A stretch of DNA of 46,385 bases from a virus, in the IMG/VR virus record IMGVR_UViG_3300020020_000062, positions 1-46,385 of that record; one strand, written 5' to 3'. The position numbers were made by a program, and so were the translations under genes. Below the pieces are notes generated by a model. The model had not been told where the DNA came from, made no database searches, and saw only the letters and a list, made by a program, of their open reading frames with translations. How positions within the stretch are numbered: the first letter of the stretch is position 1; each line of letters starts with the position of its first letter. Positions 1 to 46,385 of the stretch are shown here, piece by piece.

Positions 1-26
1 TTTTTTATTATATAATCCAAACTATA

Positions 27-59
27 AGCCGTCAAGGCTTTGACATTGACAAGACGGCT
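27..59. repeat. Inverted repeat overlapping the first promoter
   Basis: AGCCGTC at 27-33 is the reverse complement of GACGGCT at 53-59, a 7-bp stem with a 19-nt loop. The right arm adjoins the TTGACA hexamer at 46-51, so this could be an operator or a hairpin at the end of upstream transcription. There is no T-run after it, so an intrinsic terminator is unlikely. The function is inferred. Confidence 0.4.
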
Positions 60-74
60 CGGACCTGGTAGCAT
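46..74 (+). promoter_or_regulatory. Candidate sigma70-type early promoter
   Basis: TTGACA at 46-51 matches the -35 consensus exactly. It is followed after 17 bp by TAGCAT at 69-74, which matches four of six positions of TATAAT. It points toward the first rightward gene at 171. This is a sequence match only, with no transcript evidence. Confidence 0.5.
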
Positions 75-106
75 GGGGGGAGAGGGAGAGGGTGTCTGTC
101 AGCCGA

Positions 107-137
107 TTGACACCACTTATATAATCGATTGTATAAT
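107..137 (+). promoter_or_regulatory. Second candidate early promoter
   Basis: TTGACA at 107-112 is followed after 19 bp by a perfect TATAAT at 132-137; another TATAAT lies at 120-125. The 19-bp spacing is long for sigma70 but tolerated. The -10 element sits about 34 bp before the ATG at 171, which is a sensible leader length. Confidence 0.45.
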
Positions 138-170
138 CCCTCAAGACTTTTTGATTATGGTAGGAATAAA

Positions 171-446
171 ATGAGTAGGAAAAAAGCAAATCACATTCAC
201 AAATATCGATTAGTGGATATTGGGTTCTCTAAGGTTCAATCATGCGCGGTTCCTGATTGTAACCATCATATGCCGTCTCACCTATCAAAGTTATTGATTG
301 GGCGCGCTAGCATTTGTTGGGAATGCAATGAGGAATTTGCCATGAATGAAGATAATCTCAAGGAAGAATTTCCTAAGTGTCTTACTTGTAAGAATCCTGA
401 ATTAATGGGACAAGCTTCTACGATTGATAAGATATTTGATCGTTAG
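171..446 (+). CDS. Zinc-binding phage protein, three CxxC-type knuckles
   Basis: First gene of the rightward unit, 91 residues from the ATG at 171. I chose this start over an in-frame TTG at 129 because GGTAGG lies six bases before the ATG, and because the TTG falls inside the TATAAT promoter box. The protein starts basic (MSRKKANHIHK) and then has CAVPDC, CWEC and CLTC pairs, which suggest one or two zinc knuckles. No enzyme motif is visible. Being first after the promoters, it may be an early host-takeover or regulatory protein; that is inference. The family is not recognised beyond the zinc pattern. Confidence 0.75.
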   Translation: MSRKKANHIHKYRLVDIGFSKVQSCAVPDCNHHMPSHLSKLLIGRASICWECNEEFAMNEDNLKEEFPKCLTCKNPELMGQASTIDKIFDR

Positions 447-464
447 TCTTTAGAGGCCAACGAA

Positions 465-656
465 ATGGAAAAAGAATTTTGCGTTGATTATTATGATGCT
501 GATGGTGATGTTTGTTCACCACGTTTTAATACGGCGGAAGAAGCATTAGAATTTGTAAAGAATCTTCCACGTAAGCCGGATGCAGAACTAATTGGCGTTT
601 CGTGGAATGATTTAGATTTAAAAGAATGGTTTGCTACTAAAGGGACTAAGCACTAA
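465..656 (+). CDS. Small acidic hypothetical protein
   Basis: A 63-residue protein with GAGG eight bases before its ATG. It reads as a compact alpha/beta protein with an acidic N-terminal part (DYYDADGDV), a predicted helix around residues 23-34 and a basic end. No known family or catalytic motif is visible. Its stop codon TAA overlaps the next ATG as TAATG, so translation is probably coupled. Function unknown. Confidence 0.65.
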   Translation: MEKEFCVDYYDADGDVCSPRFNTAEEALEFVKNLPRKPDAELIGVSWNDLDLKEWFATKGTKH

Positions 657-832
657 TGAAACTAACATTTACCCATAAAGTTCATGGTAACAAAACTTCA
701 ATAGTAGTGTTACCTGAATTAAATGTAGTAACCTTACGCGCTTGTATTGATTCAGCAATGAGGCAATTGCGTAAGCAAACTAACCTTAATATTAGTCCTC
801 TTAATATAGTGGTTAGTATTGAAAAGGAATAG
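656..832 (+). CDS. Small hypothetical protein, coupled to upstream gene
   Basis: A 58-residue open frame beginning MKLTFTHKVHG and ending VVSIEKE. It starts on the A of the preceding TAA (TAATG) and has no Shine-Dalgarno of its own, so it depends on re-initiating ribosomes. The pattern of beta strands flanking one helix (LRACIDSAMRQLRK) suggests a small folded domain. No family is recognised. It fills the gap between its neighbours, with only three bases before the next ATG, which supports it being a real gene. Confidence 0.6.
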   Translation: MKLTFTHKVHGNKTSIVVLPELNVVTLRACIDSAMRQLRKQTNLNISPLNIVVSIEKE

Positions 833-835
833 ATA

Positions 836-1021
836 ATGAATTACATCTTACGCACTTCCGATGCTCATATGTGGCTTAGGGATGTTTACCAGATTATTCC
901 TACTTCAGATGATGTAGCGATTGTTACTTATGCTGATGGTAGAACTGAGACTATACCAGATGTTAAATGGTATTCAGTTCTTCATCATGCTTTTCGTAGG
1001 ATTCCGCAGGTTTTTAATTAG
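836..1021 (+). CDS. Small hypothetical protein
   Basis: A 61-residue protein with a central beta-hairpin-like stretch (VAIVTYADGRTETI) and a basic C-terminal helix (LHHAFRRIPQ). It starts three bases after the previous stop. The codon use (TTACGC, GATGCT) matches its neighbours. No domain is recognised and no function can be proposed from sequence. Confidence 0.6.
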   Translation: MNYILRTSDAHMWLRDVYQIIPTSDDVAIVTYADGRTETIPDVKWYSVLHHAFRRIPQVFN

Positions 1022-1032
1022 GAGATAATACA

Positions 1033-1194
1033 ATGTTTAAGTGCCAATCTTGCAGTAATACTACTAAGCATAATGAACCACAAACCAAGTGTGTAACAGA
1101 ATGGTATGAGGATAAGAATATTAAGAAAGAAATTAGTATTTGTACTAAGTGTGCTGGTATTAATTGGGTTCCTCCTACAGTAGCGGATAACTAA
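1033..1194 (+). CDS. Zinc-ribbon microprotein
   Basis: A 53-residue protein starting MFKCQSC with a second pair CTKC at residues 37-40, a classic two-knuckle zinc ribbon with about 30 residues between the pairs. GGAG lies eight bases before the ATG. The fold is supported by the sequence, but the target (DNA, RNA or protein) cannot be told. It is one of many CxxC microproteins in this arm and the last gene before a 79-bp gap with a 10-bp inverted repeat. Confidence 0.7.
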   Translation: MFKCQSCSNTTKHNEPQTKCVTEWYEDKNIKKEISICTKCAGINWVPPTVADN

Positions 1195-1203
1195 TTTTTA
1201 GCT

Positions 1204-1239
1204 CTGTCTTTAGTTTCTCATTATAGACCCTAAAGACAG
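1204..1239. repeat. 10-bp perfect inverted repeat in an intergenic gap
   Basis: CTGTCTTTAG at 1204-1213 and CTAAAGACAG at 1230-1239 are perfect reverse complements with a 16-nt loop. The hairpin lies between the stop at 1194 and the ATG at 1274. No T-run follows on the + strand, so it is more likely an mRNA-processing, stability or operator element than a terminator. Confidence 0.5.
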
Positions 1240-1273
1240 TGTTAATGGTTATGTTACCTTCGGAGAAAATTTA

Positions 1274-1483
1274 ATGGCTATCTTCAACGCAACGGAACTA
1301 AAAAACAAAGCTGCAAAGTTAGCAGATATTGAAAACCGTGAATACGTTGTGATTGTTAAATCAGGTGCCATTAGACCGTTACGCGATTCCGATGATGCTT
1401 TACCAGCATGTTTAGGTATTGATAATAAACCAATTTTAATTTACCGTAATTGCCAATTCTGTTGGCAAAATAAATTGGCATGA
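1274..1483 (+). CDS. Small hypothetical protein with C-terminal CxxC
   Basis: A 69-residue protein with GGAG nine bases before the ATG. The N-terminal 20 residues look helical and lysine-rich (ELKNKAAKLADIENREY). The C-terminus carries CQFCW, a single CxxC pair, with another Cys at PACLG, so metal binding is possible but incomplete. The family is not recognised. It restarts the operon after the 1204-1239 hairpin. Confidence 0.6.
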   Translation: MAIFNATELKNKAAKLADIENREYVVIVKSGAIRPLRDSDDALPACLGIDNKPILIYRNCQFCWQNKLA

Positions 1484-1504
1484 TATTATTTTTAGGAGCC
1501 TAAC

Positions 1505-1696
1505 ATGAATGATCCCATGATTGAACGTCGAATTACATTACAAGTTTTGGTTAGATATAATCCTAATGAAATTGAACATAGTTTTGCTCCAACAGATAGA
1601 ATGAAACGTGTAATTGAAGCTATTACGAATATGGAAGTAGTTAAATGGGAAATTATTCGTAATGCTCCATCTATATTTACTGACTACGTTCCATGA
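1505..1696 (+). CDS. Small hypothetical protein
   Basis: A 63-residue protein preceded by AGGAG six bases before the ATG. A beta strand (RRITLQVLVRYNP) is followed by a helix (DRMKRVIEAITNM) and another strand, giving a small alpha/beta protein. No known domain is visible. The final codon overlaps the next gene as ATGA, indicating coupled translation. Confidence 0.6.
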   Translation: MNDPMIERRITLQVLVRYNPNEIEHSFAPTDRMKRVIEAITNMEVVKWEIIRNAPSIFTDYVP

Positions 1697-2535
1697 ATTG
1701 TTGGGTTTGCACCATTCCACAAGATAGAATCTTTTGTGGAGTAATTTGCTCTAATCTTTATTACCGTTACTTTCAGCGGATTAAAATTATGAATCACTCC
1801 TTCGTATTACCTCGCATCGGTGACAAGAGTAAATGCGAGAAGTGTAAACGTGTTTATACAGACCATACTGTATTAGCAGTATGTGATTCTTGTGGCGCCA
1901 AAGGTTCATGTAATTATTATGAATCTGGTGAAATGCTTCTTTGTGATAAGCCTGATGGTTGCAGTGAAAAGCATGAGAATGCCTTACGCGCTTCCCTCAA
2001 TACTCATACAGAAGTAAAAGAAACAGTCTTAGAACTAGCCAAACGAACGGATTTAAATATTCGTTATAATGGTGATGCTTTTAATGCTAAGACCATAGCT
2101 AATCAGGAAGTGCGTAAAGAAATCTATGCTACTCCAAATTTAACAGAAGCAGAGAAGCATTACAAATATCAAGAGTTTCTATTGGGGCGAGTAATCCACT
2201 TCAGACAAGTAATGTTTAATGCTGATGTAACCAAGTTTGATGCTGGTACGGAAGTTAATGTTGCTCTGTCAGACCTTAGAAACTTTGCCGGTGCATTAGC
2301 AACAGATATTCAATCAAAACTAAAAGAATCTGATAAGACTTATTCGCCAGCAGTAACCCATGCTAAAGTAAGCACTAAAGGTGTTCGTAAGAATACTAAG
2401 TCTGCTAAAGAACGTCTCATTGAAGCATATGCTGAGATGCATGGTATTGATTTAGATGCAGCTAAACGATATGTTGAATTAGGCGGACCACCGAAACCAA
2501 AAGATGATGGTCTTGCTCCGGTGTTAAAATCATGA
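1693..2535 (+). CDS. Zinc-finger protein of unknown function, 280 aa
   Basis: I chose the ATG at 1693 because it overlaps the previous stop as ATGA and keeps the N-terminal cysteine motif CWVC...FCGVICSNLYY, which resembles the phage CxxC...FCSxxC zinc finger. An internal ATG at 1789 is the alternative. A second cluster follows: CEKC near residue 49, CDSC near 67, then CNYY and CDKPDGC. The rest is mostly helical, with lysine-rich C-terminal linkers and GGPPKPKDDG. It sits directly upstream of the SNF2-like helicase, so a DNA-processing accessory role is possible. No family is recognised. Confidence 0.7.
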   Translation: MNCWVCTIPQDRIFCGVICSNLYYRYFQRIKIMNHSFVLPRIGDKSKCEKCKRVYTDHTVLAVCDSCGAKGSCNYYESGEMLLCDKPDGCSEKHENALRASLNTHTEVKETVLELAKRTDLNIRYNGDAFNAKTIANQEVRKEIYATPNLTEAEKHYKYQEFLLGRVIHFRQVMFNADVTKFDAGTEVNVALSDLRNFAGALATDIQSKLKESDKTYSPAVTHAKVSTKGVRKNTKSAKERLIEAYAEMHGIDLDAAKRYVELGGPPKPKDDGLAPVLKS

Positions 2536-2738
2536 ATCCCGTTAAATTAGCATGGAATGATTACCATCTATTTACAGTAAAGCATAATAAGAAGTTTCGT
2601 AAGTATATGTTTCGTCGGTTCTTTATCTTTTGGTGGTTCTTTCCTACGCGCTCTAAACGTAATTATGCTAAGCAATGGAATCACGCACGTAATTATGGTG
2701 CTTATAGTATTGCGTTACCTGTTAGGTCTGTAAAATGA
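2532..2738 (+). CDS. Small basic aromatic-rich hypothetical protein
   Basis: A 68-residue protein rich in Phe, Trp, Tyr, Arg and Lys (FRRFFIFWWFFPTRSKR). The run of aromatics is too short and too flanked by charge to be a confident membrane span, but peripheral membrane binding is possible. It overlaps the gene before (ATGA) and the helicase gene after, so it belongs to the same translational chain. Function unknown. Confidence 0.55.
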   Translation: MNPVKLAWNDYHLFTVKHNKKFRKYMFRRFFIFWWFFPTRSKRNYAKQWNHARNYGAYSIALPVRSVK

Positions 2739-4480
2739 CCGAAACCTTTACTCCTCAGAGATTGTATTCTGATGCTGAAGTTATTTCAGCTACAGATGAA
2801 GCTATAGCTGTTAAAAAGCATTATAACGCACCAACACGTTTACAAGATAAGTGTGAAACCTGTGGAAAAGTTGCAGTTGTCAAAAGTCTTTCAATTGTTG
2901 CAGTATCTTCAGGTAGAAAAAAGGTTATCCAACTTGAGTGCGGTCATTTCATTTTCCAAGACGCGCAATCAACTTCTGCTTTCGAGACTATCACTTTTGA
3001 TGGCTCTCCTGATTGTAAACACTTATGGGGCACCGCTAAGTCTCGCACTATTTGTCAAATTTGCTCTGCACGTCGTCTTTATGAATATCAAGTTAAAGGC
3101 GCTCAATTTCTAGAAGAAGCAAATGGTAGAGGTGCCTTATTTGATGAACAGGGTCTTGGAAAAACTATTCAAGCCCTAGCTTATTTAAAGTTTCATGAAA
3201 ATGATGCATGGCCTTATCTTTGGGTAACTAAATCTGGTATTAAGTTTCAGCATGCTAAAGAAATCGTTAGAGTTTTAGGAAAGCATGCATTACCTCAAGT
3301 ATTGCAAAAGGGAACAGATACATTAATACCTGGCATGAGTGGTTATCTTTGTTCATATGATATCTTTCGTCGTCTTAAGAACTTAGAAATGTTCAAGGAA
3401 GCTGGAGTTAAAAGTGTCATCCTTGACGAAGTACAAGCTATTAAAAATCCAGATTCAAGTCGAACACAATCAGTTCGTAAAGCAGTTAGGGACATTGGCA
3501 AGGTTATACCGACTAGTGGGACACCATGGAAAAATCGTGGTAGCGAATTCTTCGTTGTCCTTAACTTACTTGATCCTAAACTTTTTGGTAATTATGAAGC
3601 CTTCAAACGTAATGACGTTGCTTACTACTATGAAGGAAACAGAGAAAAAGAGGGTGGTCTACGTAATCCTGTGGAATTTAAGAAAAAGATTGCTCATATT
3701 GCGATTAGGCGTGAAAGAATAGAAGTAATGCCAGAATTGCCTCTCATTAGTAGAAACAAGCTAACAGTAGAGGTTCCTGATTATGCGCGCAAGGCATACA
3801 AAGAAAACGAAGATGCTTTAGTTAATATGTATAATCAGGCAGTTATCGATGGAGAAGAAGATTCATTCGAGACTCAACAGAAGATAATGCAAAACTTGAT
3901 AATCATGCGTGCTATCGTAGGCATGGCTAAAGTTGATGCTACTTGTGAATTTGCCCAAGAATTTTTAGAAGAGACCGATAGAAAGCTAGTTATCTTCGTT
4001 CATCATATCGATGTTGGTAAGGCAATGTTCGCGCGTATGCAAACTTGGTGCGTGGAAGAAAATGTTCCTCAGCCATTGGTACTTACTGCGAGTCTATCAT
4101 CAGAAGAAAGATTTCATGTTCAGGAGCAATTTAATAGTCCTTATAAGAGACTAATGATTGCTTCTACTTTAGCATCAGGTGAAGGATTAAACCTTCAAAC
4201 TTGTTCAGATTGTGTTATTCATGAAAGACAATGGAATCCAGCCAATGAAGAACAAGTGGAAGGCCGTTTCATCCGCATTGGACAGATGGCTACTGCTGTT
4301 ACTGCTACTTATGTTCATGGCGACGATACAATTGATACTATCTTGGATAGTATTGTCGAAGCAAAGCGTAGGGAATTCGCTAATGCCATGAATAAAGCAG
4401 GTTATGTTCAGACTTGGCAAGAAGATAGTATCGTTAAACAACTTGCTCAAGCACTAGCTAATCGTAGGAGAAAATCATGA
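2735..4480 (+). CDS. SNF2-family DNA helicase/ATPase with N-terminal zinc module
   Basis: A 581-residue superfamily-2 ATPase expected to translocate on duplex DNA or remodel DNA-protein complexes during phage replication or recombination. Motif I is DEQGLGKT (137-144). Motif II is DEVQ (231-234) in place of DEAH. SGTPWKNR (261-268) is motif III. The C-terminal RecA lobe has LVIFVHH (418-424), SGEGLNLQ (481-488) and QWNPANEEQ followed by RFIRIGQ (511-517), the SNF2 motifs V and VI. Before the helicase core lie CETC (40-43), CGH (69-71), Cys94 and CQIC (107-110), a zinc-binding module. It overlaps both neighbours by four bases. It acts in the cytoplasm; its partner proteins are unknown. Confidence 0.92.
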   Translation: MTETFTPQRLYSDAEVISATDEAIAVKKHYNAPTRLQDKCETCGKVAVVKSLSIVAVSSGRKKVIQLECGHFIFQDAQSTSAFETITFDGSPDCKHLWGTAKSRTICQICSARRLYEYQVKGAQFLEEANGRGALFDEQGLGKTIQALAYLKFHENDAWPYLWVTKSGIKFQHAKEIVRVLGKHALPQVLQKGTDTLIPGMSGYLCSYDIFRRLKNLEMFKEAGVKSVILDEVQAIKNPDSSRTQSVRKAVRDIGKVIPTSGTPWKNRGSEFFVVLNLLDPKLFGNYEAFKRNDVAYYYEGNREKEGGLRNPVEFKKKIAHIAIRRERIEVMPELPLISRNKLTVEVPDYARKAYKENEDALVNMYNQAVIDGEEDSFETQQKIMQNLIIMRAIVGMAKVDATCEFAQEFLEETDRKLVIFVHHIDVGKAMFARMQTWCVEENVPQPLVLTASLSSEERFHVQEQFNSPYKRLMIASTLASGEGLNLQTCSDCVIHERQWNPANEEQVEGRFIRIGQMATAVTATYVHGDDTIDTILDSIVEAKRREFANAMNKAGYVQTWQEDSIVKQLAQALANRRRKS

Positions 4481-4704
4481 CTAGAGAAGAACATATTAAA
4501 TGGTGTAAGCAACGCGCGATTCAAGAGTATGATTTTTATAAAGGCGGTAGTGAAGGACAACATAATGGACTCACTTCAATGATGAGTGATTTACGTAAAC
4601 ATCCAGAAACTAATAGTGAAGCTTTAGTTAGCCTTTGCGTGTTTCAGATGAGGACACCAATGAACCGACAAACATTCGTTAATTTTCTTAATGGATTTAA
4701 TTAA
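4477..4704 (+). CDS. Conserved small phage protein (MTREEHIKWCKQRA type)
   Basis: A 75-residue protein opening MTREEHIKWCKQRAIQEYDF and followed by a segment with SMMSDLRKHPET. This pattern recurs in small replication-region proteins of many phages, from memory, but no biochemical role is assigned. It is probably all-helical. It starts inside the helicase stop (ATGA) and ends directly before the next ATG. Confidence 0.7.
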   Translation: MTREEHIKWCKQRAIQEYDFYKGGSEGQHNGLTSMMSDLRKHPETNSEALVSLCVFQMRTPMNRQTFVNFLNGFN

Positions 4705-4860
4705 ATGACAGTAAATGAACTTCTTAATCATCTTATGGTTCTCTTGCAGCAACAAAAGATTACTGGTCAAACCAAAGTGGTTGTTAATACATCCTCTCTA
4801 GGTTATATGCCAGTTGAACAAGTAGCCCGTGATGATGAGTATGTAGTTCTGGAGTTTTAA
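4705..4860 (+). CDS. Small hypothetical protein
   Basis: A 51-residue frame with ATG immediately after the previous TAA. It begins with a helix (VNELLNHLMVLLQQQ), then two beta strands (KVVVNTSSLGYMPVEQVARDDEYVVLEF). This helix-strand layout resembles a small phage family that gives a predicted helix followed by a conserved V-strand. The assignment is tentative. Its placement in a fully packed operon supports expression. Confidence 0.55.
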   Translation: MTVNELLNHLMVLLQQQKITGQTKVVVNTSSLGYMPVEQVARDDEYVVLEF

Positions 4861-4862
4861 TA

Positions 4863-5069
4863 ATGAATATTGAAATAATGTACAAACTTACACCACCTAA
4901 TGAACATGGTGATAATAATTATCATCGTCGCTCTGTGGTGATTGAAAAGTTTTTCAGTGTTATTCATCTTAGAGAACTTTATCCCTTTTTAGTTATTGAA
5001 GGGCTAAGTGAACAAAAAGGTGAGATTAGACTAGAAGATATCATTTGTATTAAGGTATTAAGCAAATGA
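4863..5069 (+). CDS. Small hypothetical protein
   Basis: A 68-residue protein, two bases after the previous stop and overlapping the next start by four bases. It reads as beta-rich (MYKLTPPNE, RRSVVIEKFFSVI, GEIRLEDIICIKVL). No motif points to an activity. Coupled translation with the two zinc-ribbon genes downstream is likely. Confidence 0.55.
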   Translation: MNIEIMYKLTPPNEHGDNNYHRRSVVIEKFFSVIHLRELYPFLVIEGLSEQKGEIRLEDIICIKVLSK

Positions 5070-5179
5070 CATGCCCAAAATGTGGTAGTAAGAATGTTAC
5101 CGAAGTATATCGTCCAGAGGTTTATGAATATGATTACATTTGTCATATTTGTGATCATAAATGGGATAAAAAGAAATGA
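5066..5179 (+). CDS. Zinc-ribbon microprotein 1 of a tandem pair
   Basis: A 37-residue protein, MTCPKCGSKN then CHIC at residues 26-29, a minimal zinc ribbon with 20 residues between the pairs. It overlaps the gene before (ATGA) and the gene after (ATGA). The next gene opens MTCPHCSN, so the two look like a tandem duplication. The fold is clear but the partner is not. Proteins of this size usually work as adaptors. Confidence 0.65.
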   Translation: MTCPKCGSKNVTEVYRPEVYEYDYICHICDHKWDKKK

Positions 5180-5298
5180 CCTGTCCCCATTGTTCTAACG
5201 CTGATAAGTCAATGATTGAGTTACTTAAAGAGAATCTTAGAGAAATCCTATATCTTTGTAGTGTTTGTGGTAAGACTTTTCTTATAGTAAAGAAATAA
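5176..5298 (+). CDS. Zinc-ribbon microprotein 2 of a tandem pair
   Basis: A 40-residue protein, MTCPHCSN and CSVCGKTF, with a helical linker (SMIELLKENLREILYL) between the two CxxC pairs. It is a diverged neighbour of the 37-residue ribbon just upstream, with the same opening and similar length. Start and stop are fixed by overlaps on both sides. Function unknown. Confidence 0.65.
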   Translation: MTCPHCSNADKSMIELLKENLREILYLCSVCGKTFLIVKK

Positions 5299-5300
5299 TC

Positions 5301-5507
5301 ATGTGTTACCTAAAGTTCCATAAATGCAAGTTTTGTTCTGTTGAATATCCTTGCAATCTTCCTAACTATGTTTGTCCCTCTATTAATGCAGATAGAGAAG
5401 CGGATATGTGTAAGGATTGTCTAAAGGAATTAGAAGAGCGTATTCAGAAGTATCGTTTTGATATTGCTCTCATTACTTTAGAAGAAATTATGGAGTATGA
5501 AGGATGA
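5301..5507 (+). CDS. Zinc-binding small protein
   Basis: A 68-residue protein with CKFC (9-12), Cys18 and Cys25, then CKDC (37-40), followed by a helical C-terminus rich in Glu. This is the third zinc-type microprotein in a row. It starts two bases after the previous stop and its own stop overlaps the next start (ATGA). It probably binds one or two zinc ions. No family assigned. Confidence 0.65.
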   Translation: MCYLKFHKCKFCSVEYPCNLPNYVCPSINADREADMCKDCLKELEERIQKYRFDIALITLEEIMEYEG

Positions 5508-5680
5508 ATGATGATCTTGGAATTTCATTATCTAGATTACTTCTAAGATTAACAGAAGCAACATTACTAAATCCTGAAAGTAGAAGTCAGGTTAGTCGTA
5601 AGCAGATTAATCACGACTATAAAGTTGTAAAGAAATATCTTAAAACAGAAATTAACAGACGGAGTAATGAAAATGAATAG
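5504..5680 (+). CDS. Small helical hypothetical protein
   Basis: A 58-residue frame starting MNDDLGISLSRLLLRL and ending NRRSNENE. It is predicted to be two amphipathic helices with a basic C-terminal one (HDYKVVKKYLKTEINRR), which could bind nucleic acid or a protein partner. It overlaps the gene before by four bases and the gene after by eight. No domain recognised. Confidence 0.55.
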   Translation: MNDDLGISLSRLLLRLTEATLLNPESRSQVSRKQINHDYKVVKKYLKTEINRRSNENE

Positions 5681-5879
5681 ATACTATACAGACAAAGTAG
5701 TAGCTATTAACCTTGATGGTATTCGTTGTGTTACTCGAATTGATGGTTACTCTAGAGGTTTTTGCATTCAGGTAACATACAAAGGTAATAACTTTAATCT
5801 CACCTATCCAACTGAAGGCGAAAGAGAATTTGCATTTGGTGAAATTCTTAAAGCATTAGGTGAACGGAAAACCAGATGA
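5673..5879 (+). CDS. Small hypothetical protein
   Basis: A 68-residue product beginning MNRYYTDKVVAIN. An ATG two codons earlier at 5667 is possible, but GGAG at 5661-5664 is eight bases from the ATG at 5673 and only two from the earlier one, so the later start fits better. It reads as beta strands (KVVAINLDGIRCVTRI, GFCIQVTYKGNNFNLTY) with a C-terminal helix. Function unknown. Overlaps the nuclease gene by ATGA. Confidence 0.55.
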   Translation: MNRYYTDKVVAINLDGIRCVTRIDGYSRGFCIQVTYKGNNFNLTYPTEGEREFAFGEILKALGERKTR

Positions 5880-6832
5880 CTAATGCAATAGAAGAACCAG
5901 TAGTTAAAGAAGGGAAAGTTTCGAATGTTATATTCGATTCCCAACTTCTATCTACCCTTATGTCTTGTCCGAGAAAGGCTAATCTTACTTTCAATGAACA
6001 ATGGACAAATAAAGGTGGTAAGTCTAATAGTTTAGAAGTTGGTTCACTCGCACATGTCATCCTAGAGTTTTATTCTAAAGCAATAATGAATGGTAAGCTT
6101 AGGAATGATGCAATTGATGAAGGTTTCGCGGCTGGTAAAGAGTATGTTGTTGGTTATCATCCCGATAACAAATATATTACTGACCCCAGTGAAATTGGAA
6201 TTAAGAATACCCCATTAGAAACATATGATGGGATGCCTGCATATGTTATTCCAGTAGACCGCGCCGTTGCTACAATGGTCGAATATTTTGACTATTATAG
6301 AAATGACATGTGGACTATCATTGGAGTAGAAGACGTACGCGGTCGAGTAATCTATGAAGACGAGGAATTGCGTATTATTTGGAAAGCTAAGTATGATTTA
6401 ATAGTAGATACTAATGCTGGTCTTTCTTCTGTTGATAGAAAAACAAGCAAGCAAAGAAAAGATACCGTTGAATTAAATAATCAGTTCATTGGTCAAGGAA
6501 CAATTCTTCATTCACAGAACGTTATTATTGATAAAATCGGTTGGCAGAAGACTCTAAAGCCACAAGAGAAGTTTACTCGTCCTGTTCTTAGTTATTCACC
6601 GGACATAATGGCGGAATGGACACAAGAAATTGTACCCTATTACGCGCGTATGTGGGTGGCATATCAAGACGCTGGATACTTTCCTCCTAACTATACCTCA
6701 TGTGAAAACAAGTATGGTCTCTGTAATTACTACAAGGATGTTTGTAGGATGGACCGTAGTATGAGAGAAGAAAGTTTGAAAGTATTCTTTGATGTTGGAA
6801 AGAAATGGGATATTAATAATGACGATGACTAA
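5876..6832 (+). CDS. PD-(D/E)XK nuclease, Cas4/RecB-like, with iron-sulfur cysteines
   Basis: A 318-residue nuclease expected to resect or process DNA ends in phage recombination. The active-site path is visible: GSLAH with His60, KYD with Asp174, VDRKT with Asp187 and Lys189, and NNQFIGQ with Gln203/Gln207. Cys31 (SCPRK) together with Cys276, Cys283 and Cys290 matches the four-cysteine iron-sulfur staple of Cas4/AddB-type exonucleases. It lies in the same operon as a SNF2 helicase and a Sak4-like ATPase, a typical phage recombination set. No CRISPR array is present, so a Cas4 role in spacer acquisition is not indicated. Confidence 0.88.
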   Translation: MTNAIEEPVVKEGKVSNVIFDSQLLSTLMSCPRKANLTFNEQWTNKGGKSNSLEVGSLAHVILEFYSKAIMNGKLRNDAIDEGFAAGKEYVVGYHPDNKYITDPSEIGIKNTPLETYDGMPAYVIPVDRAVATMVEYFDYYRNDMWTIIGVEDVRGRVIYEDEELRIIWKAKYDLIVDTNAGLSSVDRKTSKQRKDTVELNNQFIGQGTILHSQNVIIDKIGWQKTLKPQEKFTRPVLSYSPDIMAEWTQEIVPYYARMWVAYQDAGYFPPNYTSCENKYGLCNYYKDVCRMDRSMREESLKVFFDVGKKWDINNDDD

Positions 6833-7016
6833 TTTAATGCAAAATAAACGATATTTAGGTGATGGGGTTTATGCTGAATATGATGGATATGGTATTGTTC
6901 TCACTACATCAAATGGTATAGAAGAAACTAATAAAATTTATTTTGAAGATGAAGTAGTGCGCGCGCTTCTAGAGTTTATTGATACAATTAGGCGTAAAGA
7001 AAATGATCCTGATTAA
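6819..7016 (+). CDS. Conserved small phage protein (RYLGDGVYAEYDG type)
   Basis: A 65-residue protein with KRYLGDGVYAEYDGYGIVL and then EDEVVRALLEFID. This YLGDGVY pattern is one I recognise from many small phage proteins of unknown function, where it forms a beta-sheet followed by a helix. ATGs at 6819, 6825 and 6837 are possible starts; 6819 overlaps the nuclease stop region and was chosen. No activity is known. Confidence 0.7.
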   Translation: MTMTNLMQNKRYLGDGVYAEYDGYGIVLTTSNGIEETNKIYFEDEVVRALLEFIDTIRRKENDPD

Positions 7017-7125
7017 GTATTGGGAAAGGTTCCTCTTAATTATTAGTTTACCAGTATACTTAGTAATGGGTATGATTGCTGGCCTAGCTTATTGGTTTGA
7101 TGATTGGGATGGTACTAAAAAATGA
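7003..7125 (+). CDS. Single-span membrane microprotein
   Basis: A 40-residue protein with one clear transmembrane helix (LLIISLPVYLVMGMIAGLAY), a short basic N-terminus (MILIKYWER) and an acidic C-terminus (DDWDGTKK). By the positive-inside rule the N-terminus should be cytoplasmic. It overlaps the gene before by 14 bases and the gene after as ATGA. It could be an early inner-membrane effector, for example affecting host defence or superinfection, but nothing in the sequence settles this. Confidence 0.6.
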   Translation: MILIKYWERFLLIISLPVYLVMGMIAGLAYWFDDWDGTKK

Positions 7126-7319
7126 TTGAACCAAACCTTACTTCTCTAGAAATTAGTATTAGAGAACGATACAATGCAATGTCAGTTGCCCATGTTTCCC
7201 TTTGTAGTGATATTCTTTCCCTTCTAAGAGAATATACAAATAAGGGAAGGACTCATGTTGATGCTTTAAGATTAGCAGAAGTATTAACTAGAAGTCTTAA
7301 GTTAGTGGAGAAGAAATAA
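7122..7319 (+). CDS. Small helical hypothetical protein
   Basis: A 65-residue helical protein (EISIRERYNAMSVAHVSLCS, then LRLAEVLTRSLKLVEKK). It starts in the stop of the membrane microprotein (ATGA), and its TAA overlaps the next start (TAATG). No known domain. It is within a set of genes that leads directly into the recombination ATPase. Confidence 0.55.
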   Translation: MIEPNLTSLEISIRERYNAMSVAHVSLCSDILSLLREYTNKGRTHVDALRLAEVLTRSLKLVEKK

Positions 7320-7588
7320 TGGTAATTAAATGGAGAACAAAAGAAGGATTTGAGATTGCCCCGAAAGATATGGCAACTCCTCACTTACTTAGCGCAATTC
7401 ATATGTGTGAAAGAAACCGTATGAATAATCTAATGAGCATGGCCATGACACCAGGTATGGATAATGAAGCAGTAATTAATTACTATGCAAAATGGCCCGA
7501 AGCATATGAAGCATTACTAGATGAAGCAGAACGTAGGCATCTAATTGGTAGAACTAAAAGCTCAGTTAAGAAGTTAAAAGGTAGATAA
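7319..7588 (+). CDS. Conserved small phage protein upstream of Sak4-like ATPase
   Basis: An 89-residue protein. The N-terminus reads as a beta-hairpin (IKWRTKEGFEIAPKDMATPHL) followed by helices (LLSAIHMCERNRMNNLM, AYEALLDEAERRHL). The DMATPHLLSAIHM segment resembles a family seen next to phage recombination ATPases, as far as I recall. TAATG overlaps bind it to both neighbours. The function is not established. Confidence 0.65.
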   Translation: MVIKWRTKEGFEIAPKDMATPHLLSAIHMCERNRMNNLMSMAMTPGMDNEAVINYYAKWPEAYEALLDEAERRHLIGRTKSSVKKLKGR

Positions 7589-8379
7589 TGCCAAAAGACA
7601 TGACTGATGTCCCAAACAATGTTCACTATTCCCTATTCAAAGGAGAACCAGGAACACGTAAATCTTCTCAAGCATTAACTTATCCTGGTCCTCAGTATTG
7701 GTTTAGTTTTGATGGTAAGATGAATGCTCTTACTATACCAATGAAGAAATATGGGATAGACCCTAAGACCATTGAGTATGATGATTACTTTGATTGGCAA
7801 AAAGCACAAACTAAACTAAATGAGTTTAAGCTTAATTGTCAATATAAGACTATCATTATTGACAGCATTACAACTTGTGCTGATTATATGTTGAAGCAAG
7901 TTATCAGCCAAAAACTTGGAACAACACGTAAAAGCGGCCAACAAGCAGGTAAGATTATTGGTGGCATCGCGGTTAATGAAATGGAAGACTACAATGCTGA
8001 GGCAGGTGGTCTTACTGCATTAATTACTGACCTAAAAGATATTCAAAAGTTTCATGGAATTGATGTTATCCTAATTGCTCACGTGGTTAGGAAGGACATG
8101 AAAGATATTAATGGTAATGTCCAAGTTACCCGCTCTATTGTAACCGCAGGTAAAGCACCTGCTGCAAAAATCCCAGCCTATTGTGATGAAACATATCACT
8201 TTGGCGTACGCACTAGTGGTGATGCTTCAAAAGGAGGAGACTTTCTGATTCTAACTCGAAGTAATGGAGATGATTTTGCGCGTACTACTTTGGAGTTAGA
8301 TGCTGAGATTGAACATACGGAGAAGAATCTCTACAGGGACATAGTAAGACCAGCAATCGACAAACAAAAAACAACCTAA
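7588..8379 (+). CDS. Sak4-like RecA-fold ATPase (single-strand annealing/recombination)
   Basis: A 263-residue ATPase of the phage RecA-core type. Walker A is GEPGTRKS (19-26) and Walker B is TIIID ending at Asp92. ILIAHVVRKD (161-170) fits the sensor strand. Compared with full RecA (about 350 residues) it lacks N- and C-terminal domains, as Sak4 proteins do. Such proteins are thought to help homologous pairing or annealing together with a phage ssDNA-binding protein, and the next gene is a candidate for that partner. It overlaps the previous stop by TAATG and is separated from the next gene by 15 bases with AAGGA. Confidence 0.85.
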   Translation: MPKDMTDVPNNVHYSLFKGEPGTRKSSQALTYPGPQYWFSFDGKMNALTIPMKKYGIDPKTIEYDDYFDWQKAQTKLNEFKLNCQYKTIIIDSITTCADYMLKQVISQKLGTTRKSGQQAGKIIGGIAVNEMEDYNAEAGGLTALITDLKDIQKFHGIDVILIAHVVRKDMKDINGNVQVTRSIVTAGKAPAAKIPAYCDETYHFGVRTSGDASKGGDFLILTRSNGDDFARTTLELDAEIEHTEKNLYRDIVRPAIDKQKTT

Positions 8380-8394
8380 AAAGGACAAAACAAA

Positions 8395-8784
8395 ATGTTG
8401 CTTGAACCTAAGAAGGAAGATCTCTCGGCATCCACAATTGTTGAACCTGCGTGGTATCGAGTTCACGTTGATGATGTGGAAGACAAACCAAACAACAAAG
8501 GAACCGGGACAAATTCCTGGCTTAAGGGTAAGATTGTTTGTAACGCAGACACTGGAGATAAGAAGTTCGAGGGAGTTCCTACTCCATTCCTTTGGATGAT
8601 TTCATCTAACGGAATCATGTTTGCTGCAGCTCTATTCCGTTCTATTGGAGTAGAGTTGGAAGTTGGTAAGCGTTACGATACTGGTGCTTTTAAGAGCCGT
8701 GACCTTGAAGCATTTATCGGTAACGAATTGTACGAGGGATTGATGCAAAACAAGATGATGGGTAAGTATCGTCCTGCTAAGTAA
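8395..8784 (+). CDS. Possible ssDNA-binding protein (DUF669/OB-like)
   Basis: A 129-residue protein with AAGGA before the start. It has alternating short strands (AWYRVHVDDVEDKPNNKGTG, WLKGKIVCN, VGKRYDTGAFKSRD) and a Gly/Asn-rich KPNNKGTGTNSWLKG loop like that of DUF669-type phage proteins found beside Sak4 ATPases. That context, rather than a diagnostic motif, is the main support for ssDNA binding. Codon use is slightly richer in GC than that of its neighbours, which may mark high expression. The first pseudoknot leader begins nine bases after its stop. Confidence 0.6.
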   Translation: MLLEPKKEDLSASTIVEPAWYRVHVDDVEDKPNNKGTGTNSWLKGKIVCNADTGDKKFEGVPTPFLWMISSNGIMFAAALFRSIGVELEVGKRYDTGAFKSRDLEAFIGNELYEGLMQNKMMGKYRPAK

Positions 8785-8792
8785 TTAAATGA

Positions 8793-8889
8793 AACTGGAT
8801 GATAGGTAATACGCTCGGAATAACTATCAACGTGTTAATACATCAACGAACCTGATGTATAACTTCACTAGAGACAACATCCAGCGAGC
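8793..8889 (+). ncRNA. Pseudoknot leader RNA, copy 1
   Basis: P1 is CTGGAT (8795-8800) with ATCCAG (8879-8884). Inside it, P2 is ATAG (8802-8805) with CTAT (8824-8827), capped by the loop GTAATACGCTCGGAATAA. A variable hairpin P3 pairs ATACATCA (8838-8845) with TGATGTAT (8853-8860). The loop bases GCTCG (8813-8817) can pair with CGAGC (8885-8889), which lies directly 3' of P1, giving a pseudoknot that could stack on P1. A second copy at 9091-9159 keeps the pairing through compensatory changes. Exactly 19 bases separate it from the GGAG of the next gene. It does not match a riboswitch consensus I know, so its ligand or protein partner is open. Confidence 0.7.
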
Positions 8890-8917
8890 ACTTTATTCGT
8901 TAACCAATGGAGTTACA

Positions 8918-9079
8918 ATGACCAGACTGCGTAAGATTGAGACAGCCATTGCTATTGCTGGAGTTATGTTTTGTAGTGTTAACTACATTTCTCTAGCTAC
9001 GTGGATTCGGATTATCGCACGCGGTTGTATTATTGGTGGATGTGGTGCTGGTGGTTGGGATGGAAATGGTTATCAGTAA
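8918..9079 (+). CDS. Small membrane-like protein behind pseudoknot copy 1
   Basis: A 53-residue product starting MTRLRKIETAIAIAG. I chose the ATG at 8918 because GGAG at 8909-8912 is well spaced, and because an upstream in-frame start at 8855 would lie inside the pseudoknot RNA. It has a hydrophobic stretch (IAIAGVMFCSVNYISLATWI), a second one with Cys (IIARGCIIGGCGAGG) and a Gly-rich tail. It could insert in the membrane with one or two spans. No family is recognised. Confidence 0.55.
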   Translation: MTRLRKIETAIAIAGVMFCSVNYISLATWIRIIARGCIIGGCGAGGWDGNGYQ

Positions 9080-9090
9080 CTCGTAACAAT

Positions 9091-9159
9091 AACTGGATGC
9101 CAGGTAATATGCTCGGAATAACTGGGAGTTCTCAGCAAACTCTCCTCAATCCAGCGAGC
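9091..9159 (+). ncRNA. Pseudoknot leader RNA, copy 2
   Basis: P1 is CTGGAT (9093-9098) with ATCCAG (9149-9154). P2 is CCAG (9100-9103) with CTGG (9122-9125), replacing the ATAG/CTAT of copy 1 so that two base pairs change on both sides. The P2 loop GTAATATGCTCGGAATAA differs from copy 1 by one base. P3 is GAGTT (9126-9130) with AACTC (9138-9142). The pseudoknot pairs TGCTCG (9110-9115) with CGAGCA (9155-9160). The AGGAG (9179-9183) of the next gene again starts 19 bases after the pseudoknot strand. A CCTTTTTG run just 3' could also let it act as a transcription attenuator. Confidence 0.7.
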
Positions 9160-9189
9160 ACCTTTTTGTTAGTTTAATAGGAGTTAACA

Positions 9190-9408
9190 ATGAAAGATAA
9201 TGAGTACTATGAGTTGTTTAGTTATGAATTATCAGAGCCAGATACTAATGATGGTCCTGATGATGATTTCCTTAAAGACCGGGATGAAGTGGAGTCTGGT
9301 TTAGGAACAGAAGATGAAGACGAAGATTTTGAAGAAGACGAAGACGAACCAGAAGATTTGGAATTAGAGGATCCCAATTCTTCTGATAAGACTAACGATG
9401 ACGACTAA
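9190..9408 (+). CDS. Extremely acidic small protein, possible DNA mimic
   Basis: A 72-residue protein with AGGAG six bases before the ATG. From about residue 19 onward it is dominated by Asp and Glu, with runs such as TEDEDEDFEEDEDEPED and a terminal DDD; it has very few basic residues. Such composition is typical of DNA-mimic inhibitors (for example T7 Ocr, from general knowledge), but also of disordered acidic tails, and there is no sequence homology to Ocr. It is expressed behind pseudoknot copy 2. The role as an anti-restriction or DNA-binding-protein decoy is inference. Confidence 0.6.
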   Translation: MKDNEYYELFSYELSEPDTNDGPDDDFLKDRDEVESGLGTEDEDEDFEEDEDEPEDLELEDPNSSDKTNDDD

Positions 9409-9548
9409 CTTACTGGACTCTCCATTGGGTAAGCACTAGTCCGAGTTAGGTAACAATTATCAGGAGGACAAGTGCGTGTGCCTAATTGTGATTAACGTGT
9501 TTAACAACACAGACACAAAATAAAGCACACGCACTTGCTTTTAATTTT
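9407..9548 (+). promoter_or_regulatory. Structured leader with 12-bp inverted repeat and short ORF
   Basis: A 140-base gap carries two structures. First, GGACT (9415-9419) pairs with AGTCC (9438-9442), with AACT/AGTT outside. Second, AAGTGCGTGTGC (9470-9481) pairs perfectly with GCACACGCACTT (9525-9536), followed by the T-rich GCTTTTAATTTT. A strong AGGAGG (9462-9467) precedes GTG codons at 9472 and 9476. The hairpin's left arm covers those starts and its right arm lies 12 bases before the ATG at 9549, which has no Shine-Dalgarno of its own. This geometry fits translation-coupled attenuation or a start-codon-sequestering switch. Confidence 0.5.
9476..9523 (+). CDS. Possible 15-residue leader peptide
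   Basis: A GTG start eight bases after a perfect AGGAGG opens a 15-codon frame (MCLIVINVFNNTDTK) that ends one base before the right arm of the 12-bp inverted repeat. A ribosome reading it would break the hairpin. A GTG at 9472 in another frame gives a seven-residue alternative (MRVPNCD). No other gene starts near this strong ribosome binding site, which is the main reason to report it. Confidence 0.35.
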   Translation: MCLIVINVFNNTDTK

Positions 9549-9725
9549 ATGGGTGACTGGTCTGATTACGATAAGAAATTAACTCAGCCTGAAATTAATG
9601 AACTGATAAAGCAAATTCAATATATTAGATCAGTTTGTTTGAATCAATTAAATGGTCTAGCTTATTCAGTAGTTGAAAACTATATCAATAATATAGAGAA
9701 TAAGCTCAAGGAACTATTACATTAG
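9549..9725 (+). CDS. Small helical protein behind the hairpin leader
   Basis: A 58-residue protein, MGDWSDYDKKLTQPEINELI, then a long amphipathic helix ending NYINNIENKLKELLH. It has no Shine-Dalgarno; the bases before the ATG are the T-rich 3' side of the 9470-9536 hairpin. Start and length are therefore inferred from the open frame and its fit to the gap. No domain is recognised. It may dimerise as a coiled coil. Confidence 0.5.
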   Translation: MGDWSDYDKKLTQPEINELIKQIQYIRSVCLNQLNGLAYSVVENYINNIENKLKELLH

Positions 9726-9733
9726 AGTGAGAA

Positions 9734-9943
9734 ATGAACAATCAAAAGCTTATCAGACAACTAGCAATGATAGAACAGGATTATGATTTCTATCATCATA
9801 CCCTAGTTCAATGTAGTACAGACTCAGTTAATGCCTTACTACTACAAAAGGCTAAAGAGAATTCTAAAGTTATCCTAGATATGATGCAGGATAATATTAA
9901 CCTATTAGTCCAGATTACACAACCTCATATTGTTAAGCAATGA
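9734..9943 (+). CDS. Small helical hypothetical protein
   Basis: A 69-residue protein, predicted entirely helical (LIRQLAMIEQDYDFYHHTL, ALLLQKAKENSKVILDMMQD). The sequence before the ATG is GAGTGAGAA, a weak ribosome site. Its stop overlaps the next start as ATGA. It could be a small dimeric adaptor; no family is known to me. Confidence 0.55.
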   Translation: MNNQKLIRQLAMIEQDYDFYHHTLVQCSTDSVNALLLQKAKENSKVILDMMQDNINLLVQITQPHIVKQ

Positions 9944-10179
9944 CTTACAAAGAGCAATATCAGAAGCATGATACATGGCAGGATAGAGTTCGTATTATGA
10001 ACTTATTCCATTGTCTTCAAGTTGCTAAACAAAAGAAATGGGGTATGAAAGAAACTTCTGTTTACTTTGAAGTTTCTATTGGACTTGTCTCTGAGAACCT
10101 ATTACTTGCAAGGAACCTCGATAAGTGTAAGCATATAGAATTTAGGAATGATGCTATTCAATTTGTGAGGGATTTATGA
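9940..10179 (+). CDS. Helix-turn-helix protein
   Basis: A 79-residue protein. Residues about 35-59 (WGMKETSVYFEVSIGLVSEN and on to LLLARNL) look like a helix-turn-helix of the kind in ParB/KorB and terminase small subunits: a first helix ending in the turn FEVSIG, then a recognition helix beginning LVSENL. It likely binds DNA, perhaps as a regulator of this operon or of the palindromes in the divergent control region; the target is inference. It overlaps both neighbours (ATGA). Confidence 0.6.
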   Translation: MTYKEQYQKHDTWQDRVRIMNLFHCLQVAKQKKWGMKETSVYFEVSIGLVSENLLLARNLDKCKHIEFRNDAIQFVRDL

Positions 10180-10430
10180 AAGAACCCACACCGGAATATG
10201 TTGGTAGTAATATTTTTGGTGATGTTAGAACTGATAGCCGCGTAAATCCAGATACGACGGAATGTTTATACTGTGTTGTATATACTAGTGACTCGGGTGA
10301 TAAACAGAGTAAAGTAGCAAACCACAGAGTAGAATACAAAATCCCTCTAGATAGTATTAGTGAGGGTTTTAGACAGTGCCCAGCATGTAAGAAAGTTTAT
10401 ATTGTTGGAAAGTTTATTCCAGAATCATGA
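10176..10430 (+). CDS. Zinc-ribbon small protein upstream of DNA polymerase
   Basis: An 84-residue protein with CLYC (residues 30-33) and CPAC (68-71), the two halves of a zinc ribbon separated by a beta-rich stretch. It starts within the HTH gene stop and its own stop overlaps the polymerase start (ATGA), so it is translated just before the polymerase. It might be a polymerase accessory; the sequence only supports zinc binding. Confidence 0.65.
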   Translation: MKEPTPEYVGSNIFGDVRTDSRVNPDTTECLYCVVYTSDSGDKQSKVANHRVEYKIPLDSISEGFRQCPACKKVYIVGKFIPES

Positions 10431-12922
10431 ACATCTACGTACCAGGTAAAGGACAGAGAGAACCTAACATAGCATTTGTAGGCGAAGCCCCATCATGGAA
10501 AGAAGAAGAAAAACTTGAGCCCTTTGTTGGTCCATCTGGAGCTCTTTTTGATTCTCTTCTACGTGATTGCGGCATCTCTCGTGATAGTAGTTGGCTTACT
10601 AATGTATGTAAGTACATGGTTCCGGCTAATCCTAAAAAAGGTAGGAAGATTCCTTTCTGGGTCCGTGCAAAATCAGTAGGAATAGAACGCGAAAGATGCA
10701 TAGAAGAACTTAGGTATGAACTACAACAAGTAAGTCCTAAGATGATTGTTTGCTTAGGTAACACGGCTCTTGAGGCCGTAACTGGTAAGGATGGTATTAA
10801 ATCTTATCGCGGTTCCCTTTTACCAGGAATGAATGGTGTTAAAACTCTTGGCACATATAACCCTGCTCACATCTTACATCAAGATGGAGAAGTAAAAGGT
10901 TATTGGAATAAAACGGTAATGGCTCTTGACTTAACGAGAGCATCCTATCAGTCAAGGTTTAGAGAATTAGATTTACCTAAGAGGACACTTCATGTTGCTC
11001 GTAGCTCTTCTCAGTTCGCTGATTTCTTATATCGTTATAAGAATTTTAGTAAACCGTCAATTGATATCGAAGCGGACCCTGGTGGTAGTTGCATACCTAT
11101 CTGTATCGGCATTGCTTTTACTCCATATGAAGGAATTACAATTCCTCTATGGAATCATAAAGGAATTAGTGATTTACCAGATTCTGAAATAGTTCAGCTA
11201 TGGAACATGGTAAGTGAGTTCTTAGAGACACACGAAATTGAAGGACAGAACTTTGGGTATGATGAATCTAAGCTAAAGATGTTAGGTATCTCTGTACGAC
11301 GTGTAGCAGAAGATTGCATGTTAAAGTCTTTTGCAATCTATGCAGAGTTACCTAAGAACTTAGCTTTTAATACGAGCATACGCACTCTTGAGCCATTTTA
11401 TAAAGATGAGGGAATGTATGAAGGGTCAGTTGATGATTTGCTTATCGGATGTGCTCGTGATGCTTGTGTTACGAAAGAAGTTTCCATATCTCAAGATAAA
11501 GATATGGAAGAACTCGGCACGCGTGAGTATTACGAGAATTTTCTTATCCCTTTACGTTATACATACCTGGCCATTGAAAACCGTGGTATCAGAGTTGATC
11601 CGAATAAGAGAAGAGAACTAATAGTTAAGTATATTACATGGAACGAAGAACTAAATTATAAACTACATAAAATTTGTGGTCATGCTATCAATGTGCAATC
11701 ACCACCCCAAGTGAGTAAACTTCTATATGACCAATGGAAAATACCGGAACGTAGTGGAACAGGTGAAGAAGTTCTTACTAGTATCCTTAATTCAAACGTG
11801 GTTAAGAATGAACTCCATAGGGAGGGGATTTCACTCATTCTTGAAGGGCGTAGGGTTAGGAAAACTATCAGTACTTATTTGTTTGCGGCCACTGATTATG
11901 ATAACCGTATGCGCACATCGTTTTTCTTGTGCCTTGAAACCGGCCGTTCGAGTACAAACCAACAAGAACCACCAATAAGACCTTGGATTAATTATCGTGA
12001 CCAAAAGAAAGTTAAGAAGAAACAAGCGCGGGGAATGGCTTTCCAAACTATCACCAAACACGGTGATATCGGTCAAGATATACGTTCGATGTTGGTGCCC
12101 GATGAGGGGTATATATTTCTACAAGCAGATAGTTCCCAGGCAGAAGCCCGAGTAATATTTCTTTTAGCCAATGAAGATTTGAGGTTATTCGATGAACACG
12201 ACCTACATGCTCTTACTGCTTCTTGGTTTTTCGGTGGTACTGAATCTGATTACTCTAAGAAAGTATTGGGCTATGAGACGCCGTTGCGATTTGCAGGTAA
12301 GACTTTACGACATGCGGGCCATCTCGGAGCCGGTAAAAGACGTGCTGCGATATCAGTCAATACAGACGCAAGAAAGTTTAAGATTTACCAACCCGGGACG
12401 AACACGATTTTCCAAATAAGTGAAAAGAAAGCTGATGAAGCATTAAAAGTATTTCACGCGCGTCAGCCTTCTATTAAAGGAGTTTATCATGCCTCTGTCA
12501 TTAAGGCATTGGAAAAGAATAGAAGGCTTATTGCGCCGGTTCCTGTTGGAATTAAAGCAGGAGTTGGAGGTGTTAGAATCTTCTACGAGCGTTGGGGAGA
12601 TGAACTCAATAGACAGGCTTTTAGTTACATACCTCAAAGATCTGTTAGTGAAAACACGAAATGTGCAGCACTCTATATTGATAGATACGGAGAACAGGAA
12701 ATCCAAATCTTAATGGAGTCACATGATTCCCTGTTAGTTCAATGTAAGGTTGAGTATGCACAAGAAGTTGCATCGGTTATGAGGTATGCTTTTGAAAGAC
12801 CAATTGATTTTAGTAAATGTTCTATTCCCTGTGGTGAATTAGTTATACCATGTGAAGTTGAAAGTGGAATGAATTATCAAGAACTAAGTAAGTTTAAATG
12901 GAATGTTGAGGTTGCTTCCTAA
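10427..12922 (+). CDS. Uracil-DNA glycosylase / DNA polymerase I fusion
   Basis: An 831-residue replicative polymerase. Residues 1-170 resemble family-4-type uracil-DNA glycosylases: GEAP (19-22), PFVGPSG (32-38), TYNPAHIL (143-150) and Cys61, Cys91 and Cys109, but no N-terminal CxxC pair. Next is a DEDD 3'-5' exonuclease: DIE with Asp213 and Glu215, NFGYD with Asn275 and Asp279, and CARDACVT with Asp345; the usual Tyr four residues earlier is Gly341. The polymerase has motif A DSSQAE (568-573), motif B with Arg621, Lys625 and His629, and motif C HDS (767-769). His629 sits where E. coli Pol I has Phe762, and Leu633 where it has Tyr766. It should replicate phage DNA in the cytoplasm. ATGA overlap upstream, TAATG downstream. 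Confidence 0.92.
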   Translation: MNIYVPGKGQREPNIAFVGEAPSWKEEEKLEPFVGPSGALFDSLLRDCGISRDSSWLTNVCKYMVPANPKKGRKIPFWVRAKSVGIERERCIEELRYELQQVSPKMIVCLGNTALEAVTGKDGIKSYRGSLLPGMNGVKTLGTYNPAHILHQDGEVKGYWNKTVMALDLTRASYQSRFRELDLPKRTLHVARSSSQFADFLYRYKNFSKPSIDIEADPGGSCIPICIGIAFTPYEGITIPLWNHKGISDLPDSEIVQLWNMVSEFLETHEIEGQNFGYDESKLKMLGISVRRVAEDCMLKSFAIYAELPKNLAFNTSIRTLEPFYKDEGMYEGSVDDLLIGCARDACVTKEVSISQDKDMEELGTREYYENFLIPLRYTYLAIENRGIRVDPNKRRELIVKYITWNEELNYKLHKICGHAINVQSPPQVSKLLYDQWKIPERSGTGEEVLTSILNSNVVKNELHREGISLILEGRRVRKTISTYLFAATDYDNRMRTSFFLCLETGRSSTNQQEPPIRPWINYRDQKKVKKKQARGMAFQTITKHGDIGQDIRSMLVPDEGYIFLQADSSQAEARVIFLLANEDLRLFDEHDLHALTASWFFGGTESDYSKKVLGYETPLRFAGKTLRHAGHLGAGKRRAAISVNTDARKFKIYQPGTNTIFQISEKKADEALKVFHARQPSIKGVYHASVIKALEKNRRLIAPVPVGIKAGVGGVRIFYERWGDELNRQAFSYIPQRSVSENTKCAALYIDRYGEQEIQILMESHDSLLVQCKVEYAQEVASVMRYAFERPIDFSKCSIPCGELVIPCEVESGMNYQELSKFKWNVEVAS

Positions 12923-13122
12923 TGCTTAAACATGATAAAGGCTGCCAATCAATAGATGACCATCATGTTACAGATGGAATAACATTTAAATCCTGTAACT
13001 GCATACTATCGAAAATTACTGAGGAACAATTTCAGCATGCATGTTTAGTTGCAGCTGAATATGGAATGCGTGCAGGATATGAAACCCTAATTAATTATTT
13101 ACAGGAAAGTAACAATGCCTAA
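12922..13122 (+). CDS. Small hypothetical protein
   Basis: A 66-residue protein following the polymerase by a TAATG overlap. It has CNC and several His (MLKHDKGCQSIDDHHV, FKSCNCILSK), possibly a small metal site, then a helix (EEQFQHACLVAAEYGMRAGYE). Its C-terminal codons overlap the next gene by eight bases. Not recognised. Confidence 0.55.
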   Translation: MLKHDKGCQSIDDHHVTDGITFKSCNCILSKITEEQFQHACLVAAEYGMRAGYETLINYLQESNNA

Positions 13123-13486
13123 AGTATGGAACTCATATGACCCTGATTGCCCAAAAGATGCTGTTTATATCGGCCGTCCTTCTAAGTGGGGTAATCCGTT
13201 TTCTCATCGTCCTAGTAAGTTCCCCACTATCTTTACGGGTTCGGCAATGGAAAGCGTTTCTCGATATCGACACTTCCTTGCAACAACTGATGAAGGAAAA
13301 GCTCTCGCGGAAAAAGCCCGAGTAGAATTAAAAGGTAAAGACTTAAGATGTTTCAATTGCAAACCTTGTCATGGTTCGGTGCTATTAGAGATTGCTAATC
13401 CTGAATTTTTTGAAACAAAATTAGAAGGTGGAAACGCCAATAATGAAATTGAAAAGATTACACTTAATGCAGATGAACAGTTCTAA
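13115..13486 (+). CDS. DUF4326 family protein
   Basis: A 123-residue protein with the hallmark opening of DUF4326: VYIGRPSKWGNPFSH around residues 18-32, then a helical segment and CFNCKPCHGSVLLEIAN near the C-terminus. DUF4326 proteins occur widely in phages next to nucleotide or DNA metabolism genes, but no reaction is established. Here the neighbours are the polymerase and a Rossmann/SLOG-like protein, consistent with a nucleotide- or ADP-ribose-linked role, which is inference. Confidence 0.82.
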   Translation: MPKVWNSYDPDCPKDAVYIGRPSKWGNPFSHRPSKFPTIFTGSAMESVSRYRHFLATTDEGKALAEKARVELKGKDLRCFNCKPCHGSVLLEIANPEFFETKLEGGNANNEIEKITLNADEQF

Positions 13487-13670
13487 TAGAGAACCAACTT
13501 GTAGACTAACAATAGACGAAACAGCCGAGCTATTTACAATACTTTACAGGCACACGTATATACCACCTGAAATGGAACATGCTAATTCAGCTTACCAAAA
13601 GATATTTAACTTTCTGGAAGATTTAGCACAAAATGAGGTGATTAATGGTGATAGGAATAGTGGGAAGTGA
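13473..13670 (+). CDS. Small helical hypothetical protein
   Basis: A 65-residue protein if started at the ATG at 13473 (MNSSNREPTCRL). In-frame starts at 13428 (GTG), 13443 and 13467 would lengthen it inside the DUF4326 gene, and no ribosome site clearly decides. It is mostly helical (IDETAELFTILYRHTYI, QKIFNFLEDLAQNEV). It overlaps the next gene by 26 bases. Not recognised. Confidence 0.5.
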   Translation: MNSSNREPTCRLTIDETAELFTILYRHTYIPPEMEHANSAYQKIFNFLEDLAQNEVINGDRNSGK

Positions 13671-14070
13671 AGGTGCTAAGTTTACTCCAGAAACAGAAGA
13701 AAAAGCTCGAGTTATTATACGTGGTTTACTTAACAAAGCTACCCATGTAGTAAGTGGTAAATGTCACTTAGGTGGTATAGATATATGGGCTATTGAGGAA
13801 GCTATTAAACGTGGCTTAACATATACTGAATTTGCACCAGCAGTTTTATCATGGGAAGAAGGGTATAAGCCACGTAATAATTTGATCGCTCGTAATAGTG
13901 ACACAGTTTATTGTATCACCTTACGCGCTTTACCAGAATCCTATACAGGTATGAAGTTTGGATTATGTTATCATTGTGGTACGAACGATCATGTAAAATC
14001 GGGTGGTTGTTGGACAGTAAAGCGCGCACAAGCATTAAAGAAGTATGGCGAAGTTATTGTTATTGATTGA
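13645..14070 (+). CDS. Rossmann-fold SLOG/DUF2493-like nucleotide-binding protein
   Basis: A 141-residue protein with GAGGTG before the ATG. MVIGIVGSEGAKF at the N-terminus and HVVSGKCHLGGIDIWAIEEA near residues 33-52 give the strand, Gly-rich turn and SGxxxGxD pattern of DprA/SLOG folds such as DUF2493. The C-terminus contains CYHCGTNDHV and GGCWT. SLOG proteins bind nucleotides or nucleotide-derived signals. Being next to a DUF4326 gene strengthens a nucleotide-metabolism context, but the ligand is unknown. Confidence 0.75.
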   Translation: MVIGIVGSEGAKFTPETEEKARVIIRGLLNKATHVVSGKCHLGGIDIWAIEEAIKRGLTYTEFAPAVLSWEEGYKPRNNLIARNSDTVYCITLRALPESYTGMKFGLCYHCGTNDHVKSGGCWTVKRAQALKKYGEVIVID

Positions 14071-14075
14071 AGAAA

Positions 14076-15275
14076 ATGAGTTGGATAAACGAGATTCTTG
14101 ATGTTCATAAGGAATATGAATCCCCTTTACCCTTCTGGTATTGGGCTGGTCTAACATCTATCTCAGCCGTAGTAAAGGATAATGTATGGGTTGAACGTGG
14201 TCTCTACAAGTCTTATGCTAATATCTATGTGATATTGCATGCGGACTCAGGTTTGAAAAAGGGACCACCAATAGCAATGGCAAATCAACTTGTTCATGCG
14301 GTTGATAATACTACCATTATTTATGGAAGAAGTTCTATCCAAGCTATTCTTAAAAAATTAGGTACAGCTGAGACTATGCCTGGTGGTAAAGTAGTAGGTG
14401 ATAGTAAAGGATTCATTTGTGCATCGGAATTAGCAGCATCATTAGTAGAAGACCCAGCAGCATTAGGAATATTAACTGACTTGTATGATAGGATCTTTCA
14501 CTCGAATGCTTATGTATCATTGCTTAAGAGTGAAACCTTTACTCTGAAAAGCCCAACAGTTTCTCTATTAGGTGGAATTAATGATGCTCATGCTGAATCG
14601 CTTTTTACGAAACGGGATATACAAGGTGGATTCATTGCTAGATGTTTTATTGTTCATGAGTCCAAAAGGAACGCCGTCAATGCCCTCATTGATTTACCGG
14701 ATAAAGTTCCAGATTATAAGGAGCTTGCTAAATATCTTAAAGTCTTAGCATCTCTACGCGGTTCATTTGCTCCATTAGCAGGAACAGGCGCAGGTGATTT
14801 ATATAAGGAATGGTATCATGGTTTCGTTAAGCAAATAGAAGAACAGAATACTAAGGACTCTACTGGTACCCTGAATAGATTCTCTGAAAGTGTAATGAAA
14901 GTGGCAATGCTTCTAGCACTTAGTGAGAAACCTGAACTTGTTATTAGTAGAGATGCAATGGAACAAGCCATTGAACATTGCCAGAAACTAATAGGTAATG
15001 TTCGTCATACAACTCTTGGAGCAGGTAAACATCTTTACGCGATTGAGAAAGCTATCCTAATTAAAGAGTTAGTTGGACGTAACCCACATATAATTAGTAG
15101 AGAGCAAGTCAATCGTAAATACTTTATGAATGCTTCATTAAAAGATTGGTCTGAAGTAGCCTTACAACTAGAGGCTGCTGGTATTATCAAGATAGTTAAT
15201 CATGGCGTGCAAGTAATGTACGAAATGACACCTGAACAAGTTGATGCCTGGGAAAAACATTTTAGGGGGAGATAA
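14076..15275 (+). CDS. DUF3987-like ATPase (replicative helicase-like)
   Basis: A 399-residue protein starting MSWINEILDVHKEYESPLPF. I prefer the ATG at 14076 over an in-frame TTG at 14067. The opening SPLPFWYWAGLTSISAVVKD and the segment ILHADSGLKKGPPIAMA correspond to the entry and P-loop region of phage DUF3987 ATPases, followed by ASELAASLVEDPAALGILTD and SPTVSLLGGINDAHAESLF. The P-loop reads GLKKGPP rather than GKS/GKT, so its ATP-binding loop is non-canonical. The C-terminus looks like a winged helix (REQVNRKYFMNASLKDW). It probably serves DNA unwinding or loading for the polymerase; that role is inferred. Confidence 0.75.
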   Translation: MSWINEILDVHKEYESPLPFWYWAGLTSISAVVKDNVWVERGLYKSYANIYVILHADSGLKKGPPIAMANQLVHAVDNTTIIYGRSSIQAILKKLGTAETMPGGKVVGDSKGFICASELAASLVEDPAALGILTDLYDRIFHSNAYVSLLKSETFTLKSPTVSLLGGINDAHAESLFTKRDIQGGFIARCFIVHESKRNAVNALIDLPDKVPDYKELAKYLKVLASLRGSFAPLAGTGAGDLYKEWYHGFVKQIEEQNTKDSTGTLNRFSESVMKVAMLLALSEKPELVISRDAMEQAIEHCQKLIGNVRHTTLGAGKHLYAIEKAILIKELVGRNPHIISREQVNRKYFMNASLKDWSEVALQLEAAGIIKIVNHGVQVMYEMTPEQVDAWEKHFRGR

Positions 15276-15277
15276 TC

Positions 15278-15433
15278 ATGCCACTAACAGCAAAAGAAAA
15301 AGAGAAGTTAGATAAAGATTTAGAATGGATTAAAGTACATGACCATTTCTTTGTGTGCCCTATTTGTTTTGCTATGATAACTGATAAGTATATGAAAGAG
15401 CATACAAAATGGCATAAGAAATTGGATAGCTAG
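15278..15433 (+). CDS. C2H2 zinc-finger microprotein
   Basis: A 51-residue protein with one classic C2H2 finger, CPIC...HTKWH at about residues 27-46, preceded by a Lys/Glu-rich helix. GGGGGAGA lies before the ATG, a very strong ribosome site. A single C2H2 finger can bind DNA or protein. It is the last coding unit before the tRNA gene eight bases downstream. Confidence 0.7.
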   Translation: MPLTAKEKEKLDKDLEWIKVHDHFFVCPICFAMITDKYMKEHTKWHKKLDS

Positions 15434-15441
15434 TTTCCAAG

Positions 15442-15528
15442 GCCATGATGGCGGAATTGGTATACGCATAAGACTTAAAATCTTAGGCCCTTCGGGGATT
15501 GAGGGTTCGAGCCCCTCTCATGGCACCA
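15442..15528 (+). tRNA. tRNA-Leu(UAA)
   Basis: A class-II tRNA of 87 bases. The acceptor stem is GCCATGA (15442-15448) with TCATGGC (15518-15524), and the 3' end ACCA is encoded. The anticodon arm TAAGA-CTTAAAA-TCTTA gives anticodon TAA, reading the codon UUA. The long variable arm is CCC-TTCG-GGG and the T arm is GAGGG-TTCGAGC-CCCTC. TTA is common in this AT-rich genome, so the tRNA likely supplements the host pool. A run of eight T follows and may end or weaken transcription. Confidence 0.95.
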
Positions 15529-15547
15529 TTTTTTTTCGGAGTAATCA

Positions 15548-17002
15548 ATGTTAAACTTTTTCACTGATACTATCTCTAATGGCACACGAGTTAAGTCCGC
15601 GGTTAATATAGATAATGGTTATGTTCAGTTTGATGATGATCCTACCATACCATTACCATTAGGACATCAAGGTTATTACATATCAACTGCACATTTTGAT
15701 GGGTATGATTGGTGTTTAGCAAAGGGTAATCCTAATGCATCCCCATCTTATTTAGTTAATAGACAAACTAGAAATATTCAAGAATTACCTAAGAGTTATG
15801 GTGAGTCCTCCGTTTGGTTAACTGATTCAGGATTAGTTTGTTATTGCCCTGACAATGACCATTACATTATCAACGGCCAAACAACTGAAGCCCATGTTGG
15901 TTCCCAAGGTTTTACACAAGTAGAGAATGATGGTAAAGTTATCATACGCGCTGATAATCGTGAGATCTTTCGTAAAGGTTATAAGCTAGGATTATGGCGT
16001 TCTTCTGGTGAATGGGAAGCTGGTATCTCAGAGGACCATTTAATCGTAGCTTATAACACGCGCACTACGAAGTTATATAGAGTTGCCCAAGTACAGACTC
16101 CAGTTGCTATTAAGATTACTCAATTAGCTGATTTCTCATGCGTAGTTAGTATTAGTAGACCATTTGATTTCAAGACCCATTTCGTAGATTCAGATACCTT
16201 TGTTGAAATTGATACAAAGATTATCATTTCAGCCAAGTACGCGCGTAAGATGTTATGCTGCCCTTATGACCAGTACAGTGGTTATGGTACTACTAGGGAA
16301 TCTATTGGTAATTGTGCATTTCCTTGGAAGGACAAGTTCCCTCTAGTCCCTGGTAATGTTTCATTAATGATGGCTTTTGATACGTATAATCCAGCCTATA
16401 TTAATAAGACATTATACTACTACATTCATAGCCAGAACTTAAATGATAACACTACTAAAGAGCAGATTGAATTCTTTAGGGATAAGCCAGTTAAGCCATT
16501 TATTCTTTATGGTGATTTTAGAAATTGGCCTGCTACTTTACCAGCATGGTTAGATGAGTATCGCAATAGGTTATTCATAGGCGCGCAGGTTTATCCTAAA
16601 CAAACAGAAGATGTGCTAAAGTTTAAGAATGAGATGATTGGGATGTTCGAGGTTCTTAAGACCTACAAGTTACCTATTGTAGCGAGTCTCGCATTTTATA
16701 ATGTCATTCCAATCGACCGTCTCATTTGCAACTTTACCACGTATGATTATCTTATCAAAGAGTACTATGTAATTGGTATTATGCCCTTTGCTGATACGAG
16801 ACCAGGTGGTATGGATTCTAATCCCATCCTATATAGTTACTTACAAGAGTTTTATTCAGCTATACCCGCAGGATTGAATAGGTATGATGGATGGTATGAA
16901 GACGATAATAGTCTTATTGCCAAACTCAGATATGAGATGCCTATGTTTACTCCTTTTGAACGAGCTAAGCTAATTGATTTGGTGGCAAGTAATGGCCTAT
17001 AA
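15548..17002 (+). CDS. Beta-propeller-like plus TIM-barrel-like protein of unknown role
   Basis: A 484-residue protein with CGGAG before the ATG, just after the tRNA and its T-run. Residues 1-240 are repetitive beta strands (WLTDSGLVCYCPDNDHYII and similar) suggesting a propeller. The C-terminal 200 residues (KPFILYGDFRNWPATLPAWL, LPIVASLAFYN, VIGIMPFADTRPGGMDSNP) resemble a glycosidase-type TIM barrel. A virion-like adhesin or enzyme in an early rightward operon is unusual, and there is no signal peptide. It could be a late-gained gene. No family name is assigned. Confidence 0.65.
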   Translation: MLNFFTDTISNGTRVKSAVNIDNGYVQFDDDPTIPLPLGHQGYYISTAHFDGYDWCLAKGNPNASPSYLVNRQTRNIQELPKSYGESSVWLTDSGLVCYCPDNDHYIINGQTTEAHVGSQGFTQVENDGKVIIRADNREIFRKGYKLGLWRSSGEWEAGISEDHLIVAYNTRTTKLYRVAQVQTPVAIKITQLADFSCVVSISRPFDFKTHFVDSDTFVEIDTKIIISAKYARKMLCCPYDQYSGYGTTRESIGNCAFPWKDKFPLVPGNVSLMMAFDTYNPAYINKTLYYYIHSQNLNDNTTKEQIEFFRDKPVKPFILYGDFRNWPATLPAWLDEYRNRLFIGAQVYPKQTEDVLKFKNEMIGMFEVLKTYKLPIVASLAFYNVIPIDRLICNFTTYDYLIKEYYVIGIMPFADTRPGGMDSNPILYSYLQEFYSAIPAGLNRYDGWYEDDNSLIAKLRYEMPMFTPFERAKLIDLVASNGL

Positions 17003-17174
17003 AGCCCTATATGACAAAGCGATAGCTGAAGGTAGATGTACTGAATGTTTCAATTTAAAAGAAGAAAGAGATGAACATTATGCTATATGTTTTAAATGTA
17101 GATTGAAACGTGCGCGGTATGAAAGAGAAAAAAGAAATCAATTAAGAAAGTTAACTTTTTTGGAGGATATCTAA
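16992..17174 (+). CDS. Small zinc-ribbon protein with basic tail
   Basis: A 60-residue protein (ATG at 16992) that overlaps the preceding gene by 11 bases. CTEC and CFKC form a zinc ribbon with 16 residues between the pairs, followed by a strongly basic helix (RLKRARYEREKRNQLRKL) likely to bind nucleic acid. Its TAA overlaps the MazG-like start (TAATG). Target unknown. Confidence 0.65.
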   Translation: MAYKALYDKAIAEGRCTECFNLKEERDEHYAICFKCRLKRARYEREKRNQLRKLTFLEDI

Positions 17175-17566
17175 TGAACTTGAATGAGTACGCAAAAGAT
17201 ATACACTTTACTTCTACTTCAAAAGGATTTGATACTCCTAATGAAGAAAACATTCATAAGAAACTACTATTAACAGTAAGCGAAATTTGTGAAGCTCAAG
17301 AAGAACTACGAGATGGTAGGAAATTAGTAGAAGTTTATTGGCGTAATTCTGGTGGTGATATTACGGAACTACCCTATCATGCAGGAGCATCTCTTGACAC
17401 TTTTCCAAAAGACAAAAAGCCTGAAGGATTCCCGATTGAAATTGCGGATGCAATCATTCGTCTCTTACACATTGCCAGTGCTATTGGCATGGATATTGAC
17501 GCTTGTGTGGCTCTTAAACTAGCTTATAACAAAACTCGTCCTGAAAAGCATGGAAGGAAATTTTAA
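17174..17566 (+). CDS. MazG-like nucleotide pyrophosphohydrolase
   Basis: A 130-residue all-helical protein. KLLLTVSEICEAQEELRDGR (about 30-49) contains the ExxE helix, and EIADAIIRLLHIASAIGMD (about 88-106) gives the ExxD second metal helix of MazG-type NTP pyrophosphatases. These hydrolyse NTPs or dNTPs to NMP and pyrophosphate. In phages they are thought to tune nucleotide pools or (p)ppGpp signalling. It forms a TAATG-coupled pair with the dATP/dGTP-hydrolase-like gene downstream. Confidence 0.85.
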   Translation: MNLNEYAKDIHFTSTSKGFDTPNEENIHKKLLLTVSEICEAQEELRDGRKLVEVYWRNSGGDITELPYHAGASLDTFPKDKKPEGFPIEIADAIIRLLHIASAIGMDIDACVALKLAYNKTRPEKHGRKF

Positions 17567-17916
17567 TGAAACTCACTAAGTTTAAAAGCGGAGCAGTTCG
17601 GGGTAAAGAAGATACTCATGCGCGCTATGACCTTATTACTCCTGTAGGTCTTAGGCGATTAGCAGAAACTTATGGTGAGGGTAGTCTTAAATATGGGGAT
17701 GAGAATTGGTTAAAGGGAATTGAAACAAAGAACTTAATGAACCATGCCCTCACTCATATCAACAAATACTTAGCAGGAGATACGAGTGAGGACCATTTGG
17801 CTCATGCTTCTTGGAACCTATTCGCTATTATGCATAACGAAGAATTGCTCCCCAAAATGCAAAATATTACTATGCGGGTAAAGACGGTTTCGCACCGCTC
17901 AGCACGTAGTAAATAG
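17566..17916 (+). CDS. DUF5664-like (dATP/dGTP diphosphohydrolase N-terminal) protein
   Basis: A 116-residue protein matching the pattern of DUF5664: GAVRGKEDTHARYDLITPVG, LRRLAETYGEGSLKYGDENW and NHALTHINKYLAGD, then EDHLAHASWNLFAIMH. This family is annotated in phages as the N-terminal domain of a dATP/dGTP diphosphohydrolase and is usually paired with nucleotide-pool enzymes, as here with MazG. Its last 47 bases overlap the convergent late gene at 17870-18052, so the two transcription units collide here. Confidence 0.8.
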   Translation: MKLTKFKSGAVRGKEDTHARYDLITPVGLRRLAETYGEGSLKYGDENWLKGIETKNLMNHALTHINKYLAGDTSEDHLAHASWNLFAIMHNEELLPKMQNITMRVKTVSHRSARSK

Positions 17917-18052
17917 CAATACCAGCTACGCATATACGGATTACCATTAGCACGTCACCTGTTAATGGTAATCCAATAATTCTGCTAAGTGGTTCAATTA
18001 ATAGATTGAATAACACTAACCCAATAACAGCGAAGATAATTCTCCAAAGCAT
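17870..18052 (-). CDS. Small two-span membrane protein (late unit end)
   Basis: A 60-residue protein with two hydrophobic helices (MLWRIIFAVIGLVLFNLLI and VLMVIRICVAGIAIYYVLSG). It is the last leftward gene and ends inside the 3' end of the opposing gene. It could be a second holin, a pinholin or an envelope-interacting virion protein. The size and two-span design fit a holin, but the stronger holin candidate lies at 41063, so this one is uncertain. Confidence 0.6.
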   Translation of the reverse strand: MLWRIIFAVIGLVLFNLLIEPLSRIIGLPLTGDVLMVIRICVAGIAIYYVLSGAKPSLPA

Positions 18053-18062
18053 GTTCAGACTC

Positions 18063-20696
18063 CTAGGGGAGAAATAGTGGTTGATTCATATCCTGACCAC
18101 CATAAGTTTGTACACCACCACCCATTGCACCAAATGGAGATGTTGCAATGCCTAATGTGGGATTCTCTTTTATTGCTTCAGCTAAAGATTGGACCATCAT
18201 TGGAAGAACAGCATTCTCAATTTGTTGACTCCAGCTAAAGGGTCTTCCTTTAGTTTGAAGCATATAATCTGCGAGCGCACGATAGGGGGTATTTAGCTTA
18301 TTGGTCATAAAACCAGTAGCAATATCCCCTCTCGTTTGTTGACCAAATCCAGCCTCACTTAAATTGTATTTATTCCCACTTGTACTGCTTTTGTATTCAC
18401 CTAATCCCGGAAACATTCTTTGAGCAAATGTTAAATACTGTTGATTACCACCCCAAGGATCAAGTCTAGTATTACCAAACTTAGCCTTCATAAAATCAGA
18501 ACTAGCGGGATCAGTTTCAATATCTGCACCAGCTAATCTTGATAATCCTAAGAAACTATTTCCCATTGCTGCTGTACTAAGAAGTGACTTGAAATATTCC
18601 TTTCTCATGAAGTTTGCTTCTTTTGACATAATCCCATACTCCTTACCAATTTGGGCAAAGTTATTAGGATTCATCATTTTCAAACGAGAAGCAATAAGAC
18701 GGGGAGAAAAGAAAGCATTGTTCAAAATACCAGCAATAGGTTCTAACTTTCCAAGTGAACCCCTACCAGATGCAGCATTAATAAACTGTCCAAGCTCACG
18801 CGCTAGGGGTTGGTTATTCTTAATATCAAACCCTGCATTCTTAGCCAATCCTAAAACATTATCCGCTGCGTCATCCCTTAGCTTATTAGTAAAAGCCATG
18901 TAGGCTCGGTTAGATTGTAAGGCACCAGGAATATGCTTTTCAATCCAACCATGATTAATGGCTTCTTCTGCCTTACCTAATGGCCCAGTATAACCAATGC
19001 CCATTATATCTTTTTTGAAATCAAAATCTGGACCATCCTTAATAGAAGTCATTACCGCATCATAAGCCTTTTGGCTACCTGCAGACTCGAACATATCTCT
19101 AAACTGTCCGACTTCCCATTTATTAATTAGGAAAGCACCCTGTCTTAATGGAGCAGAAAAGTCCCAGATAGTTTTAAGGTTCCTGCTATCGTTTACAATC
19201 TGGCTCCATAGTCCTTGTTTAACTGCAGGAAATTGACTATTAGTTGCTTCAGCTGCTACAGCTTTTGCATTGGCTGGGGTAACAACTTTAGCTGCTGCAA
19301 ATCTTGAATTAGCTTCAGCAGCATCTCTCATTGAAATATTACTGGGACGAATACCCGTAGCTGTTGTTGTTTGTGGATTAATAAAAGTAGCGGTCTTAAC
19401 ACGTGGTTCAGGACCTAATTGTCTATTAACTACATCAAATCTATTAGGATCGTATGGTGTCTCAATAGGCATCTCAGGTTCAGGTGAGAGTTGCCTATTA
19501 ACCACATCAAATCTATTCGCGCTGTAATCTAATCTTACCGGATTAGGACTGGGCTCGGGTGCAATTTGACGATTAATAACATCAAAGCGCGTGGGATCAT
19601 AGGGTCTTGTAGATTGTGGAGCATCAACAACTAAACCACCAGCAGGATGTTGTAATCTACTGGGACCAAAACCCATATTACCTTCTGATGGTTTACCACC
19701 AGGGGAAATAATATCCGGATTCATTCTTGGTGCTAATGATCCACCCGGATTAGTAAATGGACGACCAAATACATCTGTTCTAGTAGCTGCTAATTCAGGT
19801 CCAATATCAGGCCAAATGTCTATCGATTTTCCACCCATATTATGTGGAAAAATACCAGACATATCAGTCATACCAGCAGAACCACCCATAAATTGTCCCC
19901 TACCAATAGATGTTTCACCAACTGCTGGTAATCCTAATCTTTGTGGTGCGGAACCTAATTGTCTGGGTCCTGCATAAGTTTCAGTTCCTTGAAATGGAAT
20001 CTCATCTTGAATATGTGGAGGTAGAGCTAATGTTTCCCCTCTTACATACGGAGCTGGTTTTTCAGGAACAAAATGCGGTGGTAGTGCTAATGGTGCTCTA
20101 GTTGGTGCTGGTCCTTCAGGAGTAAAAGCTCCTAACATTCTTTGTTCAATTGGGGTCTGTTGATAAATACCAGGTAAATTTGGAGTTTCTCCAAAGGGGC
20201 TAGTTAACGGACCAGTATCCCTTCTTAATGGAGCACTACCAATAAATTTCCTACCAAACATAGGAAATAAGGCAGCCATACTAGCATCTTCACCTAAATC
20301 TAATGCTCCACCTAATGAGGGATTCTGAGCAAAAGACATAGCATCAGGTACAGCCTTTGCAGCACCATACGCACTTGCTGCACCAGTACCATAACCTATT
20401 GCTTTAGGAAACATACCAGCAATCATACGTAATCCTGGTCCTGCAGCAACACCAGTAATACCAGTTAATGCAGCACCAAGAGGATTAGTCATAGGTTCAA
20501 TATACCTATTATAGACCTCTCCTGGTAACTTCTGATACCAAGGTAAATTCTGAGGTACATTAACAGGTGGTGCCCATGACCTTGTTAAAAAGTTACCTTG
20601 TTGCTGTTGAGGTACAGGGTCAGGCTGGAAATCTAACTGAAAATCCAGCGGTTCAGGTTGAAAATCTAATTGGAAATCTAATTTTCCCTGTGGCAT
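18063..20696 (-). CDS. Large internal virion / DNA-ejection protein candidate
   Basis: An 877-residue protein. The N-terminus has repeated LDFQLDFQP units, the middle is Pro/Gly-rich with three RFDVVNRQ..PEP-type repeats, and a hydrophobic stretch lies near residues 50-110 (GAALTGITGVAAGPGLRMIA). The last 380 residues look folded and helical (APLRQGAFLINKWEVGQFRD, FFSPRLIASRLKMMNPNNFA). The size, low-complexity linkers and place at the distal end of the structural operon fit podovirus ejection proteins. I see no transglycosylase motif. Starts by TAATG overlap with the preceding gene. Confidence 0.65.
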   Translation of the reverse strand: MPQGKLDFQLDFQPEPLDFQLDFQPDPVPQQQQGNFLTRSWAPPVNVPQNLPWYQKLPGEVYNRYIEPMTNPLGAALTGITGVAAGPGLRMIAGMFPKAIGYGTGAASAYGAAKAVPDAMSFAQNPSLGGALDLGEDASMAALFPMFGRKFIGSAPLRRDTGPLTSPFGETPNLPGIYQQTPIEQRMLGAFTPEGPAPTRAPLALPPHFVPEKPAPYVRGETLALPPHIQDEIPFQGTETYAGPRQLGSAPQRLGLPAVGETSIGRGQFMGGSAGMTDMSGIFPHNMGGKSIDIWPDIGPELAATRTDVFGRPFTNPGGSLAPRMNPDIISPGGKPSEGNMGFGPSRLQHPAGGLVVDAPQSTRPYDPTRFDVINRQIAPEPSPNPVRLDYSANRFDVVNRQLSPEPEMPIETPYDPNRFDVVNRQLGPEPRVKTATFINPQTTTATGIRPSNISMRDAAEANSRFAAAKVVTPANAKAVAAEATNSQFPAVKQGLWSQIVNDSRNLKTIWDFSAPLRQGAFLINKWEVGQFRDMFESAGSQKAYDAVMTSIKDGPDFDFKKDIMGIGYTGPLGKAEEAINHGWIEKHIPGALQSNRAYMAFTNKLRDDAADNVLGLAKNAGFDIKNNQPLARELGQFINAASGRGSLGKLEPIAGILNNAFFSPRLIASRLKMMNPNNFAQIGKEYGIMSKEANFMRKEYFKSLLSTAAMGNSFLGLSRLAGADIETDPASSDFMKAKFGNTRLDPWGGNQQYLTFAQRMFPGLGEYKSSTSGNKYNLSEAGFGQQTRGDIATGFMTNKLNTPYRALADYMLQTKGRPFSWSQQIENAVLPMMVQSLAEAIKENPTLGIATSPFGAMGGGVQTYGGQDMNQPLFLP
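19405..19605. repeat. Three in-frame repeats encoding RFDV(V/I)NRQ..PEP
   Basis: Three similar units of roughly 65-75 bases inside the 877-residue virion protein gene encode RFDVINRQIAPEP, RFDVVNRQLSPEP and RFDVVNRQLGPEP. They look like a tandem expansion in a disordered linker. Confidence 0.7.
20625..20684. repeat. In-frame repeat encoding LDFQLDFQP
   Basis: The N-terminal coding segment of the 877-residue protein gene repeats KLDFQLDFQPEP and LDFQLDFQPDP. This short, phased repeat may be a scaffold, portal or ejection-partner binding tag. Confidence 0.7.
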
Positions 20697-21949
20697 TATT
20701 TCACCTGTTTATAACCCTGTGCTAACGCTTGCTGTAATTGATTAGCGGGCACACTTCCCTTTTCACCATTAGGACCAATAACACTAATACGACCAGAAGT
20801 TATAGGCGTATTAGCAGGGCTATTAGGCTGCTGATTACTAGGTACATTACCTCTGGAGGAGTTTCCGAAAATGTAATCATTGATTTGCTTTACAATAGCA
20901 GGGTCGCCACCTTGAGTAGCACCCATACCAAAGAATCCACTAGAACCTTTAGGAGCCTCAACACCAATAAACTGTCCTGATGCAGTACGTTTAATATATG
21001 GTGCCCATTCAGGATGTTCACTTACTGCTTGTCTTGCTCTAGCATTTTGAGTAACATTAGGACTTGTACTACCACCGCCAATGGGTCTATTAAGAACATT
21101 GAATTGGGTACGATTCATTGCTCCTGTTTGTTGCATTCCTGTTCTAGTAGTAGCACCTTCCTGCTGCATCCCAGTTCTTTCTGTTGCTCCTGATTGTTGC
21201 ATACCAGTACGTTCAGTAGCTCCAGCCTGTTGAACTTGTACGCGGTTCATTGCGTGTGCAGCTGCTAAATTAATTTCATCTTCTTTAGTTAATCCCTTAA
21301 TACCAGTAGGTTCTAATCCACCTTGGGGATTAAAGATATAAGCTTCCCCATCAATAACCTTAAGTTGCTGATTTGGATTATTAGCCTGCCATACTTTCAA
21401 GTCAGCTAACTGTTGCTGTCTCTTTCGCATTACTTCTTTATCTGTTTCTAATGCTCGATTCTTTCTTTCAGCCTCAGTAAGTTGCCTATCCCTTTGTTCT
21501 TGAGTAGCAACCTGATTAGCATACATTCTATTCTGCGTATTCATTAACCGTTCATTATCGGCAGCTTTATTTAGTGGCTCAACCTGGGTCTGCCAATCAG
21601 CTAACTTATTATAATAGGGCGCATTAGCAAAACTTTGAGAAGCGCGTAACGGGTCATTGCCTTGAGCACCTTGACCGAAACCATAAAGAACTGCACCAAG
21701 TTTTCTTAATCCACTAGGATTTTCTCTTTGAGGAAACTGGTCTAGTAAAGAACTAAACCTATCCTGCATTTGATTCTGAGGTTGATAAAGTTCTGCCATT
21801 CTTCGACCCATATCAAATGGTTGTTCTTGCATACCACCCATAGGCATCATACCCATATTACCAAATGGGTCTTGAGGCGGAGATGCAGGTGGACCAAAAA
21901 TATTGGCCATTCTCGATAACGCTTGTAATGAAGCTACATCAAAGCCCAT
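20696..21949 (-). CDS. Internal virion protein candidate with Gln-rich repeats
   Basis: A 417-residue protein. It starts with a Met/Gly/Pro-rich region (GNMGMMPMGGMQ) and continues with a long helical, Gln/Arg-rich stretch (MYANQVATQEQRDRQLTEAE). Four repeats of the type GATERTGMQQ follow, and the C-terminus is Asn/Gln/Pro-rich. This resembles flexible internal core or ejection proteins more than an enzyme. It lies between two other large virion-like genes; its stop overlaps the next start by one base. Confidence 0.6.
   Translation of the reverse strand: MGFDVASLQALSRMANIFGPPASPPQDPFGNMGMMPMGGMQEQPFDMGRRMAELYQPQNQMQDRFSSLLDQFPQRENPSGLRKLGAVLYGFGQGAQGNDPLRASQSFANAPYYNKLADWQTQVEPLNKAADNERLMNTQNRMYANQVATQEQRDRQLTEAERKNRALETDKEVMRKRQQQLADLKVWQANNPNQQLKVIDGEAYIFNPQGGLEPTGIKGLTKEDEINLAAAHAMNRVQVQQAGATERTGMQQSGATERTGMQQEGATTRTGMQQTGAMNRTQFNVLNRPIGGGSTSPNVTQNARARQAVSEHPEWAPYIKRTASGQFIGVEAPKGSSGFFGMGATQGGDPAIVKQINDYIFGNSSRGNVPSNQQPNSPANTPITSGRISVIGPNGEKGSVPANQLQQALAQGYKQVK
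21106..21243. repeat. Four in-frame decamer repeats encoding Q.GATERTGMQ
   Basis: Four consecutive 30-base units encode QAGATERTGMQ, QSGATERTGMQ, QEGATTRTGMQ and QTGAMNRTQF. The units are similar but not identical at DNA level, so they look old or under selection. Confidence 0.75.
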
Positions 21950-21958
21950 ATATCACCT

Positions 21959-23272
21959 TTACCAGTTAGCAGGATTACCAGGGTCATAACCATACACGCC
22001 ATATGGATTATCATTGGCACCATAACGCTGGTTATATACATCTTGACTAATATATTGTCCGGGCAATCTTTCAGGGGATGGGCCACCAGTATACTTATTC
22101 ATAGCCATATCCCATCCTTTATACAATCCATATGCAGCAGCCGCGGGACCGGCAACACTTCCAATTGTGCCTAATGCACTACTACCGGCCCCCGAGGTAG
22201 GGACTAAACCACCGCCTGCTCCATAATTAGCACCATAAGTTCCTGCTAAATTACCTGCTAATGAACCACTACCAGTTAATCCACTACCTAATGCAGCGGG
22301 AGTGCCACCACCAAATAATCCCGCTAATGAACTACCACCACCGTCTAATCCACCAAATGCCCCAGCAACATTACCAACTAATCCACCAACTTGACCAATT
22401 CTTCCCATTGCCGTATCAAAGTTACTAGGTAATTGGGAAGCACCTAATTCTCCAGCCATCATATTCTGTTCATGGCCTAACTGCTGATTACCTGTCACAT
22501 TAAGTAATGCCGGATTAGTACCATACATATCAGTCATGCCACGTAAAGCTGCTAACTGATTTGCAGAACTAGCTGCTCCACTTGCGCGACTAGCAGCAGC
22601 ACGTTGAGCATCAATACCTGTCATTCCCGCTAAACCTGCTAACATTCCTTGCAAGTTTAATGAATCAATATTAGTTGATAATCCTTGTCCCGCTGCACCC
22701 GTTTGTGATAATCCACCTAATCCCGCTAATCTACCCTGCTGGACCATTTGTGCAATTCCAGCATTAATATCGGTCATTTGGTCACTAAGACCATAACCCT
22801 GCTCACGCGCCATTCTTGCAGCAGAGGCAGCATAATTACTACCACCACCAGTTAAACTTCTGCTTCTATCTAAATCACTCTGAGCATTAGCATAAGTTGC
22901 CCGCATAGGAGCAACACCACGCGCACGAATATCTTGAATTGCTTGTGGAGAAAATCCACCTGTTTCAGCAAATTCATTATATCCACCAATAGCATTTTTC
23001 ATTGCACCGCGGAATAATGGGTCCCATCCAAAACCCGGTCCATTAGCTAAATTCTTATAACCACCATAAGAATTTGCACCAATAGAACCGCCACCACCTC
23101 CTACAGAAGAACCACCACCAGGAGCCATAAAATCTCTATAGCCCTGCATAACTTCATCATATGTCCCCATGTTTCTATCTGAAGCACCAACGAAATTCTG
23201 TTGGTACTGCGGGGTCATACTTGCTTGTGCCTTAACTTGATCTTGTGCTCTCTTTGCGTCGCCCTTAGCCAT
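21959..23272 (-). CDS. Gly/Ala-rich internal virion protein candidate
   Basis: A 437-residue protein. The N-terminus is helical (KGDAKRAQDQVKAQASMTPQ), followed by a Gly/Ser-rich spacer (GGGSSVGGGGGSIG), a helical middle (RATYANAQSDLDRSRSL, AASAARMAREQGYGL) and a C-terminal region full of Gly, Leu and Ala (LVGNVAGAFGGLDGGGSSLAG). Similar Gly-rich proteins occur beside podovirus ejection proteins and may line the DNA-delivery channel or insert in the envelope. Overlaps the GNAT-like gene stop by one base. Confidence 0.6.
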   Translation of the reverse strand: MAKGDAKRAQDQVKAQASMTPQYQQNFVGASDRNMGTYDEVMQGYRDFMAPGGGSSVGGGGGSIGANSYGGYKNLANGPGFGWDPLFRGAMKNAIGGYNEFAETGGFSPQAIQDIRARGVAPMRATYANAQSDLDRSRSLTGGGSNYAASAARMAREQGYGLSDQMTDINAGIAQMVQQGRLAGLGGLSQTGAAGQGLSTNIDSLNLQGMLAGLAGMTGIDAQRAAASRASGAASSANQLAALRGMTDMYGTNPALLNVTGNQQLGHEQNMMAGELGASQLPSNFDTAMGRIGQVGGLVGNVAGAFGGLDGGGSSLAGLFGGGTPAALGSGLTGSGSLAGNLAGTYGANYGAGGGLVPTSGAGSSALGTIGSVAGPAAAAYGLYKGWDMAMNKYTGGPSPERLPGQYISQDVYNQRYGANDNPYGVYGYDPGNPANW

Positions 23273-23664
23273 TATCTCACCTGCAGATAAAGTGCCTGAT
23301 TCTTAGTTGGTGAAAAGCCATATTTCTTTAATATCTCTATCCAGTTAGGATCACTTTCATCAACGAAGGAATGAATACCCTCGTAACCATTTCTACCACT
23401 GGTAAACTTAGATGCTTCTAATAGTAGGAGCAATGCTTCTCGTCTTTCTCTAGTGCTTTTGGATTTATCAGTGATAGCAATACACTCAGTAATAAGACGT
23501 ATACCACCTGCAACCACAATTTCATTCGAATCATTTGCAATCACAAATTTATCAAGCCATTTCCGACCAATGAATTCTTTAAAGGAGAAATCATCAGAAT
23601 AGAATTGCTCATGAATATTCTTAAGTTGCTCGAAATCATCCGGTTTCATTACGCGGATAATCAT
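23272..23664 (-). CDS. GNAT-like acetyltransferase-fold protein
   Basis: A 130-residue protein. I chose the second ATG (23664) because GAGG is seven bases before it and it overlaps the previous stop as ATGA. An upstream ATG at 23670 is only two bases from that site. MIIRVMKPDDFEQLKNIHEQ, FVIANDSNEIVVAGGIRLI and WIEILKKYGFSPTK follow the N-terminal strand-helix, central beta strands and C-terminal strand of GNAT folds. The acetyl-CoA loop is not clearly seen, so catalysis is uncertain. Similar GNAT-like proteins sit among phage virion genes. Confidence 0.65.
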   Translation of the reverse strand: MIIRVMKPDDFEQLKNIHEQFYSDDFSFKEFIGRKWLDKFVIANDSNEIVVAGGIRLITECIAITDKSKSTRERREALLLLLEASKFTSGRNGYEGIHSFVDESDPNWIEILKKYGFSPTKNQALYLQVR

Positions 23665-24029
23665 GCCCATTCCTCAATCTTAATTTGTACTTCCTTGCCC
23701 CTAATTTTATTCATTAACAATTCAAATGCAGGTGTTGAATTTAGTAATCCTATTTCTTGACGAACGAAACCAGGTGCAATACATCCCTGAAGTTGATAAT
23801 ACCAATTCGCTATATGAATTTCTATCATACTTCTATTCTGAACATTAAGAAGTAACGGTACTATTCTCTTGTGTTTAGGTGATGGATAAAACTCAATTTC
23901 ATAAGTACCTGCTGGAATAATTTTCTTCGTATTTTCAAGCGCGTGTGAATGGTAAAACCCATCAACAAAGAGCACACCAAAAGTGCTATCAATACCGTGG
24001 GGTTCTCTAATAAGACGAAGAGTTACCAT
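23661..24029 (-). CDS. DUF5675 family protein
   Basis: A 122-residue protein with the DUF5675 pattern: STFGVLFVDGFYHSHALENT, IPAGTYEIEFYPSPKHKR, then IEIHIANWYYQLQGCIAPG. The last motif, with His, Asn and the GCI turn, recalls the HxxN..GC site of L,D-transpeptidase-like folds, but the reaction of DUF5675 is not established. In phages it lies near lysis or tail genes. Here it follows fibre-type genes and precedes internal virion proteins, so it may be virion-associated or act on peptidoglycan. Confidence 0.8.
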   Translation of the reverse strand: MVTLRLIREPHGIDSTFGVLFVDGFYHSHALENTKKIIPAGTYEIEFYPSPKHKRIVPLLLNVQNRSMIEIHIANWYYQLQGCIAPGFVRQEIGLLNSTPAFELLMNKIRGKEVQIKIEEWA

Positions 24030-24439
24030 TCGTGAAATGCTCCATCTTTAGTACTTCTGTAAACCCGAAACACACCAAAGTTTGTATTAATAACTGGATT
24101 AACTGCTCCATCAACTGTTCCGACTAAAGTAATAGGATTAGTTCCCGCATTACCAGTATAATCCTTTACAATACATACGCGCTTCAGTGGTGCTTCATTC
24201 GCTAAATCTACGTTCTGAGCAATTATAGTTGTATCTGGTTCAATTAACTTTACTTGCGCGCGACTAGCTAAAATTGCTTCAATTTCAGAAGTAAAATCCG
24301 GTCCCCCAATTTCATCAGCAATTTCCTGTAATACCTGAACCTGTCTCTTTAAAAACTGATACAAGGCATTATTATCCTTACTCAGTTTTGTTTGATTCAA
24401 CAAACTAGTAAGGTCACTAGGTTTAACAGTTAAAGCCAT
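24023..24439 (-). CDS. Hypothetical virion-associated protein
   Basis: A 138-residue protein. The N-terminal half is helical (SDLTSLLNQTKLSKDNNALY, LKRQVQVLQEIADEIGG) and the C-terminal half is beta-rich (RVCIVKDYTGNAGTNPITLV, FGVFRVYRSTKDGAFHEW), the latter resembling small bacteriophage fibre-head or trimerisation modules. Overlaps the DUF5675 start by seven bases and the gene before by one. No family named. Confidence 0.55.
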   Translation of the reverse strand: MALTVKPSDLTSLLNQTKLSKDNNALYQFLKRQVQVLQEIADEIGGPDFTSEIEAILASRAQVKLIEPDTTIIAQNVDLANEAPLKRVCIVKDYTGNAGTNPITLVGTVDGAVNPVINTNFGVFRVYRSTKDGAFHEW

Positions 24440-24717
24440 TATGCCGGATACTCAGACCATTGGGTCTTGACAAAGATGGTTACACGATTAACTCTAAAGT
24501 ATTCATTAATTTCATTAGTTGAGAATTTAAACATCATCTCGGGACTAATGAAATTAAACAATCTAACTTTCTCTTGCGCGCTTGTCGGGGTCATAACTAG
24601 GGGCGCGCGTGTTTGTGTAAGAATATCATCATAACCTAACATTTCTAGGTCAAGATTACCACTTCCATTAACTCGAACCCGTACGCCACCAAAATGAAGA
24701 ATGTTTCCGCCAGCCAT
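24439..24717 (-). CDS. Small hypothetical virion-region protein
   Basis: A 92-residue protein, beta-rich (FGGVRVRVNGSGNLDLEML, RVNRVTIFVKTQWSEYPA) with a polar middle. Stop/start overlaps of one base on both sides tie it to the fibre-like gene upstream and the gene downstream. It may be a tail accessory or fibre cap. Not recognised. Confidence 0.55.
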   Translation of the reverse strand: MAGGNILHFGGVRVRVNGSGNLDLEMLGYDDILTQTRAPLVMTPTSAQEKVRLFNFISPEMMFKFSTNEINEYFRVNRVTIFVKTQWSEYPA

Positions 24718-27095
24718 TAGTTATGGTCCCTTATACCACCAGTAATATAGAACGGATTAGGAATGGCTACAGCTATTGGAGCACCTTCACCATCAGGATT
24801 AGGAGTTTCATCATGTGGTGGAATAGGTGGTCCACTAGGTGTAGATGGAGTAGTAGTAAATGTTCCTCCTCCACCGCGTGTGTTAAGAACTACAACAGAA
24901 ACATTCTCCCCCTCACCAACCACTACATTTAAGTTATCATTAGTTGGGTCATTACTTACAAAATAGAAAGTAAAGTATCCAGTAGGAGTATCCTCAACTA
25001 CTGAATAAACTCCAACAGGACAAGGATCGTAAACATGTTCCTCGTCACTTTGTAAAGTAATCTGAGCTGGAGTTAATCCACCACCTACATCAATAACAAA
25101 GTCAACTCCGGGTGAATAAGGATCAGTTACTTTACCAACTGTTAATGTTCCTAATAATACTGGTGTTTCACCTTGTGTTGCTACCCAAAATGGACAAGAA
25201 AAACTATGTCCAAATCTAATTGGGTCTACTACAGCCGCGCCTAAATGTACACCTGTTTCATAGATTGTATGATTAACACTTCTAACAACAGAACCATCAA
25301 CAATAGCAATTTCAGAAAACTTACTTACACCAATAGTACTAGCTAACTGTTCATAAATCCAAAATGTATCTGGATCATCTAAGCTATATGCAATTCTCGC
25401 TATTGAACCACTTGGAAAATTATGGTCAATTCCAAATTCATAGGTATTTAATATTGCTCCTGCCGCATTATATCGTAGAACTTTTACATCTTTTGTTGAA
25501 CTGTTACTATAGCATACGAGAATTGTATCATCACTAAGTATAAGGATATCACTAATCCCATACCCTGCAATAGCAGCAGCAAAATCCCCAATAATCGTAT
25601 CAGTAAGAAGATTATATGCTCTTACCTTACCATTATGCGCGCCCGCTTCAACACCATAGTAAAGAATAGTTTCGTCATTATTCGCCGCTAACGATCTTAG
25701 ACGAATAGTTGCGATAGCTCCAATTACATGGGATGTACCTAATGTTCCATCATCCTCAACAAAACGTGCAGAGGTATTAACTCCACCTGTACTTAATCCA
25801 ATCCAGAATCGTTGTGTTCCCCTACATTGCCGTATTGTTCCACCGACAGTAGTTAATACAACTTGTCCAACGGATCTAAATATTTCACTATAATTCGCAT
25901 CATACCCAACGTATTCCTGGGTATCAACATTAGTTACTAGAATAACACCGTTATTTAGAATATCGCCAGCTTCACCAGAAGCAAATGGAGCAATAAATTC
26001 ATAAACTAAATCTGTAACATCGGGGCTTAATAATGCTAGTGGAAATCCACTATCATCATCATTAATACAGATAGCTCCAATAACCCTACCAACAGGTGTA
26101 TGGTTAATAGCATCAATTTCTATATTTGCTACTGCTAAGTTTTGAGCATTAGATCTATATCTAAAGAAGTACGTTATACCATTCTCTACAGGAACTTGAA
26201 TGGGTACATTTACACCAGCTATTTGATCTGGACTTGATGGGAATGGTGTAACTCCATCAGGAGACCAAACAGTTACAGTAGGGGAGAAATCAACTAGATT
26301 TCCAAATCCCCATACTCCAATTTCTTTATTTGCATTTGCTGTATATTTATACCAAGCATCCCAAGTTATTCCACCCGCAACTAAATTCTGAGTAATATTT
26401 GCTGGAATCGTTCCAATATCAATCGCGCCAGAAGCTTCACTATTAGCTGGAAATGGTGGTTGTGCAGAAAAACTTACAGAACCAGAAGCACTCCAGTCAT
26501 TTCCATTTCCACTGATATCAAGTAAATCAGATTCAAGAGGTGTATTAGCGATTAATGAAGCACTTCTAACAGCATTAATCTCGGAATTCATCTCCGAAAG
26601 AATATCTGCTTGTTCCTGAGCAAATACAGGAAATGCCGTATCCCATTCTCGATAAGCTGCTATATCAAAATCGTCAGTTGAAAACGTATCATACCCGAGA
26701 TAAAGCGAATCGAATGTTGCAGCACTAAAAGTAAGAACAGTGGGGCTTCCCTGTAAAATTCCATTAAGATATAGCCTATGTGTACTACCGCGTTTAGTAA
26801 TTGTAGCGTAATTCCACTGATCTACATCAACAACAGAACCATTAATAGCTACAAAAGAAACATTGTTACTAAGTGCAAGACCAATTGCTGGCCCCACACC
26901 CAAGTCTTCAGTAAAGACCTGAACAAATTTTTCAAAAGCGGGAGAGGAATCCTCTAGAGTAAATAAGGACTGATAAGTACTAACTCCGGCATCGCTATTT
27001 AATTTAAACCAAAAACTATAAATCCAGTCGCTACTACCTGGTATGATATTGGTAGTACGAAGTAATTGGTCTGTTGAATTTAGAGTTGCGCTCAT
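24717..27095 (-). CDS. LamG/concanavalin-type tail fibre or adhesin
   Basis: A 792-residue protein. Residues about 1-200 follow the laminin-G/concanavalin jelly-roll pattern (WIYSFWFKLNSDAGV, WNYATITKRGSTHRLYLNGI, FDSLYLGYDTFS, then IAAYREWD), which commonly binds glycans. The rest is extended beta structure, with propeller-like WIYEQLA and YYGVEAG segments and a Pro/Thr-rich C-terminus (TTTPSTPSGPPIPPHDETPN). It is best read as a receptor-binding tail fibre. It begins by an ATGA overlap with a small membrane-like gene. Confidence 0.7.
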   Translation of the reverse strand: MSATLNSTDQLLRTTNIIPGSSDWIYSFWFKLNSDAGVSTYQSLFTLEDSSPAFEKFVQVFTEDLGVGPAIGLALSNNVSFVAINGSVVDVDQWNYATITKRGSTHRLYLNGILQGSPTVLTFSAATFDSLYLGYDTFSTDDFDIAAYREWDTAFPVFAQEQADILSEMNSEINAVRSASLIANTPLESDLLDISGNGNDWSASGSVSFSAQPPFPANSEASGAIDIGTIPANITQNLVAGGITWDAWYKYTANANKEIGVWGFGNLVDFSPTVTVWSPDGVTPFPSSPDQIAGVNVPIQVPVENGITYFFRYRSNAQNLAVANIEIDAINHTPVGRVIGAICINDDDSGFPLALLSPDVTDLVYEFIAPFASGEAGDILNNGVILVTNVDTQEYVGYDANYSEIFRSVGQVVLTTVGGTIRQCRGTQRFWIGLSTGGVNTSARFVEDDGTLGTSHVIGAIATIRLRSLAANNDETILYYGVEAGAHNGKVRAYNLLTDTIIGDFAAAIAGYGISDILILSDDTILVCYSNSSTKDVKVLRYNAAGAILNTYEFGIDHNFPSGSIARIAYSLDDPDTFWIYEQLASTIGVSKFSEIAIVDGSVVRSVNHTIYETGVHLGAAVVDPIRFGHSFSCPFWVATQGETPVLLGTLTVGKVTDPYSPGVDFVIDVGGGLTPAQITLQSDEEHVYDPCPVGVYSVVEDTPTGYFTFYFVSNDPTNDNLNVVVGEGENVSVVVLNTRGGGGTFTTTPSTPSGPPIPPHDETPNPDGEGAPIAVAIPNPFYITGGIRDHN

Positions 27096-27220
27096 TTATT
27101 CCACCAAAAAGCACAATATAAAGCTAGCATAAATAACCAAAATAGCATGTAACCGAAAGGATACCATTTTTCGATTATAAACTTTCTATATTTCTCAAGA
27201 AATAGCAGCAAGAGAAGCAC
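27092..27220 (-). CDS. Overlapping 42-residue membrane microprotein
   Basis: A GTG-started frame at 27220 that runs out of phase through the end of the previous gene and stops on TGA overlapping the ATG of the fibre gene (ATGA). It encodes a hydrophobic start (MLLLLLFLEKYRKFIIEKW) and a second span (FGYMLFWLFMLALYCAFWW). The ATGA junction and the gap it fills support it. The ribosome site is weak, so start and expression are uncertain. It could be a membrane or lysis accessory. Confidence 0.45.
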   Translation of the reverse strand: MLLLLLFLEKYRKFIIEKWYPFGYMLFWLFMLALYCAFWWNK

Positions 27221-28724
27221 CCATTACTAAAGTATCAGTATTAATTAGAGTAAGGCTAGTAATTTCAGGAACTAAGAAAGTCCACGGGCTCCACTTAATT
27301 GATTTCGGATCTAAATTAACTGAGTAATCCGCGTACAGAATCTTTTCATTTCCCTGAGTAATGTAAATTCTTTGATTCAATGAATCATTGGCTACTTGAA
27401 ATTGCTTAAACGTATCTCTATCCAAAGCTAACCAATAATCAGAAATTTTCCAACTTAATTCAGGTCTAATATAGGTACCACTAAATAACATTACTCCTGA
27501 AAAATCAATAATGATAAGGTATTCAATATTCACACCACCACTATCAAGGACAGTAGCGATACCATGAACAGAACAACCTATACCCTGATCGATAATACTT
27601 AGAGGCCAAGTAACGGGAGTATCGCCGTTATCATTATAGGCATAAGTACGAGTTTTTTTAAAGAGATAAAGAACGTCTCTAAATTCTTGAGCGTTAGTTA
27701 ATGGAGTACCCTCTAATGGAGTAACGATAATACCATCAACCTGGTCAATTGCTTCGGGTTCACCTTTAAAACTTACATATGCCGTACTTGGAAGTCCAAT
27801 AACATCTTCTGAAGTATCATTGGGGTCCGCATAAAAACCACCAATAATTAATCTCTCATGATAAGTATTAAGAAAGACACCAGCCGGAATTTCGCTAAAT
27901 AAATCAAGCAAGTGCGAGGCATCTTTTAGTAACTCAACATCATAGAAATTAACTGATAAGGTAGTAGCAATGTTATCTGGGATTTTACCATTGGGAACAA
28001 AATAAAACTGGTAAGCATCCCTATCCCCCGTAAATTCAGCGGGGTTAATTGCTTTAGTTGCAACAATATGACGTGCTACTACATCGCTACTTGGAGAAGT
28101 TGGAATACCAGTTAAATCAGCTTGAGTAGTTCCTGAAAATGTATCAAAGGGAAATATCTCAGGCCCTAATTGGGTAAGGAAACCTGTATCAGTTTCATAT
28201 ACTACACCAAAGATATGAATACCAGCCTCAATATTACCACTACCTGCTGATGTAACAGACATTACACCAGAAGGAGCATCACCACCAGCTTTTCTTGCAG
28301 GCGCGCCATCACCTAAATAAACATAAAGAAATTCATCTTCTAAACCCATCACTCCATCATGCGGGCTAATGTAAGCCCTACCAGCAATTCCCACAAATGC
28401 AAAGTCTGTCATTTCGGGAATTGTTAAAATTGCTACGAAAGGTGTTGGACTTTTTGAATGATAAATATTTCCTAAACTATCAAGTACTAATAATCCTTGT
28501 TCACCTTTATGAACGAAGGTATACATTCTAACTACATCAGGATAGGTGGCACCAATTTCATCACCTATTTGCATTACTTCTATACCATCGCGCGTACGAA
28601 CCCCAGACTCAAAGAACTGAACATTATCTAAATCAACAGCATGGTCCATAGGCGTGGCTTCTTTATCACCACGCTTCCACCAGCCGTTAAATTCTTCTAT
28701 TGTAATTGGTTCGTGGTCTCTCAT
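27195..28724 (-). CDS. Beta-rich tail or nozzle protein candidate
   Basis: A 509-residue protein made of repeating beta strands (MYTFVHKGEQGLLVLDSLG, YLYVYLGDGAPARKAGGD, LYLFKKTRTYAYNDNGDT), similar in texture to propeller-type podovirus tail nozzle proteins. The opening ITIEEFNGWWKRGDKEATP and the inward-facing strands fit a structural role. There is no catalytic motif. Its place between connector and fibre genes supports a tail-tube/nozzle component; this is inference from texture and order. Confidence 0.55.
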   Translation of the reverse strand: MRDHEPITIEEFNGWWKRGDKEATPMDHAVDLDNVQFFESGVRTRDGIEVMQIGDEIGATYPDVVRMYTFVHKGEQGLLVLDSLGNIYHSKSPTPFVAILTIPEMTDFAFVGIAGRAYISPHDGVMGLEDEFLYVYLGDGAPARKAGGDAPSGVMSVTSAGSGNIEAGIHIFGVVYETDTGFLTQLGPEIFPFDTFSGTTQADLTGIPTSPSSDVVARHIVATKAINPAEFTGDRDAYQFYFVPNGKIPDNIATTLSVNFYDVELLKDASHLLDLFSEIPAGVFLNTYHERLIIGGFYADPNDTSEDVIGLPSTAYVSFKGEPEAIDQVDGIIVTPLEGTPLTNAQEFRDVLYLFKKTRTYAYNDNGDTPVTWPLSIIDQGIGCSVHGIATVLDSGGVNIEYLIIIDFSGVMLFSGTYIRPELSWKISDYWLALDRDTFKQFQVANDSLNQRIYITQGNEKILYADYSVNLDPKSIKWSPWTFLVPEITSLTLINTDTLVMGASLAAIS

Positions 28725-28978
28725 TTGTTCATGTGTTCTGGACTAAGTGTTGATGGCAATAAATCAGAACTTAAAGATGGCACTTCACCTTTTCGGTCTT
28801 TAACACCATTCCAAACAACTTCCATATCAAGTTCATCAGCTGCTTTAGCCTCAACAAATGGAACGGAGGCTAACCATTCACGAAAAGAAACTACTAAAGC
28901 TGCACCATGAGTAGATCGTCCCTCAAATTTATATTCTTTCCTATCAAGTTGAATAACAATCTGAAGAACATGAACCAT
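28721..28978 (-). CDS. Small virion-region hypothetical protein
   Basis: An 85-residue protein started at the ATG at 28978; a TTG four codons upstream is weaker. It begins with a beta strand (MVHVLQIVIQLDRKEYKFEG), then a helix (AALVVSFREWLASVPFVEA) and ends with a polar tail. Its stop overlaps the next gene as ATGA. No family recognised. Confidence 0.55.
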   Translation of the reverse strand: MVHVLQIVIQLDRKEYKFEGRSTHGAALVVSFREWLASVPFVEAKAADELDMEVVWNGVKDRKGEVPSLSSDLLPSTLSPEHMNK

Positions 28979-28980
28979 AA

Positions 28981-29322
28981 CTATGACCAAATAAGAGTAA
29001 GAGTAACAGCCGAAACAGCAGTTAAAACAAAAGTATTACTCGCGCTTGCTAAACCAATACTCGTTGGACTAGTTAATGCTAAAGGAATACCAGTATCCCC
29101 AGTTACACCTTTTAAAGTAACAGCAATAGTATTATTATTTAACGGAATAATAGTACATGCCACAGCCCCAACTGGGGGAGTAATTGTATTTGCACCAGAA
29201 GCAAGTACAACTTTTTCAATTTCACCTGGTGATGCTGCATTATCAATTGCTTGAAAAGTCTGATTAAATTCTAAATCAGTATCGAACTGTAAACTTATGC
29301 TTCTTTTGGAATTAATAGCCAT
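28981..29322 (-). CDS. Small beta-rich structural protein candidate
   Basis: A 113-residue protein rich in Thr, Val, Ala and Ser, with strands such as RSISLQFDTDLEFNQTFQ, TIIPLNNNTIAVTLKGVT and TAVSAVTLTLIW. The composition is typical of head decoration or Ig-like tail domains. GGTG precedes the ATG, and a 9-bp hairpin lies in its leader (29337-29366). Function is inferred only from texture and neighbours. Confidence 0.55.
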   Translation of the reverse strand: MAINSKRSISLQFDTDLEFNQTFQAIDNAASPGEIEKVVLASGANTITPPVGAVACTIIPLNNNTIAVTLKGVTGDTGIPLALTSPTSIGLASASNTFVLTAVSAVTLTLIWS

Positions 29323-29336
29323 TTTTCACCAAGTAT

Positions 29337-29400
29337 ACCAGTTTTATTGTTCGTGGAAAAACTGGTAAAAACCACATTAGCTAGTGAGTTAATTAGCTAA
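29337..29400 (-). other. Two hairpins in a late-operon gap
   Basis: In the 70-base gap, ACCAGTTTT (29337-29345) pairs with AAAACTGGT (29358-29366), nine base pairs, and TTAGCTA (29377-29383) pairs with TAGCTAA (29394-29400), seven base pairs. On the transcribed (-) strand the second hairpin comes first and is followed by TGTGGTTTTT, which fits a weak terminator or processing site between structural genes. Confidence 0.45.
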
Positions 29401-29608
29401 TAGTGAACGTATATGTGCTTCCACTCTTCGTTGCAGTAATAGTGGTTGCAGCATTGATATCAATATCAATAATCTGTCCACTTGCTCCCACTAACCGCAA
29501 GAGATTCTTAACAGTGTCAAAAGACACATTAACAATCCCAGTAAATACACCAGCCGTAACCGTAAAACCTGGTCCGGCTGTACCTGTTGCTGTAACTGTT
29601 GCTGCCAT
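29393..29608 (-). CDS. Small Thr-rich structural protein candidate
   Basis: A 71-residue protein of almost only beta strand (AATVTATGTAGPGFTVTAG, QIIDIDINAATTITATKSG). A C-terminal TYTFTIS ends just before the hairpin at 29377-29400. Its size and composition fit a capsid decoration or tail accessory protein, made in quantity. No domain name can be given. Confidence 0.5.
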   Translation of the reverse strand: MAATVTATGTAGPGFTVTAGVFTGIVNVSFDTVKNLLRLVGASGQIIDIDINAATTITATKSGSTYTFTIS

Positions 29609-29638
29609 TTTAATATACTCCTAATTCTAAACTAAAAA

Positions 29639-30484
29639 CTATGCAGGACGTGCAGCAGACCAACCGGCTTCTGTACCGTTTGCTGTCCAATAAACGTCCG
29701 CATCCAATACAAACTTCGTATTAGCATTAGTAGCGGTAGCAAACTGATTACCAGCAACAATACCGGAATCCCCAGCGCCATCCAACTTAATAAAGCGCGT
29801 GGGCTCAACATCTGTATGTGTTCCAAAGATATTGTTAACCACTGCGATGTTAATACAAGAACCCGCGCTCACAATGCAATCCGTAACAACTGCGCTGAAA
29901 ATGGAATTCTTGATAACAACACGATGCGTCGGATCACCACCAGCTAATGCATTAGAGAAACCAGTTGTAACCGGACCAAAATAACATTCATCCATCAGGA
30001 AGTCAACAATCTGACCACCTGCTGCCGGAGCAACTAATACACCAAATGCACCACCATTAAACTTACAACCTAATGCTGAAAGTCTACGAATCTGGCCCAT
30101 TAACTTTAATGCACCACCAGTTCCTCGACCTTCCAAGTTCATGTTCACTAACTGAACATCCTGACCACCAACAATGGTAAGACCAATACCATTAGAAGGC
30201 AATCCAGTAAGACGAGTACCTAACGCTGGCGAAGCACCAACAATGGTGATTCCATTTTTTCCAGTGATAACAACGTCTTCATTATATTCTTGCGGGCCAA
30301 GAAGAAGTACGTCACCATCAACCATTGCATCAACTGCGGCTTGAATTGATGCGGAAACAATTCCCCCAAACTGTGGGGAATTGTCACCTGTATAGTAAAT
30401 ATTTCTTGCATACGGCCTACCACCGGCTAAAATACCGGCAGCGGCTCCACCTTTTAACTGACCCCAAATACTTGCTTGTGACAT
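29639..30484 (-). CDS. Right-handed beta-helix (pectin-lyase-like) virion protein
   Basis: A 281-residue protein with the regular strand pattern of a beta-helix: DGDVLLLGPQEYNEDVVITG, GITIVGASPALGTRLTGL, GIGLTIVGGQDVQLVNMNLE, RVVIKNSIFSAVVTDCIV, INIAVVNNIF. The repeated VxI/VxN turns are typical of tailspike depolymerases and pectate-lyase folds. An enzymatic site cannot be assigned by eye. It probably forms a trimeric spike that binds or cleaves surface polysaccharide. Confidence 0.75.
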   Translation of the reverse strand: MSQASIWGQLKGGAAAGILAGGRPYARNIYYTGDNSPQFGGIVSASIQAAVDAMVDGDVLLLGPQEYNEDVVITGKNGITIVGASPALGTRLTGLPSNGIGLTIVGGQDVQLVNMNLEGRGTGGALKLMGQIRRLSALGCKFNGGAFGVLVAPAAGGQIVDFLMDECYFGPVTTGFSNALAGGDPTHRVVIKNSIFSAVVTDCIVSAGSCINIAVVNNIFGTHTDVEPTRFIKLDGAGDSGIVAGNQFATATNANTKFVLDADVYWTANGTEAGWSAARPA

Positions 30485-30559
30485 TATCGTAATCTCCAGC
30501 TTCCTTATTAAGGGCTAAGGAAACCAACAAATTGCGTCAGAGAATTACACGTTCTGCCC

Positions 30560-31249
30560 TTATGCACCGTAATTACTATTACTTTTGTAAGCTGCCATAA
30601 ACGGCCTTCTCCTTGTAGAGATCGCCTGTCTTCCTTTCGTATTAATCGCATTAAACCTATCAACTGCCAACTGAGCAGTTAAGTTTAATTCCTCAGAACG
30701 TCCTTCGTTCTCCCCAACAAACCTTGCTACTAATGCAGCGGTTCGATATTGAAGGAAAGAATGACTATTGATAAGAGGTAAATTTACATTTAATTGAGCT
30801 ACAGTGATAGTAGCAAAGATATCAGCAATGTAGTCAATTCTTAACTGAATATCACCAGTAGCACCAACAAATTCAATGATTTGACCATTCCATGACCACC
30901 ATGTTAGGTATGAAGAAATAAATCTAGTTGATGGTAGGAAATCATCACGGGTCATTGGAATGTAATCATCAGTAGTTCCATTAATTCTCTCATAAAGTTC
31001 TCTAATTTCAATGAGGTCTGAGGGAAGGGATGGGCCGCCAGGCCCCCCAACATTAGTAACACCAGCCACAAGTACAGTACTAGTAGAAACCTTATTACTT
31101 ACACCAATATTATGCTGTTGACAAAATTCACGTAATTCCCTCCATGCCATATTGAGGTAAGGCAGCATGTTCTCATTCGTGAAATTTGTTCTAGCTGTAT
31201 CATTTAGAAGCGCGGAAGCATCTTGCATAATTGTGGCTGGTGTACTCAT
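30560..31249 (-). CDS. Head-tail connector / adaptor candidate
   Basis: A 229-residue protein. TIMQDASALLNDTARTNFTN and MLPYLNMAWRELREFCQQHN open it as a helical bundle, PSDLIEIRELYERI and YIPMTRDDFLP follow, and IQLRIDYIADIF precedes a C-terminal helix pair (ALVARFVGENEGRSEELN). This order and the opening helix with DxA...LN repeat are like podovirus gp4/adaptor-type connector proteins that sit under the portal. Assignment is from pattern and gene order, not a diagnostic residue. Confidence 0.65.
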   Translation of the reverse strand: MSTPATIMQDASALLNDTARTNFTNENMLPYLNMAWRELREFCQQHNIGVSNKVSTSTVLVAGVTNVGGPGGPSLPSDLIEIRELYERINGTTDDYIPMTRDDFLPSTRFISSYLTWWSWNGQIIEFVGATGDIQLRIDYIADIFATITVAQLNVNLPLINSHSFLQYRTAALVARFVGENEGRSEELNLTAQLAVDRFNAINTKGRQAISTRRRPFMAAYKSNSNYGA

Positions 31250-31250
31250 G

Positions 31251-31949
31251 TTACTTAGCCATTTCTAGGCCCAAAGCCTTGTACTTTTCCTTGTCAATAA
31301 TCGTATGACAAGATTGACACATTGGGAAAATAGGATTCCAAGTTGCGCCACACGCGGGGCAATTCTTCATTTCGATTGCCTTGAAATCCTGCATCCAAAT
31401 CTTATTTCCATCAACTCCAAGCCCAATTGCAGCCTTACGCATAGTATCATTAATAGCAAGAGGATTACTTCCACTTCTCGCCCAATTAACATCAGCCATT
31501 TTAACAACAGCTTCATACCATGCTTTTTGTCTACGCTGAGCAATATCTAATTCCGTCTTATGCTTCTCTTTAATCTCTTTAACTGTTAATGCACCCGGTA
31601 ACCAAAAAAGACCCGGCTTAGATTCAGGGGAATATTCAATCATTCCCACACAATAATCATTAACAACTGATTCTGCCACTACTACTGAACTATGGGGAAT
31701 TTCGAGTAATGGTTGCTTCTCATCAATTTCTCTCCACCATGAACTTGTTCCAACTACTAAAATAGAGGGAAGTTCATAAGTTCCAGGGGGAATAATAAAA
31801 ATTCCAGGTTCAATAGTGGGCTTATGTTCGTTAATAGATTCCTGCGAAATATTAACAACCGTAGACTTATCACTTGGATTAGGAGCTGACCTAATCACAC
31901 GGCGATTATTATCCATCCAACTTGGTAACTGTTGATTCACTAATGCCAT
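31251..31949 (-). CDS. Virion-region protein with C-terminal zinc ribbon
   Basis: A 232-residue protein with a Pro-rich start (QQLPSWMDNNRRVIRSAPNP), a beta-rich middle and a C-terminal zinc ribbon: CPACG and CQSC around residues 198-218, 12 residues apart. It overlaps the upstream gene by 41 bases and the next gene starts one base after its stop. Role unknown; the zinc ribbon may bind DNA or another virion protein. Confidence 0.6.
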   Translation of the reverse strand: MALVNQQLPSWMDNNRRVIRSAPNPSDKSTVVNISQESINEHKPTIEPGIFIIPPGTYELPSILVVGTSSWWREIDEKQPLLEIPHSSVVVAESVVNDYCVGMIEYSPESKPGLFWLPGALTVKEIKEKHKTELDIAQRRQKAWYEAVVKMADVNWARSGSNPLAINDTMRKAAIGLGVDGNKIWMQDFKAIEMKNCPACGATWNPIFPMCQSCHTIIDKEKYKALGLEMAK

Positions 31950-32523
31950 TGTCCTTATCCTTTTCTAATTGAGTGGTTTGTTCATGAGGTACCACTACAC
32001 CTGAACCATACGCTAACGCATCACCGGCAGCTGTTTCATTACCGAATAATTCCAATTTCAAACTATCAAGCCTTTTTCTCTTAGCTTCTGCACCAGTTTT
32101 TGGATCACTAAATTCAATTAAGGGATCTTTGTATTTCGCACCAACTACTGCAGCGGAAGCCTTAAGAATTTGACCAATTACAATTTGACAAACATCCCAT
32201 CTAGGTGGTAATGGATTCTTATTACCATCCATGAAAACCCATACGGGCTCGTAACTCCATTTCTCCGTTAAATCTGTTTCCACATTTTCCGGAACTGGCA
32301 TAGCCCTTTCCAAAATATAACAATAATCTGCCCACTGTCTATACTTTGGAACTTCTTTTACAACAGGAGTTAATAACTCATCACCTTCATCGGTATGAGT
32401 CATCAATCTCCGCTGCATAATATCATGTGAATAAACTACTTGCCATAAAGGATTCAGAGTATGAGAGAAATACCCATAATCTCGCTTAAGCCGATAGTTT
32501 ATTGTTTCAAGTGATTCTAACAT
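31909..32523 (-). CDS. Hypothetical protein of the capsid region
   Basis: A 204-residue protein starting by a TAATG overlap with the upstream gene. N-terminal segments ETINYRLKRDYGYFSHTLNP and LWQVVYSHDIMQRRLMTHTD are helical and aromatic; a later part is Lys/Asp-rich. It is a conserved-looking protein in the head module, possibly a minor capsid or assembly factor. No family recognised. Confidence 0.55.
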   Translation of the reverse strand: MLESLETINYRLKRDYGYFSHTLNPLWQVVYSHDIMQRRLMTHTDEGDELLTPVVKEVPKYRQWADYCYILERAMPVPENVETDLTEKWSYEPVWVFMDGNKNPLPPRWDVCQIVIGQILKASAAVVGAKYKDPLIEFSDPKTGAEAKRKRLDSLKLELFGNETAAGDALAYGSGVVVPHEQTTQLEKDKDNGISESTVTKLDG

Positions 32524-32699
32524 TACTGTTCTACTTTGTAATTATCCTGAAACGAAGCTGGGTGTAAATCAGTATCTTCTTCACAATCAATCATCATGTT
32601 GGCTTTGACCATTTTAAGGGTCATTTCTCTACCAACATTATTCTTAATCTTTTCACCCTTCTTAACAACCTTACCAGTTTTCCTATCATATAGATTCAT
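32523..32699 (-). CDS. Small basic hypothetical protein
   Basis: A 58-residue protein with AAGGTG before its ATG. The N-terminal half is Lys-rich (DRKTGKVVKKGEKIKNNVGR) and the C-terminal half acidic (DCEEDTDLHPASFQDNY). It overlaps the next gene by TAATG. Its place after two hairpins and before head-region genes suggests a small assembly factor; that is inference. Confidence 0.55.
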   Translation of the reverse strand: MNLYDRKTGKVVKKGEKIKNNVGREMTLKMVKANMMIDCEEDTDLHPASFQDNYKVEQ

Positions 32700-32716
32700 A
32701 AATCACCTTAGTAAAT

Positions 32717-32789
32717 GCCATTCTTTTGCAACAGAAGAATGGCGAAGAAACTGTATGTGCTGTCTTTCCTAATGCAGTTAGGAAACAGC
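32717..32789 (-). other. Two strong hairpins between capsid-region genes
   Basis: GCCATTCTT (32717-32725) pairs perfectly with AAGAATGGC (32735-32743), nine base pairs. GCTGTCTTTCCTAA (32759-32772) pairs with TTAGGAAACAGC (32778-32789) with one bulged base, twelve base pairs, and includes the stop codon of the upstream gene. No T-run follows, so mRNA stabilisation or processing after the highly expressed capsid genes fits better than termination. Confidence 0.5.
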
Positions 32790-33092
32790 CATCGGGCTCC
32801 ACTTGTTTGTAAGTGGATTCCAAACCATCCAGAAAGGTCTATTCTGAATGGGTGTGTATGCTGTAAGAATGTTACCCGTGGTTAACAATGCACCGGGGTT
32901 AGCATCCGTAAACATAAACAGTAACGCAACCGTACCACTAACAGGCGGAGTAATATTGGCAACCTGAACCGTACCTGTAAGAATGGTAAGGAACGTGGTA
33001 GGAACAATAGTAGCCGCACTAGCAATGGTTTTCGGTGTAGCCTGTTTATCACTCTGAACCGTGCTAAGTTCCTGAAAGAGAAGGTCACTCAT
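32778..33092 (-). CDS. Possible capsid decoration or head protein
   Basis: A 104-residue protein. I start it at the ATG at 33092 because AAGGAG precedes it; an upstream frame extension has no ribosome site. MSDLLFQELSTVQSDKQATP opens it, then beta-rich segments (SAATIVPTTFLTILTGTVQV, GTVALLFMFTDANPGA) and a WMVWNPLTNKWSP end. It follows the major capsid gene directly, a common place for decoration or capsid-associated proteins. Homology is not recognised. Confidence 0.6.
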   Translation of the reverse strand: MSDLLFQELSTVQSDKQATPKTIASAATIVPTTFLTILTGTVQVANITPPVSGTVALLFMFTDANPGALLTTGNILTAYTPIQNRPFWMVWNPLTNKWSPMAVS

Positions 33093-33103
33093 TATTTTTC
33101 TCC

Positions 33104-34354
33104 TTAGTAACCAGCAGGGATAGAGAGATTGTCGATATAAGCACACGCAGCCGGGTTATTCACGAAAGTCTGGAATCCCACAACCATGTAGAAAATATCG
33201 GCAGTCATTACACCACCCGATTGACCGCGTAATTCAAAAATCTTACGGCCATCAGTGGTATAAAAACCAATAGGCAGAATTTCACCGCGACCCCAGACCT
33301 TATCAGAAACAAAGTCAATACGAGTCTTGTTCCAGTTAAAGCTCTCTTTGACAGTTGCACCAGCCATCTGCATCTTATCAAAGTACATATCCAGAGATTC
33401 TTCTTTAGCTTGCTTCTGGATAATAGAGACTAACTGTCCAATCTGCTCATAAACCTGTTTCTGGGCAGGATGCATCCATGCATCTGGTGAAAACTTATTA
33501 TTCAAGCCAACCCTATTACCAATCTTGTTGATAGCAACACGAGGCAAAGGGAGCGCAAGAAAAGAAGCACCACCATTAACACGGCTTGCACGAATTTCAG
33601 GCGTTGTACTACGTGGGAAACCTAACCATGTACCTGTAGTAGCATTTGAGTGATGGTAAGGCACACCAAACAAAGCAGGTAAACTGGTAGGAGTAGTAAT
33701 ACCATCAGTAACTAAGACGTCGGTGGCAATTGCACCAGCAACGGCAGGAGTAACCTGAATAGTACTATTCTCCACATCCCACGAAGTAATAACACCCTTT
33801 CCTCGGTTAGTAGCTAAGGTTGCATCGAATACCTGTACAACCTGCTCAGAACGCATTAAGCGCGCGCCAAAAGCAGAAGTTAATACATAAGTATCAACAC
33901 CACCAGAAGTGCTAACCGAAGAAATAGTACCAATCTGACCCGTACCCGGCTGCATTAACTGTGAATCTAACTGACGACGAATTTCATCTAAAGCATCAGC
34001 AGTTAAATCACGAACAGCATTAATAACAGCCTTACGAGCATCATCAGTTGCCCACTGAGCTAATTTGGTATATTCAATGTTCTCTGACATGAACACTGAA
34101 TTTAATACCGCTTTATCCCAAGTAGGACCCGAACCACGTCCTAAATCTCCACCATCAGCATTAAAATACTGAAAGCGGCCACCCGGACGTAACTTCAGGG
34201 GAACACGCATTTGTCGATTAGAAATCTTTTCGACATTGCGCTTACGAATGTTTGCGTAGAAGAACTCATCGCTTTCAAACAGTTTCTCGACTTTCGGTAA
34301 AACTCGCTCGAGTTCTGTTCCTGCGATTTGTGCTTCGTTAACAGCACCAGGCAT
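33104..34354 (-). CDS. Major capsid protein, HK97-type fold
   Basis: A 416-residue protein between a scaffold candidate and a small head protein, the classic order. Signature parts are the N-terminal helical arm (EAQIAGTELERVLPKVEKLF), MRVPLKLRPGGRFQYFNADG like an E-loop, a long spine helix (KAVINAVRDLTADALDEIRR) and the C-terminal beta P-domain (AGATVKESFNWNKTRIDFVS, IFYMVVGFQTFVNNPAACAY). Hundreds of copies should form the icosahedral shell. A GC-richer codon set suggests high expression. Confidence 0.85.
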   Translation of the reverse strand: MPGAVNEAQIAGTELERVLPKVEKLFESDEFFYANIRKRNVEKISNRQMRVPLKLRPGGRFQYFNADGGDLGRGSGPTWDKAVLNSVFMSENIEYTKLAQWATDDARKAVINAVRDLTADALDEIRRQLDSQLMQPGTGQIGTISSVSTSGGVDTYVLTSAFGARLMRSEQVVQVFDATLATNRGKGVITSWDVENSTIQVTPAVAGAIATDVLVTDGITTPTSLPALFGVPYHHSNATTGTWLGFPRSTTPEIRASRVNGGASFLALPLPRVAINKIGNRVGLNNKFSPDAWMHPAQKQVYEQIGQLVSIIQKQAKEESLDMYFDKMQMAGATVKESFNWNKTRIDFVSDKVWGRGEILPIGFYTTDGRKIFELRGQSGGVMTADIFYMVVGFQTFVNNPAACAYIDNLSIPAGY

Positions 34355-34358
34355 TTAA

Positions 34359-35648
34359 TTAGTCCTCTCTATCAAAGTAATCGCGTGTGGATTCTCCTGC
34401 TTTTAATACAGGAGCCTTCTTATCATTTCCACTACTTGATGAGGATGTGGATCTTCCTGGTGTAATAGGTTCTCGGGTTTTTTCTCTAGTTGTACCGGCC
34501 CCTAATCCTTTAAGAGCTTCACTACGAACTTTGAGGATTATCTTACTTAGAGAAGTTCTACCCTTGTTCATTGCAATAGTCTGAATCATGTTCATTGATT
34601 CCTGACTAAAATTATTTCGTACCGCCCGTTCCCATGCGTTACTTAATTGCTTCATGTAAGCTGGGTCGGTTTTCATTCCTTGTGACAATTCATTAAAGAC
34701 CCGATTAATTGCATTCTCTTTAATGAACGGGGTCATCTTTGGGGAATCTTTATCATCAATATTAGTTTCAATTAAAGCCTTCAGCCTATTTCCTACTTTG
34801 TTATCAATATCTGTAGAAAAAGACTGGAATCTTTCCTGAGCAAATTGCATTCTTTCTTGCTCTAATTGATTTACCTGTTCATTCTGTTGAACTGGTCTTG
34901 AAAAAGGTTGAGGCTGAATTTCACCTGTTCTACCAAATACAAATTGCTGAATAATATTGGCAGCCGTCATCATATCTTGATTCTGTGTTTGACGGGCCTG
35001 TTGCTGCATTGAATTAATTAATGCAGCTGATTGATTACTTAAAATATGATAATACGCTTGGGGTTCAACCGTCCCAATCGCGTGCATTACATTATCAACT
35101 ACACGCGCGAATGCCTGTGGGTCCGCTTCTTTAACAGTCTTTAATACAGAGGTCATATTCCCCTGCATTAATTCCTGCCTAAACCCGTCAAAAGCCTGTA
35201 ATGTTTCTACTGCTTCACGTGCTTCCTGAACTGTAGAGAAAACCTCAGTAAATTGCTGGTCTCTTGAATAAGCAACATTTAAATAAGGAAATTCCTTAAA
35301 TAAATTTGGGTACTTCTTCAAGATTTCCTTGCGTCTTACTGGGCTAATTAAATCTAATTTCTCAGGTGTTAATTCTTCTTCTAATTCTTCTTCTTTTTCG
35401 TCTTCATCAACACCTAGCTTAGCTTTTAATTCGGCTTCTTCTTTTTCCTGCTTCTTTGCTGCCTTATCTTCAGGTGTAACTTCTTCGTCCTCTTCTTTTT
35501 CCCTAGCAACATCTCTTTGGGACTTAAGATTAACCTTATCAGCACCATCTTCATCAATTACTGGCGGTGCCTTAATTTCTTCATCAAGCGCAGCTCGGAT
35601 ATCTTGTGCCTTACTATCAAACGAAGTAGATTCATTATTCAGGGACAT
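34359..35648 (-). CDS. Scaffolding protein candidate
   Basis: A 429-residue, highly charged, mostly helical protein placed between portal and capsid, where scaffolds usually lie. The N-terminal half has Glu/Lys-rich tracts (REKEEDEEVTPEDKAAKKQ, DEKEEELEEELTPEKLD), followed by Gln-rich helices (QSAALINSMQQQARQTQNQD) and a basic C-terminus (KKAPVLKAGESTRDYFDRED). Such composition is typical of scaffolds that bind capsid protein and leave or are cleaved. The assignment is from position and composition. Confidence 0.7.
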   Translation of the reverse strand: MSLNNESTSFDSKAQDIRAALDEEIKAPPVIDEDGADKVNLKSQRDVAREKEEDEEVTPEDKAAKKQEKEEAELKAKLGVDEDEKEEELEEELTPEKLDLISPVRRKEILKKYPNLFKEFPYLNVAYSRDQQFTEVFSTVQEAREAVETLQAFDGFRQELMQGNMTSVLKTVKEADPQAFARVVDNVMHAIGTVEPQAYYHILSNQSAALINSMQQQARQTQNQDMMTAANIIQQFVFGRTGEIQPQPFSRPVQQNEQVNQLEQERMQFAQERFQSFSTDIDNKVGNRLKALIETNIDDKDSPKMTPFIKENAINRVFNELSQGMKTDPAYMKQLSNAWERAVRNNFSQESMNMIQTIAMNKGRTSLSKIILKVRSEALKGLGAGTTREKTREPITPGRSTSSSSSGNDKKAPVLKAGESTRDYFDRED

Positions 35649-37941
35649 TGTTTTTCTTAGCCTGTGCTGCTACTGGTTCCGGTTTTTCTTTTTCACCAGG
35701 TTTTTGTTGTTCTTGAGGGTTTGCTGAACCTGCAGCATTCTGATTCATCATACCCTGTGTCAATATAGTAAAGTGCTGTTGCCCATGCAGTAATACGTTC
35801 TTATATCCTTTTGGATTCTCTTGTTTAGCAAGCCTTCCTGATTCGCCAACTAACCATTCTCTACAAGTATCCCATCCAATTTCATGATTATCTACTAAGA
35901 AATCAACTGGTATCGAGGGCATTTCCATTTCTTGCCCTGTCATTGGGTCCATTTCTATAATAGGCTCAGATTGAAGCAACAATTGAATTTCTTCCAATTG
36001 CTGGGTAACATCTTCAGTACCAGGTACTTCAAAATCTTCTAATCCAATTGCTTGAGCAACTAATCTTCTGTTTTTGGGAACTGCTAAAAGTTCCATAACT
36101 TGGGGATTACCAGATGCCATCATTTGCATAATGACATCCTTCTTCTGTGCCCAACTTATCGGTAAATTCTCGTTAGCTTCTAATTCAACACTTCCAATCT
36201 TCCCTTGTAACTGCGCACGCCTAACGAAAACATTTAAAAAATTACCGTTAGTTCCCTTAACAACATTTCGCTCATCATCCGTGCTTTGAATATCCTGAAT
36301 GTAAGCTGGGATAACTTTAGAGAAAACAGTTTTCCACCAAACAGCTAACATTTTCCATGGATTTTGCAGCCTTTGCATTGCTTGGCTACGTGACATAGAA
36401 TACTGAGCTGCTGTTTTACTAGAATTAGGCTGGGCTCCTCCGAAAAGACTTGGTAAAGCACCACTTGCCATTTGTCCTAATTGCTGTACGCGCTCGGCAA
36501 ATGGTAAAACTTCACCACTTAACTGAGCAGTCTTAACTTCATGAAATGCATCTGCTACAGATTTACCAGCCGCGGGTGTAGCGGGATAAACACCACCAAC
36601 TAAAACTTCAGATTGCTTATAAGCATCTAAATCAACAACCGCGGGGTCAACCCATGTCTGGGGAATACCATGCTCAATAGTCTGTAATGTTAAACTAATA
36701 AGATCGTTCGTAATATCTTGTACAGAAGTTAATAACAATCCCAACGGATCATCAGTAAGGTAATCAGCAAGAGGGTTGCGAGTAGCAGTCCAATGATCAT
36801 CAAGAGCCTCGTTACAGGCTTCTGCAAAATGTTCATTTACGAAGACAACCTTAACTCCATCTGGATATAATTTCTTAAGCCTATCTGCTTTCTCTTTTTC
36901 CAGTATGTTAAACGCAGAACATCTGAGCCAAGCATTACGAACTGTGGGGTTCTCACGTGGTTCCATCCCCATGTATTGGGTCGAAATTCTGGCCCATCGT
37001 TCATAGTTGTCATAACCACTATTGGACGATACTTTACCAAACCTATCCCATAATTCGGGGTATCTTTCGAGTACATTGGAATAATGGGTCTCGTAGGAAT
37101 AGATGAGGTAGGGGGTATCTTTTTGACATTGTGCATAAAGAGCAGTCTTTACAAATAACCCACCATGAACTTCAATGCATTGTCTAGCCTTCGGCTCGTC
37201 CCTTTGGTTAACGAGGCGCTTAATAGGAATTTTTCCAGACTGAAGCTCAGGAATAAATGCCACTCCACAATTCGGGCAAATATCACCTTCTTTTAATGCT
37301 GCGTCAATCCCAATATCCTGATTATCTGGCCCAAATGTATTACGCTTTACAGCTGAAAGAAATTCATCACCAGGAAACATCTTACAAATAGCACAAACTT
37401 CTTGAGTCCGATATTCTTCAGCTTCCTCATATTCATCTACCTTGTAAGTACCATACTCTTTGGAAGTCTTAGTATAGTTATGGGCAAAAATGGTACCTTC
37501 TGTGCAATAAATGAATAAAGCATGAAGCCATAAGTAAGGCGCGTCTGCATGCTTATACATTAGAGACGCAATTCTATCCCCAGCTTTAGCAGTTTCAATG
37601 TCCGCGGGATTCTCAGCATCATCCGGATAACATGATACTGGGGGAATCGTAACGGACATTGCTGCTATAATACTATCGAGGTATGCCTTGAAGACATTTA
37701 CCTGCTTATCATAGAATTGCGCATCCTTTGTACCCTCAGAAGCATCATAGGCTAAGTTATTAATTCTCCAATCATGCGCGGTTTCACTCCACCAAATACG
37801 CGCAAAACCTGACCAGTAGAATTTTAACTTCTTATACACCCGCATTAATCTCTCACGTGTCGCCTGATCTTCTTTATAGAAATGATCTAGGACGTACTTG
37901 AGATCAATTTGAATTTCTTCGGGTGTCTTTTTCTCAGCCAT
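35635..37941 (-). CDS. Portal protein with a zinc-ribbon insertion
   Basis: A 768-residue portal that should form the dodecameric DNA gate of the capsid. The opening KYVLDHFYKEDQATRERLMR, WSGFARIWWSETAHDWRI and FKAYLDSIIAAMSVTIP segments, and a later QLGQMASGALPSLFGGAQPN with SKTAAQYSMSRSQAM, match large podovirus portals. An insertion carries CAIC (183-186) and CPNC (222-225), a zinc-ribbon pair not found in most portals. It overlaps the scaffold gene by 14 bases. The extra length compared with compact portals (about 500 residues) fits the podovirus type. Confidence 0.85.
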   Translation of the reverse strand: MAEKKTPEEIQIDLKYVLDHFYKEDQATRERLMRVYKKLKFYWSGFARIWWSETAHDWRINNLAYDASEGTKDAQFYDKQVNVFKAYLDSIIAAMSVTIPPVSCYPDDAENPADIETAKAGDRIASLMYKHADAPYLWLHALFIYCTEGTIFAHNYTKTSKEYGTYKVDEYEEAEEYRTQEVCAICKMFPGDEFLSAVKRNTFGPDNQDIGIDAALKEGDICPNCGVAFIPELQSGKIPIKRLVNQRDEPKARQCIEVHGGLFVKTALYAQCQKDTPYLIYSYETHYSNVLERYPELWDRFGKVSSNSGYDNYERWARISTQYMGMEPRENPTVRNAWLRCSAFNILEKEKADRLKKLYPDGVKVVFVNEHFAEACNEALDDHWTATRNPLADYLTDDPLGLLLTSVQDITNDLISLTLQTIEHGIPQTWVDPAVVDLDAYKQSEVLVGGVYPATPAAGKSVADAFHEVKTAQLSGEVLPFAERVQQLGQMASGALPSLFGGAQPNSSKTAAQYSMSRSQAMQRLQNPWKMLAVWWKTVFSKVIPAYIQDIQSTDDERNVVKGTNGNFLNVFVRRAQLQGKIGSVELEANENLPISWAQKKDVIMQMMASGNPQVMELLAVPKNRRLVAQAIGLEDFEVPGTEDVTQQLEEIQLLLQSEPIIEMDPMTGQEMEMPSIPVDFLVDNHEIGWDTCREWLVGESGRLAKQENPKGYKNVLLHGQQHFTILTQGMMNQNAAGSANPQEQQKPGEKEKPEPVAAQAKKNNVPE

Positions 37942-38465
37942 TAGACGAAATTCCTACCGCCACCCTGTTGCAACATTGCTAATAATTGTGGATTAAATTG
38001 TGGTTGCTGCATTGGCATTCCACCACCCATCATAGGAGGTGGTTGCATTGGTGGCATCATTCCTCCCATTTGCGGCTGACCTGTTCCACCACCAAAATTA
38101 CGCATACCACCATCCGGCGGCATCATTTGTGATTGTGGCTTAGGTAATGGCATACGCGGTGGATTCTTATTCATTTCAGGCTTATTATTACCCTTAAGCC
38201 TATTAATACCACCCTGAACCATACCAGCACCTTTAACAGCATTACCCATAGGACTACCAGGCTTACTTTGTCCCATAAGCATCTGCATTAACATTTCCAT
38301 TACACCAGGAGGCGGTCCTGCAATACCTTGTTCTGGTCCTTGTCCCATTCCCATATTAGGATTAGGAATATTCATACCAGGACCAGGACGCATTCCGCCC
38401 ATTGGTGGCATATTAGGTGGACGCATACCACCCATTTGTTGCGGTTGTTCTTGACCTTTAGCCAA
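37941..38465 (-). CDS. Met/Pro/Gly-rich hypothetical protein
   Basis: A 174-residue low-complexity protein with segments such as QMGGMRPPNMPPMGGMRPG, VMEMLMQMLMGQSKPG and MGGMMPPMQPPPMMGGGMPM. The TTG at 38465 is my preferred start because GAGG lies six bases before it; a TTG at 38492 is possible. It lies between the large terminase/zinc gene and the portal. Disordered Met-rich proteins in this place may be head-assembly tethers; the function is unknown. Confidence 0.55.
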   Translation of the reverse strand: MAKGQEQPQQMGGMRPPNMPPMGGMRPGPGMNIPNPNMGMGQGPEQGIAGPPPGVMEMLMQMLMGQSKPGSPMGNAVKGAGMVQGGINRLKGNNKPEMNKNPPRMPLPKPQSQMMPPDGGMRNFGGGTGQPQMGGMMPPMQPPPMMGGGMPMQQPQFNPQLLAMLQQGGGRNFV

Positions 38466-38799
38466 TTCCCACCTCTTTCTCAATATCGTCAACTGTTTTA
38501 ATAGGATTATTTCTTAATGCTCGTGCTTTAGCTCTATCTTCTTCTTCCAAAAGTCTCTGTTGAACTGCCCAAGTAGGAACCATTGCTCTAACAGGTTCTC
38601 TATTAACTGGAGCCCTTTCTACAATCTTCTCAATTACTTTAGGTTCAGTAATTTTATCGAGAAGTTGTTTTGAATAAGCTCGTTCCTTTTCAAGTAACTG
38701 AGTAAGAACATCACAATTATGACATTCTTTTGCTTCCCTCATCTCATCCCTACAATGGGTACAATGGGGATTGAATAGTTTGTGAAAGAAATTAACCAT
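38458..38799 (-). CDS. Small zinc-finger protein beside terminase
   Basis: A 113-residue protein with CTHC (13-16) and CHNC (26-29) near the N-terminus, a compact zinc knuckle, and then a long coiled-coil-like helix (DVLTQLLEKERAYSKQLLDK, QQRLLEEEDRAKARALRNN). It starts one base inside the large terminase stop. Coupling with TerL and a zinc knuckle plus coiled coil suggest a packaging or portal accessory; that is inference. Confidence 0.6.
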   Translation of the reverse strand: MVNFFHKLFNPHCTHCRDEMREAKECHNCDVLTQLLEKERAYSKQLLDKITEPKVIEKIVERAPVNREPVRAMVPTWAVQQRLLEEEDRAKARALRNNPIKTVDDIEKEVGIG

Positions 38800-40421
38800 T
38801 AGTGATGATACCTCGAAACTCCAAATGATTTCTTTTTCGTTCCATCGATAACTGCGGCATTTCGAAACAAATAATTGTAATCGCCAGTTCTCTGGAACTC
38901 TTGAACTATCTCTTGTTGCTTTTGAACCTTTTCAAACTCTTTTTCTGACTCATTTACATAACGATCAGCTGCATCTAGAAGGTATCTACCAGCATCATAG
39001 GGATCATCACCCGGAAACTCCGCCACATCTTCAGGAGCTTTTCCTTCTTTTGCTTTCTCATACACGCACATCTTAATTGATTCAATAAACTTTGGACAAC
39101 CCAATCCACTTACAATACCTGGAGCAAAAATTAATAACTTTGGTAAGTTATTTTCAGGTTGAGGTAATTCATACTGCTTCAAATAAGAATGGTATTCCTT
39201 CAAAGAACCATTACGCATTAACCATACAGCAAATTCCTGGTCATATGGCTTAACAGTAATAGGTGCTACTGGTTTTGGTCTCCATCTAAGATATTCATGA
39301 AATAACATCTTACCCGCAATACGTGAACCAGCTGCGTTACCACTTAATTGAATAGGACGTCCTAAAGCATCCGTAATCTGTTGATGAATTGTATGTTCCT
39401 GCCCACGTACTTGAGAAGCAGACTGACATAACATTACTACTTTTGGATTCGCTTCGTTAACAAAAGGTTTGATTTCGTTGCACCAGACTTCAATTTTCGT
39501 TTTCTGAAAAGTATCTTCCCTATAAACCACCACGCGGCCATCCGGAGAAATTGCAGCATAAAGCACGCATGTCATTGCTGGTGGATTATATCCCCAGTCC
39601 ATTGAAATAATTCTAGGCCAATAGTCTGGGATATCAAACGGTTCTACTACATGAAGCGCATTCTCAGGTTCATCAGGATAATGCTTATCCCTAAATTCAT
39701 CAAATACCTGTCCTAAGTAAGCATTCCAATTACCAAACTTCCTAGCCTGTCTTTCTGCTTCTGGTAAGGCATCTAATGACTGGAGATAAGATGGATCAGT
39801 ATAGGGATTATCAGTAGCAACCGCATGAATATACATACGTTCATTGCCACCACGACCCTCAATAATTTTACCACCTTCAGGACAGGGGTCAACAAATCTC
39901 TTTTTAACCCAACCATGTCCAATTCCACCCGGCATTCCCGCGCACCTAATAATTGCAGGTAATCCACTTCCTAATGGTGCTCGTACGCGCTCAAAAGCTA
40001 AGTAAAGATATTGGTACTCGGTAAGAGAACCAACTTCATCAGGAGCAAATACGTTAATTTCCATTGAGTCATACTTGTGAACGTCATCTTCATTTTCACA
40101 ATGACCCAAGAAAACCATTGCTCCACTTGGGAAAGTAAAGGCCATGTCTTGACCATTAAAAGTTGCGCCAAATGGCCTATACATTCTCCTAGCACGAGGT
40201 AAAACTTCTCTTTTAAGTTCAGGATGAGTACGCCTCATTATAACCATTTTGAAGCGCGGATGTTCATGATACTTATGAACAATCGGAAAAACAACAATGG
40301 TTTCCGTTTTGGCAGTATTCACCCCACCACCATACATCGCCTCTTTAACTGTAGGCGGTATGGTAAGGAATTCAGACTGCTTATCGAATGGTTTCCATTC
40401 GTTGTTTTTGAAAAGGCTCAT
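38799..40421 (-). CDS. terL: Terminase large subunit
   Basis: A 540-residue packaging motor. The ATPase domain has GGGVNTAKTE (31-40) as Walker A, with Ala where GK(S/T) loops have Gly, and NVFAPDEVG with Asp128 and Glu129 as Walker B. The C-terminal RNase-H-like nuclease shows SMDWGYNPP with Asp275 and DDPYDAGRYLLDA with Asp472, Asp473 and Asp476. It should dock on the portal, use ATP to pump DNA and cut at headful or cohesive ends. The gene overlaps the next by one base. It lies over four kilobases from the small-terminase candidate. Confidence 0.93.
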   Translation of the reverse strand: MSLFKNNEWKPFDKQSEFLTIPPTVKEAMYGGGVNTAKTETIVVFPIVHKYHEHPRFKMVIMRRTHPELKREVLPRARRMYRPFGATFNGQDMAFTFPSGAMVFLGHCENEDDVHKYDSMEINVFAPDEVGSLTEYQYLYLAFERVRAPLGSGLPAIIRCAGMPGGIGHGWVKKRFVDPCPEGGKIIEGRGGNERMYIHAVATDNPYTDPSYLQSLDALPEAERQARKFGNWNAYLGQVFDEFRDKHYPDEPENALHVVEPFDIPDYWPRIISMDWGYNPPAMTCVLYAAISPDGRVVVYREDTFQKTKIEVWCNEIKPFVNEANPKVVMLCQSASQVRGQEHTIHQQITDALGRPIQLSGNAAGSRIAGKMLFHEYLRWRPKPVAPITVKPYDQEFAVWLMRNGSLKEYHSYLKQYELPQPENNLPKLLIFAPGIVSGLGCPKFIESIKMCVYEKAKEGKAPEDVAEFPGDDPYDAGRYLLDAADRYVNESEKEFEKVQKQQEIVQEFQRTGDYNYLFRNAAVIDGTKKKSFGVSRYHH

Positions 40422-40648
40422 TACTTACTCTTAATCGTACCCGTAACTTCTGTGCCGCCAATTGCGCCGGCAACAGCAATAGGAGCATTAGCAATCGCTG
40501 TTTCTTTATCTTTTAAAGACTGAACCTTAGTGAGTAGTTCATTTAAATCAGCAGAAACATTCTCACCCTGCTGATGGCGATGAAACAAACCAATTAAAGC
40601 TTCCACTGTAGCCTGCAATGCTAACATAGCAAGTTGTTCTTTATTCAT
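40421..40648 (-). CDS. Small helical hypothetical protein
   Basis: A 75-residue protein starting MNKEQLAMLALQATVEALIG and continuing with a helix (DLNELLTKVQSLKDKETAIA) and a short Ala/Gly end. It overlaps TerL by one base. It could be a lysis-module accessory or a coiled-coil partner of the lipoprotein upstream. No transmembrane span or catalytic site is seen. Confidence 0.55.
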   Translation of the reverse strand: MNKEQLAMLALQATVEALIGLFHRHQQGENVSADLNELLTKVQSLKDKETAIANAPIAVAGAIGGTEVTGTIKSK

Positions 40649-41070
40649 TACTGCACCTTATCTAAGAATTCCTGCGCGGCATCCTTAGCCTTCAACAGAT
40701 TATTGTGAATATTTGAATTCTGACCAAATGTTTTCGCAATTTCATCTGCTGATTTGGTAAGCTGACCAATTAGCTTAGATACATTTTCTGGAATGGGATC
40801 TCCCGTTTTCCATGCTAATGTATCAATAATCGCCTGCTCTAAAATGGTGAGAGTAGGAACCGTAACATTCTTAGCAAATGCCTGTCTTTGCTGAGGTGTC
40901 ATGCTTCCATTACTTACCATATTATCAGCAGTACGTGTCGCGGTTAGGACTGCTTCATAAGTAGCATCACCTAACTTCTTAACACCTACCTGCCAACTAG
41001 CGCAACTAGAAATAGCAATAACCAAAGCAACGATATACAAGCGCGCTCGAAATTCATGAAATCTATACAT
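40648..41070 (-). CDS. Predicted lipoprotein, possible spanin
   Basis: A 140-residue protein from the ATG at 41070 (a GTG at 41079 is less likely). The N-terminal basic stretch (MYRFHEFRARLY) is followed by a hydrophobic core and the lipobox ISSC with Cys23, a signal peptidase II site. The mature part is helical (QRQAFAKNVTVPTLTILEQA, ADEIAKTFGQNSNIHNNLL). Together with the holin-like gene just upstream it may form the outer-membrane spanin step of lysis in a Gram-negative host. No second spanin is clear. Confidence 0.65.
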   Translation of the reverse strand: MYRFHEFRARLYIVALVIAISSCASWQVGVKKLGDATYEAVLTATRTADNMVSNGSMTPQQRQAFAKNVTVPTLTILEQAIIDTLAWKTGDPIPENVSKLIGQLTKSADEIAKTFGQNSNIHNNLLKAKDAAQEFLDKVQ

Positions 41071-41341
41071 TTTTGTCACCAGTTGCTTTCTTCATAGCTT
41101 CCTCTGTACCATGATAACCAGCAGCAGATAAAGCTAATGTATTAATCCAAGCAGTAAAGTAATCCCATGTAGTTTCTCGTGCGAAGTCTCCATGAGAATA
41201 TCCCCATACTGCAAAGACTAAAGTGGTAGTAATAATAGAAACACCAGCAATCCAAACTCCCTTAATAGGAGTTGACATTTGCAAAAATTTGCTAAGAGCT
41301 CCAACCACGCCACCAATCGCGATAATTGCTTCGTTATTCAC
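41063..41341 (-). CDS. Holin candidate
   Basis: A 92-residue protein with two hydrophobic segments (IIAIGGVVGALSKFLQMS, GVWIAGVSIITTTLVFAVWG) and a shorter third region (WINTLALSAAGYHG), ending in a charged tail (EEAMKKATGDKNV). Size, spans and place next to a lipoprotein and a TIM-barrel protein fit a phage holin that permeabilises the inner membrane. It overlaps the gene on each side by a few bases. Confidence 0.65.
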   Translation of the reverse strand: MNNEAIIAIGGVVGALSKFLQMSTPIKGVWIAGVSIITTTLVFAVWGYSHGDFARETTWDYFTAWINTLALSAAGYHGTEEAMKKATGDKNV

Positions 41342-42459
41342 TGGGGATTTCCTCCATTAATTCTGTGATGAGCACCATGCTGATAAGCTAAATCACCTGT
41401 AGCCTTACTCATATCGTCGGGCGTAAGATAATTAGTTTCAGCACAACAAAACTTAATACCCAAATTACCAAGCCGCTCCGGGAGAAGTAAAGCATCCGTA
41501 TCTTCAATGATATGTTCATCTGGCGTATAGAATCCCTTATCACCATATTTTCTGCTATGGAAATACTGATAAAAGAGATACAAGTCTCTACCGGGGATTT
41601 GTTCTTTTAACCATTTCCACCAGGATACTTGTCTACCACCAGGAGTCCATTGATTACTTTGTCCACCATCTGGACCCCATGAACTTCTTCCACCATGATA
41701 ACCTAGGAAACCACCGGTATATCTAGAAGCAAGTTTAAGAACTTCACCAATTTCATCAAACTTCCAATATTCTTCTGCTTCTGCTCCAGCTACTACTCCA
41801 CTTAAAAGTGAACCAGTCTTTTCTAAGAAGCGCGTAAGCTGAACTTTAAATTCATTAAATGGGGGAGCAATATCTTTTTGATACCCAACCATCGCGATAC
41901 ATCTAATGCCATTAGCTTTTAATTCATTACATGCATCGATAAAGGGTTGAGGGTCACTAGTAAGATAATTCCAACCAGGATGTTGAAAAACCTCATCATT
42001 ATTTCTTGCACTATAAGCTACATCAACAAATGTATCAGTATACTTATTATGCTTTAATGCTTCGATAATACGTGCTCGATAAGCACTATCAACAGCAGGA
42101 TAAACACTCGGGTATAGGATGGAACCATCTGGATGATGACAAGTTAACCAATCCCCAAGAATAGGACCTGTTGGTTCTGGAATAGGTTCAGGAATAACAA
42201 CAATAGGTTCGAGCGTAAAATTCATTTGATGGTTGGGAACAGGAAAATGCCAACCAAACTTAAGTGGATGGAAACCATCAGCTACTAAAGTAAAATCTAC
42301 TTCCCTCCATTGGGGTTGGGTAATGCGAACGTAACCATCAGCATTCGTATGGTAGACTTCATTAGTATTCGTATCAATAACGGAAAACACACCTGGGGTT
42401 AATTGCACCTCAAGTGCGTATCGTTTCGGTTTAGGTTTCCACCAATCACCCTTACCCAT
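41338..42459 (-). CDS. Beta-sandwich plus TIM-barrel glycosidase-like protein
   Basis: A 373-residue protein. Residues about 10-90 form a beta sandwich (YALEVQLTPGVFSVIDTN, VDFTLVADGFHPLKFGWHF). A Pro-rich linker (PEPIPEPTGPI) leads to a C-terminal domain with barrel-like pieces (ITFVDVAY-type strands: YTDTFVDVAYSARNNDE; IRCIAMVGYQKD; LSGVVAGAEAEEYWKFDE). Acidic residues in AEAEEYW could be catalytic. Adjacent holin and lipoprotein genes allow an endolysin role, while its style also fits a virion depolymerase. Substrate not known. Confidence 0.6.
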   Translation of the reverse strand: MGKGDWWKPKPKRYALEVQLTPGVFSVIDTNTNEVYHTNADGYVRITQPQWREVDFTLVADGFHPLKFGWHFPVPNHQMNFTLEPIVVIPEPIPEPTGPILGDWLTCHHPDGSILYPSVYPAVDSAYRARIIEALKHNKYTDTFVDVAYSARNNDEVFQHPGWNYLTSDPQPFIDACNELKANGIRCIAMVGYQKDIAPPFNEFKVQLTRFLEKTGSLLSGVVAGAEAEEYWKFDEIGEVLKLASRYTGGFLGYHGGRSSWGPDGGQSNQWTPGGRQVSWWKWLKEQIPGRDLYLFYQYFHSRKYGDKGFYTPDEHIIEDTDALLLPERLGNLGIKFCCAETNYLTPDDMSKATGDLAYQHGAHHRINGGNPQ

Positions 42460-42641
42460 TATGCTTCCTCATCCCCACTATCATCAATATTCAAACGCGC
42501 TTTGATATGATTCCACATTATATTCACGCGTGTATTGAGTTTGGAAAATCTCCGAACATTCTTCGTGTGATACAGATGCAATGTTACTAGAAAGATTATG
42601 ACACTTGCTACATCGCCCCAAGTCGGTGGTAATAGTTGCAT
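42459..42641 (-). CDS. Single-span membrane microprotein
   Basis: A 60-residue protein with one span (GDVASVIIFLVTLHLYH), then a basic segment (KNVRRFSKLNTRVNIMW) and an acidic tail (NIDDSGDEEA). It abuts its upstream neighbour and overlaps the next gene by one base. It may be a lysis accessory such as an antiholin or inner-membrane spanin part, but this is only suggested by the context. Confidence 0.55.
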   Translation of the reverse strand: MQLLPPTWGDVASVIIFLVTLHLYHTKNVRRFSKLNTRVNIMWNHIKARLNIDDSGDEEA

Positions 42642-43055
42642 TTATTCAATCCAGTAAACTTGCGCACCATGACTACCCGAAGCTTTCACTCTACCTTCAG
42701 CTAACAATTCTTCTCTAATCTTTTTCCAAACTTGATCGCTGAATCTACCTCCAACATTCAATCTTATATCTCGAACTTTAAATCTTTTGCCCTTATTGAT
42801 AAACAGGAAGTTATATACCTGCTTTATTCCTTCATGTTCATCAATATGAGGCCGAACTACAAATTCTGATCTATTCCTTTGTTCAACTTCGAACTTACCC
42901 AATCCATAAAGGACTTTGATTCGCTGCACATAATCTGCTAAATCATTTAGCCCATGCTTACGGATTTCTAATGTTATTCTATCTAATGCATCCCCATAAA
43001 CTTTATGTTGTCTGGCTGCAATATCTTGTAATTCTTCCAGGGAGTACTTCGGCAT
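42642..43055 (-). CDS. Protein with likely winged-helix C-terminus
   Basis: A 137-residue protein. The N-terminus is a helix (SLEELQDIAARQHKVYGDAL) and the C-terminal 60 residues read as a winged helix (GIKQVYNFLFINKGKRFKVR, VGGRFSDQVWKKIREELLAE, then GSHGAQVYWIE). It may bind DNA, or be a small adaptor; it lies in the region between small terminase and lysis genes. Not recognised as a known family. Confidence 0.55.
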   Translation of the reverse strand: MPKYSLEELQDIAARQHKVYGDALDRITLEIRKHGLNDLADYVQRIKVLYGLGKFEVEQRNRSEFVVRPHIDEHEGIKQVYNFLFINKGKRFKVRDIRLNVGGRFSDQVWKKIREELLAEGRVKASGSHGAQVYWIE

Positions 43056-43064
43056 TACACATTG

Positions 43065-44354
43065 CTATTGATAGATTTCAGTAATAATCATGGATGACTT
43101 GGGAATAGCTCCATAGAATCGAGTAGCGTTACCACCATTAAATGTAACGGTTCCAGTACTACTCAGTCCTGCGCGCACTTTAAAAGTAGTCGCGCTTACG
43201 GTACCAGAGGTCATTGCATGATTCAACGGAACTTGAATAGATGTATTAGCAATACTTGTAGTAACCATTGACGCGGCTGCTAATGCATCCGCAGTTGAAT
43301 CTTGGAATAATGCTACTCCCATATATCGGGATGAGCTACTACTGGAAGCTACTAAGATAGATACATTAATAACAAGTTTACTTGTAGTAGTTTTAGGTGT
43401 AATAGCACAGGTCATGTACTCATCCCCCTCATTATTTTGAGGGATAGTATCATCAATGGGAATCTGTACTGAACCTGTAGCTACTGCTTCAAATAAACAT
43501 GAGACTACTTGCGCGGTTGTTCCTGGAGCCCTAACTAAAATGGTACCGTAATTAACTGTAGTAACTCCTGTACCACTCGCGATACCAACAGTATTAGCAG
43601 TACCATTATCAAAGTCTAATGTTAGGTTCTCATCATTACCATTACCCAAACCAAGTAATGTAAGAACTCCATCAGCCGCTGCAAAATTTACACCAGTAGA
43701 AACTAAATTAAAAGTACCAGGAAAGGTAGAAGTTGTAGGGCCGAAATTATAAGTAGCTCCCGCTACTGTAATAGCTTGAAAGGTATCTACATCCCCACGA
43801 TACTGGAAGAAAGATTCATTTGCACCACCATCAACAAATCTTAATCCACCAATAGCATCCGTATCAATAGAGTAATTAAGCCACGTTCTACCCGTAGCAC
43901 TATTGTTATTAAATGTAATGGGATTAATAGCACCCGCGGAATTGCTTGTGAAGCTATGAAACAAAGTACCAAATGCTAATAGGTTTGCAGCTGTACCTGA
44001 ACTAAATACAACTGAATTAGCTGCACCATTATCTAGGTCAATAACAATGTTCTCATCATTGCCATTGCCTAAACCTAATAATGTTAATGCACCATCTGCT
44101 GCGGTTAATCGAACACCAGCAGTTTCAATACCAACATTACCTGTAAATGTGGGGCTAGCTAACGGAGCTTTTAAATCTAATGCCGTTTGTAAATCCGTTT
44201 GGTCAGATAATGTTCCAGTAATTGCGCCCCATACTGCACTTCCTCCCCCACCACCGGAACTACCAGAACCAGGACCAACAACAATTTGTGCACCAACACC
44301 AATAGTTAGTGCGTAGATAGTTGCAAATACTAAAGGTTTAAAATGATTTTTCAT
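43065..44354 (-). CDS. Tail-fibre-like protein with N-terminal signal peptide
   Basis: A 429-residue protein. The first 22 residues (KNHFKPLVFATIYALTIGVG followed by A-Q) look like a Sec signal peptide with an AxA-type end, then GSGSSGGGGGS. The motif ITGTLSDQTDLQTALDLKAP is the standard tail-fibre repeat-domain start. Two internal homologous repeats (ADGALTLLGLGNGNDENIV and ADGVLTLLGLGNGNDENLT) suggest duplication of a beta module. A signal peptide on a fibre-like protein is odd; it could be surface-exposed or secreted rather than virion-bound. Confidence 0.65.
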   Translation of the reverse strand: MKNHFKPLVFATIYALTIGVGAQIVVGPGSGSSGGGGGSAVWGAITGTLSDQTDLQTALDLKAPLASPTFTGNVGIETAGVRLTAADGALTLLGLGNGNDENIVIDLDNGAANSVVFSSGTAANLLAFGTLFHSFTSNSAGAINPITFNNNSATGRTWLNYSIDTDAIGGLRFVDGGANESFFQYRGDVDTFQAITVAGATYNFGPTTSTFPGTFNLVSTGVNFAAADGVLTLLGLGNGNDENLTLDFDNGTANTVGIASGTGVTTVNYGTILVRAPGTTAQVVSCLFEAVATGSVQIPIDDTIPQNNEGDEYMTCAITPKTTTSKLVINVSILVASSSSSSRYMGVALFQDSTADALAAASMVTTSIANTSIQVPLNHAMTSGTVSATTFKVRAGLSSTGTVTFNGGNATRFYGAIPKSSMIITEIYQ

Positions 44355-44359
44355 TTGGA

Positions 44360-44755
44360 TTACCTAAAGTATTGCACGTTAAGGACTGCACTTGTAGCAC
44401 CTGTCCGAATCGCGCGAAAGTTTACAATGTTATTATGCTGATAGATGGAGAAGACCATCCCATAAGAACCAAGAACACCAATAGCAGTAGTTGGTGCTGT
44501 TCCATCTACAGTAAATCTAACAGGACAATCCGTACCACTTGCGCAGCTAATAGAAAAGGTAATAAGCTGAGCGGTCTCAACAGGATTATCTGGATTAGTA
44601 ACTTTATCTTCATCTAAAGCTACACCACCAGCAGTATTATCAACTGTTAGATTCTCAAACTCATACGCGATTCTAAAGGTAGTAGTATTACTTTGTCCCT
44701 GGATAATAACAGGGAAAAGAAACAGGCTTGTCCAGATAATGATTCTTTTTAACAT
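44360..44755 (-). CDS. Small exported protein of unknown function
   Basis: A 131-residue protein with a convincing signal peptide (MLKRIIIWTSLFLFPVIIQG then QS). The mature part is beta-rich with one Cys pair (SISCASGTDCPVRF) suitable for a periplasmic disulfide. It sits between small terminase and the signal-bearing fibre-like gene. It might act in the periplasm or be displayed on host or virion. No homology recognised. Confidence 0.6.
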   Translation of the reverse strand: MLKRIIIWTSLFLFPVIIQGQSNTTTFRIAYEFENLTVDNTAGGVALDEDKVTNPDNPVETAQLITFSISCASGTDCPVRFTVDGTAPTTAIGVLGSYGMVFSIYQHNNIVNFRAIRTGATSAVLNVQYFR

Positions 44756-44758
44756 AAA

Positions 44759-45346
44759 CTACTCATGCGCGATTACGCGCTCGTAACTTTGTTTATCGTT
44801 AACTCTAGGTGAAAAGAAGATTACCTGTACACCCTTATTACCTTCTTCACCATCACCGGACATATCCCTAACAATAGCGGACATATCTTTAGCTACTTGC
44901 GCGGCTTTAACTGGTGATAGTTCTCTTAGCTTTTCATCACTAATAGAATTCAAAGCAGTTCTAAGCTTACGAGTAGCAATCTTAGCAATCTTTTGTTTAG
45001 TATTTAAGACTACCCCATTTAAAGGTGGATGGGGTTTATCATAGGAAGAAGTAGAAGTAGCGCCATTCTTATAGGCGCTAATAGAACTTGGTGAAATACC
45101 AAAGGCATCTTGTAAAACTTTAGCAGGAGCACCTTCAATTGCTAACTCTGCAATAGCTTCTCGTACAGGCTCGGGAGTATTCTCTTTTCCTAAACCCCTA
45201 CCTAATTCCTTTGGATCAATTACGAGTCCCATTGGAATACTGGAATCGATAATAAGTTCATCCGAGCGCGTAGGAATGCTAGTGGATTTTTCTAGCCGCT
45301 TTAGTTCAGCTTCAAATTCAATATCACTAACTGAGCCTATCGCCAT
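44759..45346 (-). CDS. Terminase small subunit candidate
   Basis: A 195-residue protein. The middle has a helix-turn-helix: VREAIAELAIEGAPAKVLQD then AFGISPSSISAYKNGAT (63-96). The C-terminus ends in a short beta motif (VQVIFFSPRVNDKQSYERVI) like the tail of many small terminases. It would bind the packaging site and hand DNA to TerL. Its start overlaps a 51-residue gene by ten bases. TerL is about 4.3 kb further along the same strand. Confidence 0.7.
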   Translation of the reverse strand: MAIGSVSDIEFEAELKRLEKSTSIPTRSDELIIDSSIPMGLVIDPKELGRGLGKENTPEPVREAIAELAIEGAPAKVLQDAFGISPSSISAYKNGATSTSSYDKPHPPLNGVVLNTKQKIAKIATRKLRTALNSISDEKLRELSPVKAAQVAKDMSAIVRDMSGDGEEGNKGVQVIFFSPRVNDKQSYERVIAHE

Positions 45347-45492
45347 AACATTTTCTCGAGATAACTAATGAATCCCCGAACATTTGGATCATGAAATCTA
45401 GCTGAAATCTCATACATAGCAAGATTCGCATGTATAGGCAGCTTCTTACTATTCCTTAGTTTCCATAACAAATAGTAAGGTTTCCAATTCAT
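45337..45492 (-). CDS. 51-residue basic hypothetical protein
   Basis: Starts MNWKPYYLLWKLRNSKKLPI and ends SYLEKMLWR. It fits exactly between TAATG overlap with the gene before and a ten-base overlap with the small-terminase start. The N-terminal half is rich in Trp, Tyr, Lys and Leu, and the rest reads YEISARFHDPNVRGFIS. No family recognised; it is probably translated as a coupled leader of the terminase gene. Confidence 0.55.
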   Translation of the reverse strand: MNWKPYYLLWKLRNSKKLPIHANLAMYEISARFHDPNVRGFISYLEKMLWR

Positions 45493-45623
45493 TAGTTATC
45501 CTCTATATCATTCCACGACGCGCGTATGGATAGCTCTCTAAATTTACCTGATTCACTAAGATATTGTTCATAGGTTATTCGAGTAATAACCCATAAAGGA
45601 GTATCTAGGTTCCAATCACACAT
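45492..45623 (-). CDS. First leftward gene, 43 residues
   Basis: MCDWNLDTPLWVITRITYEQ begins this 43-residue frame, with a Trp-rich start and a helical end (LSESGKFRELSIRASWNDIE). It is the first gene behind the late promoter at 45671-45699; AAGG is upstream but about 15 bases away. It overlaps the next gene as TAATG. Function unknown. Confidence 0.5.
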   Translation of the reverse strand: MCDWNLDTPLWVITRITYEQYLSESGKFRELSIRASWNDIEDN

Positions 45624-45670
45624 AATAAATTATATAAGGTGCCTTTTCAGTACACCCGTCCACTAGGTCT

Positions 45671-45699
45671 ATCTTAGCACACTTCCCAACTGAAGTCAA
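45671..45699 (-). promoter_or_regulatory. Leftward late promoter, near-consensus sigma70 type
   Basis: On the - strand TTGACT (45699-45694) is followed after 17 bp by TAAGAT (45676-45671), each within one or two bases of consensus, and an AT-rich TTATTATAAG lies just upstream. It faces the leftward structural operon, with about 50 bases of leader before the 45623 start. Confidence 0.65.
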
Positions 45700-45917
45700 T
45701 AGTCTTATAATAATTGTTCGTAGCTCCAAGCGGAGAGGTTATAATATATTGTATAATTTAGGGGTTACTTGGGGAGTACCATGTTTTATAGATTTTCGAT
45801 ATAAAATTTTGCACATTCATGAAAAGGGGACCCATTATAATATAATAATTGATTGGGAGTATGGCTCTAGTTTGGTCGATATGCGCACAGTCAGCGGTGA
45901 AAAGATACTTCAAAAGG

Positions 45918-46004
45918 TGCATAGGGGGTCTATGCATAGGTAATCTATGCCTCGTTAAACTCTGTATCAAAAAATGATATAGTCCATTACGTAGTTTAAC
46001 GTAA
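45918..46004. repeat. Nested and alternating inverted repeats
   Basis: TGCATAG (45918-45924) and CTATGCA (45930-45936) pair; GCATAG (45934-45939) and CTATGC (45945-45950) also pair, and the two hairpins share bases so only one can form. CGTTAAACT (45953-45961) pairs with AGTTTAACG (45993-46001), enclosing CTGTATCA/TGATATAG (45962-45969, 45975-45982). TTACGT/ACGTAA (45987-45992, 45999-46004) competes. It may be an attenuator-like RNA or a replication or packaging site. Confidence 0.5.
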
Positions 46005-46008
46005 CACT

Positions 46009-46056
46009 AATGAGACCAGTCTCATTATATAATATCTTAGTGAGATTAATCTCATT
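46009..46056 (+). promoter_or_regulatory. Two 18-bp operator-like palindromes around a TATAAT box
   Basis: AATGAGACCAGTCTCATT (46009-46026) and AGTGAGATTAATCTCATT (46039-46056) are two palindromes with the same outer GAGA/TCTC core. Their centres are 30 bp apart, nearly three helical turns, so a dimeric repressor could bind both on one face. TATAAT at 46028-46033 lies between them and would be blocked. The start of the controlled gene is 46114. Confidence 0.55.
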
Positions 46057-46113
46057 TGCCGCGCTAGACTGGATACGTGCTACTATGTCCTTACGTTAGA
46101 AGGGAATGAGGAT

Positions 46114-46320
46114 ATGACAAACAAACAGCTTAAGATTGCCGTGCGTGCTTTGCATCCTCGATTGTCTGTTAAGTGGGCACCTGAATATGGGGAGTATCAG
46201 GTCCGCGTGCGTGGTCTTGAGACTGCCACGTATTACACGGATGATAGAGACGATGCGTTACAAACAGCCGCGCGTATGGCAGCTAACTTGAATACAAATC
46301 CGCAAACCTTTAAGGAGTAA
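46114..46320 (+). CDS. Small hypothetical protein behind the operators
   Basis: A 68-residue protein with GAGG just before its ATG. It reads strand-helix-strand with a basic start (KQLKIAVRALHPRLSVKW), YGEYQVRVRGLETATYYTDD in the middle and a C-terminal helix (ALQTAARMAANLN). It is the first rightward gene after the operator pair, so it should be an early gene subject to that control. Family unknown. Confidence 0.65.
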   Translation: MTNKQLKIAVRALHPRLSVKWAPEYGEYQVRVRGLETATYYTDDRDDALQTAARMAANLNTNPQTFKE

Positions 46321-46326
46321 CAAACA

Positions 46327-46385
46327 ATGACAATCGAAACATGCAAGATTTGTATCGGTGTGATGATTGATTCAAGGTGCTCGAT
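46327..46385 (+). CDS. Partial small CxxC protein, cut by window end
   Basis: The ATG follows AAGGAG by eleven bases. Nineteen codons are visible (MTIETCKICIGVMIDSRCS) with a CxxC pair and one more Cys, suggesting a zinc microprotein. The frame is still open at the last base. Joining it to the start of the window, if the molecule were circular, would add a short run ending at a TGA within the first 50 bases. Confidence 0.55.
   Translation, partial: MTIETCKICIGVMIDSRCS

Follow-up and report, generated by a model that had tools for sequence, protein, structure and literature searches.

The window considered here, i.e. the whole stretch of DNA that was analysed, comprises the 46,385 bases of the IMG/VR virus record IMGVR_UViG_3300020020_000062 (positions 1 to 46,385). 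Two similar segments that precede two small genes of this record had been taken in a preliminary description for duplicate copies of a pseudoknot RNA, and the locus raises the question whether the RNA itself is the conserved unit and what such an element would do at a gene boundary.

Architecture of the two RNA copies

Both segments, 8795–8889 and 9093–9159 on the plus strand, fold alike: stem P1 closes the structure, P2 is a hairpin engaged in a pseudoknot, and P3 forms an arm that varies. The copies share a 33-nt block with 91% identity (8793–8825 and 9091–9123) and a 19-nt block with 89% identity (8879–8897 and 9149–9167), and a 21-nt core is present twice, where 0.01 occurrences would be expected in the window. 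In copy 1, P1 is built from CUGGAUG (8795–8801) and CAUCCAG (8878–8884); six of its seven pairs are kept in copy 2, with the 5′ strand at 9093–9099 and the 3′ strand AUCCAG at 9149–9154. The P2 stem reads AUAG/CUAU in copy 1 (8802–8805 and 8824–8827) versus CCAG/CUGG in copy 2 (9100–9103 and 9122–9125). Its loop has the form AAUA-[6 nt]-GAAU, and base pairing between this loop and the strand immediately 3′ of P1 creates the pseudoknot; the loop segment spans 8808–8821 in copy 1, with the pseudoknot strand CGCUCG at 8812–8817, and 9106–9119 in copy 2, with UGCUCG at 9110–9115. The resulting helix GCUCG/CGAGC adjoins P1, its 3′ strand being CGAGC (8885–8889) in copy 1 and CGAGCA (9155–9160) in copy 2, where a sixth pair, U-A, is gained. 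A P3 hairpin is found in both copies, with 7–8 bp at 8838–8860 according to the fold and with 5 bp at 9126–9142, formed by GAGUU and AACUC, and the pseudoknot is followed by a U-rich tract, ACUUUAUU at 8890–8897 and CCUUUUU at 9161–9167. P1, P2, the pseudoknot and the P3 hairpins lie where the preliminary description had placed them, to which the U-rich tract is an addition; its distance of 19 nt between the pseudoknot and the GGAG of the next gene applies to copy 1, whereas 20 nt were counted in copy 2.

An RNA family in uncultured phages

Other uncultured phages in IMG/VR contributed 20 additional distinct copies, which brings the total to 22. An exact 20-nt pattern led to three other viral contigs, in one of which the RNA precedes a different gene, and 57 related loci were gathered through an alignment of the polymerase. 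A covariance model built from only four copies retrieved the previously unseen members L138, L151, L156 and L158 and later L217 and L222, with E-values of 9e-10 for L217, 2e-6 for L222 and near 2e-5 for L151 and L138, while L132 was matched weakly (E 0.15). L161 and L243 were added by a pseudoknot descriptor together with a second covariance model, and a scan of IMG/VR with P1 and the loop fixed and P2 left free yielded L273, L274, L277, L284, L285, L291, L294 and L288, the latter with two copies. Applied to 12 whole records, the first model gave one match each in eight of them and two in none, and missed the most diverged copies. An unconstrained junction descriptor was too noisy for use alone. 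Candidates L006–L010, near-identical stretches without a pseudoknot partner, were discarded as chance pattern matches, and the R2 matches L152 and L200 were likewise judged to be due to chance.

Beyond the uncultured phages, none among the at least 117 matches listed for the pattern GTAATANGCTCGGAAT in bacterial genome contigs combined P1 with the pseudoknot, and a 51-nt consensus query returned nothing meaningful from cultured phages and plasmids. Rfam 15 recognized only a tRNA in the whole window; with permissive filters over the two window copies the best hit, to a lncRNA sequence model, had an E-value of 4.6, the L243 copy gave none at E 1, and the loci of three other copies gave none either. 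A word-based (not structure-based) search of open-licence papers did not retrieve a description of the motif. The window copies are thus members of an RNA family not catalogued before, whose small folded molecules reside in intergenic regions of uncultured phages and retain their shape although the sequence changes.

Covariation and consensus structure

The 22 copies were arranged in a gap-free alignment from which P3 and the variable linkers had been trimmed by hand, the register being set by the analyst. In this trimmed alignment standard pairs occupy 90.4% of the cells, compared with 69.6% in shuffles, and changes on both sides occur in 12 of the 17 pairs of P1, P2 and the pseudoknot. The covariation score amounts to 0.515 versus 0.120 in shuffles and at most 0.12 when the strands are slid, values that hand trimming and sequence relatedness can inflate; moreover, some members were partly selected for pairing, since the descriptor that collected them required it. 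Without a real fold, however, the wholly different pseudoknots of L132, L161 and L243 would be difficult to account for. Covariation was already present in the first 12 members, 11 of which had come from models or exact patterns alone.

Every P2 pair covaries, as does P1, and the pseudoknot, which is absent from both covariance models, covaries in five of six pairs, its variants including CGCUCG/CGAGC, UGAUGG/CCAUCA, AGUAGGG/CCCUACU and GUGGGG/CCCUAU. Across the 22 copies, GGAU is invariant in P1; AAUA and GGAAU, which flank the pseudoknot strand, are likewise constant, as are UCC and the C that opens the 3′ strand. P1 closes a junction, the P2 loop pairs back to the strand after P1, and P3 is a free variable arm, its region ranging from 19 to 85 nt without conservation across the family; entire members measure ≈ 60–125 nt. 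A structural role would suit the invariant bases of the loop, which may equally mark a binding or catalytic site. A likeness of GGUAAUACG...CGGAAUAACUGGG to the 530 region of 16S rRNA was dropped because P2 varies freely. The compensatory changes demanded of homologues by the preliminary description are hence present in 22 distinct copies, and its central proposal, that the RNA fold rather than a protein is the conserved unit, is borne out, since P1, P2 and the pseudoknot all covary strongly.

Genomic context

All 22 copies lie on the same strand as their flanking genes. The element is intergenic, the distance from the stop codon to P1 being 6–13 nt in ≈ 11 copies and 21–128 nt in most others, and some copies are preceded by an extra hairpin, which lacks a U-run in the five copies inspected (L001, L138, L151, L156 and L217). 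In most copies the upstream gene is a homolog of window gene 8395 (8395–8784, plus strand), which precedes copy 1 and whose product is predicted to be a single-strand DNA-binding protein (SSB) with an OB fold. The structural model of this protein (pLDDT 91) finds its best match in the PDB in the ssDNA-binding protein PrgE (E 3e-5); 3 of 24 homologs weakly match the SSB family phrog_378, and an SSB protein search with a single sequence returned no match. In L273 (reverse-strand coordinates 3084–3335) a gene reading as HNH endonuclease-like from its sequence alone separates the RNA from the SSB-like gene.

The downstream side is far from uniform. Copy 1 is followed by a gene for a 53-residue membrane-like protein (8918–9079, plus strand), a homolog of which also stands behind the L001 copy, and copy 2 by a gene for a 72-residue acidic protein (9190–9408, plus strand); D/E-rich genes follow many other copies. 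Elsewhere, the next gene is a homolog of window gene 7319 (L003), encodes an unknown 68-residue protein (L243) or, judged by its sequence only, a cold-shock-like protein (L284), or is a tRNA-Leu (second copy of L288). The same type of tRNA, tRNA-Leu with a UAA anticodon, is found in the window at 15442–15528. The next start codon lies between 19 and more than 100 nt beyond the pseudoknot (19–44 nt in most copies and 19–30 nt in about half), so a fixed GGAG spacing is not a feature of the family. The phages L277 and L291 contain no homologs of those early genes of the window that were tested.

Some further observations concern the same region. Most relatives encode a small protein consisting to about one half of D/E after the SSB-like gene, at the positions homologous to 9190–9408 of the window. 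The SSB-like proteins were seen without an acidic tail of their own, and one might speculate that the D/E-rich protein serves as such a tail in trans. After the acidic gene of the window, 9469–9537 holds a strong inverted repeat of 22 nt with 86% complementarity and, behind it, CUUUUAAUUUU, an arrangement that is terminator-like. Other window genes encode a SNF2-type helicase, a Sak4-like protein and a terminase, and at 10427–12922 a uracil-DNA-glycosylase domain is fused to a family A DNA polymerase.

The U-rich tract and the SSB 3′ junction

In nearly all members a U-rich tract begins 1–2 nt past the pseudoknot. Counted from the pseudoknot, the U fraction over the 22 members is 0.50–0.86 from +2 to +8 and ≈ 0.27 beyond; with 4–5 U the tracts are short, and those of L217, L222 and L294 are weaker. 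The stems in front of them consist of 4–7 bp of pseudoknot and 5–7 bp of P1, if stacking of the two is assumed. Of 84 distinct SSB junctions from relatives, 28 show a stem of at least 9 bp with a U-run behind it, whereas shuffles gave 0.4 and the regions that follow six other genes 7 of 287. Plain terminator-like hairpins occupy this junction in L204, L246, L227, L181 and L190, and other stems at the SSB junction enclose 42–116 nt of further structure.

At least three other recurring kinds of structured RNA were seen at the SSB 3′ junction of the same phage group. One of them (L178, L193, L205, L223 and L236) is characterized by the conserved sequence GUAGCUAAACC(U)AUAACCUA, by GAAAGUCAGGAUAAAGUGGUCCUG in most cases and by a long closing stem with a U-run in several; Rfam at its gathering threshold gave no match for it in L205, L223 and L236. 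Another, with a GCACGUAAAAUGACGGAACCC-like core, occurs in L201 and L212 and probably in L241, L245, L251 and L257. Hairpins with a symmetric AAUAA/AAUAA internal loop follow the SSB-like gene in L137, L195, L200 and L220; counting a fifth in L217, which overlaps the pseudoknot RNA, they are present in 5 of 84 regions versus ≈ 0.25 in shuffles, and they may be related to the AAUA/GAAU core.

Comparison with known RNAs

The putative stem of the element, with a U-rich tract 1–2 nt behind it at the 3′ end of a gene, resembles that of intrinsic (Rho-independent) terminators, and true terminator-like hairpins take the same junction in sister phages. Unlike in these terminators, the stem beside the U-tract is a pseudoknot helix placed on a junction, with invariant loop bases, and termination by it is putative. 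In flavivirus xrRNAs it is the second hairpin that carries the pairing loop, and the 5′ end passes through a ring. The present fold shares with flavivirus and dianthovirus xrRNAs the pairing of a junction hairpin loop downstream of the closing stem, and this pairing covaries; its sequence differs, a conserved 5′-strand contact is missing and nuclease resistance is putative. Hammerheads likewise carry the pairing loop on the second inner hairpin, whereas here it is located on the first, and neither a hammerhead core nor an Rfam match was found. With the type II hammerhead the element has in common the inner hairpin loop that pairs with the 3′ tail just past the closing stem, and hammerheads do occur in intergenic regions of phages (PMC3088659).

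The translational operator of T4 gene 32, a pseudoknot of ≈ 28 nt followed by UUAAA repeats, is situated upstream of its own SSB gene (PMC535899). Although both are pseudoknots in phage mRNA near an SSB gene, the RNA described here in most cases closely follows the predicted SSB gene, behind its stop codon, and otherwise lies elsewhere, and in position the comparison with gene 32 drawn in the preliminary description does not carry over. The put RNA of HK022, cis-acting, ≈ 70 nt long and present in two copies per genome, consists of two stem-loops near early promoters (PMC9378689). Length, twofold occurrence in one phage genome and putative action in cis agree, but the element folds into one junction and a pseudoknot with a U-tract, and it is placed at gene boundaries in mid-operon. 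T4 gene 32, HK022 put and the type II hammerhead each share one trait with the family and fail another.

Proposed function and alternatives

Because of the U-rich tract and the enrichment of stems with U-runs at the SSB junction, the element may be assigned to an end-of-gene slot that would be filled by a partial terminator or a 3′-end protector. Its best explanation, which we infer with about even confidence, is an intercistronic terminator or attenuator, or a 3′-end protector, built from a pseudoknot. A structured stop or slow-down signal at gene ends is most likely, rather than a switch of a single gene, and the variation of the next gene, which can even be a tRNA, speaks for it. The pseudoknot helix directly adjoins P1, and stacking of the two could give a stem of 12–13 bp before the U-tract, which would then act like the stem of an intrinsic terminator. 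Part of transcription would end after a strongly needed gene, usually that for the SSB, and/or the 3′ end of the mRNA would be shielded against exonucleases, while the next gene would be expressed at a reduced level. Against a terminator it can be held that the invariant AAUA and GGAAU exceed its needs and may represent a binding or catalytic site. Furthermore, about half of the copies have a start codon at a distance of only 19–30 nt, so that genes behind the element depend on read-through, and a role as a leader becomes conceivable.

Such a leader would control translation of the next gene, either as a riboswitch or as an operator bound by a protein of the phage or its host, the neighbouring SSB for instance; this is a serious but doubtful possibility. 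The proximity of a start codon (19–44 nt) in most copies, the acidic-protein gene behind many of them, invariant loop bases that could serve as a recognition site and the precedent of the T4 gp32 pseudoknot operator (PMC535899) would suit it. On the other hand, neither the next gene nor the Shine-Dalgarno spacing is constant, which argues against a gene-specific leader as envisaged in the preliminary description; membrane, acidic, cold-shock-like and unknown genes and a tRNA follow instead of the genes of one pathway. Pairing with the Shine-Dalgarno sequence, as in a sequestering expression platform, is at chance level in both window copies (73/500 and 334/500 shuffles), and the copies in L277 and L291, phages in which no homologs of the tested early genes were seen, also count against a leader. 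A stop-codon read-through pseudoknot was also considered and rejected, given the 21–128 nt between stop codon and P1 in most copies outside the 6–13 nt group and the unrelated upstream genes.

That a mechanically stable pseudoknot halts an exonuclease and so defines the end of a stable piece of mRNA is unlikely; the xrRNA-like loop pairing past the closing stem and the position at gene boundaries are consistent with it, but the conserved 5′ contact of the xrRNA type was not seen and the U-tract would need a separate explanation. More improbable still is a self-cleaving ribozyme that processes the polycistronic mRNA. Its attraction lies in the compact pseudoknot fold with few invariant bases and in the phage intergenic hammerheads, whose type II pairs the loop of a stem with the 3′ tail in a pseudoknot (PMC3088659); yet the ribozyme models of Rfam are unmatched, the CUGANGA/GAAA core of hammerheads is absent from the conserved core of the 22 copies, and the junction has no conserved unpaired bases. 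Least credible is an element acting at the DNA level (promoter, operator or replication signal) that is palindromic by chance: repetition within one genome would fit, but the orientation with the flanking genes in 22 of 22 copies and the covariation of the pseudoknot, a signature of the single strand, do not, and promoter-like sites around the window copies do not exceed those in shuffles.

Returning to the signal at gene ends, we tentatively entertain, as a rather unlikely extension, a new class of phage RNA in which a compact pseudoknot either bars the way of an RNA-handling enzyme (polymerase or exonuclease) at gene boundaries or cleaves itself there, and which is one of several non-homologous RNAs that interchange at the SSB 3′ junction.

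Implications

The two copies in the window represent a well-supported RNA family with a covarying pseudoknot that is missing from Rfam 15 and is found at changing gene boundaries; at least two of the phages that carry it showed no homologs of the tested early genes of the window. At the junction between the SSB and acidic-protein genes, folded RNAs and plain terminators interchange, a natural experiment on what is required of an element at this place. Should the RNA prove to terminate transcription, it would show that a terminator can be made from a pseudoknot with a conserved core; should it halt a nuclease or cleave itself, it would be a new functional RNA.
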